Assembly (NCBI GenBank): GCA_003563915.1
Contig: PWTE01000008.1
Span: forward strand, 1-60,593
DNA from: Nitriliruptoraceae bacterium
Lineage (GTDB): Bacteria > Actinomycetota > Nitriliruptoria > Nitriliruptorales > Nitriliruptoraceae
DNA: 60,593 nt
Direction of reading: 5' to 3'
Positions 1-60,593 of this stretch are shown one piece after another (position 1 is the stretch's first letter; each line of letters opens with the position of its first letter). The notes beneath the pieces were generated by a model, which was given only the letters and a program-made list of their open reading frames with translations, was not told the DNA's origin and made no database searches. The translations under genes and the position numbers were made by a program.

Positions 1-31
1 GCGGTCCTCGCCGGTCTGGGAGACTTGGCGC

Positions 32-1033
32 ATGGATGAGGACCGCACGGGTGCCGGCGCGGGCATCGAGGTGCCGACGTACCGCGTGACGCGGGTGCTC
101 GTGCTCGTGGGGTTCGCGATCTGGGCGGGCGGGCTCGCGTTGTGGGAGTGGTCCTGGCCGTGGAGTCTGACCGCGAGCGTGGCCGGTGGCGCGGCGCTGA
201 TGGTCGGTCTGGGCTATCTGGCTCGCGGGGCGCGATCACCGGGCCCGCCGGTCTGGGCCGTGTCGGTCCCGGTGACGCTCTCGCTGGTCCTGATCAGCCT
301 GGGGGTCGGCCAGGCCGACTTCATCGTGCGTGTCGCGCTGGTCGGGTTCGGGTCGCTGGGGTTGCTGGTGGTGTTCCTCCACATCCTCGCCGAACGGACC
401 GCGCTGGAACGCCAGCTGGCGACGCGGCGGCTCGCCGACGAACAGCGCCGGCTCGCCGGTGAGGTCCACGACGTAGTGGGGCACACGCTGTCCGCGTCGA
501 TGTTGCACCTGTCGGCAGCGAGGCTGGCCATCCGCGACGACCCCGATGCGGCGATCGCCTCCCTCACACGGGCCGAGGAGCACGGACGCCGATCGATGGA
601 GGACATCGGCAGCGTCGTGCGCCTACTCCGCGCTGACGAGCCCTCGACCAGCCCACCGTCACCGCAGCTGGACGACCTGCCGGCGCTGATCGAGCGCTTC
701 CGGGCCGCTGGGGCGGACATCTCCGCGTCGGGGGCCGATGCGCTCGGTCACCTGCCCGTGACGGCCGCGCTGACCGTCTACCGGACCGTGCAGGAGGGCC
801 TGACCAACGCCGTGCGCCACGGCACCGCAACGATCCACCTCGATCTCGCCCGCGACCACGAAGGCGTGCATCTGACGATGGAGAACGACCGCAGCGGTCG
901 GCCCGCTCCCGCCTCCTCGGGCAGCGGCCTTGTGGTGATGCGTGAGCGGGTGGCGGCCGTCGGGGGGAGCCTGACGGCCGGACCCACACCCGACGCTGAC
1001 CGCTGGCGTCTCCAGGCCAGGATCCCGACATGA
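32..1033 (+). CDS. NarL-family sensor histidine kinase
   Basis: Membrane sensor kinase of 333 residues that should phosphorylate the response regulator overlapping its 3' end. The first ~125 residues are several hydrophobic segments with only short loops, so it probably senses a membrane or intracellular cue. The dimerisation/phosphoacceptor (HisKA_3) region follows, with the H-box GEVHDVVGHTLSASM and the phosphorylated His at about residue 146. The C-terminal HATPase has an N-box-like stretch (VQEGLTNAVRHG, about 252-263) and a final GSGLVVMRERVAAVGG glycine box. ATG start preceded by a gggag Shine-Dalgarno. The stimulus cannot be read from the sequence. Confidence 0.93.
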   Translation: MDEDRTGAGAGIEVPTYRVTRVLVLVGFAIWAGGLALWEWSWPWSLTASVAGGAALMVGLGYLARGARSPGPPVWAVSVPVTLSLVLISLGVGQADFIVRVALVGFGSLGLLVVFLHILAERTALERQLATRRLADEQRRLAGEVHDVVGHTLSASMLHLSAARLAIRDDPDAAIASLTRAEEHGRRSMEDIGSVVRLLRADEPSTSPPSPQLDDLPALIERFRAAGADISASGADALGHLPVTAALTVYRTVQEGLTNAVRHGTATIHLDLARDHEGVHLTMENDRSGRPAPASSGSGLVVMRERVAAVGGSLTAGPTPDADRWRLQARIPT

Positions 1034-1683
1034 TCCGGGTGCTGCTGGTCGACGATCAACAGGTGATCCGCGAGGGACTACGGAGCCTGATCGCCACGGA
1101 CCGTGCCCTCACCGTCGTCGCCGAGTGCACCGACGGTGACGAGGTCCTCGACCACATCGCCCGCGTCCGGCCCGACGTGATCGTGATGGACATCCGCATG
1201 CGCCGCGTCGACGGTGTCACGGCGACCGCAGCGGTCCGCCAGGTCAACGGCCCGCCGGTGCTGGTGCTGACCACCTTCGATGACGACCAGACCCTGGCCG
1301 CAGCGCTGCGAGCCGGCGCGGCCGGCTTCGTGGTCAAGTCCGCACCGGGCGAGGACATCCTGCGGGCCATCGCCACGGTGGCCGACGGGGACGCCTGGAT
1401 CGATCCGAGCGTGGCCGGCCGGATCCTGGCCGCCTACCGAGACCACACGCCCCCCACGACCGTCGACCTCTCTGCCCTGACCGAGCGCGAGCTCGAGGTC
1501 CTGCGGGCCGTCGGCCGTGGGTTGAACAACCGAGAGGTCGCTGCCGAGCTGTTCATCAGCGAGGCCACGGTCAAGACCCACCTCGGACGGACCCTCACCA
1601 AGCTCCACCTCCGCGACCGCAGCGCCGCCATCGTCTTCGCCCATGACCACGGTCTCGTCGGCGGCACGGGACAGGGACGCTGA
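1030..1683 (+). CDS. LuxR/NarL-type response regulator
   Basis: DNA-binding response regulator, 217 residues, the expected size for NarL/FixJ. The receiver domain (about 1-120) has the acidic pair D8-D9, phosphoacceptor D54 in VIVMD and a conserved Lys in FVVKSA. A LuxR HTH (about 148-207) begins LTERELEVLRAVGRGLNNREVA. The ATG overlaps the kinase stop by 4 bases (ATGA), so the pair is translationally coupled and almost certainly cognate. The target genes are unknown. Confidence 0.95.
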   Translation: MIRVLLVDDQQVIREGLRSLIATDRALTVVAECTDGDEVLDHIARVRPDVIVMDIRMRRVDGVTATAAVRQVNGPPVLVLTTFDDDQTLAAALRAGAAGFVVKSAPGEDILRAIATVADGDAWIDPSVAGRILAAYRDHTPPTTVDLSALTERELEVLRAVGRGLNNREVAAELFISEATVKTHLGRTLTKLHLRDRSAAIVFAHDHGLVGGTGQGR

Positions 1684-2381
1684 CTGACTCATCCTGAGCC
1701 TCCTGACGGACCGCCCGTGTACCGTTCTCAACCCCGCCAAATGCCGCCTGTCGGTGGCCCTCGCGAGCCAGCGGCGGCGGCACCGCCGTCCAAATCCGTC
1801 CAACCGACAATGCTCTCAGCGACCGCTAGTTCGCTCAGCTCGCCGCAATCCGGCCAGTTCGCGTCATACCGCGTACCTGACGATCGTGGTGTCGGCGGTT
1901 CGATCCCGCCCCTGACCACCGTCGGATCCGGGCTCCTAGGACCCTCTGGCAGCCAGAGTTCTGGATTTCGGGTACGAGCCACGAAACGGCCGCTCAGGGC
2001 CCGCCGTCCGAATCCGTCCAGATCTCGGCCGTCCTCGTGACCATCCGAGGTGCAAACGCCCCAGATGCGCCGCTCGACGCCGCCAAGCATGCAACGCGGT
2101 GTCGTCGGCGGCACTCCGCCGCCGAGCGCAATGCACGTTCTTGCGCGCGGAGGCTACTTCGCGCCGGCCCTCGCTCGCTGTGGGCCGACCCGCGCCGGGC
2201 ACCAGACCGTCCCGTTGCCGCATCCGACGTGCGCCTCATCAGGTGGCCTTCGCTCCGTTGACGCATGGGGGTCATCGCGACGGGCGGTGTGCATGGTCGG
2301 TGAGGGAGGCGCGGTGATCATCCGTCGGGTGGTCGGGGATCGTGATGTCGATCTGGAGTCCGCCGGTGGTAGCCGGCAGAC
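1684..2381. other. Non-coding islet flank, about 700 nt
   Basis: No convincing gene is present; open frames here lack a recognisable domain and ribosome site. The stretch holds the first copy of a 133-bp direct repeat (1787-1919), a short echo of the repeat's opening (CCGTCCGAATCCGTCCAG, about 2006-2023) and a GC hairpin near 2103-2122. Minus-strand frames give the phrase GGIEPPTP, which reflects antisense reading of a tRNA T-arm-like sequence, not a protein. Confidence 0.6.
1787..1919. repeat. 133-bp imperfect direct repeat, copy 1
   Basis: Hand alignment with 3147-3279 gives equal length, no gaps and about 18 mismatches (about 86% identity). The first 22 and last 45 bases are identical and changes cluster in the middle. 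The end resembles the 3' half of a tRNA: T-stem GGCGG/CCGCC around the loop TTCGATC, then CCTGACC and a discriminator-like A. The two copies bracket the toxin-antitoxin genes. Confidence 0.8.
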
Positions 2382-2690
2382 CTACCGAAGGGGCTCGCCC
2401 GGGGGCCGGTCGGCGTCGGACCTGGCTGCGTGCAGGACCCGGAGCACGTCGATCCGGTCCGGCTGGAGACGGTAGAAGATCACATACGGGAACCCTCGCA
2501 CGACCGCGCGGTGGACTTCGCGGTAGCCAGCGACGAGCGGGGCGCTGCGTGGGAACTCGGTCAGCCGTGCGAACAGCTCGTCCAGGGCCACCACGAACTG
2601 ATCGCCCAACCCGTCCGCCAAGCCTTGGTAGTGCGCGTGCGCCTCGGTCAGATCGGCGACCGCGGCGGGCCGCAGCACCAGGGCCGTCAC
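2382..2690 (-). CDS. RelE/ParE-family toxin
   Basis: Small toxin of a type II module, 102 residues from the chosen GTG start. The fold signature is visible: LRPAAVADLTEAHAHYQGL (helix 1), a central helix with LDELFARLTEFPRSAPL, then the strands VHRAVVRGFPYVIFY and IDVLRVLHAARS. RelE members cleave ribosome-bound mRNA and ParE members poison gyrase; the sequence alone does not decide. The GTG at 2690 overlaps the antitoxin stop by 4 bases (GTGA), the usual coupling. An in-frame upstream ATG at 2723 would give a longer overlap and is less likely. Confidence 0.85.
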   Translation of the reverse strand: MTALVLRPAAVADLTEAHAHYQGLADGLGDQFVVALDELFARLTEFPRSAPLVAGYREVHRAVVRGFPYVIFYRLQPDRIDVLRVLHAARSDADRPPGEPLR

Positions 2691-2938
2691 TCGGACAGCA
2701 ACCCGCCTCGAACCTCCGACCAAGGCACGCCAGCATCCGGCTGCTGCTCGACCTCATCAAGCGCCTCATCGAGCAGACGGCGCTCGTCCTCGGTCGGCTC
2801 GTACACCGGCTCGCCGAAGTAGCGCCGCAGCGCCTCCTGGAACACCTCGGAGCGGGACCGATGCTCGATCTCCCGCAACCGCTCGACCATGTCGAACAGC
2901 TCCTCTGGCAAGGTCACCGCGATCTTCCGAACGGCCAC
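2687..2938 (-). CDS. CopG/RHH-family antitoxin
   Basis: Antitoxin, 83 residues. The N-terminal ribbon-helix-helix (about 3-45) shows a basic beta strand (KIAVTLPEEL), then helices with VERLREIE and SRSEVFQEALRRYF. The acidic C-terminal tail (about 46-83, many Glu/Asp) should wrap and neutralise the toxin. GTG start with GGGAGG upstream. It is the first gene of the pair, and a palindrome just upstream suggests autorepression. Confidence 0.85.
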   Translation of the reverse strand: MAVRKIAVTLPEELFDMVERLREIEHRSRSEVFQEALRRYFGEPVYEPTEDERRLLDEALDEVEQQPDAGVPWSEVRGGLLSE

Positions 2939-2954
2939 GACACGTCCTCCCGCA

Positions 2955-2973
2955 GGTATGACTACATCATACC
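2955..2973 (-). promoter_or_regulatory. Toxin-antitoxin operator overlapping a -10 box
   Basis: Perfect inverted repeat GGTATGA - 5 nt - TCATACC, 17-35 bases upstream of the antitoxin GTG. On the minus strand it contains TATGAT (plus 2966-2971), a good -10 hexamer, so an RHH dimer bound here would block transcription. No strong -35 is visible. Confidence 0.6.
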
Positions 2974-3496
2974 GACGTGAGGCCTAGCCGTGGGGCCACC
3001 CCCGACCGCCGCGCTGCAACCAGACGACGGACCCTCGGCCCGCAGTCACTGCGATGCTGACAGTGGCCGCTGTCCGTAGCTCGCCACCGGCCCCACCGGA
3101 TGCCACCCGAGGGTGGCCCTGGCAGCGCCCGGCCCAACGGCACCTCCGTCCAAATCCGTCCAACCGACTACTGCCTCTGCGACGGTCGATTCGCTCAGTT
3201 CGGCGCAATCCGGCCAGTTCGTGCCAAACCTCGCACCTGACGATCGTGGTGTCGGCGGTTCGATCCCGCCCCTGACCACTCCCCCGACCGGCCTCCCAGA
3301 AGGCTCGGCGAGGCCGACTTGTCTGTCGGGCTGGGGTTGGTTACCCAGGGCCCAAGCCCAGTCGTGCCATATCCGAGCCCCGCAGATCTGCACGCTGCGG
3401 CACAGCGCCACGTCGCCCGCCACGGTGGCAACCGGCGTGGAAGCGGCTGCCATTCGCCAACTGAAGGCGGCTGCTCGATGAGTGTGGTCGGAGCCC
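2974..3496. other. Non-coding islet flank with repeat copy 2
   Basis: About 520 nt without a supported gene between the toxin-antitoxin promoter and the end of the PKD protein gene. It contains the second 133-bp repeat (3147-3279). I see no terminator or other feature in the remaining sequence. Confidence 0.5.
3147..3279. repeat. 133-bp imperfect direct repeat, copy 2
   Basis: Second copy, exactly 1,360 bases from the first and in the same orientation. The tRNA-like end (T-arm at about 3255-3271) is unchanged. Divergence between copies lies in the central part only, so they are not a very recent duplication unless the ends are under constraint. Confidence 0.8.
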
Positions 3497-6400
3497 TTAG
3501 CCCGCTCGGTCGATGCTCGGACGCCGCCGACGCGTGAAGTCACACTGGAGACGGATCCCCAGCAACAGTGTGAGCAACCCCACGCCGATAAGGATCCCGA
3601 TCGGTCCCCCCGTCATCGGTAGCTGGCGCGTGCTCGTATCTGAGCCGTCGGTCGCTGCGTTCCGCGTCCGATCCAAGACCTTGATGACGCCTGGCGCAGA
3701 CACCCCGCCGTCTGCATCGGCAGTCGCACCATCGGGGATGGTCACAGAATCGGTGGAGCCGGATTCGGGTCCGTCATCCGCTGGAACGTCGCCGTCGGGG
3801 TTCGGCTGGTGATCACCGTCCGGAACGGATGGCGGGTCTGACTCGTCTTCGCCTGGCGGGCTGGTGGTCGCCTCACCGACAACCACCGCGACACTGGCGC
3901 ACCCTTGGCCGCCGTCCTCATCGGAGGCGCACACCTCGATCAGGTAGGCGCCAGCGCTGTCGTAGGTGTGCTCGAACACGACGGAACTCACCTCGTTGGC
4001 GGTCGCGACACCGAGAGCCACGCTGCCGGACCCCACGTCCGAGTGCTCCACCACCGTGCCGTCACCCCAGTCGACCGTTGCGTGTAGGACGTCATCAACA
4101 CCGGGGTCGGTCACCTCGACCTCGAGTTCGACGCGAAGGTCATCGCTCACGGCGGCCAACGTCACCTGTGGCGGGAGGTTCACCACCTGGAGGTCGGTCA
4201 GCCGCAGCGTCACGTCGTCGATGCCGTCGCTGAGGACGAGGGTCACCTGATAGGTACCGTCGTCGCGGTAGGTGTGCCCGACCTCGAACGGACCCGGGGC
4301 GGCGAAGTCGATGCGCTCGTCGGCGCCGTCGCCCCAGTCGACCGACAGTCGCCACCCGGCATGGGCGTCGGGATCGGCGAAGCTACCCGTGAGGACGAAC
4401 GGGGTGCCCTCGGCGAGGTCGGGCAGGCTCACGCCGCCGAAGACCGGCGGGGTGTTGGTGAGCTCGGTCACCGTCACCGCGGAGGTCGCACATACCTCCG
4501 CCCCTCCGTCGTCAGCCACACACAGGCGCACGTCGTAGGTTCCGGTCGCGATGTAGCTGGCCTGCAACGAGACGGTGCCGGCACCGCCATCGGTCGTCAC
4601 CACCGCGTCCCTGAGCGGCGTGCCGTCACCCAGGTCCACGGTCGCCGTGTGCTGGTCGAGCACGCCCGGATCGGTGAACGCGCCCGTCACGGTGAGAACC
4701 TCGCGGTCGACCGTCGCCGACCACGTCGCGATCGTCGGAGCCGCGTTGGTGACCACGACCTCGACCGAAGCGCTCCCGCACCGCGCCCCCTGACAGACCT
4801 CGAAGGACGCGACGAAGGTTCCGTCATCGACGTAGCGGTGCGCGGCGTCGGCCGAACCGCTCACACCATCGATGGCATCGTCGTCGAGCACGACATCCAC
4901 CGCCTCGGAGGGAGTGCCGTCGGACCATCGGGCGATCAGCGCGTAGTCGTCGGACGTCGCCCCGTCGGGCGGCTGAGGATCATCGAACGTCACGGTGAAT
5001 GTCCGTTCATCACCCTCGACGAGCGACTCGACCGCGTCCACGCTGACCTCGATCGCCTGCGTCACGACCGTGTAGGTCGCCGTGTCACAGCCGACACCAT
5101 CCGCGTCGTCGGTGACGCAGATCTCGACGAGGTACGTCCCTTCCTCGAGGTAGACGGTGGAGGCCTGCACGGTGCCGGCGCCATCGGTGAACGTGACATC
5201 GGCCGGTTGCGGGCCGGTGCCGTCATCCCAATCGACGGTCGCCTGGTGGACGTCCTCGACGCCCGGGTCGGCGAAGGTCGCCTCGTCGAGGTTCACCACC
5301 GGCCCAACGGTGCGGTCCCGTCCGGCATCAACCGACGGAGAGACGTTGACGACCTCGACGTCCACCGAGGTGCTGTCGCACCGACCGGTGTCGTCGCACA
5401 GGGTCACGATGGCGCCGAAGGTCGGACCGACCGCCGGTTCGTTGCGGTAGCGGTGCGTCGCGGTGAACGTGCCGGCAGCCTGGTCCACGTCACCGGCGAA
5501 CGGGGTCGAGCCGTCACCGGGGTCGAGGACCACGGTGTGCACGCCGCCCTCGCCGGCGTCGGTGAACGATCCTGCGAACGTCACGATGTCACCCTCGTCG
5601 AACCGGCGACCGTCGTCCGGGGCCTCAAGCGTCAGCGCCGGTGGTGTCCCGAGCACGGCCACGGCGACGGTGGCCCCGTCGCAGCCGACCGCGCCGCCGT
5701 TGTCGGTGGCACACACCTCGATCTCGTACTGCCCCGTCGCCGCGTAGGCGTGGCTGGCCGTCAGCGACCCGCCGCCCGGGCCCCCGACCACCACGACGTC
5801 CTGCAGGTCGGATCCGTCACCCCAGTCGACGCTCGCCGTGTGGGTGTCCGCGGTCCCCGGGTCCTCGATCACGGCGTCCACCGTCACCAGCGCACCGTCG
5901 ACGTCGACGTCGGCCGCGACCGTGGGCGGAGCGTTGTCGACGTCGACGTCGGTGGTCGCCGTCACGCACAACGGCTCCTGCAGACCGTCGAAGCCGACGT
6001 CGCAGATCTCGAACGTGACCGGGTAGACGCCGTCATCGACGAACGTGCGTGCGGCCAGGCCGGCGCCGAACACCCCACCATCCTGGAAGGTGACGGATTC
6101 CGGCCCGTCACCCCAGTCGACGGTGATCGTGTGGGTCGTGTCCGTGTCGTCGTCCGTGAAGCCGACCCCCACCTCGACCAGATCTCCCTCCACACCGGTG
6201 ACGCCGTCCGTCACGAGTGGCTGCGGGGTGCTGCGGCCCGGGACGACCTCCACCTCGAGGTCGTCGCACCCGACCCCGCCGTCGTCATCCGTCACGCACA
6301 CCTCGACGGTGTACGTGCCCGCGGTGGCGTAGGTGTGCGACCCCGTGGCGATCCCGCTGCCCTTGGATCCGTCCACGATCGCGGCGACGGGATCCGACCC

Positions 6401-9400
6401 GTCGCCCCAGTCGATGGTCGCCGTGTGGGTGTCCAGGATCCCCGGATCGGCGTAGGACGCCGCGATCTGGACGGGGCCGGTGACCCGCTGATCGGGGCCG
6501 GCGTCGACGATGGGATCGGCGTTGATGACCTCGACCAGCAACGGCCCACAGCCGGTGACGTCGTTGTCGACGTCGCGAACGCACACGGTGATCTCGTAGT
6601 CGCCGTCGTCGGCGTAGGTGTGCTCGGCGGATGTCTGCCACCGGCCGGTCTCGAGCGGGGTGATGGAACCCTCCGCGGCTGGCGAGCCGTCGCCGAAGTC
6701 GAAGCGGACCTCGTGCGACGAGTTGATCGACGCGTCCGCGAACGTCGTCGTGAACGTCTGCTCCGTGCCCTCGACCGCGGCGAAGACGGGTGCCGGGTTG
6801 CTGGCGGTGTAGCGGACGAGTGGTTGCGACATGGTCTGTGCGGCGATCCGCCCCTGAGGGAACGGGTCGTCGGCCGGCGCGTCGATCGCGGCGATCTCCA
6901 CACCGTCGATCGACAACAGCAGCCGCTCGGGCGTGTAGGTGATGTCGAGGAGGTACATCCCGGCGCGGTACAGGGGCTGGGCCGCGCGGGCGGGCCAGCC
7001 GAGGTACTGGGGTAGCCCCTGCGAGGTTCCGAGCCCCGGCGGGAGTTCGTAGTTCCCCAGCAGTTCCACCCCGGCGTCGTCGTTGCACCGCGGGTTGGGG
7101 TCGGCAGCGAGGTCCAGCGTGGTGACGCCGAGGAACTCCTCGATGGTGGGGACCCCTCGGATGCGGGAGATGATCACCGCATCGCGCGGATTGTCGACGA
7201 CCGCGTCGCACTCGGGCCGCCCCGTCCGCTGCCCGGGCGGCTTCTGGTGGCCGAACTCGATCGCGATCCAGTCGGCGTCGTCATCGCGCAGTTCACCGGG
7301 CTGGACGCCGAGCGCGAAGCCGTACCAATCGTTGTCGGCGTTGAAGCTCCCGACACCCATGGTGATGCGACCAGGTGCGTCGAGTTCGAAGTCGCTGACG
7401 ACCCAGTGGGGGTAGTTGGGGTTGTTCTCCTGACGGATCGCCGCCCCGAAGGGCTGGACGTACCAGCGCGCGTCGACGGGTGGGATGAACTCCGGGCGCG
7501 GCGTGTCGATCGTCCACGCGGCCACGTCAGCCGGGTTGACGACCGGTTCGGGGGCGAGTTGGTGGGCTTCGAAGAGGACGGCCGTGGTCCCGTAGTCGAG
7601 GCAGCCCGTCAGGCCTTCGGAGGTGGATCCCTCGGGTGCGGTGATGCACACACGGGGGCGGATGCGCCCGACGGTGTCGATCGACCGACTCGTCTCGATC
7701 GTGGTCTGCGCCGCAGTGGTGCCGGCGACCTGCATCGAGGAACTGGTGCCGTCGCCCCACTCGAAGGTGACGTCGAACGTCTCGCCGGTGACCCGGTTCG
7801 GGTGCGACCAGACGACACTGAAGAACAGCTCGTCGTTCTGGTGGGCACCGGACGTCGCCAGCGGCCCATCGAACTGCGGGGTGGAGAAGAAGCTGATCAC
7901 CGGCGCCTGCGGAACGATCGACGACGAGCTGGTGTCGGGGTTGCAGTCGCGGTCCGGCACCGTCGACCCGGGGTTCACGAACCGATCGGCGTCGTCGCAG
8001 TCCAGCGGCGTGCGCCATCCGTCGCCGTCGTCGTCCGCCCCGAAGCTGGTCACCATGAACGGCTGGGCCACGACGTTGCCCGCGGCGTCGGTCACCACGG
8101 CGTCGAACAGCCAGGTGACACCCTCGTCGACGGGTGCGGCCCCGGTGTAGGTCGCCGTCGCGCCGCTGGTCACGATCTGCTCGTCGACCTGCGTGCCGTC
8201 CCGGTACCAGGTGACGGTCAGGTCGGCGCCTTCGGGGTCGGCCACGGTGATCGACAGTTCGAAGTCGCGGTCGTCGTCGGGCTCGAGTTCCACGAGTGCC
8301 TTGGCCACGGCCGAAGTGGGGTACACGGTCGCCGGGGAGACGCTGACGGCCTCGAACGTCGGTGGCAGGTCGCTTGCCGTCACCTCGACCTCGGCGACGC
8401 CCAGCGACGAGCCGCCGTCGACGTCGGTGACCTGCAGGGCGACGAGGAAGCGGCCGGGTTCGGCGAACGTCACCGATGGCGTCGCGCCGGCGGTGTCGTA
8501 GGCGCCATCGAGGGTTGTGTCCCACGCGTAGCTGGCGAGGCCGACCGGACCGGAGGAGCCGGTGGCGTCGAGGGTGATCGGCACGCCGGTGGATGCGGCG
8601 TAGGGCCCGCCGGCGTCGGCGGTCGGCAGGGGGCGGTCGAGGCCCTCCGCGGCGAGGTCATCGAGGGACCGCTCGAGATCAGCGCGCAGGTCGACGAAAC
8701 CGGACGCCTGGGCTTCGACGTCGTCGGCGATCGCGTCGAAGAGGTTCGGGAAGGTGTTGGTGTTGCTGCTGATCCGAGAGCGGAGATCGTTGGCGGGTGC
8801 GAGGAGTTCGAGCTGCGCCTTGAGGACGTCCTCGGGGATGCCCCGGTTCATCGACACGCGACGGTTCACGGCGTTGGTGGTGTAGGCACTCCCACTCTGG
8901 CTGAAGTTCAGGAGCGCGAGGATGTCGTTGTGCAGCATCCACTGGGTCCACTGGGGGTCGGCGCCCGAGCGGAACGCCGCCGCGACCGCGCGATGGTCGT
9001 CGGCAGCCTGCGGCAGGCGTGTCTGGAGCAGGTCGAGCAGTGCCAACGCATCGCGGGCGTGTGTGGCCATCCAATCACCCGCGCCGACCTGTGCAGCACC
9101 CTGGTGGCGCTCGACCGCCGTCACCAGCGCATCGACGAGTGCCGCGTCGACCGCGGTGTTGCGGGCGGCATCGTGGATCGCGACCTCGAGAGCCTGGTCG
9201 GACGTCGCGGGCCCCACCCGCGAGGCAACGAGCGAGGCGTGGGACCGGAACAGCGGGTCCGGCGGGTCCGCAGCGATCCGAGCCTGCGCACGAGACTTGT
9301 TGAGTAGCGCGGTGGAGACGGCTGGCCTGGGGTCGGGGAGCGGGCTCTGGCCGGCTGCAACCGCTGCGCCCTGCGCGACCGCGATCGACACGTCGGTCGG

Positions 9401-10099
9401 GACCAGGAAGCCAGCGTTGCCGGCGACCTTGCCCTTGCTGACCGCCTTGAGCGCCGCGTCCCATGCCAACGACAGGGCCCGGTAGTCGCTGCCGAGCCGA
9501 CGCGCGCCGTCCTTGTCGATCGGAGGGATGGTCGCCGGTTCCGCTCCCAGCGGGATCACCACGCGGAAGGCCTCCGAGATGATCGCATCCTCGGGGTCGA
9601 CGAACCGGTCCTGGCACTCGTCGATCACGATGTCGTAGACACCGGGCGCGAAGCGACCACCCGGTCCGGCGTAGCCGAGCAGCTGCTGGATGAACCCGCC
9701 TCCGACGCCACCGAACACGACCAGCGGCGGGCCGGTCAGCGCACTGCCCGCGGTCGCCGAACCAGCCGGCACGGCGTAGACGTCCGCCCACGGCTGGAAC
9801 ACGTCGTCGATGCCGATGCCGGTCCGGTGGGGACGCTTCTTGCAGTCCGGGAAGAACCCGACGACCCCGTCGAGCCGGATCGGCTGGTTCGGTCCGTAGA
9901 CGACCCGGTCGGGGATCGCCTGGCCGATCGGCACCCACGACTGGGCGTTCGCGTGCGGCAGCGTGCTGACCGGTTGGGTGAGTGGCAGAAGGGCACCCAG
10001 GACGGCAAGCAGCACCACGACCGTCACCACCCGTCGCAACTGATGTGGCCCGATGAACGTCGATGGTGACGAGGCCGGAGGATGAGAAGCAAGGGTCAT
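3497..10099 (-). CDS. Giant secreted PKD-repeat surface protein with LPMTG anchor
   Basis: Cell-surface protein of about 2,200 residues. The chosen ATG begins MTLASHPP and is followed by a basic stretch, a hydrophobic core (VVTVVVLLAVLGALLPL) and an AxA site (ANAQS), i.e. a signal peptide. Next come a globular N-region without recognised family (about 55-470), a first PKD domain (about 480-570), a calcium-binding stretch with DxDGDG and DCDDAD (about 690), a lectin-like segment (NDWYGFALG, about 910) and roughly ten tandem PKD-type domains carrying variants of VDWGDGS. A Pro/Asp-rich spacer leads to LPMTG (about 2160), a hydrophobic helix and an Arg-rich tail: a sortase substrate. PKD arrays usually serve adhesion or as spacers. 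No sortase lies in this window. Confidence 0.88.
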   Translation of the reverse strand: MTLASHPPASSPSTFIGPHQLRRVVTVVVLLAVLGALLPLTQPVSTLPHANAQSWVPIGQAIPDRVVYGPNQPIRLDGVVGFFPDCKKRPHRTGIGIDDVFQPWADVYAVPAGSATAGSALTGPPLVVFGGVGGGFIQQLLGYAGPGGRFAPGVYDIVIDECQDRFVDPEDAIISEAFRVVIPLGAEPATIPPIDKDGARRLGSDYRALSLAWDAALKAVSKGKVAGNAGFLVPTDVSIAVAQGAAVAAGQSPLPDPRPAVSTALLNKSRAQARIAADPPDPLFRSHASLVASRVGPATSDQALEVAIHDAARNTAVDAALVDALVTAVERHQGAAQVGAGDWMATHARDALALLDLLQTRLPQAADDHRAVAAAFRSGADPQWTQWMLHNDILALLNFSQSGSAYTTNAVNRRVSMNRGIPEDVLKAQLELLAPANDLRSRISSNTNTFPNLFDAIADDVEAQASGFVDLRADLERSLDDLAAEGLDRPLPTADAGGPYAASTGVPITLDATGSSGPVGLASYAWDTTLDGAYDTAGATPSVTFAEPGRFLVALQVTDVDGGSSLGVAEVEVTASDLPPTFEAVSVSPATVYPTSAVAKALVELEPDDDRDFELSITVADPEGADLTVTWYRDGTQVDEQIVTSGATATYTGAAPVDEGVTWLFDAVVTDAAGNVVAQPFMVTSFGADDDGDGWRTPLDCDDADRFVNPGSTVPDRDCNPDTSSSSIVPQAPVISFFSTPQFDGPLATSGAHQNDELFFSVVWSHPNRVTGETFDVTFEWGDGTSSSMQVAGTTAAQTTIETSRSIDTVGRIRPRVCITAPEGSTSEGLTGCLDYGTTAVLFEAHQLAPEPVVNPADVAAWTIDTPRPEFIPPVDARWYVQPFGAAIRQENNPNYPHWVVSDFELDAPGRITMGVGSFNADNDWYGFALGVQPGELRDDDADWIAIEFGHQKPPGQRTGRPECDAVVDNPRDAVIISRIRGVPTIEEFLGVTTLDLAADPNPRCNDDAGVELLGNYELPPGLGTSQGLPQYLGWPARAAQPLYRAGMYLLDITYTPERLLLSIDGVEIAAIDAPADDPFPQGRIAAQTMSQPLVRYTASNPAPVFAAVEGTEQTFTTTFADASINSSHEVRFDFGDGSPAAEGSITPLETGRWQTSAEHTYADDGDYEITVCVRDVDNDVTGCGPLLVEVINADPIVDAGPDQRVTGPVQIAASYADPGILDTHTATIDWGDGSDPVAAIVDGSKGSGIATGSHTYATAGTYTVEVCVTDDDGGVGCDDLEVEVVPGRSTPQPLVTDGVTGVEGDLVEVGVGFTDDDTDTTHTITVDWGDGPESVTFQDGGVFGAGLAARTFVDDGVYPVTFEICDVGFDGLQEPLCVTATTDVDVDNAPPTVAADVDVDGALVTVDAVIEDPGTADTHTASVDWGDGSDLQDVVVVGGPGGGSLTASHAYAATGQYEIEVCATDNGGAVGCDGATVAVAVLGTPPALTLEAPDDGRRFDEGDIVTFAGSFTDAGEGGVHTVVLDPGDGSTPFAGDVDQAAGTFTATHRYRNEPAVGPTFGAIVTLCDDTGRCDSTSVDVEVVNVSPSVDAGRDRTVGPVVNLDEATFADPGVEDVHQATVDWDDGTGPQPADVTFTDGAGTVQASTVYLEEGTYLVEICVTDDADGVGCDTATYTVVTQAIEVSVDAVESLVEGDERTFTVTFDDPQPPDGATSDDYALIARWSDGTPSEAVDVVLDDDAIDGVSGSADAAHRYVDDGTFVASFEVCQGARCGSASVEVVVTNAAPTIATWSATVDREVLTVTGAFTDPGVLDQHTATVDLGDGTPLRDAVVTTDGGAGTVSLQASYIATGTYDVRLCVADDGGAEVCATSAVTVTELTNTPPVFGGVSLPDLAEGTPFVLTGSFADPDAHAGWRLSVDWGDGADERIDFAAPGPFEVGHTYRDDGTYQVTLVLSDGIDDVTLRLTDLQVVNLPPQVTLAAVSDDLRVELEVEVTDPGVDDVLHATVDWGDGTVVEHSDVGSGSVALGVATANEVSSVVFEHTYDSAGAYLIEVCASDEDGGQGCASVAVVVGEATTSPPGEDESDPPSVPDGDHQPNPDGDVPADDGPESGSTDSVTIPDGATADADGGVSAPGVIKVLDRTRNAATDGSDTSTRQLPMTGGPIGILIGVGLLTLLLGIRLQCDFTRRRRPSIDRAG

Positions 10100-10309
10100 G
10101 AAGTCTCCAGATGGTGTTCCACGACGTCGCGACCACCGGCCATCAGCACATGGCACCAACAGGCCGGAGAGAGACGACCATGGATCACCGGGCCGTCGGT
10201 GGGGGACGATAGGAAGGTGGCGTCACACACCCGTCACACTGGACGCAAGGCGACCCGCCTGCACCGCCGCGGCGTATCCTGTGCGCCGAGAACCTCCCGG
10301 GGGGCGCGC
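10100..10309. promoter_or_regulatory. Divergent intergenic region with 11-bp-spaced direct repeat
   Basis: Separates the PKD gene (minus) from the BTAD regulator (plus). It contains CGTCACAC twice (10221-10228 and 10232-10239), repeated with an 11-base period, i.e. one helical turn. Streptomyces SARP regulators bind heptamer direct repeats with this spacing, so this could be an autoregulatory or shared operator. Two copies are also compatible with chance. Confidence 0.35.
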
Positions 10310-13300
10310 ATGAGCGGGCGGACCGCACGGTCCATGGTCGGTCGCGCGCGGGAGTTCGCTGTCGCCACCGCCCTGCTCGATCAGCTGGACGGTCGGCCCG
10401 GCGGTGGTGTGCTGTTCATCGTGGGCGAGCCCGGGATCGGCAAGACGACCCTCCTGGCCGCCATCCAGCACGAAGCCCGCGGACGCAGCCATCTCGTGCG
10501 CAGCTCCCGCTGCCTCTCGATGGCTACCCCACTGCCGCTCGAACCCGTGGTCGATCTCCTCCTCCCGGACGACAACACGCAGCCATCGTCCGGACCAGCC
10601 CCGCCAAGTCGGGAGCGCTACGCCGATGCGCTGCGTGCCCTGCGGGTGCGCGCTTCGACCGGCCCGACCGTTCTCCTGCTCGACGACCTGCAATGGTCCG
10701 ACCACGCCACGCTGGCCTTCCTCCAGGCGGCGATCACACGCGAAGAGCCAGGCGCCGTGCTGTGGATCCTCGCTGCCCGCCCAGGCGAGGTCGCAACCAC
10801 GATGACCGACACGCTCCACCGGCTGCCGCATGCAACGACACTGACCGTCGCAGGGTTGGAGGTCGACGACGTCGCCGACCTCGCGAGAACCATCGCAGAC
10901 CCGCCCGGTGACGATGTCGTCGCGGCCATCCACCATCGAACCGGCGGCAACCCGTTCCTCGCCCTTGAGCTGCTGCGGGCAGCCGCCGACCCACGGCCCG
11001 ACCGCCGCGTCCTGCCCGCTGGTGTCCGGGACGCCGTGGCGGTCCGCCGCCGGGACCTCGGCGAGCCGGCGGACACGGTGCTGGGATGGTGCGCCGTCCT
11101 CCCGGATCCCATCCACCTCGAGTGGCTCGGCGACTTGTGCGGGCTCGACGCGTTGGCTTCGGTGGCAACGCTCGTCGATGGCGCCTTCCTCACGTCCGAC
11201 TCCGGCGGTGAGGGGGTCCGCTTCGTACACGACCTGCTGCGTGACGCGGTCCTCGACGCGCTGCCTGGCCCGACCAGGCGGGCGATGCACGCGCGGGTCG
11301 CCGAGGCCCTGCGGACGGCCTCTCCCGAGCTGAGGGCCGTCCAGCTGCGAGCTGCGGGGCGAGCTCGGGAAGCGGCCGGCCTGTACGTCGAACTGGCAGA
11401 CGCCGCACTGCTCGGCGGTGCGCCCGCCGACGCCAGTGACCGGGCGCGCGAGGCTGGCAGTCTCGCGCGGGACGCCGGTGACCGACCGCTCGAGACGGCA
11501 GCCCTGGGCCTGGAGGTCCTGGCGAAGCTGCGCCTGGGCGAGCAGGCCGCCGCGCACGAACTGGCGCGGCGGGTGCGGCGCCGCCTGCGTGACCGGCCGG
11601 CATCGGAGCGGGCACGGTTCCTGGCGAGGTATGCGATGGCGTGCTGGGATGACACCGCCGACCTCGACCGGGCCCAGGACGCGGTGGCGGAGCTCGCGCC
11701 GCTCGAAGCCGCCCTCGACGGGGCCGACGCCGCGGAGGCGCTGCTTGCCCGCGCCCACATCACTAACCGTGCGGGCAGGTCCGGTGACGCACTACCCGTC
11801 GCGCGTGAGGCCGTCCGGCTGGCGCGTGCGGTCTCGACCGATGCCCCGACGGACGCTGCCCTGCTGCCGCGAGCCCTCGGCCACCTCGGCCTGCTCGAAG
11901 GACAGGCCGGGTCGATCACGGCCGCGGTGGAAGCCCTCGAAGAAGCCGTCGACCTCGCACAGGATCACGGACTGCCCGCCGAGGAGGGGTACGCCTGGCT
12001 GGCGCGCTCCTTCCTCGCCCAGCACACCGGCGACGAAGACGCCCACGAACAGCTCGCCCGCCGCGGGTTAGAGGTCGCAGGGCTCCCCGCTGCGGTCGAG
12101 GCCATGCTGCGCGCCAACGCCGGAGTCGGTGCGGTATGGCGCGGTGACGTCAGTGGGGGACTCCTGGAGCTGGAGCAGGCATTGGAGGTGGGCGCGCTCG
12201 CGGGTCGGGCGACACGCAACCGTGTGGCGGTGACGCTCGTCCACGCACTCGCTCGGCATGGAGAGGTCGACCAGGCCGATGCACTACTCGCGGAGATCGA
12301 TGCGCCGCCGGGCAGCTGGGAGGGCACCCGTGTCGCCTACGCCCGCGCCCTGGTCGCGGAGGAGGGAGGCGACGATGCAACAGCACGGGTCGACTACCTC
12401 GCCGGCTGTGCCGACGGGGACAACCCGTCGAGCGTCTGGTCGCTTGCCGGGGTGGTCCGGACGTCCTGCGCGCTGGGCGACGTTGCGGAGGCGCGCCAGG
12501 CACTGACGGGTCTCGAACAGCGTGCCGCTCGGTGGCCAGTCGTCGCTTGGCTGCTGACCGCCAGCCAGGGGGAGGTCGCGGACCTCTCAGGCGACAGAGC
12601 CAGGGCGGCAGAGCGTTTCGCAGCGGCTGCAGCAGCACGCGGGAACCGTGGTGATCAGCTGCGGCTACAGACTCGCGCCGCCATCGCGCAGCGGGATGCG
12701 CCGGCCACCCTCGCCGCCCTGACGGCCCTCAGCGAGGTCGTGGGAAGCTCTGCAACGGCGCGCCTGCGAGCTCGTGCCACGGCTGCAGGCCTCATGGCAG
12801 ACAGCGACGCGCCGAGGTTCGAGCTACGGATCCTCGGCCCACTCGAACTGCTGCACGAAGGAGCCCAAGTCAAGGTGCCGACGGGGCGCCCCGTCGAGCT
12901 GCTCGGTCTGCTGGCCCTGACCGGGCCACAACCGACCGCACGGGTCATCGACGCGCTCTGGCCCCATGCGCCCGAGCAAAGCGGACGGCAGCGCCTGCGC
13001 CAGGTCCGCTACCGCCTGCGCCAGGTCGCCCCCGACCTGGTCGTCCGGGGAGATGACGACCGGATCGCGCTCGGCGAGGGCACACAGATCGACCTCGACC
13101 GGTTCGAGACACTTGCGACCCGCCCAGTCGCTCCAGACGACGACACGGAGCGAAGTGCACGAGCGGCCCTGGCCCTGGTCCGCGGCGAGGTCCTAGAGGC
13201 CAGCGAGCTCGAGCTGGACGATCTTGAAGCCACCCGTGAGCGGGTCCGTGTGCTGCGACGCGGACTCCATGACCAGCTGGGCCGTCTCGCTGTGGCACGC

Positions 13301-13546
13301 GGCGACCTCACCGATGCCGTGGACGAACTGCAAGCCTCCATCGAACTCGACCAGACCGATCAGACCCGGGTCCGCCGACTGGAACGCATCCTCCGTGAAC
13401 TCGAGCGGCACGTCGAGGCCGACGGGCTGCTCGCCGACACCGTGGCGCGCCTACATGCCCTCGGTGTCGACACGCCGACACCCCGCGGCGATTCGTGGGC
13501 GACTGGGGCTCACGGAACGAGTGATGTAGATGCGCCACATAGGTGA
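10310..13546 (+). CDS. AAA ATPase / TPR / C-terminal BTAD transcriptional regulator
   Basis: Regulator of 1,078 residues. The N-terminal STAND-like ATPase opens MVGRAREFAVA, with Walker A GEPGIGKTTLL (about 40) and Walker B VLLLDDLQW (about 120). A long Ala/Arg/Glu-rich alpha-helical TPR-like region follows (about 350-830). Near residue 845 a winged-helix DNA-binding domain starts (FELRILGPLELLHEG), followed by a BTAD domain (about 935-1075). SARP-family proteins normally carry the DNA-binding and BTAD domains at the N-terminus, so the order is reversed here. The ATG is supported by an adjacent G-rich ribosome site and by the family-like start. Position suggests control of the divergent PKD gene, but the target is inferred. 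Confidence 0.85.
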   Translation: MSGRTARSMVGRAREFAVATALLDQLDGRPGGGVLFIVGEPGIGKTTLLAAIQHEARGRSHLVRSSRCLSMATPLPLEPVVDLLLPDDNTQPSSGPAPPSRERYADALRALRVRASTGPTVLLLDDLQWSDHATLAFLQAAITREEPGAVLWILAARPGEVATTMTDTLHRLPHATTLTVAGLEVDDVADLARTIADPPGDDVVAAIHHRTGGNPFLALELLRAAADPRPDRRVLPAGVRDAVAVRRRDLGEPADTVLGWCAVLPDPIHLEWLGDLCGLDALASVATLVDGAFLTSDSGGEGVRFVHDLLRDAVLDALPGPTRRAMHARVAEALRTASPELRAVQLRAAGRAREAAGLYVELADAALLGGAPADASDRAREAGSLARDAGDRPLETAALGLEVLAKLRLGEQAAAHELARRVRRRLRDRPASERARFLARYAMACWDDTADLDRAQDAVAELAPLEAALDGADAAEALLARAHITNRAGRSGDALPVAREAVRLARAVSTDAPTDAALLPRALGHLGLLEGQAGSITAAVEALEEAVDLAQDHGLPAEEGYAWLARSFLAQHTGDEDAHEQLARRGLEVAGLPAAVEAMLRANAGVGAVWRGDVSGGLLELEQALEVGALAGRATRNRVAVTLVHALARHGEVDQADALLAEIDAPPGSWEGTRVAYARALVAEEGGDDATARVDYLAGCADGDNPSSVWSLAGVVRTSCALGDVAEARQALTGLEQRAARWPVVAWLLTASQGEVADLSGDRARAAERFAAAAAARGNRGDQLRLQTRAAIAQRDAPATLAALTALSEVVGSSATARLRARATAAGLMADSDAPRFELRILGPLELLHEGAQVKVPTGRPVELLGLLALTGPQPTARVIDALWPHAPEQSGRQRLRQVRYRLRQVAPDLVVRGDDDRIALGEGTQIDLDRFETLATRPVAPDDDTERSARAALALVRGEVLEASELELDDLEATRERVRVLRRGLHDQLGRLAVARGDLTDAVDELQASIELDQTDQTRVRRLERILRELERHVEADGLLADTVARLHALGVDTPTPRGDSWATGAHGTSDVDAPHR

Positions 13547-13562
13547 GGAGACCGAACACGCA

Positions 13563-13802
13563 ATGGCGCGGTTCGAGCAGCTCGCCGATGGGCTCGATCG
13601 CGACGTCGCCAAGGTCTTGGTCACCGACGACCTTCGCGACGTCACCGAGGCCGCGAAGGCCGTCCCTGACGACGAAGCACGGTTGCGGGAGTCCGTCGAG
13701 CTCACCGGGACTCACGGCAGGTCGTGGAACCAGATCGCGGTCGCCCTCGGTGTCTCGCCCCAAGCAGCGCGCCAGCGGTCCGCCGACAAGGTGCGAACCT
13801 GA
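13563..13802 (+). CDS. Small helix-turn-helix protein
   Basis: 79 residues. The C-terminal half carries a clear HTH (SWNQIAVALGVSPQAARQRS), similar to small sigma-like or AsnC-like DNA-binding modules; the N-half is charged and helical. The ATG has GAGGAG about 12 bases upstream. An alternative ATG at 13530 would overlap the preceding gene by 17 bases. It probably shares a transcript with the BTAD regulator. Its function is unknown. Confidence 0.65.
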   Translation: MARFEQLADGLDRDVAKVLVTDDLRDVTEAAKAVPDDEARLRESVELTGTHGRSWNQIAVALGVSPQAARQRSADKVRT

Positions 13803-14371
13803 CAGGCGCTGCGCAGCCCGGCGGCCTCCGCATGGCTACGCGACGGCCTCACTCGCCCGGTCCTCGCGGAGAACGACGGTGGTCGTGGTTGAGCACGGCT
13901 CTGCCGGCCAGGGGCCAGGATCGGTCCAGAGGAGCGAATCCGTGGGTCGAGCGGCGCAGGGGTTGCGCCTATCGCGGTAGGAGGTGTTGGCTGGGGTTGC
14001 TGGTCTTCTCCCGCCAGCCGGCCCCGTCCTTCTTCCGCCTCTCCCGGGACGGGGCCTTCCCCGTTCTCCATCCCGATGCCGCGGCGTTCGTCGTCGGTCG
14101 CCATGGCCTCCCCATGCGACGGTTCCATCTACCGGTACGGCGAGGTGATCATCGAGCAGAGCCGCCTGATCGGGACCTACTGGGCGACCTGACCGGGACG
14201 ACGATCAGCGGCTGGAGCCGACCTGCCGCAGCCGGGGAGCGCCCGAGCGCCGTTCCTTCGGCAACGGAGGTCACCCGGCACGGTGACCATCGCCCCTGGC
14301 CCATGCCGCCCCGATGAGGTTGGCTGAACCCGACATCGCCGCCGGCGACCGCGGTGTCCGGGAGGCGCGCC
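13803..14371. other. Intergenic region of about 570 nt with strong stem-loop
   Basis: No convincing gene. The part around 13,880-14,060 is rich in short complementary segments and ends in a strong hairpin (14020-14056), so a structured leader or small RNA is possible. I could not match it to a known riboswitch, RNase P, SRP RNA or tmRNA. Promoters for the downstream operon should lie here, but no clean -35/-10 pair stands out. Confidence 0.4.
14020..14056 (+). terminator. Strong GC stem-loop
   Basis: Perfect 10-bp stem GGCCCCGTCC / GGACGGGGCC with a 17-nt loop, followed by a pyrimidine-rich TTCCCCGTTCTCC rather than a true T-run. It could terminate the upstream transcript or attenuate the downstream operon. 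Confidence 0.45.
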
Positions 14372-16200
<1,829 letters not shown>

Positions 16201-16204
<4 letters not shown>

Positions 16205-17214
16205 CGGAACGGACCAGCCACACGACCGAGCTCACGGCCTCTCCGGACGTGAGCCGGGAGCACGGGGTACACCTCCTGCGCGAGATGCTCCGGATCCGGC
16301 GGTTCGAGGAGCGCTGTGTCGAGCTGTACTCGGCCGCCAAGATCCGTGGCTTCCTCCACCTGTACATCGGCGAGGAGGCCGTCGCCACCGGGGTGATGGC
16401 CACCCTGGAGCCAGACGACGCGGTGGTGTCGACCTACCGCGAGCACGGCCACGCCATCGCCAAGGGCATCGGCATGGGACCGATCATGGCGGAGATGTTC
16501 GGCAAGGTCGACGGTGTGGCGCGGGGACGCGGAGGTTCGATGCACCTGTTCGATGCCGCCACCCGCTTCTACGGCGGCAACGCGATCGTCGCCGGCGGGA
16601 TCCCGCTGGCCGTCGGCATCGCCCTGGCCGACCGGATGCAGGGACGCGACCGGGTCACGGTCTGCTTCTTCGGGGAGGGCGCCGTCGACGAGGGTGCCTT
16701 CCACGAGTCGATCAACCTCGCCTCCCTGTGGGATGCCCCCGTGCTGTTCGCCTGCGAGAACAACCGGTACTCGATGGGCATGGCGCTGGAGCGGGCCGAG
16801 GCCCAGACGGACCTCGCGCTGAAGGCTGCCGGGTACGCCGTACCCGCCTGGCATGTCGACGGGATGGACGTGCTCGCCGTCGAGGAGGGCACCCGTCGCG
16901 CGATCACCGCGATCCGCGCTGGTGGGGGCCCCGCCTTCATCGAGTACGAGACGTACCGGTTCCGGGCCCACTCGATGTACGACCCCGACCTCTACCGCGA
17001 CCCCAAGGAGGTGGAGGCCTGGAAGCAGCGCGATCCGATCCCCGCCCTGATCGAGACCCTCCAGAAGCTCGGTCACCTCGATGACGCCGAGGTGGCCGCA
17101 CTGGAGGCGGAGGTCGACGCCGAGGTCGACGCGGCCGTGGCCTTCGCCGAGGACTCGCCGTTGGAGCCCGTCGAGGACCTGCACCGGTTCGTGACCAGCG
17201 AGGTGGCACCGTGA
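16201..17214 (+). CDS. 2-oxoacid (pyruvate/acetoin) dehydrogenase E1 alpha
   Basis: Thiamin-diphosphate subunit of a heterotetrameric E1, 337 residues, typical for PdhA/AcoA. It has GGSMHLFD, the [15 protein letters not shown] stretch and the TPP-Mg motif GEGAVDEG ending in ACENN, a GEG variant of the usual GDG, plus [10 protein letters not shown] in the phosphorylation-loop region. GTG start overlapping the ligase stop by 4 bases. With E1beta it decarboxylates a 2-oxoacid (or cleaves acetoin) and passes the acyl group to the E2 lipoyl arm. Pyruvate and acetoin enzymes cannot be separated by eye. Confidence 0.9.
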
Positions 17215-18218
17215 GCACCACGACCCCTGCGCCGACGACCGTCACCCTGACACTCCGCGAGGCGCTCAAGCAGAGCCTTCGCGACGCTCTGCACCGCGAC
17301 GAACGGGTGTTCCTGATGGGCGAGGACATCGGCGCCTACGGCGGCTGCTTCGCGGTGACGATGGGACTGCTCGACGAGTTCGGGCCGGAGCGGATCCGCG
17401 ACACCCCGCTGTCGGAGGTCGCGATCGTCGGCACCGCGATCGGGGCGGCGATGAACGGGATGCGGCCCATCGCGGAGATCATGACCTGCAACTTCTCGCT
17501 CCTCGCCCTCGACCAGGTCATCAACAACGCCGCCACGCTGCTGCACATGTCCGGCGGCCAGTTCAACGTTCCCGTCGTGATCCGCACGACCGCCGGCGCG
17601 GGCAAGCAACTCGCGGCACAGCACTCCCACAGCTTCGAGCCGATCTTCGCCCACATCCCCGGGATCCGGGTGCTGTCGATCGCGACCCACGAGGACGCCC
17701 GCGCCGTGCTGTGGCAGGCGCTGGAGGACCCCGACCCGGTCGTGCTGTTCGAGTACCCGCGGATCATGACGATGGAGGCAGAGGTCCCGGTCGAACCCAC
17801 CCCGGTCGACCTGGACTCAGCAGCGATCCGCCGCGCGGGGTCGGACGTCACCCTCATCACCTATGGCGCGATCCAGCACACGGTGCTGGAAGCCGCTGCG
17901 GCGTTGGCGGAGGACGGTATCGACGCCGAGGTGATCGACCTGCGCTCGTTGCGCCCGCTCGACGACGCGACCGTGCTGGGCTCCGTCGCCCGGACGCACC
18001 GGGCCGTCGTGATCGAGGAACCCTGGCGGACCTTGGGGGTCGGCGCCGAGGTGGCGGCACGCGTCACCGAGCAGGCCTTCTACGACCTCGACGCTCCGGT
18101 CGCCCGTATCGGCTCGGCCGAGGTCCCGATGCCCTACGCCAAACACCTCGAGGACGCGGCGCAGCCCCAGGTCCCGGCGGTCGTTGCGGCGGTCCACCGG
18201 GTGATGCACCGTGGGTGA
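17211..18218 (+). CDS. 2-oxoacid (pyruvate/acetoin) dehydrogenase E1 beta
   Basis: 335 residues, normal for the family. The N-terminal pyrimidine-binding domain shows [21 protein letters not shown] and the stretch [17 protein letters not shown]. The C-terminal transketolase domain shows [17 protein letters not shown] and [14 protein letters not shown] start overlapping E1alpha by 4 bases, so the two subunits should be made in equal amounts. E3 (lipoamide dehydrogenase) is not in this window and must come from elsewhere. Confidence 0.92.
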
Positions 18219-19677
18219 GTTCCGGATGCCCGCGCTCGGGGCCGGCATGGACGTCGGCCGGATCGTCGAGTGGTACGTCAAGCCCGGAGACCGGGTCGAG
18301 CGCGGCGACATCATCGCGTTGGTGGAGACCGACAAGGCCAACATCGACGTCGAGGTGTTCGAGAGCGGGGTGGTCGAGGAGCTGTTGGTCGAGGAGGGCA
18401 CGCGGGTCCCGATCGGGACACCCGTGGCGCTGATCGCACCCGAAGAGGACGCCGAGCCCACCCCTTCGGCTCCTCCGGAGGTGGCGGCCCCGACCGAGAT
18501 CTCCGACGACCAGACCCCGGAGGAACCGGTCACCCCGTCGGAGGCCATCCCCCAGCCCGCCAGAGCCCCGGAGCCGACCACCGAGGTCGTCGATCAACAC
18601 CCCTTCGTCACGTCCCCCCTCGTGCGGAAGCAGGCGGCCGAGACCGGTGTGGATCTGACCCGGGTGCGTGGCACCGGCCCCGAGGGCCTCATCACCCGCC
18701 GCGACGTCGCCGAGGCCGCCTCTGCGCAGGCGCCAGACCGACCCCACATCACCGGTGACGGCACTCGCCCCAGGGCCGTTGAGGTGACCCCGCCTCCCAC
18801 CGCGGTGCCGTCCTCCCCGTTCGCCCGCCGGCTGGCCGCTGAACGCGGGGTGGATCTCACCGCCATCGCGGGTACCGGCCCCGGGGGCAGCCGCGTGGCC
18901 CGTGACATCCCCGCGGCCACCGTCCGCCAGGTCGACGCGGCCGTGACGCCCGAGGCGTCGGCAACCGTGCCACCGACCGCGGAGCCGGCCGCCGCCAGCT
19001 CCGCCGAGGAGCGTGCCCTGGTGATGCGGCAGGCGATCGCCCGCGCCATGGAGCAGGCGAACCGCGAGATCCCCCACTACCACCTCGGCGAGACCGTCGA
19101 CGTCGAGGACACCCTCGTCTGGGTCGCCGAACGCAACGCCGACCGACCGCCGACGGAGCGGATCCTGCCGGCGGCGCTGGTGCTCAAGGCGACCGCCCTG
19201 GCGCTCACGAGGTACCCCGATCTGAACGGGTACTGGATCGACGATGGGTTCCGGCCGGGCGAGGGCATCCACCTGGGCGTCGCGATCAACCTGCGCCGGG
19301 GTGGCCTGCTCGCACCGGCGATCCGGGATGCGGATCAGCGGTCGCTCGACGAGCTCATGCAGGCATTGAAGGATCTCGTGGAGCGGACCCGCGCCGGCGG
19401 GCTGCGCGGCTCCGAGCTGACCGACCCGACGATCACGGTCAGCAACCTCGGTGACACCGGGGTCGAGTCGATCCACGGGGTGATCAGCCCTCCCCAGGTC
19501 GCGCTCGTCGGGGTCGGGCGGATCACCGAGCGCCCGTGGGTCGTCGATGGGACGGTCGCGGTCCGCCGCACCCTGTTCCTGAGCCTCGCAGGCGACCACC
19601 GCGCGAGCGACGGCCACCGCGGCGGCCGCTTCCTCTCGACCATCGCCACCAACCTCACCCGACCGGAGACGCTGTGA
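18211..19677 (+). CDS. Dihydrolipoamide acyltransferase E2 with two subunit-binding domains
   Basis: Core acyltransferase, 488 residues. One N-terminal lipoyl domain (1-80) with lipoylated Lys42 in [10 protein letters not shown], a Pro/Glu-rich linker, then two peripheral subunit-binding domains (about 130-165, [15 protein letters not shown]; about 200-238, [15 protein letters not shown]). The catalytic domain (about 265-488) ends with GDHRASDG, giving the expected catalytic His463 and Asp467. Most E2 proteins carry a single subunit-binding domain, so the second is unusual. It overlaps E1beta by 8 bases and the ACP gene by 4. Confidence 0.9.
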
Positions 19678-19928
19678 ACACCGACGAACTCCACGATCTG
19701 ATCAGCGAGGTGCTCTCCGGCATCGCCCCGGAGGCCGACCCCAGCGCGATCGACCCGACCGAGGACCTCCGCGACGAACTCGACCTCGACTCGATGGACG
19801 AGCTCAACATGATCACGCGGGTCAGCGAACGGCTCCGGATCGACATCCCGGAACGTGACTACCCGCAGATGCGCAGCCTCGACGGGGCCGTCTCCTACCT
19901 CGCCCGCCGGCTCGCGACCCACGCGTGA
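19674..19928 (+). CDS. Acyl carrier protein
   Basis: 84 residues, acidic and helical. The phosphopantetheine attachment Ser40 lies in DLDSMDELNM, matching the D-S-[LM] motif. The GTG start overlaps the E2 stop by 4 bases. An ACP inside a 2-oxoacid dehydrogenase operon, directly followed by its own phosphopantetheinyl transferase, suggests the acyl group is moved from lipoyl or CoA onto this carrier. That transfer is inference. It is not next to fatty-acid synthesis genes, so it is probably not the housekeeping AcpP. Confidence 0.88.
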   Translation: MNTDELHDLISEVLSGIAPEADPSAIDPTEDLRDELDLDSMDELNMITRVSERLRIDIPERDYPQMRSLDGAVSYLARRLATHA

Positions 19929-20617
19929 TGGACCGGGTGGACGACCGCCAGCAAGGACTCGTCTGGCGGACCTGCCCGATCCGAGACCTGCCGCAGGACC
20001 TCGGGACCCTGGGCCTGCCGGCGAGTGACCACGCCCGTGCGGCGTCGGTCGCCGACCCGGCCGCCCGCCGACGGTTCCTCGGCGGACGGGCCGTGCTGCG
20101 GGCCACGATCACCGAGCTGTGCCCCGACCTCGACGGCCGCACGGTGACGATCGCCGTGGCACCCACCGGCCGGCCATCGATCGCCGAGCGCGCCGACCTG
20201 CACGTCAGCGTGAGCCACACCCGCGGGCTGGCGGCCGCCGCGGTGTCCACCGGTGGGCCCGTTGGGATCGACGTCGAGCCCCTGGAGCGGACGGCCCTGC
20301 CACCAGGCCGCGCCTGGCTGACCCGCGGCGAGCAGGCCCGTCTTGCGGCGCACCCGCCGTCGGAGCAGCACCGTCAGCTGTTGCGACTGTGGGTCGCGAA
20401 GGAGGCGACGCTCAAGGCTCACGACACGCGGATCACGCGACGCGGCATCGCGATCCGAACCGACCGGGGCTATGCCGTCGAGGTCGTGGAACCGGAGCCT
20501 GACGGTGCCGTGGTCGCGCTGCTGCGCTGGGAAGCGATCGCGCACCGGTTCGTGCTGGCCATCGCGACCCTCCCTGGGAGGCCCATGCGCGCAGGTCCAT
20601 CAGCGCTCCGACCCTGA
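19928..20617 (+). CDS. Sfp-type 4'-phosphopantetheinyl transferase
   Basis: Transfers phosphopantetheine from CoA to a carrier-protein serine. 229 residues, as in the Sfp/AcpT class. Motifs: LHVSVSHTRG (about 92-101), the Mg-binding GIDVEPLER (about 113-121) and LWVAKEATLKAH (about 155-166). The ATG (19928) overlaps the ACP stop; a GTG 3 bases earlier would give the operon's usual 4-base overlap. The adjacent ACP is its obvious substrate. Last gene of the operon; the next gene is convergent and overlaps by 18 bases. Confidence 0.88.
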   Translation: MDRVDDRQQGLVWRTCPIRDLPQDLGTLGLPASDHARAASVADPAARRRFLGGRAVLRATITELCPDLDGRTVTIAVAPTGRPSIAERADLHVSVSHTRGLAAAAVSTGGPVGIDVEPLERTALPPGRAWLTRGEQARLAAHPPSEQHRQLLRLWVAKEATLKAHDTRITRRGIAIRTDRGYAVEVVEPEPDGAVVALLRWEAIAHRFVLAIATLPGRPMRAGPSALRP

Positions 20618-21661
20618 CCCTGTGGGGTCGGTCTCGGTCACCTTCGACAGGGCGCGTGGTGCGTCCGGATCGAGGCCCGATCGGCGGGCGAGCGCCTCGA
20701 CGATCAGCTGCGCAGGGACAACGAGCGCGAGCGGTGTCACCCGTTCGGGCAAACGCGGCCCGGCGACCGCCACCTCGCAGGCTGCCTGGAACGTGGCGTC
20801 ACCGCCGAGTCCGACGGTGGTCGCACCGAGCGCCTGCAGGTCCCCCGCGAGCTCGGTCATCCCCGCCACCATCGGCCCGTCGTTGGCGGAGACGAGCACG
20901 GTCGCCACGTCCCTGTCGACGACGGCGATCGGCCCGTGGCGTAGGTCCGCGTAGGAGAGGCCTCTCACCGGCCTGAGGCACGTCTCCTCGAGCTTCAGGG
21001 CGACCTCGAGAGCGGTGCCGAACACGAGGCCACGGCCGCTGACGAGTGTGGTCCCGGTGCGTTCCAGGGCCGCGACCGCCGCTTCGACACCGTCGCGCTG
21101 AGCCAGCAGGCGTTCCACCTCGTCGGGAACACGGCGCAGGAGCGGCTCGAGCGGGTCGTCGGCCGGCCCGAGCGCGTCGGCGATCACCGCGATCGCGGCC
21201 AGTTGGGCGGTGTGGCTCTTGGTCGCAGGGACCGCCCGTTCGGCGCCAGCCTGGGTGATCAGGACGAGGTCGGCGCTCTCGGCGAGAGGACTGTCCTCGA
21301 CATTGGTGATCGCCACCGTCCGTGCCCCGCAGCCGCGCAGCCACTCTTGCGTCTCGACGATCTCGGTCGTCTCGCCGGACTGCGAGAGGCATATGACGAG
21401 AGTGTCGGAGAGATCGCGGCGCACCCGGTAGTGGGTCGACAGGCTGGGCGCGCCCAGCGCAGCCCCGCGGCCGGCGTGGACCTCCAGCAGGTAGCGGCCG
21501 TAGACGCCGGCGTTGTCCGACGTGCCCCGGGCAACGAGGAGCACCTCGCGGCGTCCGGTATCCAGACGCCGGAGTTCCTCGCGGAGAGGCAGCAGCGCAG
21601 TGAGGGTCGCATCGAGGGCCGCCGGTTGTTCCGCGATCTCGCTCGCCATCGTGGTGGTCAC
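20600..21661 (-). CDS. Double-SIS-domain aminosugar phosphate isomerase/deaminase
   Basis: 353 residues with two SIS domains, related to the isomerase half of GlmS and to the AgaS/NagB-II deaminases. It has ARGTSDNAGVYGRYLLE, SQSGETTEIVETQ and the second-domain SGRGLVFGTALEVALKLEE. No glutaminase domain is present, so it should act on a sugar phosphate without glutamine. Next to NagA, the likely job is glucosamine-6-phosphate to fructose-6-phosphate plus ammonia. The GTG at 21661 overlaps the NagA stop by 4 bases and has GGAGAGGGG upstream; an internal ATG at 21649 is possible. Confidence 0.82.
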   Translation of the reverse strand: MTTTMASEIAEQPAALDATLTALLPLREELRRLDTGRREVLLVARGTSDNAGVYGRYLLEVHAGRGAALGAPSLSTHYRVRRDLSDTLVICLSQSGETTEIVETQEWLRGCGARTVAITNVEDSPLAESADLVLITQAGAERAVPATKSHTAQLAAIAVIADALGPADDPLEPLLRRVPDEVERLLAQRDGVEAAVAALERTGTTLVSGRGLVFGTALEVALKLEETCLRPVRGLSYADLRHGPIAVVDRDVATVLVSANDGPMVAGMTELAGDLQALGATTVGLGGDATFQAACEVAVAGPRLPERVTPLALVVPAQLIVEALARRSGLDPDAPRALSKVTETDPTGSGSER

Positions 21662-22857
21662 GCGCACCCCTCTCCAGCATCGTACGTTTCGAAGGTGTCC
21701 CCCACGCGGCCAGCATCACGGTGGACCAGACGTCCACCGACCCAGGTCGCTGCGGCACGCCAGTCCTCGTCCAGCCACACGAGGTCGGCGGTGCTGCCGG
21801 GGGTCAGGCGGCCGAGGTCCGGCCGTCTCATCGCATCGGCAGGCACCCGGGTCGCCGCAACTAGTGCCGCAGCGGGGTCCACGCCGCTCGTGACCGTGTT
21901 GGCGACGGCCTCGTCCATGCGCAGCACGGAGCCCGCCAACGTCCCGTCGTCGAGCACCGGTGGAGCGGACTCCCGAACCGTCGTGGTGCGACCACCGAGG
22001 TCGTAGGTGCCGGGAGGCATACCGAGCGCCGCGATCGCGTCGGTCACCAGCGAGATCCGCCCGGGCGCTGCGGCGAAGGCGACCCGGATCGCGGTCGGTG
22101 CGACGTGGTGGAGATCGGCGATCAGGCCGCAGGTCAACCTCGGATCGGCGAGCGCGGTGCCGACGACCCCCGGGTCGCGGTGATGGAGCGGACGCTGGGC
22201 GTTGTACAGGTGGGTCACGAGCCGCGCGCCGACGTCAGCGGCCGCACGGACCTCGCTGTCCCGAGCGTCGCTGTGCCCGACGGCGACACCGATCCCCGCA
22301 GCCACGAACCTCCGGATCGCGGCAAGCCCACCTTCGCGCTCGGGAGCCAACGTCACGTAGACGAGGTCCCCCGCTCCCGCCTCCAGCAGAGTCTCGACCC
22401 GTTGCGGCGTCGGATCGACCAGTAGCCGTTCGTCGTGGGCGCCGTGGCGCCCGGCAGCGAGGAACGGCCCTTCGCAGTGCAGCCCCAAGCTCTGCGCACC
22501 ACCGGCGGCATCGATCTCGGGCCGCCAGCGCCGGTAGCGGGTCATCGACGCGACCAGGTCGTCGATCGGCGCCGTGATGATCGTCGGCACGAAAGCTGTG
22601 ACGCCGGTCTCCACCAGTCGGGTCGCGACCTCGCACCAGCCGGGCAGGTCCGTATCGGCGAAGTCGTGGCCGTACGCGCCGTTCAACTGCATATCGACGA
22701 GGCCGGGTGCCAGCACGCCCCGGGACAGGCGGAGTTCCGGCCCGCCGGGAGGCGAGCCCTGGCCGCTGGTCACGATCCTCCCGTCCTCGAACCCGACCCA
22801 TCCGGGCTCCACGAGTTCGTCGGCGAGCAGGACCTTCGGTGCCGTGATCACCGCCAC
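21658..22857 (-). CDS. nagA: N-acetylglucosamine-6-phosphate deacetylase
   Basis: Amidohydrolase that converts GlcNAc-6-phosphate to GlcN-6-phosphate and acetate. 399 residues, normal for NagA. Motifs: GLVDMQLNGAYGHDF (about 46-60), LHCEGPFLA with the metal Glu, GHSDA, HLYNAQRPLHHRDPG, and the catalytic Asp in LVTDAIAALGMPPG. The GTG at 22857 is supported by GGAAGGAAG upstream; the open frame extends further 5' without family similarity. Transcribed away from the PTS genes, with the SIS protein translationally coupled downstream. Confidence 0.92.
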   Translation of the reverse strand: MAVITAPKVLLADELVEPGWVGFEDGRIVTSGQGSPPGGPELRLSRGVLAPGLVDMQLNGAYGHDFADTDLPGWCEVATRLVETGVTAFVPTIITAPIDDLVASMTRYRRWRPEIDAAGGAQSLGLHCEGPFLAAGRHGAHDERLLVDPTPQRVETLLEAGAGDLVYVTLAPEREGGLAAIRRFVAAGIGVAVGHSDARDSEVRAAADVGARLVTHLYNAQRPLHHRDPGVVGTALADPRLTCGLIADLHHVAPTAIRVAFAAAPGRISLVTDAIAALGMPPGTYDLGGRTTTVRESAPPVLDDGTLAGSVLRMDEAVANTVTSGVDPAAALVAATRVPADAMRRPDLGRLTPGSTADLVWLDEDWRAAATWVGGRLVHRDAGRVGDTFETYDAGEGCA

Positions 22858-23006
22858 GCGTCTTCCTTCCCTGGTTGAACGCCGCCCACCTGGTCGTAGC
22901 GGCATCTCGTGACCACAACGTAGGGCCAATGGTCCGGGACCTTCGGCGGCAGGAGCGCGGACAGCGAGACACGCCGCTCGGCACGCGAAACCTCTGGTTC
23001 AGGCCA

Positions 23007-23035
23007 TTGAAACTACTGGACTAGACCAGTACCGT
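23007..23035 (+). promoter_or_regulatory. Promoter of the PTS operon
   Basis: -35 TTGAAA (23007-23012), 17-base spacer, -10 TACCGT (23030-23035). The -35 matches the consensus at five of six positions; the -10 keeps the T-A and final T. The operator fills the spacer exactly. Transcription would start about 85 bases before the EIIC start codon. Confidence 0.55.
23015..23030. promoter_or_regulatory. DasR/NagR-type operator (dre-like)
   Basis: ACTGGACTAGACCAGT is an almost perfect palindrome: only the symmetric A positions break it. The Streptomyces DasR site consensus, from memory, is ACTGGTCTAGACCACT, so 14 of 16 positions agree. A GntR/HutC-type regulator that could bind it is encoded in the operon at 26120. 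The position between -35 and -10 predicts repression. Confidence 0.72.
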
Positions 23036-23127
23036 CCACTGTGGGCCGTCGACTGCGCAGGCCGAAGCGCGCAGCGGCACGGCAGCGGTGCGGAGACCCG
23101 CGCCTTAGGAGCCCAGGGAGGTCAACC

Positions 23128-24615
23128 GTGGACATCGTCGCCGACGTACTGCAGTTCCTTGCCAACAACATCTTCAACGAGGTCGCGATCCTGATCGGGC
23201 TGATCACGCTCGTCGGCCTGCTGCTGCAACGCGCCCCGATCGAGGACACCGTCGCCGGTGCCATCCGCGCCACGATCGGTGTGATCATCCTGTTCGTCGG
23301 CATCGACGTGTTCGTGGAGGGCCTGCTCGCCTTCCAGACGATCGTTGGGAGTGCCGTCGGGCTGGCCCCACCGGAGGCGACCAACACCCTCGGGGACTTC
23401 CTCGGAACCCACGGCGGGAGCATCGCGCTGATCATCGCGCTGGGTTTCCTGATCCACCTCGTCGTGGTCCGCGTCCTGAAGACCCGTTACGTCTACCTCA
23501 CCGGCCACCTGCTGTTCTGGATCGCGGTGATCACCGCCGCGGCGCTGGTAGAGGTGTTCGGCGACGTCGACCAGTGGACCCTGGTGGTCGCGGGAGCGGT
23601 CGTGGTCGCCCTGTACTGGACGATCCAGCCGCTCGCGCTCGCGCCGTTGATGCGCAAGGTCATCGACAGCGACGACTGGGGCTACGGCCACACGAGCAGC
23701 CTGGCCTGCTGGTTGGCGGGGCGCCTCGGCAAGCCTCTCGGCACCCGTGAGGAGCATGACACCGAGAAGCTGAACCTGCCGAAGCGGCTGTCGTTCTTCA
23801 AGGACATCAACGTCAGCACGGGGCTCGTGATCATCGTGATCATGGTGCTCGCGGGTGCGTTCGCCGACCAGGCGGTGCTCGCCGAGCAGGCTGCAGGCTA
23901 CGACGAGTCCATCAACCCGTGGGTGTGGACCCTGATCGCCGGCCTGCGCTTCGCCGCCGGGATCGCGATCCTGCTGTTCGGTGTGCGGATGTTCCTCGCG
24001 GAGATCGTGCCGGCGTTCAAGGGCATCAGCGAGCGGCTGATCCCGAACTCGCGGCCGGCCCTCGACGCCCCGACCGTGTTCCCCTTCGCGCCCACCGCGG
24101 TGATGATCGGGTTCCTCTCCAGCACCGCGATCTTCCTGGTGTTCATGGGTATCTTCGCGGCGGCAGGCTGGTTCGTGCTGGTCCCGCCGATGATCATGCT
24201 GTTCTTCCCGGGCGGTGCCGCCGCCGTGTTCGGCAACGCGATCGCCGGCTGGCGCGGCGCGGTGTTCGGTGGGCTGATCAACGGCGCGTTCCTAGCCATC
24301 GGCCAGGCCGTGACCTGGGGGATGCTGTCCGACACCGCCCCGGAGCTCGCGACGCTCGCCGACCCCGACTGGTACGTCATCGCGTGGCTGGTACTCGGCA
24401 TCGGCGCGCTGGCCAGCGGTCTGGGCGAGGCCGGGATCTGGGTGGTCCCTGCCGTCGTGGCGGTGATCTTCGCCGTCTGGTACGGCCTCATCCGCCGTCG
24501 CGCGGAAGAGATCCTGCCGACCGGCACACCAGCCGGCGACTCGCCCTTCGGACGACCTGACGCCGAGGGCCCGCCGCAGACCGATCGTGGTGACACCGAT
24601 CGAACGGAGGTCTAG
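23128..24615 (+). CDS. PTS EIIC, ascorbate-galactitol (UlaA-like) family
   Basis: Membrane channel subunit of a sugar phosphotransferase permease, 495 residues with about 10-12 hydrophobic segments. Family-like features include LITLVGLLLQRAPIEDTVAG near the N-terminus, RYVYLTGHLLFW, SLACWLAGRLG and PFAPTAVMIGFLSS. The best overall match I recognise is UlaA/SgaT of the L-ascorbate PTS. No ascorbate-catabolic genes (lactonase, decarboxylase, epimerase) are nearby, while NagA and SIS genes are, so the real substrate is probably an amino sugar. GTG start with GGGAGG 5 bases upstream. Confidence 0.85.
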   Translation: MDIVADVLQFLANNIFNEVAILIGLITLVGLLLQRAPIEDTVAGAIRATIGVIILFVGIDVFVEGLLAFQTIVGSAVGLAPPEATNTLGDFLGTHGGSIALIIALGFLIHLVVVRVLKTRYVYLTGHLLFWIAVITAAALVEVFGDVDQWTLVVAGAVVVALYWTIQPLALAPLMRKVIDSDDWGYGHTSSLACWLAGRLGKPLGTREEHDTEKLNLPKRLSFFKDINVSTGLVIIVIMVLAGAFADQAVLAEQAAGYDESINPWVWTLIAGLRFAAGIAILLFGVRMFLAEIVPAFKGISERLIPNSRPALDAPTVFPFAPTAVMIGFLSSTAIFLVFMGIFAAAGWFVLVPPMIMLFFPGGAAAVFGNAIAGWRGAVFGGLINGAFLAIGQAVTWGMLSDTAPELATLADPDWYVIAWLVLGIGALASGLGEAGIWVVPAVVAVIFAVWYGLIRRRAEEILPTGTPAGDSPFGRPDAEGPPQTDRGDTDRTEV

Positions 24616-24921
24616 ATGTCGACCCGACCGGAACCGCTGAAGGTCCTGACGGTGTGCGGCGTAGGCATGGGCTCCAGCCTGATGCTGCGCATGTCCGTCG
24701 AGGAGGTACTGAAGAAGCTGGGGGTGACCGCCAAGGTCGAAGCCACCGACGTCTCGAGCGCTCGCGGCATGCAGGCCGACGTCATCGTCGGGCAGGGCCT
24801 GCACACCGAGGAGTTCGAGGGCAAGGCTCCCGTCGTGGTCGGCATCTCCAACTTCATGGACAAGGAGGGCCTCGAACGACAGCTCACCGAGGCCTTCCAG
24901 GCCGAGGGATGGATGGAGTGA
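24616..24921 (+). CDS. PTS EIIB, ascorbate/lactose-type
   Basis: 101 residues. It carries the phosphoryl group on Cys14 within TVCGVGMGSSLML, the P-loop of the AG-family EIIB. It begins directly after the EIIC stop codon. It receives phosphate from EIIA and delivers it to the sugar held by EIIC. Confidence 0.9.
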   Translation: MSTRPEPLKVLTVCGVGMGSSLMLRMSVEEVLKKLGVTAKVEATDVSSARGMQADVIVGQGLHTEEFEGKAPVVVGISNFMDKEGLERQLTEAFQAEGWME

Positions 24922-24925
24922 GCCG

Positions 24926-25381
24926 ATGACCGACGACCTGGACGGGGCCGTGCTCCTCGCCCGGGCCCACCGCCCAGCCGACGACTGGAAGGACGCGATC
25001 CACGAAGCGTGTGCTCCCCTCCTCGACGCCGGGGCCATCACCGACACCTATCCGGCGCGGTGCGTGGCCCTGGTCGAGGAGCACGGTCCCTACATCGTCC
25101 TCGCGCCCGGCATCGCGTTGGCGCACGCCCGCCCAGAGGACGGGGTGCGCCAGCTCGCGGTTGCCGTGGTGACGCTCGAAGACGCGGTGACCTTCGGTCA
25201 CGATGACAACGATCCGGTCGATCTGGTGTTCGCGTTCGGGTCCCCCGACGCCGACCAGCACGTCGGCCTGCTGTCCTCGCTGGCCGGCCACCTGCTCGCA
25301 GGGCTGGCCGACCGGCTCCGGGCAGCCGATGACGATGCCGCCATACAGCGCGTGCTCGAGGAGGTTCGCCATGTCCCCTGA
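24926..25381 (+). CDS. PTS EIIA, fructose/mannitol-ascorbate type
   Basis: 151 residues, the usual size of a free-standing EIIA of the PTS_EIIA_2 class. The phosphorylated His67 is in APGIALAHARPEDGV. Starts 4 bases after EIIB and overlaps the next gene by 11 bases. It takes phosphate from HPr, whose gene lies about 2.3 kb downstream in the same operon. Confidence 0.9.
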   Translation: MTDDLDGAVLLARAHRPADDWKDAIHEACAPLLDAGAITDTYPARCVALVEEHGPYIVLAPGIALAHARPEDGVRQLAVAVVTLEDAVTFGHDDNDPVDLVFAFGSPDADQHVGLLSSLAGHLLAGLADRLRAADDDAAIQRVLEEVRHVP

Positions 25382-26099
25382 TGCCGATGCCTTCGGCGCT
25401 GAGATGCGTGAGCACCTCGCGGCTGCCGAACAACGTAACCGCGGCACCCTGGCAACGGTCGTCGACCGCATCGTCGACGTGGTGCGCGCCGACCTGCGGA
25501 TCCACGTGACGGGAACGGGCCACTCGACCGCGCTGGTGCTCGAGGCCTTCTACCGGGCGGGCGGGCTCGCCTGCGTCAACCCCATCACCCACCCTGGACT
25601 GGTCCCACTGAACGGTGGTATCGCCAGCACCGTGATGGAACGCACGGCCGACCTCGCCGACGTACTGCTCGCTCAGGCCCGACCCGAACCGGGGGAGGTC
25701 GCGGTCATCTTCTCCAACTCCGGCGCCAACCCGCTGCCCGTGGCCCTCGGCCGGGGCCTGCGTGACGCCGGGGTGTGGCTCGTCGCCGTGTCCTCGCGAC
25801 CTCACCTCGAGGCAGCACCCGCCCGTGCGGGCGCGAAGCTCGACGAGATCGCGGACGCGCTGCTCGACACGGGCGTGCCCGCCGGTGACGCCGCGTTCGA
25901 GCTCAACGGCACCCGCACGGGGCCGCTGTCGTCGCTGACCTCGGTGTTCCTGTGGAACCTGATCATCGCCCACCTCGCCGAGCGAGCCCAACAGGAGGGC
26001 ATCGACCTGCCCCTGTGGACCAGCGCGAACGTGCCGGGTGGGGACGAGCGCAACGCCGCGCTGCTTGCCCGCTACCGTCCCCGGATCCCGCTGCTGTGA
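25371..26099 (+). CDS. SIS-domain sugar isomerase-like protein
   Basis: 242 residues, a single SIS domain (about 35-200) with VTGTGHSTALVLEAFYRAGG and FSNSGANPLPVALGRGL. It resembles the UPF0309-like sugar isomerase domain proteins often found beside AG-family PTS genes. The tail (GDERNAALLARYRPRIPLL) is typical of that group. It should bind a phosphosugar; the reaction is not established. A second SIS protein in the same locus suggests two steps or two substrates. ATG with GAGGAG upstream, overlapping EIIA by 11 bases. Confidence 0.78.
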   Translation: MSPDADAFGAEMREHLAAAEQRNRGTLATVVDRIVDVVRADLRIHVTGTGHSTALVLEAFYRAGGLACVNPITHPGLVPLNGGIASTVMERTADLADVLLAQARPEPGEVAVIFSNSGANPLPVALGRGLRDAGVWLVAVSSRPHLEAAPARAGAKLDEIADALLDTGVPAGDAAFELNGTRTGPLSSLTSVFLWNLIIAHLAERAQQEGIDLPLWTSANVPGGDERNAALLARYRPRIPLL

Positions 26100-26119
26100 C
26101 GCCCTTGGGGAGGCCGACC

Positions 26120-26956
26120 ATGAGCGACAAGGGCTCCTCGTCCCGTGGCAACAAGATTCACAAGCGACGACGTACGGCCACGGACCTGTCGGGCGCCAAC
26201 AAGGGCCGACGCCTCCAGGAGCTCCTGGAGGAACTCGTCGCCACCAGCGAGCCCGGCGCGCAGCTACCAAGCGAGCGGGAGCTCGCCAGCCGCCACGGAG
26301 TCGCCCGCATGACCGTCCGCGGCGCGATCGACCGGCTGGTCCGCGACGGTCTGGTGCACCGGGTCCAGGGACAAGGCACGTACGTCTCCGAACCACGGAT
26401 CGCCCAGTCCGCCTCGCTCACCTCCTTCAGCGAGGACATGGCCGCCCGCGGGATGGTGCCGAGCTCCATCGTGCTGGCCCAGGAGGTCGTGCCTGCGGTG
26501 CCCGCGGTCGCCCTTCCGCTCGAGGTGTCCGAGGGCGAGCCGATCGTGCGCATCGAACGGATCCGCCAGGGCGACGGTGACCCGATCGCGCTGGAGCGCA
26601 CGCACCTGCCGGCACGGCGCTTCGCCGGCCTCGACAAGGTGGCGCTCAACGAGCGCTCGCTCTACGAGGTGCTGCACGACGAGTACGGCTGCGAGCTCGG
26701 GACCAGCGAGCAGCGGATCGCCGCCGTAGCCCTGAACGACGCAGAGGCACACCTGCTGCACGCCGACACCGACACGCCGGCACTGCGTATCGAACGGGTC
26801 ACGCGAGACACGGCAGGATCACCGGTCGAGTTCGTGCGGTCGGTGTACCGCGGTGACCGGTTCGAGCTGCACACCGAGCAGCACCGTTCCTCCACAGCGG
26901 TGCCGGACCACGGTGCGACGATGCCATCCCGATCCGCTCAGGGTGGCGGGCCATGA
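26120..26956 (+). CDS. GntR/HutC-family repressor, DasR/NagR-like
   Basis: 278 residues. The winged HTH (about 30-95) contains LPSERELASRHGVARMTVRGAI and a GQGTYVSEP wing. A UTRA ligand domain (about 105-255) shows FSEDMAARGMVPS, VRIERIRQGDG, LERTHLPARRFAGL and SLYEVLHDEYG. This is the architecture of DasR and NagR, which respond to phosphorylated amino sugars. A matching operator lies at 23015, inside the promoter of this operon, so it probably represses its own operon. ATG with GGGGAGG upstream. Confidence 0.88.
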   Translation: MSDKGSSSRGNKIHKRRRTATDLSGANKGRRLQELLEELVATSEPGAQLPSERELASRHGVARMTVRGAIDRLVRDGLVHRVQGQGTYVSEPRIAQSASLTSFSEDMAARGMVPSSIVLAQEVVPAVPAVALPLEVSEGEPIVRIERIRQGDGDPIALERTHLPARRFAGLDKVALNERSLYEVLHDEYGCELGTSEQRIAAVALNDAEAHLLHADTDTPALRIERVTRDTAGSPVEFVRSVYRGDRFELHTEQHRSSTAVPDHGATMPSRSAQGGGP

Positions 26957-27678
26957 GCATGCCGCACCCCCGGCACCGTGCCGTGCTGCTCGACATGGAC
27001 GGGGTGCTGGTCGACTCCACCTCGGCGCACCTGCAGGCCTGGGCCAGGTTCCTCGACGAGCACGACCTTCCGCCGCCGCCTGAAGGCATCGCGAGCCTGT
27101 TCGGCCGTCCCGCCGCGGAGGCCCTGCGGCTCCTCCTCGACGACCGCACCGACGAGACCGGGTTCGCCGCGATGCTCGCCACACTGCACCGCTACGCCGA
27201 CACCCTCCTGGATCAGCACGCCCCGGGGGGGCTCCTGGTCCCCGGCGCCGCGCGGCTGGTGGAGGACCTCCTCGCCGCAGGCCGACGGCTCGCGGTGGTG
27301 ACCAGCGCCCGGCGCAACGCCGCCGAGCACTCGCTGGGCGAGCTCACCAACCACATCGAGGTGGTCGTCACCGCCGAGGACGTACAGCGTGGTAAGCCCG
27401 ATCCCGAGCCGTACCTGACCGCCGCATCCCGGCTCGGTGTCCCGCCACCGGCCTGCGTGGTCGTCGAAGACGCGGTGGCCGGGGTCGAGGCGGGGCGCCG
27501 CGCAGGCATGGACGTCATCGCGGTGGCGAGCACGGCCGCTCCCAAGGACCTGCGAGCCGCCGGTGCCCAAGACGTCGTCCAGGACCTGGGCGACCTCCAC
27601 GGGAAGCTGCTCGCCGAGCCTGCCGCCCCCACTTCGGACACGTACGGACGGCGACACCAGGAGGCACCTCATGAGTGA
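26953..27678 (+). CDS. HAD-superfamily phosphatase / beta-phosphoglucomutase-like
   Basis: 241 residues, HAD subfamily IA. Motif I is LLDMDGVLVDST (nucleophile Asp), motif II includes VTSARRN, motif III the Lys in RGKPDPEPY, and motif IV is VVEDAVAGVEAG. The cap domain lies at about 20-90. It could dephosphorylate a stray sugar phosphate or isomerise a sugar-1-phosphate. Start overlaps the GntR stop by 4 bases; the end overlaps the HPr gene by 8. Confidence 0.85.
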   Translation: MSMPHPRHRAVLLDMDGVLVDSTSAHLQAWARFLDEHDLPPPPEGIASLFGRPAAEALRLLLDDRTDETGFAAMLATLHRYADTLLDQHAPGGLLVPGAARLVEDLLAAGRRLAVVTSARRNAAEHSLGELTNHIEVVVTAEDVQRGKPDPEPYLTAASRLGVPPPACVVVEDAVAGVEAGRRAGMDVIAVASTAAPKDLRAAGAQDVVQDLGDLHGKLLAEPAAPTSDTYGRRHQEAPHE

Positions 27679-27943
27679 ACGGACCGTCGAGCTCACCAAC
27701 CCCAGCGGGCTGCACGCCCGACCGGCCAAGGTGTTCGCCGAGGCCGCCGCGGGGCTCGATGCGACAGTGACGGTGAGCAAGGGCGAGCGAGAGGTCAACG
27801 CCGCGTCGGTGTTGAGCGTGCTGACCCTCGACTGCCACCAGGGCGACCGGATCACGATCCGCGCCGAGGGCGACGGGGCGAACGAGGCGGTCGATCACCT
27901 CGTCGCCCTCGTCGACGAGGGCCTGGGCGAGGAGCCGACATGA
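27671..27943 (+). CDS. ptsH: Phosphocarrier protein HPr
   Basis: 90 residues, normal HPr length. The active site His15 lies in PSGLHARPAKVF. Ser46 is present (NAASVLSVL), the position phosphorylated by HPr kinase in Firmicutes; no such kinase is in this window. It carries phosphate from Enzyme I to EIIA. The gene overlaps the HAD gene by 8 bases and the Enzyme I gene by 4. Confidence 0.95.
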   Translation: MSERTVELTNPSGLHARPAKVFAEAAAGLDATVTVSKGEREVNAASVLSVLTLDCHQGDRITIRAEGDGANEAVDHLVALVDEGLGEEPT

Positions 27944-29652
27944 AGCGATTGAGCGGACGTGCCGCAGCCCGAGGGGCGGCGCTCGCACCGGCGGCGCTCC
28001 TGCACTCCGCTGAGGTCACGACCGACGCTGACCCGTCCGGACCTCCCGACGAGGAGCGGCGTCGTTTGGAGGACGCGCTCGCACGGGCGGCGCAGCAGCT
28101 GCACGGGCTCGCTGAGCAGGTCACCGCCGATGTCGGCACCGAGGAGGGCGAGATCTTCGAAGCGCACGCTGCCTTCGCTCAAGATCCGGAGCTAGGCGGG
28201 AGGGCCAAGGAACTGATCGACGAGGGCGCCTCGGCCGAGGCTGCCGTGACCGCAGCGTTCGACGGCTTCCGTGAGCTGCTGGCGGCGTCCGACTCTGAGT
28301 ACCTCTCCGCGAGGGCGGCTGACCTCGACGACGTGCGCGACCGGGCGCTCACGTTGCTCGTCGGCAGGTCGGTCGAGGTGGACGTCCCCGACGAGCCATC
28401 GGTGATCGTCGCCCACGAGTTGACGCCGTCGCAGACCGCGTCGATCCCACGGCGGGTGATCGCGGCGCTGGTGACCGAGACCGGGTCGCCGACCAGCCAC
28501 GCGGCGATCCTCGCACGCTCGCTCGGGGTGCCCGCGGTCGTGGGGGTGGCGGGGATCGTCGAGTTGCTGGATGACGGTTCGCAGCTAGCGGTCGACGGCG
28601 ACGCTGGTGAGGTCGTGATCGATCCGGACGAGGACGCGCGCACGGAGATCGAGGAGCGGGTTGCCGAAGCTGAACGGCGCCGTGCAGAGCTGGAGGAGCT
28701 GCGCGACGAGCCGGGCTGCACCGCCGATGGTCACCGGATCGAGCTCGCAGCCAATATCGGTGGCGACGCCGATCTCGAGCTCGCGGCCACGACCGGTGCC
28801 GAGGGGTCAGGACTGGTCCGCACCGAGTTCCTCTACCTCGACCGCGATGACGCACCCAACGTCGATGAACAGGCCGCGTTCGTCGAGAAGGCCCTGACGG
28901 CGTTCCCCGGCCACCGGGTCGTGGTCCGCACCCTCGACGTCGGCGCCGACAAGCCGCTGCCGTTCGTGGAGCGCGATCCGGAACCGAACCCCGCGCTCGG
29001 CCTGCGCGGCATCCGACTCAGCCTGGCCGACCCGGACGCGTTCCGCGAGCAGCTGCGGGCATTCCTGCGCGGCCAGGAAGCAGCCGGCGACCGAGCGGGC
29101 CAGCTAGCGATCATGTTCCCGCTCCTATCGGTGCCCTCGGAGCTCACCGAGGCGCGCTGCCACCTCGACGAGGTCGCCAACGAGGAGCACGCCGAACTCG
29201 ACGGTGTCGAGGTCGGGGTGATGATCGAGACGCCAGCGGCCGCCCTCGCCGCGGGGCAGTTCGCCGCCGGATGCGACTTCCTGTCGATCGGCACCAACGA
29301 CCTGCTGCAGTACCTGTTCGCGGCCGACCGCCTCAACGCCGAGGTCGCCACCCTCGCCGATGCCGCCGCCCCCGTCGTGCTGCGGCTGATCGGTGAGGTT
29401 GTCCGCGCCGCACACTCGGAGGGCGCATGGGTAGGAGTGTGTGGCGAAGCCGCCAGCGACCCTGCGCTGGCGGTCGCCCTGGTAGGCCTCGGAGTCGATG
29501 AACTCTCGATGACCGCCGCAGCGATCCCAGAGATCAAGGCCACCCTGCGTTCGGTGACACGGGACGACTGCCGGACAGCGACCGAACGAGCCATGGCCCA
29601 GCCGGACGCAGCAACAGCACGCGACGTCCTAGGCGCACCCCCAGTGTCCTAG
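27940..29652 (+). CDS. ptsI: PTS Enzyme I (PEP-protein phosphotransferase)
   Basis: 570 residues, normal for Enzyme I. It takes phosphate from PEP and gives it to HPr. Active-site His187 is in GSPTSHAAILARSLGVPAVVG; the PEP-binding barrel shows GLVRTEFLYLDRD, FPLLSVPSE, MIETPAAAL, GTNDLLQYLFAADR and the catalytic Cys in GVCGEAASD. Last gene of the operon; the next gene is convergent. Confidence 0.95.
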   Translation: MKRLSGRAAARGAALAPAALLHSAEVTTDADPSGPPDEERRRLEDALARAAQQLHGLAEQVTADVGTEEGEIFEAHAAFAQDPELGGRAKELIDEGASAEAAVTAAFDGFRELLAASDSEYLSARAADLDDVRDRALTLLVGRSVEVDVPDEPSVIVAHELTPSQTASIPRRVIAALVTETGSPTSHAAILARSLGVPAVVGVAGIVELLDDGSQLAVDGDAGEVVIDPDEDARTEIEERVAEAERRRAELEELRDEPGCTADGHRIELAANIGGDADLELAATTGAEGSGLVRTEFLYLDRDDAPNVDEQAAFVEKALTAFPGHRVVVRTLDVGADKPLPFVERDPEPNPALGLRGIRLSLADPDAFREQLRAFLRGQEAAGDRAGQLAIMFPLLSVPSELTEARCHLDEVANEEHAELDGVEVGVMIETPAAALAAGQFAAGCDFLSIGTNDLLQYLFAADRLNAEVATLADAAAPVVLRLIGEVVRAAHSEGAWVGVCGEAASDPALAVALVGLGVDELSMTAAAIPEIKATLRSVTRDDCRTATERAMAQPDAATARDVLGAPPVS

Positions 29653-29732
29653 GTCGGGCTCTCGGATCCCCTCCAGGTCGGTCACGGCTCCACGACCGAT
29701 ATCCAGGTGTGTCACTCCGGCCACAACTCGTC

Positions 29733-29758
29733 CCGGCCCGACCTCCACGGTCGGCCGG
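29733..29758. terminator. Hairpin between convergent genes
   Basis: CGGCCCGACC - tccac - GGTCGGCCG forms a GC-rich stem with one bulge in the 178-nt gap between ptsI and the amidinohydrolase gene. No T-run follows on either strand, so terminator function is only suggested by position. Confidence 0.3.
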
Positions 29759-29830
29759 CATCCCGTCGTCGAGGAGGCGGGGCAGACCCGGTGACACCCG
29801 AACCGGCCGGACCTCGGGAAGCTCTGTCCG

Positions 29831-30721
29831 TCACGCTGCCGAACGCAGCTCCAGCGTGGCGCACTTCGCTCCGCCACCAGCCTTGCGCAGCTCCGAGAGG
29901 TCCACCGCGATCGGCACGAAGTCCGCGGCCTCCAGCGCTGCCCGGAACCGCGTCGCACCCGGCGGGACGATGACGTGCCGACCGTCGGAGACGAGGTTGA
30001 TCGCCAGCAGCGCGGCCTCGTCCGCATCCACCTCGATGGCGTCGGGATAACGGCGGCGCAGCTCCGCCTGCGCTTCCGGCGCGAAGGCCGACGGGAGCCA
30101 GGCCAGGGTCTGCTCGTCGAGCACTCCCAGGCAGGTGTCGAGGTGGTAGTAGCGGGGATCGACCAGCTCCAGGCTGACCACCTCACGGCCCGACCAGGCC
30201 GCCACCTCGACGTGCGCCGCACGGTCGGTGCGGAAGCCATACCCGGCGAGCAGCACCTCGCCGACCTGGAGCACGTCGCCCTCGGCCTCCAGCACGTGCA
30301 CCGGCGCAACGGCAGCTGGGTCGAGGTAGCGCCGGAACCAGGCGAGGTAGTGCTCCGCCTCCGCCGCTCGCTCGTGGTGGCGGAAGCGCGCCCCCATCGC
30401 CCGCCCGTCGACGACCAGCCCGCCGTTCGCCGCGAACACCATGTCCGGGAGCCCCGGGGCAGGTGGGAGTACCGCCACCTCGTGGCCGAGTTGGCGGTAG
30501 GTCGTGACCAGCTGCTGCCACTGATCGAGGACGAGACCGCGATCGACGGGACGGTCGGGATCCATCCACGGGTTGATCGCGTAGGTGACATCGAAGTGCT
30601 CCGGAGGGCACATCAGGTACCGGCGTGGGCTGACCTGGCGTGATGCCGGACCGGCCGAAGACGTCATCAGAGGCGACGGGGACGCGACAGCGAAGCCGGG
30701 GGGTCGCGCGGTCGGGAACAT
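29831..30721 (-). CDS. Arginine/dimethylarginine amidinohydrolase family protein
   Basis: 296 residues of the guanidino-group modifying fold (dimethylargininase / arginine deiminase-like). Motifs: LPDMVFAANGGLVVDG, catalytic His in YYHLDTCLGVLD, and the nucleophile Cys near the C-terminus in GGGAKCATLELR. It should hydrolyse a guanidino compound, releasing ammonia or an amine. ATG at 30721 with AAGGAG 7 bases upstream. From memory, an equivalent gene next to an AsnC/Lrp regulator occurs in the mycobacterial ornithine/arginine catabolism (rocD) locus, which supports arginine or ornithine metabolism. Confidence 0.83.
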   Translation of the reverse strand: MFPTARPPGFAVASPSPLMTSSAGPASRQVSPRRYLMCPPEHFDVTYAINPWMDPDRPVDRGLVLDQWQQLVTTYRQLGHEVAVLPPAPGLPDMVFAANGGLVVDGRAMGARFRHHERAAEAEHYLAWFRRYLDPAAVAPVHVLEAEGDVLQVGEVLLAGYGFRTDRAAHVEVAAWSGREVVSLELVDPRYYHLDTCLGVLDEQTLAWLPSAFAPEAQAELRRRYPDAIEVDADEAALLAINLVSDGRHVIVPPGATRFRAALEAADFVPIAVDLSELRKAGGGAKCATLELRSAA

Positions 30722-30746
30722 GGGCAAGCTCCTTGAGTGGCAGGTT

Positions 30747-30774
30747 GGAACGCTACGTTCCCGCTCTTCGTTCC
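30747..30774. promoter_or_regulatory. Candidate Lrp operator, three CGTTCC half-sites
   Basis: Inverted repeat GGAACG-CTA-CGTTCC (30747-30761) followed by a further CGTTCC (30769-30774), within the 94-nt gap between the divergent amidinohydrolase and Lrp genes. Lrp/AsnC proteins bind such repeated half-sites and often autoregulate while controlling the divergent neighbour. Confidence 0.55.
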
Positions 30775-30815
30775 AGTAGGCTTACCCATTGCGTCTGGAT
30801 AGAGGTTCGTTGCGC

Positions 30816-31259
30816 ATGGATGATACTGACCGACAGATCGTTGCGTGGTTGCAGCGCGATGGCCGCGCCAGCTTCCGAGCCATCGGCAGCGACATCGGAC
30901 TGTCCGCGCCGGCGGTGAAACGCCGGGTGGACCGGCTGATCGCCGACGGCGTCATCACCGGGTTCACCGCGGTCACCGACCCGCGGGCGCTGGGCTGGTC
31001 CACCGAGGCGTTCGTCGCGCTGTTCTGCGAGGGCCGCACCGAGCCGGACCGGATCCGGGCAGCGATCGCCAAGCACCCCGAGGTCGTCGCCGCCTACACG
31101 GTCACCGGCGACCACGATGCGCTCGTGCACCTACGCGTCCGGGACACCAGCCACCTCGAGGATGCCCTGCAGCGGATCCGCAGCGAGCCGATCGTGACCC
31201 ACACCCAGAGCCTGGTGGTGTTGACCCGACTGCTCGAACGCGCCGGGCCGGTCGGCTGA
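30816..31259 (+). CDS. Lrp/AsnC-family transcriptional regulator
   Basis: 147 residues, the standard Lrp length. N-terminal HTH (about 3-55): DRQIVAWLQRDGRASFRAIG and LSAPAVKRRVDRLIADGVI. C-terminal RAM ligand domain (about 65-140) with VVAAYTVTGDHDALVHLRV. The ATG beginning MDDTDRQI is chosen over an upstream TTG. Probable role: sensing an amino acid (arginine or ornithine) and controlling the divergent amidinohydrolase gene. Confidence 0.92.
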   Translation: MDDTDRQIVAWLQRDGRASFRAIGSDIGLSAPAVKRRVDRLIADGVITGFTAVTDPRALGWSTEAFVALFCEGRTEPDRIRAAIAKHPEVVAAYTVTGDHDALVHLRVRDTSHLEDALQRIRSEPIVTHTQSLVVLTRLLERAGPVG

Positions 31260-31268
31260 CGTCGCCCG

Positions 31269-32672
31269 TCAGCGCCCGTTCGTGGACCAGTGCCACGCCT
31301 CGGTCGGCAGGTTCCTCAGCCCGTACGTGCCCGCATGCTGCTTCAGCCACTCGAACCCGGCGTTCCCGGCGCAGTGGCTGCCTGGCCGCGGGAAACAGAT
31401 CGTCTGGCCGCGGTAGGTGAAGTCGACGGCCAACCCCTTCTCGTGCATGGACGATCCGGGACGGGCGGTCGGGACCCGGCACGACGAGGCCGGCGACTCG
31501 TAGATGTCGGGACAGCCGTTGACACGGCGCAACCGCGCGGTCACCTCCGGCGAGCGGTACCCGTGCCCGCCGAACACGATCCCATCCGCTCGCGCGTGGT
31601 TGAGCAGCGCCTCGAGCTGGGGCGCCAAGGACGCCGCGACGGTGATACCTCCGACGGTCCGCAGCTCCGGGGTCGGCCCCGGGACGACCGACACCCCGCC
31701 ACCGGACGAACCGCCGCCGGAGCTCGCCTCCTCCGTCGCCGCGCGTTCGCGCTGCTCACGCTCCCGACGTTCCTGTGCCTCACGTTCGGCGCGTTCACGT
31801 TCGAGACGTTCACGTTCCGCCCGCTCACGCTCCTCGCGCTCGCGGCGCTCCTGCTCCTCACGCTGCTGGCGTTCGATCTCACGTTGCCGCGCTTCCTCGC
31901 GTTCACGCTCGACCTGAACCTCCAGTTCGCCGACGCGGGCCTGCGCAGCCTCCCGCTGTGCCTCGACGTCCGCGACCAACCGCACGATCCGGTCGACCTG
32001 CACGGACTGCTCGCTGACCAGATCCATCATCTGCGCATGCAGCCCGGCGGCATGGTCGCGAGCAGCCTCGGCGTCTCCTTCCAGGCGTCGCTTCTCCGCC
32101 TCCTCCGCGCGGACACGCTCGGTGAGGGCCGCCGCTTCGACCCGCAACGCCGCCGTGCGCTCGATCGCTCCCGAGCGGGCGTCCATCGACCGGCTCAGGT
32201 AGTGCAGACGGTCACCCAGCGTGCCGACGTCGCCGTCCAGCATCTCGACCGCGGCCAGCGTCGACGAGGCAGACGACACCCCGTACTTGTGGGCATCGCG
32301 GGCCAGCGACGCGAGCGCACGCTCGCTGACCGCCAGCTCGTCCCCCACCACCGCGAGCTCCCGTTCCGCGCTGCGCGCACGTGCCGCGGCGTCTGCGGCG
32401 ACACGCTCGGCCTCCCGATGGACCTCGAGCGCGACGGTGAGTTCCTCCTGCAGCCGGGCGAGCCGCCCTTCGAGGACCTCGAGCTCCGCCTCGGCCCGGG
32501 ACAGGTCCCCTTGGGCTCGCTCGCCCTCACGTTCCAGTTCCGCGGCTCGTTCGCGCGCGTCCTCGAGTTCCCCCTCGGACGGCACCGCGGTCGAGATGCC
32601 AACGGTGGCCACGACCATCAGCGCCGACAACCCGACACCTACCAGCATGCGTACGCGCGTCCGGACCGCCAT
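31269..32672 (-). CDS. Secreted M15 (VanY-like) peptidase with long coiled coil
   Basis: 467 residues. N-terminal signal sequence (RMLVGVGLSALMVVATVG, AVPSEG), then an extended coiled coil (about 32-300) that becomes almost pure Glu/Arg/Gln (about 230-300), a Ser/Gly linker, and a C-terminal D-Ala-D-Ala carboxypeptidase-like domain (about 335-467). Zinc ligands are recognisable in SMHEKGLAVDFT and EAWHWS. The coiled-coil part resembles the regulatory arms of FtsX/RipC-type cell-wall hydrolases. It probably trims peptidoglycan outside the membrane. Confidence 0.87.
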   Translation of the reverse strand: MAVRTRVRMLVGVGLSALMVVATVGISTAVPSEGELEDARERAAELEREGERAQGDLSRAEAELEVLEGRLARLQEELTVALEVHREAERVAADAAARARSAERELAVVGDELAVSERALASLARDAHKYGVSSASSTLAAVEMLDGDVGTLGDRLHYLSRSMDARSGAIERTAALRVEAAALTERVRAEEAEKRRLEGDAEAARDHAAGLHAQMMDLVSEQSVQVDRIVRLVADVEAQREAAQARVGELEVQVEREREEARQREIERQQREEQERREREERERAERERLERERAEREAQERREREQRERAATEEASSGGGSSGGGVSVVPGPTPELRTVGGITVAASLAPQLEALLNHARADGIVFGGHGYRSPEVTARLRRVNGCPDIYESPASSCRVPTARPGSSMHEKGLAVDFTYRGQTICFPRPGSHCAGNAGFEWLKQHAGTYGLRNLPTEAWHWSTNGR

Positions 32673-32851
32673 CGCCCTCCCAGCCGGTCGCGGAGGACAG
32701 GGCTCCGGCGACCCGCCCGCGTTGATAGCGGCTCAGGACCCACCGGCGCTCATCAGCTGCCTTGGTCGCGCGCTGGCCGCGGCACCTGGTCCGCTCGTCG
32801 CGTCGGTTCGTCGATCTGGCCGGCCGCAACAGCAACCCGCCGGTGGTGGGT

Positions 32852-33040
32852 TCAGTGCCGACGCCGGCGAGGATCCTTGACGACGTCGCGCACCGTCTCG
32901 TCATCGAGGTAGCGGTCCTCGTCGTCCGCTTTCTCGCGGATGGTCCACGCCTGGAAGGAGTCGATGCCGTAGAGCACGATGCCGAGACCCCCGAGGAAGA
33001 AGACCGCGCTGCCGATGATGAAGATCGCGAGATCGCTCAT
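32852..33040 (-). CDS. Small single-pass membrane protein
   Basis: 62 residues: one transmembrane helix (about 4-26, LAIFIIGSAVFFLGGLGIVLYG), then a charged cytoplasmic tail rich in Asp, Glu and Arg. ATG with GAGAGGG upstream. It overlaps the neighbouring small membrane gene by 4 bases, so the two are probably made together. I recognise no family. Confidence 0.65.
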   Translation of the reverse strand: MSDLAIFIIGSAVFFLGGLGIVLYGIDSFQAWTIREKADDEDRYLDDETVRDVVKDPRRRRH

Positions 33041-33258
33041 GATGCATCCCTCTCGGGGCTCGCGACGAGCGCTCCCAGGGCGAACAGGGAGGGGACCCAC
33101 AACCCGACGAAGATCGCGGTCTCGCGGTCGTCCCCCAGGAACCACAGGCCGACGGAGAGCAGGAACGACGCCGTCCCGGCAGCGAGGAAGACCAGCTTCG
33201 CCTGGAACCGGCGACGCTCGCGGACGGACAGCGGACGGGGGGACGCATCGGAACTCAT
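33037..33258 (-). CDS. Small two-helix membrane protein
   Basis: 73 residues: basic N-terminus (RERRRFQAK), then two hydrophobic segments (about 21-40 and 47-65). ATG at 33258 has GAGAGGA 7 bases upstream; an ATG 24 bases earlier is less likely. Paired with the downstream 62-residue membrane protein. The size and pairing recall small subunits of membrane complexes, but no family is recognised. Confidence 0.65.
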   Translation of the reverse strand: MSSDASPRPLSVRERRRFQAKLVFLAAGTASFLLSVGLWFLGDDRETAIFVGLWVPSLFALGALVASPERDAS

Positions 33259-33396
33259 CGGGGTCCTCTCACTCGTGGACACCGGTGGTCCGTACCTGCG
33301 CCCCCGTCCGTACGGGGTGGGCCTCCTTCGACGGCCGGAGCGTCTACCGGGCCTACCCCACGCGGACGAGCGCCAGCGAGCCTCGGCGTTCGAGTG

Positions 33397-34935
33397 TCAC
33401 CCCGCCACCGCGCCCGGAAGGTCGACCACGAACCGTGCACCCCCGTCGGCGGCGTCCTCGATGTGCACCGTGCCTCCATGGAGCCCGACGAACTCGGCGA
33501 CCAGGGTCAAGCCGATCCCGGTCCCGGGTGAGGGCAGTGCCCGGGATCGCGGCCCCTGCTCGAAGGGTTCGAAGACCCGACCCTTCAGCTCGTCGGGGAC
33601 CCCCGGTCCGTCGTCCTCGACGACCAGCCGGGCCCCGTCCTCCCGTGGACCGACGGCCACCGTCACCAGGGCATCGGGCCCGGCGTGGCGTCGGGCGTTG
33701 GTCAGCAGGTTCGCGACCACCCGCGCGAACTTGCCCCGGTCGACCGGCACCTCCACCGGCGTCAGGTGAGACGTCACCCGGTCGTCCGCCACCTCCCGCA
33801 GGACCTCGGTCACGATGCTCGCCAGGTCGGCACGCGCCACCTCGAGGTCGAGGACGCCCCGGGACAACCGCTCCACGTCCAACAGGTCGTCCAGGAGGCG
33901 CTCGATCCGGCGCGCCTGGACGACCATGCGGCCGGACAGTTCCGCAACGCGGTCGACCGGGAGCTCGTCGGCGTGCAACGCGAGCGTGGACGCGAACCCC
34001 ATCACCGTCGTCAGCGGGGTGCGTAGCTCGTGCGACACCGCCTGCAGGAACAACCGCCGGAGCTGATCCACCTGCCGGAGACCCTCAGCAGCCTGCCGTT
34101 CGTGCTGTAGAGCACGCACGATCGAGGCCTCCCTGCGGCGTTCCTGAGTGACGTCGCGTCCCACACCGAGCACCGCGGTCACCCGGCCGTTCGGATCGCG
34201 GATCGGCACCTCCTCGACCGAGAGCACCACCACCTCGCCGTCCGGCCGCTCCCAGTCGAACTCGATCGGCCACTGCGGCGATCCCCGACCGAAGCGGTTG
34301 TCGATGAAGCGCTGGCGCGTCTCCGGGGTCAGGCCGTCGATGAGTGGAGTGGGGTCCTCCTGCAGGGATGCGGGCGAGTAGCCCAGCGCATCGGCGAACG
34401 CGAGGTTCGTGTGGTCGACGCGGAAGTCCGGATCGAACACGAACCGGTAGAAGCCGACCTCGGTGGCATCTGCGAGCGCCTGGAAGCTGGTCGCCAGCTC
34501 CCGCACGTCGTGCTCGAGCCGCTTGCGCTCCTCCACGTCCCGGCCACTGAGGATCAGCCCTCGAGGCTCCCCGTCGAGCCACAGTGGTGCCGCCGCGAGT
34601 CCGACCGGCACCTCCGCAGGATCGTCGAGGTGGTGCGTTCGGAAGCAGCGGAACGCCACCTCCAGTTCCGCCGTCTCACCCGACGCGAGCTGCTCGAGGG
34701 CTGCGAGCCCTTCCTCGACCCGGCCGTCCGGGAACAGCACCGAGATCGGACGACCGACCACCTCGTCGAGTTCGGCCCCGAGCAACGCCACCCCGGAGGG
34801 GCTGATCGTGCCGACACGCCGCTGCTCGTCCACCACGATGACCAGGTTCGGCGTGTGGAGGAAGGCTTCGAGACCCAGCCGGTCCGGGTCCGTCCACGGA
34901 CCCGACCCAGCCGCATGGCTCTCCGCTCGTGTCAT
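33397..34935 (-). CDS. PAS-domain sensor histidine kinase
   Basis: 512 residues with no transmembrane segment, so a cytoplasmic kinase. Two PAS domains: about 20-135 (NLVIVVDEQRRVGTISPSG) and about 145-270 (with DHTNLAFADALGYSPASL). HisKA H-box AVSHELRTPLTTVMGF (about 305), HATPase N-box VVANLLTNARRHA, G1 VEDDGPGVPDELK and G2 GTGIGLTLV. No response regulator gene is adjacent, so the partner is elsewhere. It may sense redox, a gas or a small ligand, but no cofactor ligand is evident. Confidence 0.92.
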   Translation of the reverse strand: MTRAESHAAGSGPWTDPDRLGLEAFLHTPNLVIVVDEQRRVGTISPSGVALLGAELDEVVGRPISVLFPDGRVEEGLAALEQLASGETAELEVAFRCFRTHHLDDPAEVPVGLAAAPLWLDGEPRGLILSGRDVEERKRLEHDVRELATSFQALADATEVGFYRFVFDPDFRVDHTNLAFADALGYSPASLQEDPTPLIDGLTPETRQRFIDNRFGRGSPQWPIEFDWERPDGEVVVLSVEEVPIRDPNGRVTAVLGVGRDVTQERRREASIVRALQHERQAAEGLRQVDQLRRLFLQAVSHELRTPLTTVMGFASTLALHADELPVDRVAELSGRMVVQARRIERLLDDLLDVERLSRGVLDLEVARADLASIVTEVLREVADDRVTSHLTPVEVPVDRGKFARVVANLLTNARRHAGPDALVTVAVGPREDGARLVVEDDGPGVPDELKGRVFEPFEQGPRSRALPSPGTGIGLTLVAEFVGLHGGTVHIEDAADGGARFVVDLPGAVAG

Positions 34936-35018
34936 CCACCTTCCTCATCGCCACGTGGATCCGACACCGTCGAACCGCACCCTGCGACCCACGCGGCTCG
35001 GCGAACGTTCTCCTCCCG

Positions 35019-37796
35019 TCAGCGTGTCACATCGTCGGTGTCGCGGGGCTGCCCGAAGAAGGGGATCCGTTCGAAGTCCAGCGCGTAGCGCTCGATCGCC
35101 TTGGTCAACACCTCGCGGTCGACCTTGCCGAGCTTCACCAGCTCGGCCAAGACGCAGTAGGCGATCGACTCGGCATCGATGCGGTGGAACCGCCGGAGTG
35201 CCTCGCGCGTGTCGGAGCGCCCGAACCCGTCGGTGCCGAGCACCGCGAAGGGGCCGGGGATCCAGTCGGCGATCTGGAACGGGGTCGCCCGCATCCAGTC
35301 GCTCACGGCGACGTAGGGGCCCTCAGTGTCCTCGAGGATGCGGGTCACCAGCGGTATCCGCGGATCGGACTGCGGGTTCGTCCGGTTCCACGATTCGACG
35401 GCGACACCGTCGCGCAGCAGACGGTTCCACCCGGGCGCGGACCACACGTCGGCCGAGACGTTCCAATCCTCCGCGAGCAGCTCCTGCGCCCGCAGGGCCT
35501 CGCTGATGATCGTGCCGGACGACAGCAGGTGCGCCGACAGCTCCCCGCCGGGCCCCTCCTGGTAGCGGTACAGACCGTCGACGATCTGCTGGTCCTCGAC
35601 GTGATCGGGCATCGGCGGCTGGACGACCGGCTCGTTGTACACCGTGAGGTAGTAGACGACGTCCTCCCCGGCGTCGCTGTCCTCGGTGCCCGCCGCGTCC
35701 CGCGGGTACATCCGTTCCAGGCCGTGCTCGACCAGCACGGCGATCTCGTAGGCGAACGACGGGTCGTAGGCCTCGATGCCCGGGTTCGACTGGGCCATGA
35801 GCAGCGAGTGGCGGTCCTGGTGTTGCAGGCCTTCGCCGTTCAGCGTGGTGCCGCCAGCGGTCGCACCGATCAGGAAACCCCGGCTCCGCTGATCGGCCGC
35901 GGACCAGATCGAGTCGGCGGTCCGCTGGAAGCCGAACATCGAGTAGAAGATGTACAGCGGGATCATCGGCTCACCGTGGGTGGCGTAGCTGGTCCCGGCC
36001 GCGTGGAAGGTCCCTATCGACCCGGCCTCGGTGATCCCCTCGTGGATGATCTGGCCGTCCGTGGCCTGCTTGTAGGACAGCAGCAGGTCCTGGTCGACCG
36101 GCTCGTAGTTCTGGCCGAGGTGGTCGTAGATCTTCGCGGTCGGGAACCACGAGTCCATCCCGAAGGTGCGTGCCTCGTCGGGGATGATCGGCACGATCCG
36201 CTTCCCGATGCCCTTGGAGCGCAGCAGGTCCTTGAACAGGCGCACCAGCGCCATCGTCGTGGCGACCTCCTGGTTTCCCGAGCCTTCCTTCAGAGCACCG
36301 AAGGCGTCCTTCTCCGGCAGCTCGGGCACCGTGAAGGACACCCGCCGCTCCGGTACGGAGCCGCCGAGCTCGTCCCTCCGCGCCTTGAGGTACTGGATCT
36401 CATCGGAGTCCTCGTCGGGGAGGACGTAGGGAGGCAGGTCCCCTTCGAGCTTGTCGTCGGAGACGTCCAGGCCGAGGTTGTCCCGGAAGGTCTTCAGCGC
36501 CTCGGACGACAGCTTCTTCATCTGGTGCACGGCGTTGCGGGCCTCGAAGTCCGGCCCCAGCGTCCATCCCTTGACCGTCTGTGCGAGGATCACCGTCGGA
36601 GCCCCGGAGGTCGAGGTCGCAGCCTGGAACGCGGCGTAGACCTTGTTGTAGTCGTGCCCGCCCCGACGCAGCTTCGCGATGTCATCGTCGCCGAGGTTCT
36701 CCACGAGCTTCTTCAGTCGCGGGTCGACCCCGAAGAAGTCCTCACGGATGAAGTCGCCACCCTTGGCGGTGTAGGTCTGCATCTGGCCGTCCGGCACCTC
36801 GTTCATGCGCCGGATCAGCAACCCGTCGACATCGCGCTCCAACAGTGGGTCCCACTCGCGTCCCCAGATCACCTTGATGACGTTCCACCCGGCGCCGCGG
36901 AAGACCCCCTCGAGTTCCTGGATGATCTTGCCGTTGCCACGGACCGGACCGTCGAGCTGCTGCAGGTTGCAGTTGATGACGAACGTGAGGTTGTCGAGCC
37001 CCTCCCGACTGGCCACGCTCAACGCGCCCAAGGTCTCGGGCTCGGCCGTCTCGCCGTCGCCGCCGAAGAACCACACGTGTTGATCCGAGGTGTCCTTGAA
37101 GCCGCGGTTGTGCAGGTAGCGGTTGAAGCGGGCCTGGTAGATCGCGTGCAGGGGCCCCAGACCCATCGACACGGTCGGGAACTCCCAGAAGTCGGGCATC
37201 AACCGCGGGTGCGGGTAGGACGACAGCCCGCCCGGCTCCACCTCGGAGCGGAACCGGTCGAGTTGCTCCTCGGTGAGCCGCCTCTCGACGAACGCGCGGG
37301 CGTAGATGCCCGGCGAGGCGTGTCCCTGGAAGAACACCTGGTCACCGCCACCCGCGTGGTCCTTGCCGCGGAAGAAGTGGTTGAACCCCACCTCGTAGAG
37401 CGAGGCGGCGGAAGCGTAGGAGCCGATGTGGCCCCCGGTCCCACGCTCCACGTTGGTCCGGTGCACCATCACCGCCGCGTTCCAGCGGATGTGTTGACGG
37501 ATGCGGCGCTCGATCTCCTCGTCGCCGGGGAACCGTGGCTCACGTTCCGGCGGGATCGAGTTGATGTAGTCGGTCGTCGTCAGCGACGGGATGCCGATGT
37601 TGCGCTGCCGCGCGCGCTCGAGCAGCTTCAGCAGCAGGAACCGTCCGCGACCCTTGCCGATCTCCTCCACCACGGCATCGAAGGACTCGAGCCACTCCCG
37701 CGTCTCGGTCTCATCGACATCCGGGTACTGCGCAGGCAACCCGTCGGTGATGATCGGGTTCTCCGCGTAGTGCTGCTGTTCACGTATCTCGGCCAC
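35019..37796 (-). CDS. aceE: Pyruvate dehydrogenase E1, homodimeric type
   Basis: 925 residues, close to the family's usual length of about 890-930. Decarboxylates pyruvate and reductively acetylates the E2 lipoyl group. TPP site: [17 protein letters not shown] with FVINCNLQ completing the GDG...N motif; other signatures include [20 protein letters not shown] and [16 protein letters not shown] at 37796 is chosen because GGAGG sits just upstream and the protein then begins like other AceE proteins. A second, heterotetrameric E1 lies at 16.2-18.2 kb. Its E2 and E3 partners are not here. Confidence 0.95.
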
Positions 37797-37929
37797 GGAG
37801 GTCCTCCATCGGCACAGCGGTGAGACGTCGGTCGGTTGCCACGGTAACCCGTCGCTCGGAGGGGTGCCGGGCTGCCGCAGGAGACCACCCATCGGGTCCG
37901 ATCCGCGCACAGCCGCTAGCGTCCCCGCC

Positions 37930-38295
37930 ATGACCCGTCCGGCCCTCAGCCTGGTCGTGCTGCTCGTGTTCGTGCTGAGCGGCTGCACCGACGTGCGTGA
38001 AGGCTACGAGGAGGCCCAGGACGCCATCGATCAGATGACGGATCGCGGACGGTTCTGCCTCACGCTCGCCCGCGCCTTCACGGCCATCGAGGCGACCTCG
38101 CCCGGCACCGCCCGCGATGCCATCGAGGAAGCCGTCGCCCAGGCCCCCGAGGCACACCTCGACGAGGTACGTGCACTCGCCGACGCGGTGCGCGCCGCCC
38201 AGGACCGTGGCGCCGCTGGACTACGCGACCCGGACCTGCGCGCTGCTGCCGACTCGCTGCGTGACCGCACGCGCGACCTGTGTGACCCTGTCTGA
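37930..38295 (+). CDS. Small lipoprotein
   Basis: 121 residues. Signal peptide with lipobox LSGC, so Cys19 would be lipidated and the protein anchored outside the membrane. The rest is helical and acidic/basic with two further Cys residues (FCL and LCDPV) that could pair. I recognise no family. The ATG gives a canonical signal peptide. Confidence 0.75.
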
Positions 38296-38348
38296 CCCGT
38301 CCCCACCCGCGTCGGCGCCCCGCCGACGCACCGATCCGAGGCGACACC

Positions 38349-38810
38349 GTGGCCAGTTCCCGCAAGCCGCTCACTCCCGACCAGAAGAGCCGTGACCTGC
38401 AGCGCGAGCTGCGTTCCCTGGAGAAGGAGGAGAGCGGCCCGGATCGTGCGGCTGACCTGGCGACCCTGGCCCGAGCCGCGCACGAGGACCGTCAACTCAA
38501 CCTCGCGATGCGGGCGGCCGAGCTGTGCCTGGAGGACGACCCGGACGCCCCGACGCTGCTCGTCGACGCGTACCGTTCCACCCCCGAGGGAGAGGAGCAG
38601 CTCGCGGCCATGACCGACCTGCGCGACCTCGCCCGCTACCTCGACCGGCAGGACATCGTCTCCATCGCCGACGAGGGGATCGTCGAGGTCGCGCGCGCCT
38701 GGGTCGCCGCGGGTGAGGAGGGCGAACGTCGGTACCGGCTGCGCACCGTCCAGTCGCTGACCTCACGGGAGCTCGCCGACGATCTGCGGGACGAACTGGG
38801 CGTGACGTGA
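38349..38810 (+). CDS. Hypothetical helical protein
   Basis: 153 residues, soluble, strongly helical and charged, with a TPR-like central part (LARAAHEDRQLNLAMRAAELCLEDD). GTG start with GAGG 7 bases upstream. Overlaps the dehydratase gene by 4 bases (GTGA), so the two are co-translated. I do not recognise it. Confidence 0.7.
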   Translation: MASSRKPLTPDQKSRDLQRELRSLEKEESGPDRAADLATLARAAHEDRQLNLAMRAAELCLEDDPDAPTLLVDAYRSTPEGEEQLAAMTDLRDLARYLDRQDIVSIADEGIVEVARAWVAAGEEGERRYRLRTVQSLTSRELADDLRDELGVT

Positions 38811-39808
38811 CCGACGCCGCAGCCGCACCGCCCCTCCCGGTCGGTTTGGCGGACGTCGAGGCGGCCGCCGACCGGCTGTCCGGGGTGGCGAACCACACGC
38901 CGGTGTTGACCGCGCGACGGCTCGACGAACGGACGGGTGCCCGCATCCACCTGAAGGCGGAGCACCTGCAGCGGATCGGGGCCTTCAAGTTCCGGGGCGC
39001 CTACAACGCGATCGTCCAGATCCCCCCTGAGGACCGTGCGGCCGGTGTGGTGGCGTGGTCCTCCGGGAACCACGCGCAGGCGGTGGCCTGCGCGGCTGGC
39101 CTGCTGGGCTGCCCCGCCACGATCGTCATGCCGGAGGATGCCCCGGAGGTCAAGGTCGCTGCGACACGCAGCTACGGCGCCGAGGTGGTCGGCTACGACC
39201 GCTACACCGAGGACCGTCGCGAGATCGGCCGGGCCATCGCGGTGGAGCGCGGCGCCACCGTCATCCCACCGTTCGATCACCCGGACGTGATCGCCGGACA
39301 GGGCACCGCGACCCTGGAGCTGATCGACGCGGTCCCCGACCTGGACCTCCTGGTGGTCCCTGTCGGAGGTGGCGGGCTGCTCTCGGGCGCCGCCGTGGCC
39401 GCGCGCGGCCGGCTGGATCGGATCGAGATCGTGGGGGTGGAACCTGCGGAGCGACGCGCCGCCCGCGACGCGTTGGCCGGTGGTCAGGTCGTCGAGGTCC
39501 CGGTACCGCGGACGGTGCTGGACGGCCAGCAGACCCCGGAGATCGGCCACGGTCCCCTGGCCATCTTCGAACGGCTGGTCGACCGGGTGCTCGGGGTCGA
39601 GGACGACCTGGCGCTCGCGACCGTGCGCACCCTGGCCATCCGCACCAAGCAGGTGGTCGAGCCGTCGGGCGCCAGTGCCCTGGCCGCGATCCTCGGTGGT
39701 GAGCTGGACGTCACGGGTCGGCGGGTCGGCGTGATCCTGTCGGGCGGCAACATCGAGCCGCAGTTGCTCGCCCGGACCGTCGCCGGCGACGGGCCGCTGC
39801 GGTGGTGA
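38807..39808 (+). CDS. PLP-dependent threonine/serine dehydratase
   Basis: 333 residues, fold type II. The PLP Lys lies in AFKFRGAYNAI, the substrate loop is SSGNHAQAVA, and the phosphate loop is VGGGGLLSG. It deaminates L-threonine or L-serine to 2-oxobutanoate or pyruvate. It has no C-terminal ACT regulatory domain, so it resembles catabolic TdcB or serine racemase-like enzymes rather than full-length IlvA. Confidence 0.88.
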   Translation: MTDAAAAPPLPVGLADVEAAADRLSGVANHTPVLTARRLDERTGARIHLKAEHLQRIGAFKFRGAYNAIVQIPPEDRAAGVVAWSSGNHAQAVACAAGLLGCPATIVMPEDAPEVKVAATRSYGAEVVGYDRYTEDRREIGRAIAVERGATVIPPFDHPDVIAGQGTATLELIDAVPDLDLLVVPVGGGGLLSGAAVAARGRLDRIEIVGVEPAERRAARDALAGGQVVEVPVPRTVLDGQQTPEIGHGPLAIFERLVDRVLGVEDDLALATVRTLAIRTKQVVEPSGASALAAILGGELDVTGRRVGVILSGGNIEPQLLARTVAGDGPLRW

Positions 39809-39840
39809 TCCGCGTGTGACCGTCAGGCCGCGCGGCGAGG

Positions 39841-40647
39841 TCAGTTCGCGTGCTCCAGTGACCAGCGCTCGCTCCACCGGGACCGCACGACCCCGTAGGT
39901 CGCGGCCGCGGTCAGCAGGTCCCCTGCCTCCAGCGCCTCGATCGCCTGCCAGATCTCCTCGCAGCTGCGGTCCTGGCGCAGCTCGTCGGCCGTGAACAGG
40001 TTGGCGACCTGGGCGTAGTCGAGCTCGAGGAGCGCGCGGGGGTCGAAGGCGTCGACCCAGGCGGTCACCGAGGCCAATGCCGCCAGGACGTCCTCGCCGT
40101 CCTCCAGGGTCTCCTCGACGACCTCGATCGCCCGTTCCAGCCGCTCCATCGCCTGACCACAAGAGGTGACGTACACCAGGCGAGGACCGTGCCCTTCCGG
40201 GTGCTCACGGACACGGCGCTCCGAGGGGTCGAAGGCGACGAACCAGTGCAGTGGCACCGACCACGGTTCGTCCAACACGTGCGGGACCCGACCGGTGGAG
40301 GACAGCGACGCCAGCTGGCCACGCACGCGACCGTCCGGCACGAAGGCCGTGACGACCGCCTCCGGGACCGTACGCCGGAAGGTCTCCAGCGCCACGGCGG
40401 CCCGCAGGTCGAGCTCCAGGGGACACACCAGCACCTGCTCGCCGGCGCGGCGCACCAACGCCGCGTCGGGGCCGAACAGTGTCCTTCCCATCAACAGGCG
40501 TGTGACGGCGGCAACCTCGACGTCGGCGTGCTGCGAGCGCGTGAGGCCCCCGGCCGCCTCGACGTAGCGCTCCCACCGTTCGCGCTCCTGGGGTGGGAAC
40601 GAGCCGAGCGGTGAGAAGACCTTGAGCTGCGCACGTGGGACCAACAT
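39841..40647 (-). CDS. Conserved hypothetical protein
   Basis: 268 residues, soluble, alpha/beta with a helical C-terminal half. ATG beginning MLVPRAQLKVFSPLGSF is chosen because the frame further upstream runs into the tRNA gene. I recognise no family; the Leu/Pro-rich N-terminal half and the acidic helices near EVVEETLEDGEDV stand out. It lies alone between the dehydratase gene (convergent) and tRNA-Thr. Confidence 0.68.
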   Translation of the reverse strand: MLVPRAQLKVFSPLGSFPPQERERWERYVEAAGGLTRSQHADVEVAAVTRLLMGRTLFGPDAALVRRAGEQVLVCPLELDLRAAVALETFRRTVPEAVVTAFVPDGRVRGQLASLSSTGRVPHVLDEPWSVPLHWFVAFDPSERRVREHPEGHGPRLVYVTSCGQAMERLERAIEVVEETLEDGEDVLAALASVTAWVDAFDPRALLELDYAQVANLFTADELRQDRSCEEIWQAIEALEAGDLLTAAATYGVVRSRWSERWSLEHAN

Positions 40648-40716
40648 CGTCGTCGGAACGTAGCGAACGCCGCCGACCCGGCGTACACCGCGGCCGTAGT
40701 AGCCTTGAGGGCTCCC

Positions 40717-40790
40717 GCCGAGGTAGCTCAGCTGGCTAGAGCAACCGCCTTGTAAGCGGTAGGTCACGGGTTCGAATCCCGTCCTCGGCT
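40717..40790 (+). tRNA. tRNA-Thr (UGU)
   Basis: Complete cloverleaf of 74 nt: acceptor GCCGAGG/CCTCGGC, D-arm GCTC/GAGC, anticodon stem ACCGC/GCGGT around CTTGTAA (anticodon TGT), T-arm ACGGG-TTCGAAT-CCCGT. The 3' CCA is not encoded. Confidence 0.97.
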
Positions 40791-40794
40791 CAGC

Positions 40795-42753
40795 TCACTC
40801 CGCCCGACGCAGCCACCGATCATGCCACTCGAGCACGATCTCGAACCGCTCGACCCGGTGCTTGGGCTTGCCGGAGCGGCTGAGCTCGTGCCCCTCGTCG
40901 GGGAAGCGCACCATCTCGGTCGGCACCCCAGCACGCTTCAGGGCGACGAAGAACTGCTCGGCCTGCTCGATCGGGCAGCGCCAGTCGGCCTCGCTGTGCA
41001 GCACCAGCGTGGGCGTCGTGATGCGGGGCGCGGACGCGACCGGACTGGCGGCCCGGTGCACGTCGACGCCCTCGGGGAGCGACGCCGCCAGGAACATCCG
41101 GTCGAAGAACGGCCCGATGTCCGAGGTGCCGGAGAACGACTCCCACTGGAGCAGCCCGCGCTCGACGATCGCGCTGCCGTAACGGTCGGTGCGTGCCAGC
41201 AGCCGGGCGGTCGCGTACCCGCCGTAGGAGCCACCCATGACCGCGACCCGATCGGCGTCGGCCTGCGGGTAGCGGGCCACCACCGCGTCCACCACCGCCT
41301 CGAGATCCAGGGTGTCGACGCTGCCCTCGTCGTCCCACGCGCCGACGACGGCACGGGCGAAGTCACGTCCGCGGCCCGACGATCCCCGCGGGTTGGTGGC
41401 GACGGCGAGGTAGCCCGCCCCGGCAGCGACCTGGAACTCGTCGAAGAAGTACTCCCCGTACTGCGAGGTCGGCCCGCCGTGGATGTTGAGGATCACCGGG
41501 ACCGTGCCCGCTTCGGCCGCGGCGAACCCCGCTGGCAGCACGGCCCAGACATCCAGGTCCTGCCCGTCCCGCTCGAAGGTGGAACGCTCGGTCGGCAGGA
41601 CCTCGACCTCCGATCGGAACGCCTTGCCGAAGGCGCTCAGCGGTCGCTCGACCGCGTCCTCGACCCACACCAGTTCGCCGGGGGTGGCGGCGTCGGTCAC
41701 CGTCACGACGGCCGCCGAACCGTCTGCGCGGACGGCGAACCCCGTGACGCAGCGTTGGCCCGCGACCAGATCGGTGACGGTGGGCTCGTGGTCCGGGGCA
41801 TCGAGCGACACGCGGACCAGCCGGGTCGTACCTCGGTCCTCCAGGGCCGTGACGAACCCGCCGTCGACGAACCGGGGACCGACGGTCACGCAGGCGGGCG
41901 CGTTGGGCAGCGAGCTGAGGTCGAGGTGCCCCGTCACCGGCACCGGCACGCCGTCCGCGACACGGTGGATCGCCTGCGGGGCGGGCCAGTCGAACACGTC
42001 GGGCAGTCCCGTCACGAAGACCTGCCCGTCCGGGGCGTGGTCGACGGAGGCCCACATCCCGGGTCCGACCAGCCGGCGCCGCTCACCGGAGGCGAGATCG
42101 ACCTCCATGACGACGTTGCTCGGATCGGTCTCGTCCCGATCCTCGGGTCGCGTCAGGTACGCGACGGCCTGTCCGTCCGGGCGCCAGGACGGACCGGACT
42201 CGTCCTCGTCGCCGGGGGTGAGGCAGCGGGGGTCGTCCTCCCCGGTCGGGTCGACCAGCCACAGGTGGGTACGGCGGTGGTACAGCCACCCCTCGCCATC
42301 CGCACGGTACGGCAGCCGGGTGATGCGCTTGGGGCGACGCTTGCGCTCCTCGTCGTCGAGGTCGGCCAGTTCGTCGAGGTACTCGGCCCCGACCACGACC
42401 AGTCGGGTGCCGTCGGGGGACCACACCAGGTCGCTGGCACCCAGCGGGAGGTCGGTCCTGACGACCGGCTCGCCCCCGTTGGTGGGCATGACCATCACCT
42501 GGGCCTTGGCGCCCTCCGCTGTGCCCTTGCGCAGGAACGCCAGACGGCTGCCGTCGGGTGACCAACGCGGGGACGAGTCCGCCGGTCCGGCGGTGAAGGG
42601 CCGATCCTCCTCACCATCGACCAGGTGGATCGACCGCACGTAGCGGTCCTCCTCGAGATCGATACCGGTCCGCACGTAGGCGACGCGGCGCCCGTCGGGA
42701 TGCAGTTGCGGATCGGCGGGCACGACCACGTGCTGGAGGTCGGACGGGCGCAC
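40795..42753 (-). CDS. S9-family prolyl oligopeptidase/acylaminoacyl peptidase
   Basis: 652 residues, no signal peptide. An N-terminal beta-propeller (about 1-390) with repeated SPDGSRLAFL, WSPDGTRLVVV-type blades precedes an alpha/beta hydrolase. Nucleophile Ser509 lies in MGGSYGGYATARL; the acid and base follow in LHSEADWRCP and FPDEGHELSRSG. Cytoplasmic peptidase acting on short or N-acylated peptides. GTG start. Its stop lies 5 bases from the tRNA-Thr gene on the opposite strand. Confidence 0.92.
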   Translation of the reverse strand: MRPSDLQHVVVPADPQLHPDGRRVAYVRTGIDLEEDRYVRSIHLVDGEEDRPFTAGPADSSPRWSPDGSRLAFLRKGTAEGAKAQVMVMPTNGGEPVVRTDLPLGASDLVWSPDGTRLVVVGAEYLDELADLDDEERKRRPKRITRLPYRADGEGWLYHRRTHLWLVDPTGEDDPRCLTPGDEDESGPSWRPDGQAVAYLTRPEDRDETDPSNVVMEVDLASGERRRLVGPGMWASVDHAPDGQVFVTGLPDVFDWPAPQAIHRVADGVPVPVTGHLDLSSLPNAPACVTVGPRFVDGGFVTALEDRGTTRLVRVSLDAPDHEPTVTDLVAGQRCVTGFAVRADGSAAVVTVTDAATPGELVWVEDAVERPLSAFGKAFRSEVEVLPTERSTFERDGQDLDVWAVLPAGFAAAEAGTVPVILNIHGGPTSQYGEYFFDEFQVAAGAGYLAVATNPRGSSGRGRDFARAVVGAWDDEGSVDTLDLEAVVDAVVARYPQADADRVAVMGGSYGGYATARLLARTDRYGSAIVERGLLQWESFSGTSDIGPFFDRMFLAASLPEGVDVHRAASPVASAPRITTPTLVLHSEADWRCPIEQAEQFFVALKRAGVPTEMVRFPDEGHELSRSGKPKHRVERFEIVLEWHDRWLRRAE

Positions 42754-42813
42754 GGGAACCCCCTGGAGGTTGCGGCGGGGTGAGGACGACGCCGCGAAGC
42801 TACCCGGACGGGG

Positions 42814-43554
42814 TCAGCGGCGGACCCGCAGGAGCTCGTACAGGGCGACCCCCGCTGCGACCGAGGCGTTCAGGGATCCCACCCGCCCGACCATCGGTAA
42901 CCGGACCAGCGCGTCGCAACGTTCGCGGACCAGCCGCGACAGTCCGCGCCCCTCCGCACCCACCACCAGCACGCAGGGTTCGGTGACCAGCGGGTGCGCC
43001 GCCAGTTCCACCCCGGCGTCGCCGTCCAGGCCGAGCGACCAGATCCCGGCGTCCGAGAGCTGCCCCAACGACCGGACCAGGTTGGTGACCTGCACCACCG
43101 GCAGGTGGGCCAGCGCCCCTGCCGCGGCCTTCTCGACGGTGGGGGTGACCGTGGCGGTCCGCCGGCCAGGCACGATCAGCCCGTGGGCTCCGACCGCCTC
43201 GGCGGTACGTGCGATGGAGCCGAGGTTGTGGGGATCGGTGATCCCGTCGAGCGCGACCAGCAGCGCCCGGTCATCCGTCGCAGGCTCGAGCACGTCGTCG
43301 AGGGACACGTAGGGGAACGGCGGCGCCAGTGCGAGCACCCCCTGGTGCACCAGCCCGTCGGCGCGACGGTCGAGCTCAGCCCGTTCCACCTCGCCGACCG
43401 GCACACCCTGGTCACGGGCCAGCTCCAGCACCTCGTCGAGGACCGCCGAGCCCTCGCGGGTGCCGGCGACGAGGACGCGGTCGACCCGCTGGCCCGCCCG
43501 CAGGAGCTCGCGAACGGGGGGGAGCCCACCGACGACACGCCCGGGGGCGGCCAC
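42814..43554 (-). CDS. rlmB: 23S rRNA 2'-O-ribose methyltransferase (SpoU)
   Basis: 246 residues: N-terminal substrate-binding domain (about 1-80, VVGGLPPVRELL) and SPOUT catalytic domain with knot motifs LDGITDPHNLGSIARTAEA, VVGAEGRGLSRLV and GRVGSLNASVAAGVALYE. Expected to methylate G2251 of 23S rRNA. The GTG directly follows the cysS stop codon, reproducing the usual actinobacterial cysS-rlmB pairing. Confidence 0.92.
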   Translation of the reverse strand: MAAPGRVVGGLPPVRELLRAGQRVDRVLVAGTREGSAVLDEVLELARDQGVPVGEVERAELDRRADGLVHQGVLALAPPFPYVSLDDVLEPATDDRALLVALDGITDPHNLGSIARTAEAVGAHGLIVPGRRTATVTPTVEKAAAGALAHLPVVQVTNLVRSLGQLSDAGIWSLGLDGDAGVELAAHPLVTEPCVLVVGAEGRGLSRLVRERCDALVRLPMVGRVGSLNASVAAGVALYELLRVRR

Positions 43555-44997
43555 CTAGTCGTCGAGCGCGGGCGGCGCCTGGACGGTCGCGTACCAGCGG
43601 GCGCCGGACGGTCCGTCCTCGACGACGATGCCGGCGGCGGTCAGTTGGTCGCGGATCGCGTCGGCGGTCGCGAAGTCGCGATCGGCCCGGGCCTTGGCAC
43701 GGCTCTCGAGCAGGCTCTGCACGACCGGCGCGACCCGTTGTTCCAAGGCGGCCGCGTCGGCCAACGCGGCGTCGAGGCCGATGCCCAGGACCTCGTCACC
43801 GAGCTCGACCAGCAGCGCCGCGAGGCCGGCGACCTCGGCCTGCGCGGTCGCGTCGCCGGACGACGCTCGGCCGAGCCGGTCGTTGCCGTCCGAGACCAGC
43901 TCGTGCAGCGCAGCCACGGCCGCGGGCGCGTTGAGGTCGTCGTCCATCGCCGCGATGAACGCGTCCCGGTGGGTCTGGGCGACGGTGGCGTCGGGTTCGG
44001 TCTCGCCAGCTGCGGCCCGGGCGGAGCGAACGAAGGTCGTGAAGCGCTGGTGGACACTGTGCGCGTCGCGGAGCCGCTCGGTCTCGAAGGTCAACGGGGT
44101 GCGGTGCTGTGCCGACAGGTACCACAGCCGCATCGGTCCGACCCCCCACAGGCCGACCGCCTCCTCCAGCGAGACGACGTTGCCGATCGACTTCGACATC
44201 TTGTCGTCACCCATACGGACCATGCCGTTGTGGACCCAGTGCCGCACGAAGGTTCCGCCGTGGGCGGCTTCGTGCTGGGCGATCTCGTTCTCGTGGTGCG
44301 GGAAGACCAGGTCCAGGCCGCCGCAGTGGATGTCGAACCCCTCGCCGAGGTGCTTGGCGGCCATCGCCGAACACTCGATGTGCCAGCCGGGACGACCGTC
44401 GCCCCAGGGGGAGGGCCACGACGGCTCGTCGGGTTTCGCGGTCTTCCACATGGCGAAGTCGAGCGGGTCCTCCTTGCGATCGGCGTCGACGACGTCCTCA
44501 CCCTGCTGCATGTCGTCGACCTGACGGCGCGAGAGCTTGCCGTAGTCGGGGAAGCTGCGGACCCGGAAGAACACGTCGCCATCGACCGCGTACGCCTTGT
44601 CCTGGTCGATCAGCTCCTGGATCAGCTGCTGCATCTCCAACAGGTGCCCCGTGGCGAAGGGCTGGATGTCAGGTGGCAGGATCCCCAGGGCCTCCATCGT
44701 GCGGTTCCACGCCCGGGTGTAACGGGTCGCGATCTCCGCCGGGTCGACCTGCTCGCGGCGGGCCCGAAGGATGATCTTGTCGTCGATGTCGGTGACGTTC
44801 TGCACGAAGGTGACGTCGTAGCCCCGGTAGGCGAGGTAGCGACGCAGCAGGTCGGTGACGACGCCCAACCGCCCGTGGCCGACGTGAGCCTCCGACTGCA
44901 CGGTCGGTCCACAGACGTAGATCGCCGCCACGCCCTCGGTCCGCGGCGAGAAGGGCACCTTGTCGCGGCGGAGGGTGTCGTACAGGACCAGGGACAT
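43555..44997 (-). CDS. cysS: Cysteinyl-tRNA synthetase
   Basis: 480 residues, class I synthetase charging tRNA-Cys. HIGH-like motif and zinc Cys in YVCGPTVQSEAHVGHGR; further zinc ligands in WHIECSAM and FPHHENEIAQ; KMSKS in DDKMSKSIGN. A DALR-type C-terminal domain follows. The ATG gives MSLVLYDTLRR, the family start. In the carD-ispD-ispF-cysS-rlmB cluster. Confidence 0.96.
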   Translation of the reverse strand: MSLVLYDTLRRDKVPFSPRTEGVAAIYVCGPTVQSEAHVGHGRLGVVTDLLRRYLAYRGYDVTFVQNVTDIDDKIILRARREQVDPAEIATRYTRAWNRTMEALGILPPDIQPFATGHLLEMQQLIQELIDQDKAYAVDGDVFFRVRSFPDYGKLSRRQVDDMQQGEDVVDADRKEDPLDFAMWKTAKPDEPSWPSPWGDGRPGWHIECSAMAAKHLGEGFDIHCGGLDLVFPHHENEIAQHEAAHGGTFVRHWVHNGMVRMGDDKMSKSIGNVVSLEEAVGLWGVGPMRLWYLSAQHRTPLTFETERLRDAHSVHQRFTTFVRSARAAAGETEPDATVAQTHRDAFIAAMDDDLNAPAAVAALHELVSDGNDRLGRASSGDATAQAEVAGLAALLVELGDEVLGIGLDAALADAAALEQRVAPVVQSLLESRAKARADRDFATADAIRDQLTAAGIVVEDGPSGARWYATVQAPPALDD

Positions 44998-45090
44998 GGC
45001 GGGGCCACCATCATCGGGGATGTCGCGGGGTGAGCGTCGGGGGCTGAGGCGGGCCACCCTGGGCCCGTCGGTGCGCGTCAGCGGCGCAGC

Positions 45091-45588
45091 CTACCCGCGC
45101 AGAGGCACGAGCAGACAGGTGGCCCAGGCGGCGATGCCCTCCGAACGGCCGATCGCCCCGAGCCGGTCGGTGGTGGTGAACTTGACCGACACCGCATCGG
45201 CGTCGACCCCCGTCGACTCCGCCAGGTTGGTGCGCATCGCCTGGCGGTGGGCGGCGAGCCGCGGCCGTTGCGCGACGACGGTGACGTCGAGGTTGCCGAG
45301 CTTCCAGCCGGCATCGGTGACATCGCGGACGACCGCTCGGAGCAGCCCGAGGGAGTCGGCTCCGGCGGTCTCGGGGTCATCGACCCCGAACCGGCTCCCG
45401 AGGTCGCCCAGCGCGGCTGCTCCCAACAGGGCATCCGCCACCGCGTGCGCCACGACGTCCGCGTCCGAGTGGCCTGCCAACGGCACAGCACCGGCGATCT
45501 CGACGCCAGCGAGGACGAGGGGGCGCTCGGACTCCTCCTCGGCCGGATCCTGGAACGGATGGATGTCCAGCCCGTTGCCGACCCTCAT
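45091..45588 (-). CDS. ispF: 2-C-methyl-D-erythritol 2,4-cyclodiphosphate synthase
   Basis: 165 residues, normal for IspF. Zinc and substrate residues in GNGLDIHPF, LAGHSDADVVAHAVADALLG and LGDLGSRF, plus FTTTDRLGAIGRSEGIAAWA at the end. Closes the cyclodiphosphate ring in the MEP isoprenoid pathway. The ATG beginning MRVGNGLDIH is chosen; the frame continues upstream without family similarity. Confidence 0.95.
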   Translation of the reverse strand: MRVGNGLDIHPFQDPAEEESERPLVLAGVEIAGAVPLAGHSDADVVAHAVADALLGAAALGDLGSRFGVDDPETAGADSLGLLRAVVRDVTDAGWKLGNLDVTVVAQRPRLAAHRQAMRTNLAESTGVDADAVSVKFTTTDRLGAIGRSEGIAAWATCLLVPLRG

Positions 45589-45646
45589 CGATCCACCCCA
45601 CGTCGTACGGGCCACAACCGCCAGCACATCCGCATCCGCCACGAGC

Positions 45647-46357
45647 TCATGGCGTCGCCTCCTTCGCCACCAGAGCCACGCGATCGAGGAGGGCCAGGTC
45701 GTCTGGGAAGGTGACCTTCGCGGCGAAGGGCGATCCCGGTACGACGACGACGCGGCCCTCCCAGGTCCCGGACGCGATCGCCTCCTCGACGAGACGCAGT
45801 TCGTCCGTGGCGTCGATCTGTCGGGAGAGCACGTCGATGAGCACGTCGCTCCGGAAGACCTGCGGCGTCTGGACGGTCACCAACCCGTCACGGTCGACCG
45901 TCATCGCGACGCGATCCTCCTCGACCCGTTTCAGCGTGTCGGCGACCATCAGTGCCGGTGCCGCCGCCAGCACATCGTCGACGACGGCCGCAACCACGTC
46001 ACGGACCAGGTCGACAGGGACCAGCGGTCGGGCCGCATCGTGGAGCGCGACGACGGCGTGGCCCGGTCTCAGGGCGGCGACACCCGCCCGGACGCTCTGC
46101 GTCCGCGTGGCTCCACCGGTCACCAGCTCCGCCACCTCGCACCCGGCGAGGGCTGCGACGAACCGGTCGGCGGCTCCGTCGGGGATCACGACGACCGGAG
46201 GGGGGAGCCCTGCTGCGGCGATCCGCTCCACAGCCCAGACGATGAGCGGGCGGCCTCCGACCTCGAGCAGTGCCTTCGGTCGATCGGCTCCGACACGCTC
46301 CCCGGAGCCAGCGGCCACGACGACGCAGCCGACCGATCTGTTCGCCGGGAACCTCAC
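45647..46357 (-). CDS. ispD: 2-C-methyl-D-erythritol 4-phosphate cytidylyltransferase
   Basis: 236 residues. Nucleotide-binding VVAAGSGERVGADRPKAL near the N-terminus, GATRTQSVRAGV, HDAARPLV and VQTPQVFR, all IspD signatures. Transfers CMP to MEP; its product feeds IspE and then the adjacent IspF. GTG start. Transcribed together with ispF. Confidence 0.95.
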   Translation of the reverse strand: MRFPANRSVGCVVVAAGSGERVGADRPKALLEVGGRPLIVWAVERIAAAGLPPPVVVIPDGAADRFVAALAGCEVAELVTGGATRTQSVRAGVAALRPGHAVVALHDAARPLVPVDLVRDVVAAVVDDVLAAAPALMVADTLKRVEEDRVAMTVDRDGLVTVQTPQVFRSDVLIDVLSRQIDATDELRLVEEAIASGTWEGRVVVVPGSPFAAKVTFPDDLALLDRVALVAKEATP

Positions 46358-46422
46358 CTGACCACCGCCTGTCGCTGGACCGAACGGATGCTAACGGGCA
46401 CGGCGCTGCCGTCAGGAAGGGG

Positions 46423-49400
46423 TCACCGCCAGCGGTCGAAGGCGTAGCTCTTGGCGCGGCGGGGTGGACCGGCCCGGGCTTCCAGCAGGATGCGGCGGCC
46501 CTCGTCGCTACGGGTGTAGGTGAGCGTCCCGCCCCCGACGTACCGTGCCCACGCGGCCGCGAAGGTCTCGGCACGTTGCCGGTTGACCCCGAGGACGTCG
46601 GGGACGGGGTGGTAGCTGGGGCGACGGGTGCGCCGGCGTCCGAACGCTCGCAGTGCCAGCCACAGGCCGGCGAGCGGCAGCGACGGCAGCCGGGCGTCGG
46701 TGCGACGGATCACGTAGCGGGGATCCCCGATCGGGCCCAGGACCTGCCGGTAGGCGGCCGTGAAGGTGACCGCGTCCTCGCCCCGCGCCTGGTCCAGCAC
46801 CACGTCCAGGGTCCCGTCCGGCACGGCGCGCACCCGGATCGCTCGCTGGTCGAGGTGGGGCGAGACCAGCTCTGCCTCCTGGAGCGCTTCGAGGACCGCC
46901 CAACCGACGTCCCGCAGGATCGCGTCGGGTGGCTCCTCCACGATGAGCAGGCGCCACAGCTCACGGAACGTCTCACGGTTGCGCACGATGACGAACGCGG
47001 CCGCGGTGATGGCCAGGGGCAGGGCCGCAGCCAGCACGGGGAACCCCTCCAGGAACCCGTAGCCCGCCATCATGAACGCCGCCAGCAGCACGAGGCCCGC
47101 GCGGCGGACCAGGCGGCGGAGCGTGTCCGTCACGGTGTGGACGGTGCGGATCGTCAGGTCCTCGACGGACAGGCGGGGCGTGCGGTACTCGAAGTTGTCG
47201 TAGCCGTCGCCGATCCCCCACCAGTCGTAGGACCGGTCACGCCGTCCGATCGCCCGGCGGCTACGCCCTGTATGGCGGCTGAACCCGATCCTGTCCCATG
47301 GCCGGAACGCGATGTCGCCTGCCAGCTCGGGCGAGACGTGGACCACCCCACGCGCGATCTGCCCCCGCACCGAGGTGTCGATCCCCGGCAGCGCATCGAT
47401 GGTGCTGCCCTCACCGGCCGCCGCGGCGACCCCCATCGCCTGGGAGATCAGTTCGCGTCCGGGGCTCGGTGGGACGACCCCCCAGAGCTGACCGTGGCGA
47501 CGTACGAAACGGCGCAGGTCGACGTCACCCCGAGGGTGGTCGGTCGCGACGCACACCACGTCCCAGTTGTGGGACACCTTGCGCGGCCATGACGGGTCCA
47601 GCCGGATCGACCGCCCCCGCAGCTGCTGCACCGAGGTGGAGGTCGTCACCGCCGTCAGATCGACCAGGGTGTTGAGTGCGAGCGCATCCCACCCCTCCCC
47701 GAACAGCCCGCGGGTTCCCACCAGGCACCGGGTCGCGCCGGACTCGAACACCTCGGTGAGCAGGCGGACGTAGGTGGCGGAGGACCATGCCGGCCCCTCA
47801 CCGACGATCTCCAGCACGCGTGGATCGTCGGTCGGGAGGGAGCGACAGCGGGCATCCAAGCCGTCCTCCAGCAACTGGGCGTTCAGTGCGGCCAGCAGCT
47901 CGTCGCCATGGCCCGCGTCGACCAGCACGGTCCGTCCCGTGATCATCATCGGGTCGAGCGCCTCGGTCCGCGGGTCGTCGATCAGGCTGTGGAAGGCTCG
48001 GAAGGCGCTCCCGGCGTCGTCGGCCAGTGGCGCGGCCGAGCGGGCCACCGCCGAGGAAGCCGTCGCGAAGTCGGTGACCACGACCGCACGGAGATGCGTC
48101 CCGAGGTCGTCGGCTTCCTCCGCCAGCAGCTCGACGACCGCGTGGTCCTTGGCCTCGGAGAAGGCCAGCACCAGGTCCCCGACCGAACGTCCCTGCCGCA
48201 ACCCTCGCTCGGTCAGGCTGATGCCGAACCCGGCCAAGGCGTCACGCAGCTGCGTGAGCAGCGCGTGGTCCTCCGGGTCTGCGCTGATCGCCAGCACATC
48301 CAGCCCGTAACGCTCCAGGAGCAGGAGCTCGTCCTCGAAGGTGAGCGGCGCTTCGGCCTCCTCCGGCAGCGGCACCCGGCGTTGCCAGGCACCGCGGGTC
48401 CGCAGTAGCCGGATGGCCGCGACGGTCCGCAGCGGCGCGGCGGACAGCTGGTCGGCGAGGTGCTGGGCCGGATCGGGGCCCCCGTCGGCACCGGCTACCT
48501 CGCCGTCACCGAAGGCCAGGGAGCGGGCGAAACCGGTGAGCCGATCGTCCCCGAGCAGCGTGGCCAGCACACCCCGCAGGGCACCGGTGGCGTCGTCCAG
48601 GACGCGTTGCTCGGCGTCGGTCGGCTCGACGAACCACACCAGGTCGCGCCACGGGGCGAGGTCGCCCTCCTTGACCACCGCCGGGGTCGGCACCTCGAAG
48701 GTGACCTCACCGAGGATGCCCATGTAGTTGTCGTAGGAGCGGCGGTCGTCGGGGTCGGGCAGCGTCGCGGTCAGCCCGATCACCTGCACGTCGTCGCCCA
48801 GCCGCTCCAGCAGCGCCCGCACGACCATCGCCCAGTGGTCGAGCAGGTGGTGACACTCATCCAGGATGATCGTGCCGACCCCGTGCTCCGCCAGCCGGTT
48901 GAACAGGGCCCGGGCGTTCGGGTGCAGCAGCGGGAGGACCCCACCCCGGTCGATCAGACGCCGGCGCTCGGCCCGCAGGTAACGGGCCAGCTCGCGGCGG
49001 TGGTTCGCGGGATGGTCCGCCGCCATGCGCTCGATGCGGGCGAGCGCCGTCTCCCGGTCGCGCACGTGGTCACCGTCAACGAGCTGCGCGATCCACGCCT
49101 CCTGTGCTGCGGTGCGCAGGGCCTCATCCGCGGCGTCCAACACGCCCAGCCGCTGGTAGGTCAGCGAGGTGACGGTGGCGGGCGCCTGGGGATCGTCGCT
49201 GCTGATCTCGCGTGCGACGTCATCCGCGACGAACAGGGCCAGCTGCGTGCGCCACTGGGCCGCGATGGTGGTCGTCGGGGAGAGCACCAGGGTTGGCCGG
49301 ACCCGCTGGCGTGCCAACTCGAGCCCCAGGATCGTCTTGCCGGACCCCGGTGGGGCGACGAGGTGCAGACGTTCGACCTCGTGGCGGGTGTCGGGGTCCT

Positions 49401-49506
49401 CGGAGAGCTGGGCGATGCGGGCCAGGGCGAGCTGCTGGTAGGTCCGCCAGGGGTAGCGGAAGGACATGCCCGGGAACGCGGTCGCGGCTTCCGCCCCCGC
49501 GCTCAC
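46423..49506 (-). CDS. Large SF2 helicase with C-terminal membrane segments
   Basis: 1,027 residues. Walker A APPGSGKT (51-58), motif Ia LVLSPTTTIAAQW, motif II DECH (about 213-216), motif III LTATLPDPDD, and a C-terminal helicase lobe with GTRGLFGEGWDAL and QQLRGRSIRLDPSWPRK (motif VI). After the helicase core come two hydrophobic segments (about 797-840, LVLLAAFMMAGYGFLEG and LAAALPLAITAAAFVIV) and a soluble tail of about 190 residues without recognised fold. Membrane segments in an SF2 helicase are unusual. It sits between carD and ispD. GTG start; an ATG 39 bases further in is possible. Confidence 0.8.
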   Translation of the reverse strand: MSAGAEAATAFPGMSFRYPWRTYQQLALARIAQLSEDPDTRHEVERLHLVAPPGSGKTILGLELARQRVRPTLVLSPTTTIAAQWRTQLALFVADDVAREISSDDPQAPATVTSLTYQRLGVLDAADEALRTAAQEAWIAQLVDGDHVRDRETALARIERMAADHPANHRRELARYLRAERRRLIDRGGVLPLLHPNARALFNRLAEHGVGTIILDECHHLLDHWAMVVRALLERLGDDVQVIGLTATLPDPDDRRSYDNYMGILGEVTFEVPTPAVVKEGDLAPWRDLVWFVEPTDAEQRVLDDATGALRGVLATLLGDDRLTGFARSLAFGDGEVAGADGGPDPAQHLADQLSAAPLRTVAAIRLLRTRGAWQRRVPLPEEAEAPLTFEDELLLLERYGLDVLAISADPEDHALLTQLRDALAGFGISLTERGLRQGRSVGDLVLAFSEAKDHAVVELLAEEADDLGTHLRAVVVTDFATASSAVARSAAPLADDAGSAFRAFHSLIDDPRTEALDPMMITGRTVLVDAGHGDELLAALNAQLLEDGLDARCRSLPTDDPRVLEIVGEGPAWSSATYVRLLTEVFESGATRCLVGTRGLFGEGWDALALNTLVDLTAVTTSTSVQQLRGRSIRLDPSWPRKVSHNWDVVCVATDHPRGDVDLRRFVRRHGQLWGVVPPSPGRELISQAMGVAAAAGEGSTIDALPGIDTSVRGQIARGVVHVSPELAGDIAFRPWDRIGFSRHTGRSRRAIGRRDRSYDWWGIGDGYDNFEYRTPRLSVEDLTIRTVHTVTDTLRRLVRRAGLVLLAAFMMAGYGFLEGFPVLAAALPLAITAAAFVIVRNRETFRELWRLLIVEEPPDAILRDVGWAVLEALQEAELVSPHLDQRAIRVRAVPDGTLDVVLDQARGEDAVTFTAAYRQVLGPIGDPRYVIRRTDARLPSLPLAGLWLALRAFGRRRTRRPSYHPVPDVLGVNRQRAETFAAAWARYVGGGTLTYTRSDEGRRILLEARAGPPRRAKSYAFDRWR

Positions 49507-49515
49507 CGGCGGTGG

Positions 49516-50007
49516 TCAGCCCTGCGCTTGCGCGAGGGTGTCCTCGACGAGCTGCTCGGCCTGCTCCTCGTCCTTCTTGATCGCCACCGCGAGTTCGGAC
49601 AGCAGGATCTGCTTGGCCTTGGTCAGCATGCGCTTCTCGCCGGCGGAGAGGCCCTTGTCCTTCTCGCGGGTGGCGAGGTTCCGGACCACCTCGGCGACCT
49701 GGTAGATGTCCCCGGAGCGCAGCTTCTCGTAGTTGGCCTTGAAGCGACGCGACCAGTTGCCCGCGGCCTTGCCCTCGGGTTCGCGCAGGACGTCGAGCAC
49801 CTGCTCGACCTCCTTCTTGGAGACCACGTTACGGATGCCGACCTCCTCGCAGGAGTCCGCCGGCACCATCAGCGTCAGGTCACCGTAGGTGAGGCGCAGG
49901 ACGAGGTACTCGCGGTTCTCGCCCTTGAGTTCACGTTCCTCCTTGCGCTCGATCACCGCGGCACCGTGGTGGGGGTAGATGACCGTGTCGCCGACGCTGT
50001 AGGCCAT
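49516..50007 (-). CDS. carD: CarD-family RNA polymerase-binding regulator
   Basis: 163 residues. N-terminal Tudor-like RNAP-interaction domain (about 1-60, YSVGDTVIYPHHGAAVIE), C-terminal helical DNA-binding domain with the conserved Trp in AAGNWSRRFKANYEKL. It stabilises open promoter complexes, notably at rRNA promoters. Preceded by a long leader and a good sigma70-type promoter. Confidence 0.96.
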   Translation of the reverse strand: MAYSVGDTVIYPHHGAAVIERKEERELKGENREYLVLRLTYGDLTLMVPADSCEEVGIRNVVSKKEVEQVLDVLREPEGKAAGNWSRRFKANYEKLRSGDIYQVAEVVRNLATREKDKGLSAGEKRMLTKAKQILLSELAVAIKKDEEQAEQLVEDTLAQAQG

Positions 50008-50550
50008 GGATCGTCTGCTCCTTGCGAGGGGGGTCCGTGCAGGACCGAGGGACAGGCCGCGATCGCGGCAGGTGGCAGGGTGGGGACACCGGCCCGGACG
50101 TAGCTAGTGCTTGCTCCTGGTGGCGCAGCAGGCGCCGGCGTGACGTGGGCGGTGCAGGGGGGTCGGAACCCGAAGGGCCCCGGACACACGACGAGGTTGG
50201 TTCCGGTCGGCCAGCCACTGGAGGTCAGTGGGCAGACTGAACCGGGGCAGATCATCGGTCACGCGGGATGGCTCCGATGTTCATACGGACGGACCGTGGA
50301 GCGTTGCGGTTGGTCGCTCTCCGACTCCCCCACAGACGCGCCGGATCTCTCTCCGCAACCTCCGTCGTGTGGGCTGAACAGGCCCTGATTCTAGCACAGA
50401 GCTTGGGGCAGACTCAACCGCACCGTGGGCGCATCTTCCCAGGTCAGAGGGGGTTTCTCGAACCGATCCGGGCGATTTGGCCGGGCGAGCGCGATGGGGT
50501 CGTTCCTACTACCGGTGTCGCAGCCACCACTGAGCGTGTCGTGTGGGCGC
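50008..50550. other. carD leader and carD/disA intergenic region
   Basis: About 540 nt without a gene. It contains the carD promoter (50388-50417), giving a leader of about 370 nt, long enough for post-transcriptional control. No riboswitch or terminator recognised. The disA stop lies at 50551 on the same strand. Confidence 0.5.
50388..50417 (-). promoter_or_regulatory. carD promoter
   Basis: Minus-strand -35 TTGAGT (plus 50412-50417), 18-base spacer, -10 TAGAAT (plus 50388-50393). Both hexamers differ little from consensus in otherwise GC-rich DNA. Confidence 0.6.
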
Positions 50551-51612
50551 TCACGCGTAGCGGTCCAGGAGGCTCGCTTCCGCCATCCGACGGAGACCAT
50601 CCTGGATCGTGCGGGCTCGTGATTCGCCGACGCCCTCGACCTGGTCGAGTTCGGAGATCGTGGCCTCCATGATCCGGGGCAGGCTGCCGAAACGGTCCAC
50701 CAGCCGATCCACGACCGCCCCCGGGAGGCGTGGGATACGGGAGAGGAGCCGGTAGCCCCGCGGGGTGACGGGTTGCTCGAGCTGATCCACGTCGTAGGCG
50801 AGCATCTCCGCGACACGCTCGGCATCCAGCAGGTCGTCGGTCGACAGCTCGGCCACGTCCTTCAGGACCCGGGTCAGCTTGCGTCGTCGGTCTCCGAGGT
50901 AGTCGCGCACGACCAGCTCACGTTCGTCGGCGACCGACGCCACCAGTTCGTCGAGCTGTAGCTCGATCAGCCGCCCCTCGGTCCCGAGTTCGACCACGTG
51001 CTCGGCCACCTCGCCGGCGATCCTGCGCATCATCTCTGCCCGCTGCAGGGTCAGCACCACGTCGCGGACGGTGACCGCGTCCTCGACCTCGCGGGCCGAG
51101 AGAGCCGACGACACCTCGTCCAGCCGGAACCGGTAGCGCTCCAGGGTGGACAGCGCCTGGTTCGCCCGGAACAGCAGTGCCGAGACCTCCTCCAGGGTCC
51201 GCTTGGTCTCGCCGTGGTAGACGGTCACGACGCCCATGGACTCGGACACCGTGATCATCGCCTGACCGGTCTGCTTCGCCGTCCGCTCCGCGGAGCGGTG
51301 GCGGGTCCCGGTCTCGGTGGTGGCGATCGACGGATCCGGCACGAGGTGGACGTTGGCCCGCAGCACCCGCGTGGCACCAGCATCGAGGACGATCGCCCCG
51401 TCCATCTTGGCCAGCTCGGCGATGCGCTGCGCGGTGGCGGCGATGTCGATGACGAACCCACCAGAGACCAGGGGCTCCACCTCCGGGGTCCAGCCGATCA
51501 CGATCAGTGCACCACGGCCGGAACGGATGATGCGTTCGATGCCTTCCCGCAGCTCGGATCCAGGAGCGAGCAGCGCCAGTACCTCGCGCCGCGCCTCCTC
51601 GCTCACCGTCAC
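50551..51612 (-). CDS. disA: DNA integrity scanning diadenylate cyclase
   Basis: 353 residues. The N-terminal DAC domain makes c-di-AMP from two ATP: DGAIVLDAG (71-79) and GTRHR (102-106) are the catalytic motifs. A helical linker and a C-terminal helix-hairpin-helix DNA-binding domain (about 285-345, PRLPGAVVDRLVDRFGSL and VEGVGESRART) follow. It scans DNA and slows synthesis at branched intermediates. GTG at 51612 has GGAGG 7 bases upstream; the frame extends 22 codons further without similarity. radA, its common neighbour, is absent. Confidence 0.95.
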   Translation of the reverse strand: MTVSEEARREVLALLAPGSELREGIERIIRSGRGALIVIGWTPEVEPLVSGGFVIDIAATAQRIAELAKMDGAIVLDAGATRVLRANVHLVPDPSIATTETGTRHRSAERTAKQTGQAMITVSESMGVVTVYHGETKRTLEEVSALLFRANQALSTLERYRFRLDEVSSALSAREVEDAVTVRDVVLTLQRAEMMRRIAGEVAEHVVELGTEGRLIELQLDELVASVADERELVVRDYLGDRRRKLTRVLKDVAELSTDDLLDAERVAEMLAYDVDQLEQPVTPRGYRLLSRIPRLPGAVVDRLVDRFGSLPRIMEATISELDQVEGVGESRARTIQDGLRRMAEASLLDRYA

Positions 51613-51751
51613 CTGCTCACCTCCGAATCGCTGATCCGTCGGCCCGCCTCGCGTGCTCGAACGCCCCCGCGCGGACACCGCGCGCGAGCGTAGCGGTCGG
51701 ATGACCTCCCTCGCGAGCGGCCGTGCCCCCGAAGGCTGGTCGCGTGCCGGA

Positions 51752-53305
51752 TCAGGCCTGGAGCCAACGGCGGAGCACTCCGGCGTGCTCCGGCAGCATG
51801 AACCGATCGACGCTCACCGCCACCTCACGGATGTCGCGGAGGAAGTCGCGGTGCCCGCCGGATGCGGGGTCCTCCGAGGTTCCGATCGCGTGTGCCAGGA
51901 CCAGCCGGGCTTCGCTCCCGTCCGACTTGACCCTGAGCACCCGACCGAGGCGCTGCACCATCTGACGACGGGTGCGGAAGGCGGCCAGGACCACCGCGAC
52001 GTCGGCATCCGGGACGTCGATGCCCTCGTCCAGCACCCGAGGAGCGACCACGACATCGAGGTTCCCGCGCCGGAACTGCGCCAGGCGGATCCGACGGCGT
52101 TGCTTCGTGAGCCCTCCGTGGACGGTCTCGGCGCGCACGCCCGTGCCGGCCAGGGCCCGCGCGGCGGCCTCCGCCTGCTCGACGGTGTCGGTGAAGACCA
52201 GAGACCGTCGCGGGCGCAGTGCCGGGCCAAGCGCGGTGCACAGCTGCAGCTTCGCGGTGGCGGTCGCCGCCACGTCGCGCCGTTCACGGACCCGCACCAG
52301 GTACTCACGACACGCGCGCACCTGCGGACCGTCACGACCGTCACGTTCGGCGTCGGAGACCACCGCGGCGACCGCGGCGAACAGCTCACGTGGCGCTCGA
52401 GGCATCCCGAGACCTCCGACCAACTCCCCGTGCAACCGCTTGACGCGCGCGTCGGCCGCGTCGTGGGCGGCGCGTTCAGTCTCGGAGAGCGCCACCCCGG
52501 TCAGGGCGATCCGGAAGGGTGCGACCGCACCATCCGCCACCGCACGGTCGTAGCCGTAGCGGTACACGACGTCACCGAAGTAGGGCTCGAGCACCTCGGC
52601 GAGCCCGTCGTCGCCCCGCTCGTAGGTCGCGGTCAGAGCGAGCCGAAGGACGAAGACCTCATGGAGTGCCGCACCCCAGGTCGGTGCGCCGTAGCGGTGG
52701 GCCTCGTCGGCGACCAACAGGCCAGGCGTGCCCGGAGGCAGGTCGACCGGCACCGCGGCGGCCGAGTGCGGGGTCGCTACGAGGACCTCGCGGGAGAACA
52801 GGTCGTCGTCGCAGCCACCACCGAGTCGCCCGACCCGCAGGTCGGGCACGACCGCGCGGAGCTCACGGACCCACTGGTCCTGCAGTTCCAGGGTCGGGAC
52901 CAGCACCAGGGTCCGGGCGCCACGATCGGCGACCGCGCGGATCGCGGCCATCGCCAGGCGGGTCTTGCCGGTCCCGGTCACCGCCTCCACGACCCCGTGC
53001 CCCTGGGCCGACCAGGAGGCCAGGGCCTCCGCCTGCCAGGGACGCAGTTCCATCGCCGCGAGCTCTGCACGTGTGTCACTGGTCGCGTGGTCCGGGCCGG
53101 GCGCGTCAGCGGCGGGGGCGAGCTCCCAGTGCTCCCGACCGAGTACCTCGGTACGCACGAACCGTCCGTCCTGCTGCAGGAGCCGTTCGATCCTGGCGCG
53201 GGAGACCCCGTGCCCGCCCGCGCGACGCACCACCTCGACGAGATCGCGGACCGTCAGCTCCCCGCGCTGCGCCAGGGCGTCGTGCACGAGCCCGGCCAGA
53301 TCCAC
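51752..53305 (-). CDS. XPB/SSL2-like SF2 helicase
   Basis: 517 residues. N-terminal winged-helix-like domain (about 1-62), Q-motif region LRPWQAEAL, Walker A TGTGKT (110-115), DEAH box in LLVADEAHRYG, LALTATYERGD (motif III), and a second lobe with TVHGGLTKQRRR and QMVQRLGRVLRVK (motif VI). Probably a DNA helicase or translocase in repair; it lies between disA and mutY. GTG start, 3 bases after the mutY stop. Confidence 0.88.
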   Translation of the reverse strand: MDLAGLVHDALAQRGELTVRDLVEVVRRAGGHGVSRARIERLLQQDGRFVRTEVLGREHWELAPAADAPGPDHATSDTRAELAAMELRPWQAEALASWSAQGHGVVEAVTGTGKTRLAMAAIRAVADRGARTLVLVPTLELQDQWVRELRAVVPDLRVGRLGGGCDDDLFSREVLVATPHSAAAVPVDLPPGTPGLLVADEAHRYGAPTWGAALHEVFVLRLALTATYERGDDGLAEVLEPYFGDVVYRYGYDRAVADGAVAPFRIALTGVALSETERAAHDAADARVKRLHGELVGGLGMPRAPRELFAAVAAVVSDAERDGRDGPQVRACREYLVRVRERRDVAATATAKLQLCTALGPALRPRRSLVFTDTVEQAEAAARALAGTGVRAETVHGGLTKQRRRIRLAQFRRGNLDVVVAPRVLDEGIDVPDADVAVVLAAFRTRRQMVQRLGRVLRVKSDGSEARLVLAHAIGTSEDPASGGHRDFLRDIREVAVSVDRFMLPEHAGVLRRWLQA

Positions 53306-53308
53306 CGG

Positions 53309-54184
53309 TCAGGCCGGCAGCGCGAGTTGGCCATCGACGTACTCGGCCAGTCCCTCGCCCACCAGCCCGTCGGCCACCCGGTGCGCCCGTTCGGGGTCGT
53401 CGGTCCAACCCGCGACGTCGGGCAGCCGCACGACCTCGATCGGCCCGGTCCGCAGTGCCTGGACGATCCGCCCGCGGGCCTGACGGTCGGAGCCCTCGAA
53501 GGTGCTCTGACGGCCCGAAGCGCCGGCGGTGCCGACGGCCGGATCTGGCGCAGGGAACCCTGCGACGGCCCACGCACACCCGGTGCGTAGCGGGCAGCCG
53601 CCACAGTCAGGTGCGCGCTTGGTGCAGACCATCGCACCGAGGTCCAGGACGGCCTGGTTCCACGCCCACCCGTGGCCCTCGGGTACCTGCGCGTCCGCGA
53701 GCACCTGCGCGCGTCGCGGGCTCAGTCGCTCGCCGGCGACCGCGCGGGACAGGAAGCGCGCCGCGTTGGTATCGACCACGCCGTGATCCCGCTCGAAGGC
53801 GAAGGCCAGCACCGCACGGGCCGTGTAGGGCCCGACCCCGGGCAAGGCGAGCAGCAGGTCCAGCTCAGCAGGGACCTGGCCGCCGTGCGCGGCGACGATG
53901 GCGGTGGCCGCGCGGTGCAGGTTCAGTGCGCGGCGGTTGTAGCCCAGGCCCTCCCACGCCCTCAGCACCTCGCCGGGAGCAGCGTCGGCGCACGCGGCGG
54001 GGTCGGGGAACCGCTCGAGGAAGGCGAGGTAGCGCGGGACCACCCGATCGACCTGGGTCTGCTGCAGCATGAGTTCCGAGACCAGGATCGCCCACGGGTC
54101 CCGGGTGCGCCGCCACGGCAGGTCGCGGCGGACCTGCTCGCCCCACGCGAGCAGTCGTCGTCGAAGCGGGGTCGTGAGGGGCAC
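53309..54184 (-). CDS. mutY: A/G-specific adenine glycosylase
   Basis: 291 residues. Removes adenine mispaired with 8-oxoguanine. Catalytic Glu in SELMLQQTQVDRV, HhH-GPD LPGVGPYTARAVLAFAF, catalytic Asp in HGVVDTNAAR, and the iron-sulfur cluster C-x6-C-x2-C-x5-C (CTKRAPDCGGCPLRTGC). It is shorter than E. coli MutY and has no obvious NUDIX-like C-terminal domain, as in other actinobacterial versions. GTG start; nearly abuts the helicase gene. Confidence 0.94.
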   Translation of the reverse strand: MPLTTPLRRRLLAWGEQVRRDLPWRRTRDPWAILVSELMLQQTQVDRVVPRYLAFLERFPDPAACADAAPGEVLRAWEGLGYNRRALNLHRAATAIVAAHGGQVPAELDLLLALPGVGPYTARAVLAFAFERDHGVVDTNAARFLSRAVAGERLSPRRAQVLADAQVPEGHGWAWNQAVLDLGAMVCTKRAPDCGGCPLRTGCAWAVAGFPAPDPAVGTAGASGRQSTFEGSDRQARGRIVQALRTGPIEVVRLPDVAGWTDDPERAHRVADGLVGEGLAEYVDGQLALPA

Positions 54185-54279
54185 CGGCGCACCGATCGTG
54201 CGGTCATCGGTCGGGACGGCACCAGCCGACCCCGTCCTGCGGGAGGGCCATGCCTTCCGGCCCGTGAGGGGCGCGGAGG

Positions 54280-55038
54280 TTAGCGGTCCGGGCCGAGCAC
54301 CGCCGTGACGGCATCGGCGATGAGGTCGGTCGCGCGGACATCGGACACCTGCGGCTCGCCATCGCCCCGTTGGGTCCCGTACCGACCGAACTGGGCGTGG
54401 TTCACGCCCTCGAGCTCCACCACGATCGCGTCGGCGGGGAGACGGTCACGGCGAGCGGCGAGATCGTCAGGGGCCGCCAGCCCGTCTCTCGATCCGGCGA
54501 TCGACAGCACCGTCAGGTCGTCGCGGTCATCGAGTCCCGCACCAGCCGTCGGGAACGCTGCCCAGAGGATCACGCCACGCAGCTCGCCGGGCGCGGTACC
54601 TCCGGCGTAGGACGTCGCCATCGCCCCGCCCAGCGAGTGCCCCCCGACCCACCAGTGCTGCACGCCGGGGTTCGCCTCCCGGATCCGCTGCGCCCGACCC
54701 GGTGCCAGGACGGCCAGCCGCAGCGGCATATCGGGGATGTGCACGCTGACACCCGTCGCTCGGACGATCGGGGCCCACGTCGGCAGGTAGGCCTCGGGCG
54801 GGACCGCAGCGCCCGGGTAGAAGACCACCGCCGCGTCGCCGGGAGCGGCGGCGTGGCGGAGCACGACCCCGTGATCGGCGTCGACCACCTCGACGTCGCT
54901 GGAACTCCGGATCTCGGCGACCGCCGTGGCGTCGGCGTCGGGCAGGGCGATCCACCACCAGGTCAGCAGCGCGACCGCCGCGGCGACGAGCGCGGCCAGC
55001 ATCCACAGCAGGACGCGGGCCCACCGACGCTGACGCAT
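54280..55038 (-). CDS. Membrane-anchored alpha/beta hydrolase
   Basis: 252 residues. One N-terminal transmembrane helix (about 9-31) then a hydrolase domain of the dienelactone/lipase-like class: VVFYPGAAVPPEAYLPT, nucleophile Ser in VGGHSLGGAMATSYAG, acid near GSRDGLAAPDD and base His in VNHAQFGRYG. An extracytoplasmic esterase or lipase-like enzyme is likely; the substrate is unknown. Confidence 0.85.
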   Translation of the reverse strand: MRQRRWARVLLWMLAALVAAAVALLTWWWIALPDADATAVAEIRSSSDVEVVDADHGVVLRHAAAPGDAAVVFYPGAAVPPEAYLPTWAPIVRATGVSVHIPDMPLRLAVLAPGRAQRIREANPGVQHWWVGGHSLGGAMATSYAGGTAPGELRGVILWAAFPTAGAGLDDRDDLTVLSIAGSRDGLAAPDDLAARRDRLPADAIVVELEGVNHAQFGRYGTQRGDGEPQVSDVRATDLIADAVTAVLGPDR

Positions 55039-55080
55039 CCGCTTCCTCCCGTCGCCCTGCCACCGTCCGGCTGCCTGCCC

Positions 55081-55968
55081 TCACTCCTGTTCGGTGGCCA
55101 GCCTCCCGAGGGCGTCACGGACCTCGGCGGTGAGCTCGACCGACCCGGCAGCCACGTTCTCCTCGAGGTGTTCGATCGAGGAGGTCCCGGGGATCGGCAC
55201 CATCGTCGGGGAGCGATCCAGCAGCCAGGCGATGGCCAGCTGCGCCGGCGTCGCCCCGCTGGCCTCGACGAGGTCGTCGAGGGGGCCGCCGTGACCGGCG
55301 AGGTCGCCGACGGCGACGGGGAACCAGGGGAGGAACGCGAGGCCGTCGGCGGTACAGATGTCGAGCACCGCCTCGGAGCCCCGGTCGAGCAGGTTGTAGC
55401 GGTTCTGCACGCTGACGACAGCGACCTGATCGCGCGCGGCATCGAGCTCCTCGACCGAGACCTCGGAGAGGCCGAGGTGGCGGATCTTCCCCTCGCGCTG
55501 GAGCTCGGCCAGGACCCCCAGCTGTTCCTCGGGGGGGACCTGCGGATCGATCCGGTGCAGCTGGTAGAGGTCGATCGTGTCGACCTCAAGGCGGCGCAGG
55601 CTCATCTCGCAGGCGAAGCGGAGGTACTCGGGTCGTCCGAGCGGATGCCACTCCCCTGGTCCGGTGCGGACCAGCCCACCCTTGGTGGCGATCACGACGC
55701 CGTCGTAGGGGTCGCTGCCACCGGTGTGCAGGGCCTCGCGGATCAGGTCCTCGGACACGAAGGGTCCGTAGCTGTCGGCGGTGTCGATCAGGTCGACCCC
55801 GAGCTCGACGGCGCGACGCAGGAGCGCGATCGCGCGGTCGCGGTCCGGTGGCTCGCCCCAGATGCCGTCACCGGTGATACGCATCGCGCCGTATCCCAGC
55901 CGGTTGACGGTGAGGCCACCGCCGAGGGTGACGGTGCCGGCAGCGGCGGCGGGACGGTGCGCACTCAT
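55081..55968 (-). CDS. Aldo/keto reductase
   Basis: 295 residues, NADPH-dependent TIM barrel. Catalytic Asp-Tyr in DTADSYG, Lys in IATKGG, His in YQLHRIDPQ; cofactor end [17 protein letters not shown]. Reduces a carbonyl; substrate unknown. ATG start. Monocistronic or downstream-coupled with the hydrolase gene in the same direction. Confidence 0.93.
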
Positions 55969-56135
55969 CGGGGACCCTGACGTCGGTGGTCGCGCGGCGA
56001 CGCTACCGGTCGTCGTGGCCGGCGGGGACGAGCGCCCACCGCGCGGTGCGGTACCGTCGAGGCTTCCGTGGCGTCGTCCACGGTGCTCTTCGTACCACCT
56101 CCTGATCCGCCCTCATGATCCGCCTCGAGGCGACG

Positions 56136-57218
56136 ATGACCACCACCGATCCCGCGCCCCAGATGGGCAGCAACGTCCAGGACCGCCACATCGCGTCCTT
56201 CGACGCGCTCCCTCGGCCACGCGAGCTGCGTGAGGAGTACCCGGCGGACGGTGACCGCTACGCGACGGTGGTGCGCGCTCGGGACGAGGTCGCTGCGGCC
56301 CTGCGCGGTCAGGACGGACGGATGGCCGTGGTGGTCGGGCCGTGCTCGATCCACGACCCCGAGCTGGCGCTCGAGTACGCCGCCGGGCTACGGGACCTCG
56401 CCGACGAGCACCGCGACGAGCTGATCGTGATCATGCGGACCTACTTCGAGAAGCCGCGGACCTCGATCGGTTGGAAGGGGCTGATCTACGACCCGTCCCT
56501 GGACGGTAGCTACGACGCGATGCAGGGGTTGCGGGCTGCCCGCAAGGTCCTGATCGACGTGCTCGGGCTGGGCCTGCCATGCGCGGTCGAGGTGCTCGAC
56601 ACCATCACCCCGCAGTACTACTCGGACCTGGTGTCGTGGGCCGCCATCGGCGCGCGCACGGTCGAGAGCCAGGTCCACCGCCAGCTCGCCTCCGGGCTGT
56701 CGATGCCGGTCGGCTTCAAGAACGCCACCGACGGCCGGATCGGGGTCGCGATCAACGCGCTGTCGGCCTCGGTCGAACCTCACGCGTTCTTCGGTGTCGA
56801 CGACGACGGGGCGAGCGCGGTGATCCGCACCAACGGCAACCCCGACGCCCACCTCGTGCTGCGAGGCGGTGACGGTGGCCCGAACTACGCCCGGGAGCAC
56901 GTCGCAGACGCGACGAAGCAGGCGCGGGCAGTCACCGGCCATGCCCGACCGGTCATCGTGGACTGCTCCCACGGCAACTCGAACAAGGATCACCGGCAGC
57001 AGCGGGCGGTCGTCGAGGATCTGCTCGCACAGTGGAGCGAGGACGACCACGGGCTCCTCGGCCTGATGCTGGAGAGCAACCTCCAACCTGGCCGTCAGGA
57101 CTGGGAGCCGCACCGACCGCTCGAACGTGGCGTGTCGATCACCGACGCCTGCATCGGCTGGGACGAGACCGTCGAGTTGCTCGGCCGGTGCGCGGAGACG
57201 GTCGCCGCGACCCGCTGA
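56136..57218 (+). CDS. aroG: DAHP synthase, class I (AroG type)
   Basis: 360 residues. Condenses PEP with erythrose-4-phosphate in the first step of the shikimate pathway. Motifs: VVGPCSIHDPELAL, MRTYFEKPRTSIGWKG, SQVHRQLASGLSMPVGFKN and DCSHGNSNKDH with metal ligands. The ATG at 56136 has GAGG upstream; another ATG lies 21 bases earlier without a ribosome site. Most actinobacteria use the plant-like class II enzyme, so the class I type is notable. Confidence 0.94.
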   Translation: MTTTDPAPQMGSNVQDRHIASFDALPRPRELREEYPADGDRYATVVRARDEVAAALRGQDGRMAVVVGPCSIHDPELALEYAAGLRDLADEHRDELIVIMRTYFEKPRTSIGWKGLIYDPSLDGSYDAMQGLRAARKVLIDVLGLGLPCAVEVLDTITPQYYSDLVSWAAIGARTVESQVHRQLASGLSMPVGFKNATDGRIGVAINALSASVEPHAFFGVDDDGASAVIRTNGNPDAHLVLRGGDGGPNYAREHVADATKQARAVTGHARPVIVDCSHGNSNKDHRQQRAVVEDLLAQWSEDDHGLLGLMLESNLQPGRQDWEPHRPLERGVSITDACIGWDETVELLGRCAETVAATR

Positions 57219-57275
57219 CGGGAGGTTGCGGAGGATCCGTCCGGATAGACGGACGAAGCCTCCGGATCCTCACCG
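57214..57275. repeat. 62-bp direct repeat, copy 1
   Basis: 60 of 62 bases match 58129-58190. Contains an outer inverted repeat GAGGATCCG / CGGATCCTC and an inner one CGTCC / GGACG, so it can form a hairpin. It starts at the aroG stop codon. With copy 2 it brackets the Uma2 gene. Confidence 0.85.
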
Positions 57276-57308
57276 CGCGACCGCCTGCGACGATGCCTAT
57301 CGGAGCCC

Positions 57309-57884
57309 TCAGCCGTGCCTGAGTCGACGTAGCGTCACGGACACGCCGCATGCGTCCAGCGGATCATCGGGTCCGTGCCGGGTGATGGAGCCGTAACCAC
57401 CGGGCGACGGATCCGTGTGCACGTGCACCGCATCGGCGTGCACGTCGATGACCCAGTACTCGGGCACGCCAGCCGCCGCGTAGATCCTCGCTTTGCGGCC
57501 CAGGTCGAGCCGAACCGTCTCGTGGGCGACCTCGATGACCAGGATCGCGCGTTCGGGATGCCGCTCACGTGACTCGTCCGTCGGCACCACGGCCACGTCA
57601 GGTTCCGGCTCCGAGTACTCGCCCGCCGCGAGCGGCAGCTGCACCCGCACCCGGTAGCGCCCGACCAGCGCAGGCATGAGGAGCTCGTTGAGACGCTCGA
57701 CGATGCCCGCGTGCGGGGGCTTCTGCGGGCTCATCTCGACGAGCTCCCCCTCGAGCAGTTGGATGCGGTCGTCAGGACCGAACACGCCTTGCTCGACGAG
57801 CACGTCGTACTCGGCCCGGCGCAGCGGACGGACGCGGACAGCGGACATGTCGTCAACGCTAGGCAAGGGTTCGGTCACGTCCAC
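57309..57884 (-). CDS. Uma2-family restriction-endonuclease-like protein
   Basis: 191 residues, PD-(D/E)xK nuclease fold. Catalytic core: SEPEPDVAVVP, AILVIEVAHET and GRKARIYAAAGVPEYWVID. N-terminal RRAEYDVLVEQGVF and LLEGELVEMSPQ are typical of Uma2 proteins, which are abundant in cyanobacteria and actinobacteria and of unknown role, often mobile. GTG start at 57884; an ATG at 57848 is an alternative. Flanked by 62-bp direct repeats. Confidence 0.85.
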   Translation of the reverse strand: MDVTEPLPSVDDMSAVRVRPLRRAEYDVLVEQGVFGPDDRIQLLEGELVEMSPQKPPHAGIVERLNELLMPALVGRYRVRVQLPLAAGEYSEPEPDVAVVPTDESRERHPERAILVIEVAHETVRLDLGRKARIYAAAGVPEYWVIDVHADAVHVHTDPSPGGYGSITRHGPDDPLDACGVSVTLRRLRHG

Positions 57885-57954
57885 CTCGGCTACCTCGAGG
57901 TTGCGGACAACAGCGTACGCCAGGGCCGCCGGGCCTACAGGGGCGCCTTCCGCA

Positions 57955-58128
57955 TCAGGGATGCCAGGTCACACAGGTCGTGTCGAGCTCGCGGAGTGGG
58001 GTGCGCTGGTCCTCGGCGACCGAGCCGAGGTAGATCATGCCCACGAGTTGTTCGTCGTGGCCGAGTCCGAGCTGGGCCAACACGCCGGGGTGCTCCGCGA
58101 GCCAGCCCGTGCCCGGTGGGCCTTGGCC
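57955..58128 (-). pseudogene. Nitroreductase C-terminal remnant
   Basis: Minus-strand reading gives about 57 residues ending HPGVLAQLGLGHDEQLVG and MIYLGSVAEDQ, the tail of the nitroreductase family, then a stop at 57955. No N-terminal part exists: its upstream end abuts repeat copy 2, so the gene was probably cut by a rearrangement at the repeat. Confidence 0.5.
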
Positions 58129-58190
58129 GCTGACGGGAGGTTTCGGAGGATCGGTCCGGATAGACGGACGAAGCCTCCGGATCCTCACCG
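58129..58190. repeat. 62-bp direct repeat, copy 2
   Basis: Same orientation as copy 1, 915 bases downstream. The two differences (G/T and C/G) fall in the left half, one weakening the outer inverted repeat. Its right end is 10 bases from the IdeR gene stop. Confidence 0.85.
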
Positions 58191-58200
58191 AAGGGCTAGA

Positions 58201-58854
58201 TCAGGCGGGGACGACGTAGACGAGCTTCGCTGCGTCCTTGGACAGCTCCACCTGGTGCTCGTCGAGCTCCAGCTCGACCACCTCGGGCCGGTGGCTGACG
58301 GTGACGATCTCGCCCGCCTTCATCCCATGCTCGAACAGGATCCGGATCACCTCGGCGTCGGCCTGGAGCGACTCGGAGATGCTGTGCAGCTTGAAGTCCC
58401 CGTCATCGACCTCGGCGATCGAGCTGATCTCGACCGCCTCCTGCCCCGACCCGGGGATCGGGTTGCCGTAGGGGCTGGTCGACGGGTTGCCGAGCAGCTC
58501 GGCGAGCTTGCCCTCAACCCGGTCGGAGATGACGTGCTCCCAGCGGCACGCCTCCTCGTGGATGTACTCGGTCTCGAGCCCGATCACGTCGGCGAGCAAC
58601 CGCTCGGCCAGACGGTGCTTGCGCATCACGTGGGTCGCACGCTGGCGCCCCTCCTCGGTGAACTGCACGGTGCGGTCGGCAGCGAGCTTCAGTAGCCCCT
58701 GTTCCTCGAGCCGGGCGACCCCTTCGGAGACCGAGGGGGCGGACAGGCCGAGCCGCTCGGAGAGGCGGGCGCGGAGCGGCGGGATGCCCTCCTCCTCGAG
58801 TTCGAGGACGGTCCGCAGGTACATCTCGGTCGAGTCGATCAGGTCGTGCGCCAC
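58201..58854 (-). CDS. ideR: Iron-dependent repressor, DtxR/IdeR family
   Basis: 217 residues. N-terminal HTH (about 25-50, LRARLSERLGLSAPSVSEG), dimer/metal domain, and C-terminal SH3-like domain (about 145-217). The full iron-type ligand set is present with a +1 offset to DtxR: Met11, His80, Glu84, His99, Cys103, Glu106, His107. The Cys rather than Met at the ancillary position favours iron over manganese. GTG with GGAGG upstream. Divergent from a ferritin gene, a sensible target. Confidence 0.93.
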   Translation of the reverse strand: MAHDLIDSTEMYLRTVLELEEEGIPPLRARLSERLGLSAPSVSEGVARLEEQGLLKLAADRTVQFTEEGRQRATHVMRKHRLAERLLADVIGLETEYIHEEACRWEHVISDRVEGKLAELLGNPSTSPYGNPIPGSGQEAVEISSIAEVDDGDFKLHSISESLQADAEVIRILFEHGMKAGEIVTVSHRPEVVELELDEHQVELSKDAAKLVYVVPA

Positions 58855-58959
58855 CCGCAACCTCCATGGTCGAACCCGCGGGGAGGGTAGCCGTCCGCAC
58901 CCTACTCCGGCCGCTACCGTCCCGGGCACCGTTCGTCCCACGACAGGAGCGCAGAGCCC

Positions 58960-59475
58960 ATGGACGCGGACCTGCAGGCTCGTTTCAACGAGCAGATCGG
59001 CCTCGAACACGCCTCCGAGCGCGCCTACCTGCAGATGGCGGCCTGGGCCGAGGCACACGACTACACCGGTGCCGCCGCATGGCTGCGCAGTCAGGCCCAG
59101 GAGGAAGCGCAGCATGCGCTGATCTTCATCGACTTCGTCCTGGACCGGGACGGAGAGGTGGCACTCACCGCCCTGGAGGCGCCCCAGGGCGGGTTCGACG
59201 ATCTCGTCGCCGTGTTCTCCGCCGCCCTGGAGCACGAGAAGCGCGTCACCGCCGCGATCGGCGAGCTGTACGCCGCTGCCCAGGAGTCCCGGGACTATCC
59301 GAGCCTTCCTCTACTGACGCGGTTCCTCGACGAGCAGGTCGAGGAGGAAGCCTCGGTACGCACCATCATCGGTGAACTCCGGATGGTGGCCGACGACCCG
59401 AGCGCGCTGCTGATGCTCGACCGTGAGCTTCCAGGGCGCCGCGCTTCCACGAGCGGAACCGGCGCAACCGCCTAG
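58960..59475 (+). CDS. Bacterial ferritin
   Basis: 171 residues, four-helix non-haem ferritin. Ferroxidase ligands by position: Glu16, Glu49, His52 (EEAQH), Glu93 and acidic residues around 125-130 (DEQVEEE). Stores iron as a 24-mer mineral shell. Divergent from ideR with 105 bp between, so likely IdeR-controlled, usually activated at high iron. Confidence 0.93.
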   Translation: MDADLQARFNEQIGLEHASERAYLQMAAWAEAHDYTGAAAWLRSQAQEEAQHALIFIDFVLDRDGEVALTALEAPQGGFDDLVAVFSAALEHEKRVTAAIGELYAAAQESRDYPSLPLLTRFLDEQVEEEASVRTIIGELRMVADDPSALLMLDRELPGRRASTSGTGATA

Positions 59476-59477
59476 GA

Positions 59478-60480
59478 GCGTGGGTCAGTAACGGCGAGGG
59501 TGCTGGGATGACGCGGGGTTGGTTGCCAGACTACGGGGGTCGTCGGAAGGCGGGTGTGATGGGCGAGCAGCAGACGTTGGTCGATGTCCCGGTGGAGGTT
59601 CCGGTGGAGGCTGCTTCCGCGGAAGCGGCCCCGTCGGTGGCTGCGGTCGGGAAGGTGTTCCGGGACTATCAGCCGGGGCAGACGATGTTGTTGCCGCCGT
59701 CGTTGGATGAGTGGCTGCCGGCGGAGCATCTGGCCCGGTTCGTCGATGAGCTGGTCGAGACACATCTGGATCTGGGACTGTTGTATGCGGCGCACACCAA
59801 CGTGAAGGGGTTCCCGCCGTACGACCCGCGGATGATGCTCAAGGTGCTGCTGTACGGGTATCTGACCGGGGTCCGCTCGTCTCGGAAGCTCGAGACGGCA
59901 TGTGTGGAGCAGGTCGCGTTCCGGTTCCTCGCTGCGAACCAGTGCCCGGATCATCGGGCGTTCTCAAGGTTCCGCCGCCGTCATCTGGCCGCGATGGATG
60001 GCCTGTTCGTGCAGGTGCTGGTGCTGTGCCAGCAGGCGGGGATGGTCAAGCTTGGCAACGTCGGGCTTGATGGCACCAAGGTCAAGGCGAACGCGTCACG
60101 GCACAAGGCCATGTCGTATGCCCGCATGAACGAGCGTGAGCCGGAGCTGGCCGCGATCGTGAAACAGATGCTGGACGAGGCCGAAGCGGTCGACGCGGCC
60201 GAGGACGAGATGTATGGCGACGCCCGCGGTGACGAGCTGCCGGAGCATCTACGGACGAAGCAGGGCAGGCTCGAGGCGCTCCGTCGCGCGAAGCAGCAAC
60301 TTGAGGAAGAGGCCGCTCAAGCGGCCGCCGACAAAGCACGGACCAAGGAACGGAAGAAGGCCGAACGGCGCGGCGAGGATCCGGATGATCCGCAGGTCAT
60401 CGAGCGCTGTGAGCAGGCCGCAGACGAGGCTGCCGCCACGGCGGTCCCGCAACCCAAGGCGCAGCGCAACTTCATGAGGT
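59478..60480 (+). mobile_element. IS1182-type insertion sequence, right part missing
   Basis: The left end lies just after the ferritin stop; exact terminal repeats could not be set. The transposase frame is lost near 60475, where homology stops and unrelated sequence begins. The rest of the element is either deleted or displaced by another insertion that runs off the window. Confidence 0.6.
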
Positions 60481-60488
60481 GCGTCTGA
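59559..60488 (+). pseudogene. Truncated IS1182-family transposase
   Basis: 309 residues of a protein usually near 450-550. N-terminal part shows FRDYQPGQTMLLPPSLDEWL, HLARFVDELVE and MMLKVLLYGYLTG; the DDE region begins with GLDGTKVKANAS, then the long charged helix. It reaches PQPKAQRNF, where family members continue with the rest of the catalytic domain, but here reads MRCV and stops. ATG at 59559 preceded by GGAAGG; an upstream ATG at 59508 is possible. Confidence 0.72.
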
Positions 60489-60593
60489 GTCTTCTGGACG
60501 TTTGGCTCGGGAAACTCCCGGCCAGGGTCAGGTCCTGTTGTTGGGGTGTTGTCGACGGTAGGCGATGCGGTCGGCGCGTGCCTTGCGCATGCC
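60489..60593. other. Unresolved sequence replacing the transposase 3' part
   Basis: 105 nt to the window edge, unlike an IS1182 transposase. The minus strand has an open frame entering from the edge and stopping at 60528 (MRKARADRIAYRRQHPNNRT at its end), possibly the C-terminus of another mobile-element protein. Too short to identify. Confidence 0.3.

What the first reader, a model, noticed from the sequence alone, without database searches (positions are those of the whole stretch)
1787..3279. Toxin-antitoxin module bracketed by 133-bp direct repeats
Seen: two repeats of identical length 1,360 bases apart, about 86% identical, with the CopG/RelE pair between them. Inference: the cassette is an inserted islet that used or created these repeats; recombination between them would excise the module as a circle and cause toxin release after loss of the antitoxin gene.
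Basis: partly seen in the sequence, partly recalled or inferred. Interest (0 to 1): 0.6.

Follow-up and report, generated by a model that had tools for sequence, protein, structure and literature searches.

The report
Toxin-antitoxin cassette in tRNA-targeted island
The two repeats around this toxin-antitoxin pair are attachment sites copied partly from a phenylalanine tRNA gene, so the pair is a 1.36-kb mobile cassette in a tandem island of such cassettes: a miniature and partly unusual version of a known kind of mobile element.

Summary
In detail: window 1787-1919 and 3147-3279 match at 115/133 positions, 1,360 bp apart, around a CopG/ParE pair. The repeats are composite. Their 3' 43 bp are identical to each other and nearly identical (41-42 of 44) to the genome's own tRNA-Phe gene from the anticodon loop to the 3' end. 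Their 5' 90 bp are an attP arm with a paired motif, CCGTCCAAATCCGTCCA, that recurs inside the cassette and beside integrase genes that follow tRNA-Phe in relatives.

The same TA module sits directly behind an intact tRNA-Phe gene in another genus. A sister cassette is 93.5% identical across two genera, with homology starting exactly at the tRNA core. One relative has one-repeat and two-repeat versions of one site.

So this is an att-bounded mini-element in a tandem tRNA-Phe island, probably at its distal end. A sister array in the same genome uses tRNA-Arg. Unusual: several sister cassettes encode, right after the core, a catalytically headless integrase or an arm-domain/excisionase-like fusion.

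No matching full-length integrase was found in this 92%-complete genome, so mobilisation in trans is inferred. Toxin release on loss is untested; a second near-identical CopG exists.

The parts
32..1683 (+). histidine kinase (32-1033) and response regulator (1030-1683); probably cargo of the preceding element
   Evidence: Pfam HisKA_3, Response_reg/GerE; similarity to G009 (86% DNA) stops at 1686, right after the stop codon. That it is cargo is inference.
1787..1876 (+). P arm of att copy 1 (right end of the preceding element), with paired arm-type motif CCGTCCAAATCCGTCCA at 1786-1802
   Evidence: 80% identical to copy 2; motif positions; family alignment
1877..1920 (+). att core copy 1: 3' half of tRNA-Phe(GAA) from the anticodon loop
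   Evidence: 42/44 to the tRNA-Phe gene on C304
1921..2092 (+). P' arm (left end of the TA element), with arm-type pair CCGTCCGAATCCGTCCA at 2004-2020
   Evidence: 86% identical to DNA directly behind tRNA-Phe in G023; motif
2093..2367 (.). 276-bp stretch of the element without match in relatives
   Evidence: blastn against all related loci
2382..2690 (-). ParE-family toxin, 102 aa
   Evidence: PF05016, E 5e-12; dN/dS about 0.2-0.3 in most pairs
2687..2938 (-). CopG/ribbon-helix-helix antitoxin, 83 aa
   Evidence: PF01402, E 1.5e-5; dN/dS 0.03-0.24
2955..2973 (.). inverted repeat GGTATGACTACATCATACC upstream of copG, probable operator
   Evidence: conserved or nearly so in five other copies; operator role inferred
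3147..3236 (+). P arm of att copy 2 (right end of the TA element), arm-type pair at 3146-3162
3237..3280 (+). att core copy 2: 3' half of tRNA-Phe, end of the array
   Evidence: 43/43 to core 1 over 3237-3279, 41/44 to the tRNA-Phe gene
3283..3330 (+). hairpin right after core 2, possibly the original tRNA-Phe terminator
   Evidence: -25 kcal/mol, z -2.0, weak; stronger hairpins stand at this place in G007 and G018
35019..37796 (-). aceE (pyruvate dehydrogenase E1), marker of the chromosomal region that lies beyond tRNA-Phe in relatives

Best explanation
The 1,360 bp from the core at 1877 to the core at 3237 are one non-autonomous integrative element: P' arm, ParE/CopG pair, P arm. It sits in tandem behind the remnant of another element, in an island that grew at the tRNA-Phe gene by site-specific accretion. 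The repeats are attachment sites: a 43-bp core that copies the 3' half of tRNA-Phe, preceded by a ~90-bp P arm with arm-type integrase sites. A tyrosine integrase of the tRNA-Phe-targeting family known from relatives, acting in trans, would recombine core with core. It would excise the TA pair as a circle with a complete attP (P-core-P'), leave a single site, and insert the circle into another copy of the core. The TA pair is under purifying selection and plausibly stabilises the element. Shown here: site anatomy, tRNA identity, conserved arm motifs, same-family elements exactly at tRNA-Phe, sharing of a cassette between genera, and a natural one-repeat/two-repeat pair for a sister cassette. 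Inferred: mobilisation in trans, the crossover position, the addiction role, and that the window holds the distal end of the tRNA-Phe island (about 80%).
For: Core equals tRNA-Phe 3' half. The arm-type motif pair is shared by both arms of the element and by the DNA between tRNA-Phe and the integrase gene in G025 and G017; where the motif differs (G004, G033) it differs in both arms together. G007: the TA element lies exactly between the intact tRNA-Phe gene and one att copy. G012 vs G007: a cassette 93.5% identical over 2,114 bp, homology starting at the anticodon-loop base, while aceE of the window genome is 80-82% identical to those of G007, G012, G023 and G034 and CopG-ParE 87-91%. G016: one-repeat and two-repeat haplotypes. 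Sister array at tRNA-Arg in the same genome. Synteny tRNA-Phe to aceE, same orientation as repeat 2 to aceE.
Against: No full-length integrase of this type in the 92%-complete window genome at E<=1e-50, and its other tyrosine recombinases are only distantly similar. tRNA-Phe is not on the window contig, and the 32 kb between repeat 2 and aceE are not syntenic with relatives. No exact empty site for the window locus itself. The G016 contigs may come from two co-assembled strains.
Confidence: 0.85

Rival explanations
1. Dead relic: the array was built by an integrase no longer present; the sites now recombine only by occasional homologous recombination, and the TA pair persists for its own sake.
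For: No matching integrase found in the genome; the window cassette has no recombination gene; att copies elsewhere are decayed (C147 4821-4959, C248).
Against: Cores at 1877 and 3237 are 43/43 identical while the P arms have diverged to 80%; cassettes are shared between genera at 93.5%; contigs of G016 differ by one cassette.
Confidence: 0.3
2. Ectopic insertion: the array sits at a secondary, non-tRNA site, not at the end of the tRNA-Phe island.
For: No tRNA-Phe on the contig; two-component genes on the left; nothing but aceE and its right-hand neighbours is syntenic.
Against: Orientation and order relative to aceE match the tRNA-Phe locus of most relatives; the array begins 1.7 kb from a contig end; the full tRNA 3' half is present at the outer end, as expected when attB was a tRNA gene.
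Confidence: 0.18
3. MITE-like or other dispersed repeat that happens to contain tRNA sequence and flank a TA pair by chance.
For: Several copies per genome and many relatives.
Against: Copies lie with cassettes or tRNA islands, the homology boundary falls on the tRNA core, and the arm motifs match those next to integrase genes.
Confidence: 0.03
4. Simple segmental duplication of a tRNA 3' fragment with no mobility.
For: Direct repeats alone could arise so.
Against: Same unit at different places in several genera.
Confidence: 0.02

Closest known systems
Tandem ssrA-specific genomic islands of Dehalococcoides (PMC3146451)
   Same: Tandem islands behind an RNA gene, each bounded by a direct repeat of its 3' end; about half lack an integration module (15 of 31).
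   Different: Serine recombinase, 20-bp repeat, islands of ~10 kb with dehalogenase cargo; here tyrosine integrase, 43-bp core with a conserved 90-bp P arm, 1.4-5 kb TA/defence cassettes.
CIME (cis-mobilisable element) of ICE/IME tandems (PMC5704250)
   Same: Keeps att sites, lost integration and transfer genes, accretes with other elements at the 3' end of a target gene.
   Different: Much smaller, many per genome, and several sister cassettes keep integrase-derived genes without a catalytic domain.
tRNA-integrated genomic islands (Islander class, PMC4383910)
   Same: Integration at the 3' part of a tRNA gene that is regenerated, with the displaced fragment marking the far end.
   Different: The window element has no integrase of its own and is one unit of an array.
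TA pairs that stabilise integrated elements (SXT mosAT, PMC2654960; HipAB composite island, PMC8978831)
   Same: A TA pair carried by an integrated element that can in principle excise.
   Different: Stabilisation was shown there by experiment; here it is inferred, and the TA pair is almost the whole element.
Integron gene cassettes
   Same: Small one-module cassettes in arrays, mobilised in trans, rich in TA pairs (analogy; own knowledge).
   Different: Different site structure, different recombinase subfamily, insertion next to tRNA genes.

Membership tests
tDNA-integrated genomic island element | intact tRNA gene at one end and a displaced 3' fragment at the other | tested here: met
   Met for the same TA element in G007; in the window only the fragments are on the contig, tRNA-Phe is on C304
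tDNA-integrated genomic island element | cognate tyrosine integrase encoded in the element | tested here: not met
   None in the window; none of this type in the genome at E<=1e-50; present in G004, G017, G025, G033
CIME | att sites at both ends, no integration or transfer genes | tested here: met
   Cores at 1877 and 3237, arms on both sides; no recombinase gene between them
CIME | mobilised with, or by, a functional element | not testable with these tools
   Needs an excision/integration assay or reads spanning the junction
Integron cassette | integron integrase (IntI) partner | tested here: not met
   The tRNA-Phe integrase of G025 scores 21.7 bits against the integron integrase model TIGR02249 (cutoff 265)
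Integron cassette | attC site that recombines as a folded single strand | not tested
   The site has lambda-type P arm - core - P' arm layout instead
Type II TA, ParE/CopG (RelE/ParE superfamily) | overlapping RHH antitoxin and ParE toxin genes | tested here: met
   PF01402 and PF05016 above cutoffs, 4-bp overlap
Type II TA, ParE/CopG (RelE/ParE superfamily) | toxicity and neutralisation | not testable with these tools
   Needs expression in a laboratory strain
Tycheposon | tRNA-bounded cargo element of 4-200 kb with a tyrosine recombinase | tested here: not met
   1.36 kb and no recombinase; definition taken second-hand from PMC10872708

The most novel reading that the evidence does not exclude
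Nitriliruptoraceae host a cassette-array system, analogous to integrons but built on tRNA attachment sites. TA/defence cassettes encode, right behind the att core, a catalytically headless integrase (arm and core-binding domains, tRNA-Arg branch) or an integrase arm domain fused to an excisionase-type helix-turn-helix (tRNA-Phe branch). These proteins would occupy arm sites and steer a trans-acting integrase toward excision, or block it, making the cassettes regulated satellites of the autonomous tRNA elements rather than dead relics.
Probability: 0.3. Interest if true: 0.75.

Novelty: new variant of a known kind. Interest (0 to 1): 0.5.

Why it matters
It gives a clean small-scale example of how TA and defence genes accumulate in chromosomes: as site-specific cassettes that stack behind tRNA genes and appear to move between genera. 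If the headless integrases and arm/excisionase fusions are functional, they are a direct test case for how non-autonomous elements control a helper's recombinase. It also explains one class of 'TA module between direct repeats', and of spurious antisense GGIEPPT-type ORFs.

Tried and rejected
An Rfam scan of 1500-3700 found no family above its gathering score; ARAGORN finds no complete tRNA at the repeats. The repeat had no match in the plasmid or phage collections, and an exact pattern scan of genome contigs gave none. The G025 integrase had no relative in viral contigs, and the G017 integrase had only distant (about 21-26% identity in the listed hits) matches in phages and plasmids; the arm/excisionase protein had none in viral contigs, and the headless integrase only 26-41% partial ones. 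Empty-site search for the window locus: the left flank in G009 diverges at 1686, and the right-flank DNA had only short weak matches in 34 relatives, so no exact empty site. I first took the window array for an ectopic (non-tRNA) insertion; aceE synteny made the distal end of the tRNA-Phe island more likely. MITE, duplication and integron readings were considered and dropped.

Full report
OBSERVATION. The repeats are real and far beyond chance: 115 of 133 positions match between 1787-1919 and 3147-3279, spacing 1,360, while the next best 133-mer in the window matches 60 of 133. They enclose an antitoxin/toxin pair, RHH_1/CopG 2687-2938 and ParE 2382-2690, both on the minus strand with a 4-bp overlap.

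WHAT THE REPEATS ARE. Conservation along the repeat is stepwise: 80% over 90 bp, then 100% over 43 bp, then it collapses. The invariant 43 bp copy the 3' half of tRNA-Phe(GAA): 41-42 of 44 positions agree with the intact gene on contig C304, starting at the anticodon loop. The 90 bp in front hold a paired motif, CCGTCCAAATCCGTCCA; a near copy (CCGTCCGAATCCGTCCA) occurs on the other side of the core inside the TA cassette (2004-2020). This is the layout of a tyrosine-integrase attachment site, P arm - core - P' arm (established knowledge of lambda-type integrases). In relatives with a full integrase gene right behind tRNA-Phe, the same kind of paired motif stands between tRNA and integrase (G025, G017). 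Where the motif is different it differs at both ends together: GTGACCACT in G004 and GTGACAAAT in G033, the latter on separate contigs. I take this as good evidence that the 'body' of the repeat is an integrase arm.

THE ELEMENT. From core to core the element is 1,360 bp: left end (1877-2092) shared with DNA directly behind tRNA-Phe in G023 (86%) and partly in G007; 276 bp without match; then ParE, CopG, probable operator and P arm (2368-3291) shared with the right end of the G007 element (85%). In G007 (another genus) the ParE/CopG element sits between the intact tRNA-Phe gene and one att copy: the canonical integrated form. In G012 (a third genus) a sister cassette 93.5% identical over 2,114 bp to that of G007 lies behind another att copy, and the similarity begins at the anticodon loop. 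The conserved aceE gene of the window genome is 80-82% identical in DNA to those of G007, G012, G023 and G034, while the window CopG-ParE DNA is 87-91% identical to theirs, so horizontal movement is likely; aceE of G007 and G012 were not compared with each other. In G016 two contigs carry the same flank, one with a single repeat (C134) and one with two copies and an AlbA/Schlafen-type gene between them (C378; left copy decayed): 92.7% identity from repeat b onward and 79% on the left. They may be two co-assembled strains.

WHERE IT SITS. tRNA-Phe is not on the window contig. But in most relatives tRNA-Phe is followed by aceE in the opposite orientation, at 0.02 to 129 kb (G028, G005, G008, G004, G014, G029, G025; exception G010), and the window has repeat 2 followed by aceE in that same orientation at 31.7 kb (G018 26 kb, G026 1.4 kb from their att copies). 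So the window most likely starts inside the tRNA-Phe island, with repeat 2 as its distal end. Further att copies of the same genome lie on C147 (two, around an AAA/DUF4143 gene and next to a second CopG) and C248 (one, decayed), both short contigs.

A SISTER ARRAY AND THE HEADLESS INTEGRASES. A profile of the repeat found a second branch in the same genome. At tRNA-Arg(ACG) on C342, two att copies with a tRNA-Arg 3' half follow the intact tRNA-Arg gene in tandem. Cargo there and on C133 includes VapBC, FitA-like/PIN, ParDE, Fic, Schlafen/AlbA and AAA/DUF4143 proteins; several cassette proteins match PADLOC phage-defence candidates. Directly after the tRNA-Arg gene and after both att copies stands an integrase homologue of about 109-152 aa that ends before the catalytic domain; the 144-aa one matches only the Phage_int_M central domain in Pfam. 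Its predicted structure (pLDDT 86) finds full-length lambda integrase as best PDB match, E 4e-6. In the tRNA-Phe branch the same position holds a ~165-aa protein in G012 and on C248; similar genes occur in G016, G027 and G023 (the last partial). It has an integrase-like N-terminus (43% identity over 54 aa) and an excisionase-family helix-turn-helix (TIGR01764, 52.9 bits, cutoff 28.8; structure, pLDDT 68; BldC and a mycobacteriophage Xis among the nearest folds, none at E<=0.001). dN/dS is 0.42-0.52, below one but not strong. The window cassette has no such gene.

DISTRIBUTION. Copies with full P arm plus core (E<=1e-30) were found in 7 of 35 genomes of the host's family, in six genera (G000, G007, G012, G016, G018, G026, G034), with weaker or partial copies in G023, G027 and G033. 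None was found outside the family in a sample of 396 genomes of the phylum, where matches are short and centred on the tRNA part. Named relatives with the closest CopG are mostly Nitriliruptoraceae MAGs. Same-genus genomes G001 (92% complete) and G002 (80%) gave no such repeat and no CopG.

MECHANISM. Most likely: core-by-core recombination by a tRNA-Phe-specific tyrosine integrase supplied in trans, with the TA pair as cargo that favours retention. Shown: anatomy, motif sharing, a shared unit at different sites, the one-repeat state. Inferred: the enzyme, the crossover point within the 43 bp, current activity. The idea of toxin release after excision is untested, and the genome carries another CopG, 96% identical over the 53 residues present (contig end), that might protect.

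KNOWN OR NEW. Tandem islands behind an RNA gene, with half of them lacking an integration module, are known (Dehalococcoides ssrA islands, PMC3146451; CIMEs, PMC5704250; Islander, PMC4383910), and TA pairs on such elements are known (PMC2654960, PMC8978831). Less usual here are the miniature size, the predominance of TA/defence cargo in the cassettes examined, and the recurrent integrase fragments without catalytic domain. I found no paper describing the latter, in a library that lacks many journals. I rate it a new variant of a known kind.

Noticed in passing
window 57212-57275 and 58127-58190: 64-bp direct repeats, 97% identical, 915 bp apart, bracket an ORF at 57309-57884(-) that looks like a Uma2-type nuclease (by eye, not scanned): another possible islet.
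   Followed up: no
window 13530-13802: Encodes a 90-aa homologue (78% over 63 aa) of a cassette-borne protein of G012 (L062 1578-1850): possible former cassette cargo outside the array.
   Followed up: partly
window 1728-2114(-) and 3046-3543(-): ORFs antisense to the repeats read VRGGIEPPTPRSSG: artefacts of translating the complement of a tRNA 3' half, likely to be annotated as hypothetical proteins.
   Followed up: partly
window 3497-10030(-): Giant 2,177-aa PKD-repeat protein with a C-terminal LPxTG-like anchor directly beside the array.
   Followed up: no
L066 1295-2551 (G023): The DNA behind tRNA-Phe in G023 carries a bacterial serpin (PF00079, 256 bits) as apparent cargo.
   Followed up: no
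L065 4978-5863 (G026): A TOTE conflict-system primase gene lies next to the att copy of G026 near aceE.
   Followed up: no
L086 and L087 (G009): Two copies of the window's HK-RR pair on two contigs, one with a broken arm/excisionase gene upstream: these genes may be cassette cargo.
   Followed up: partly
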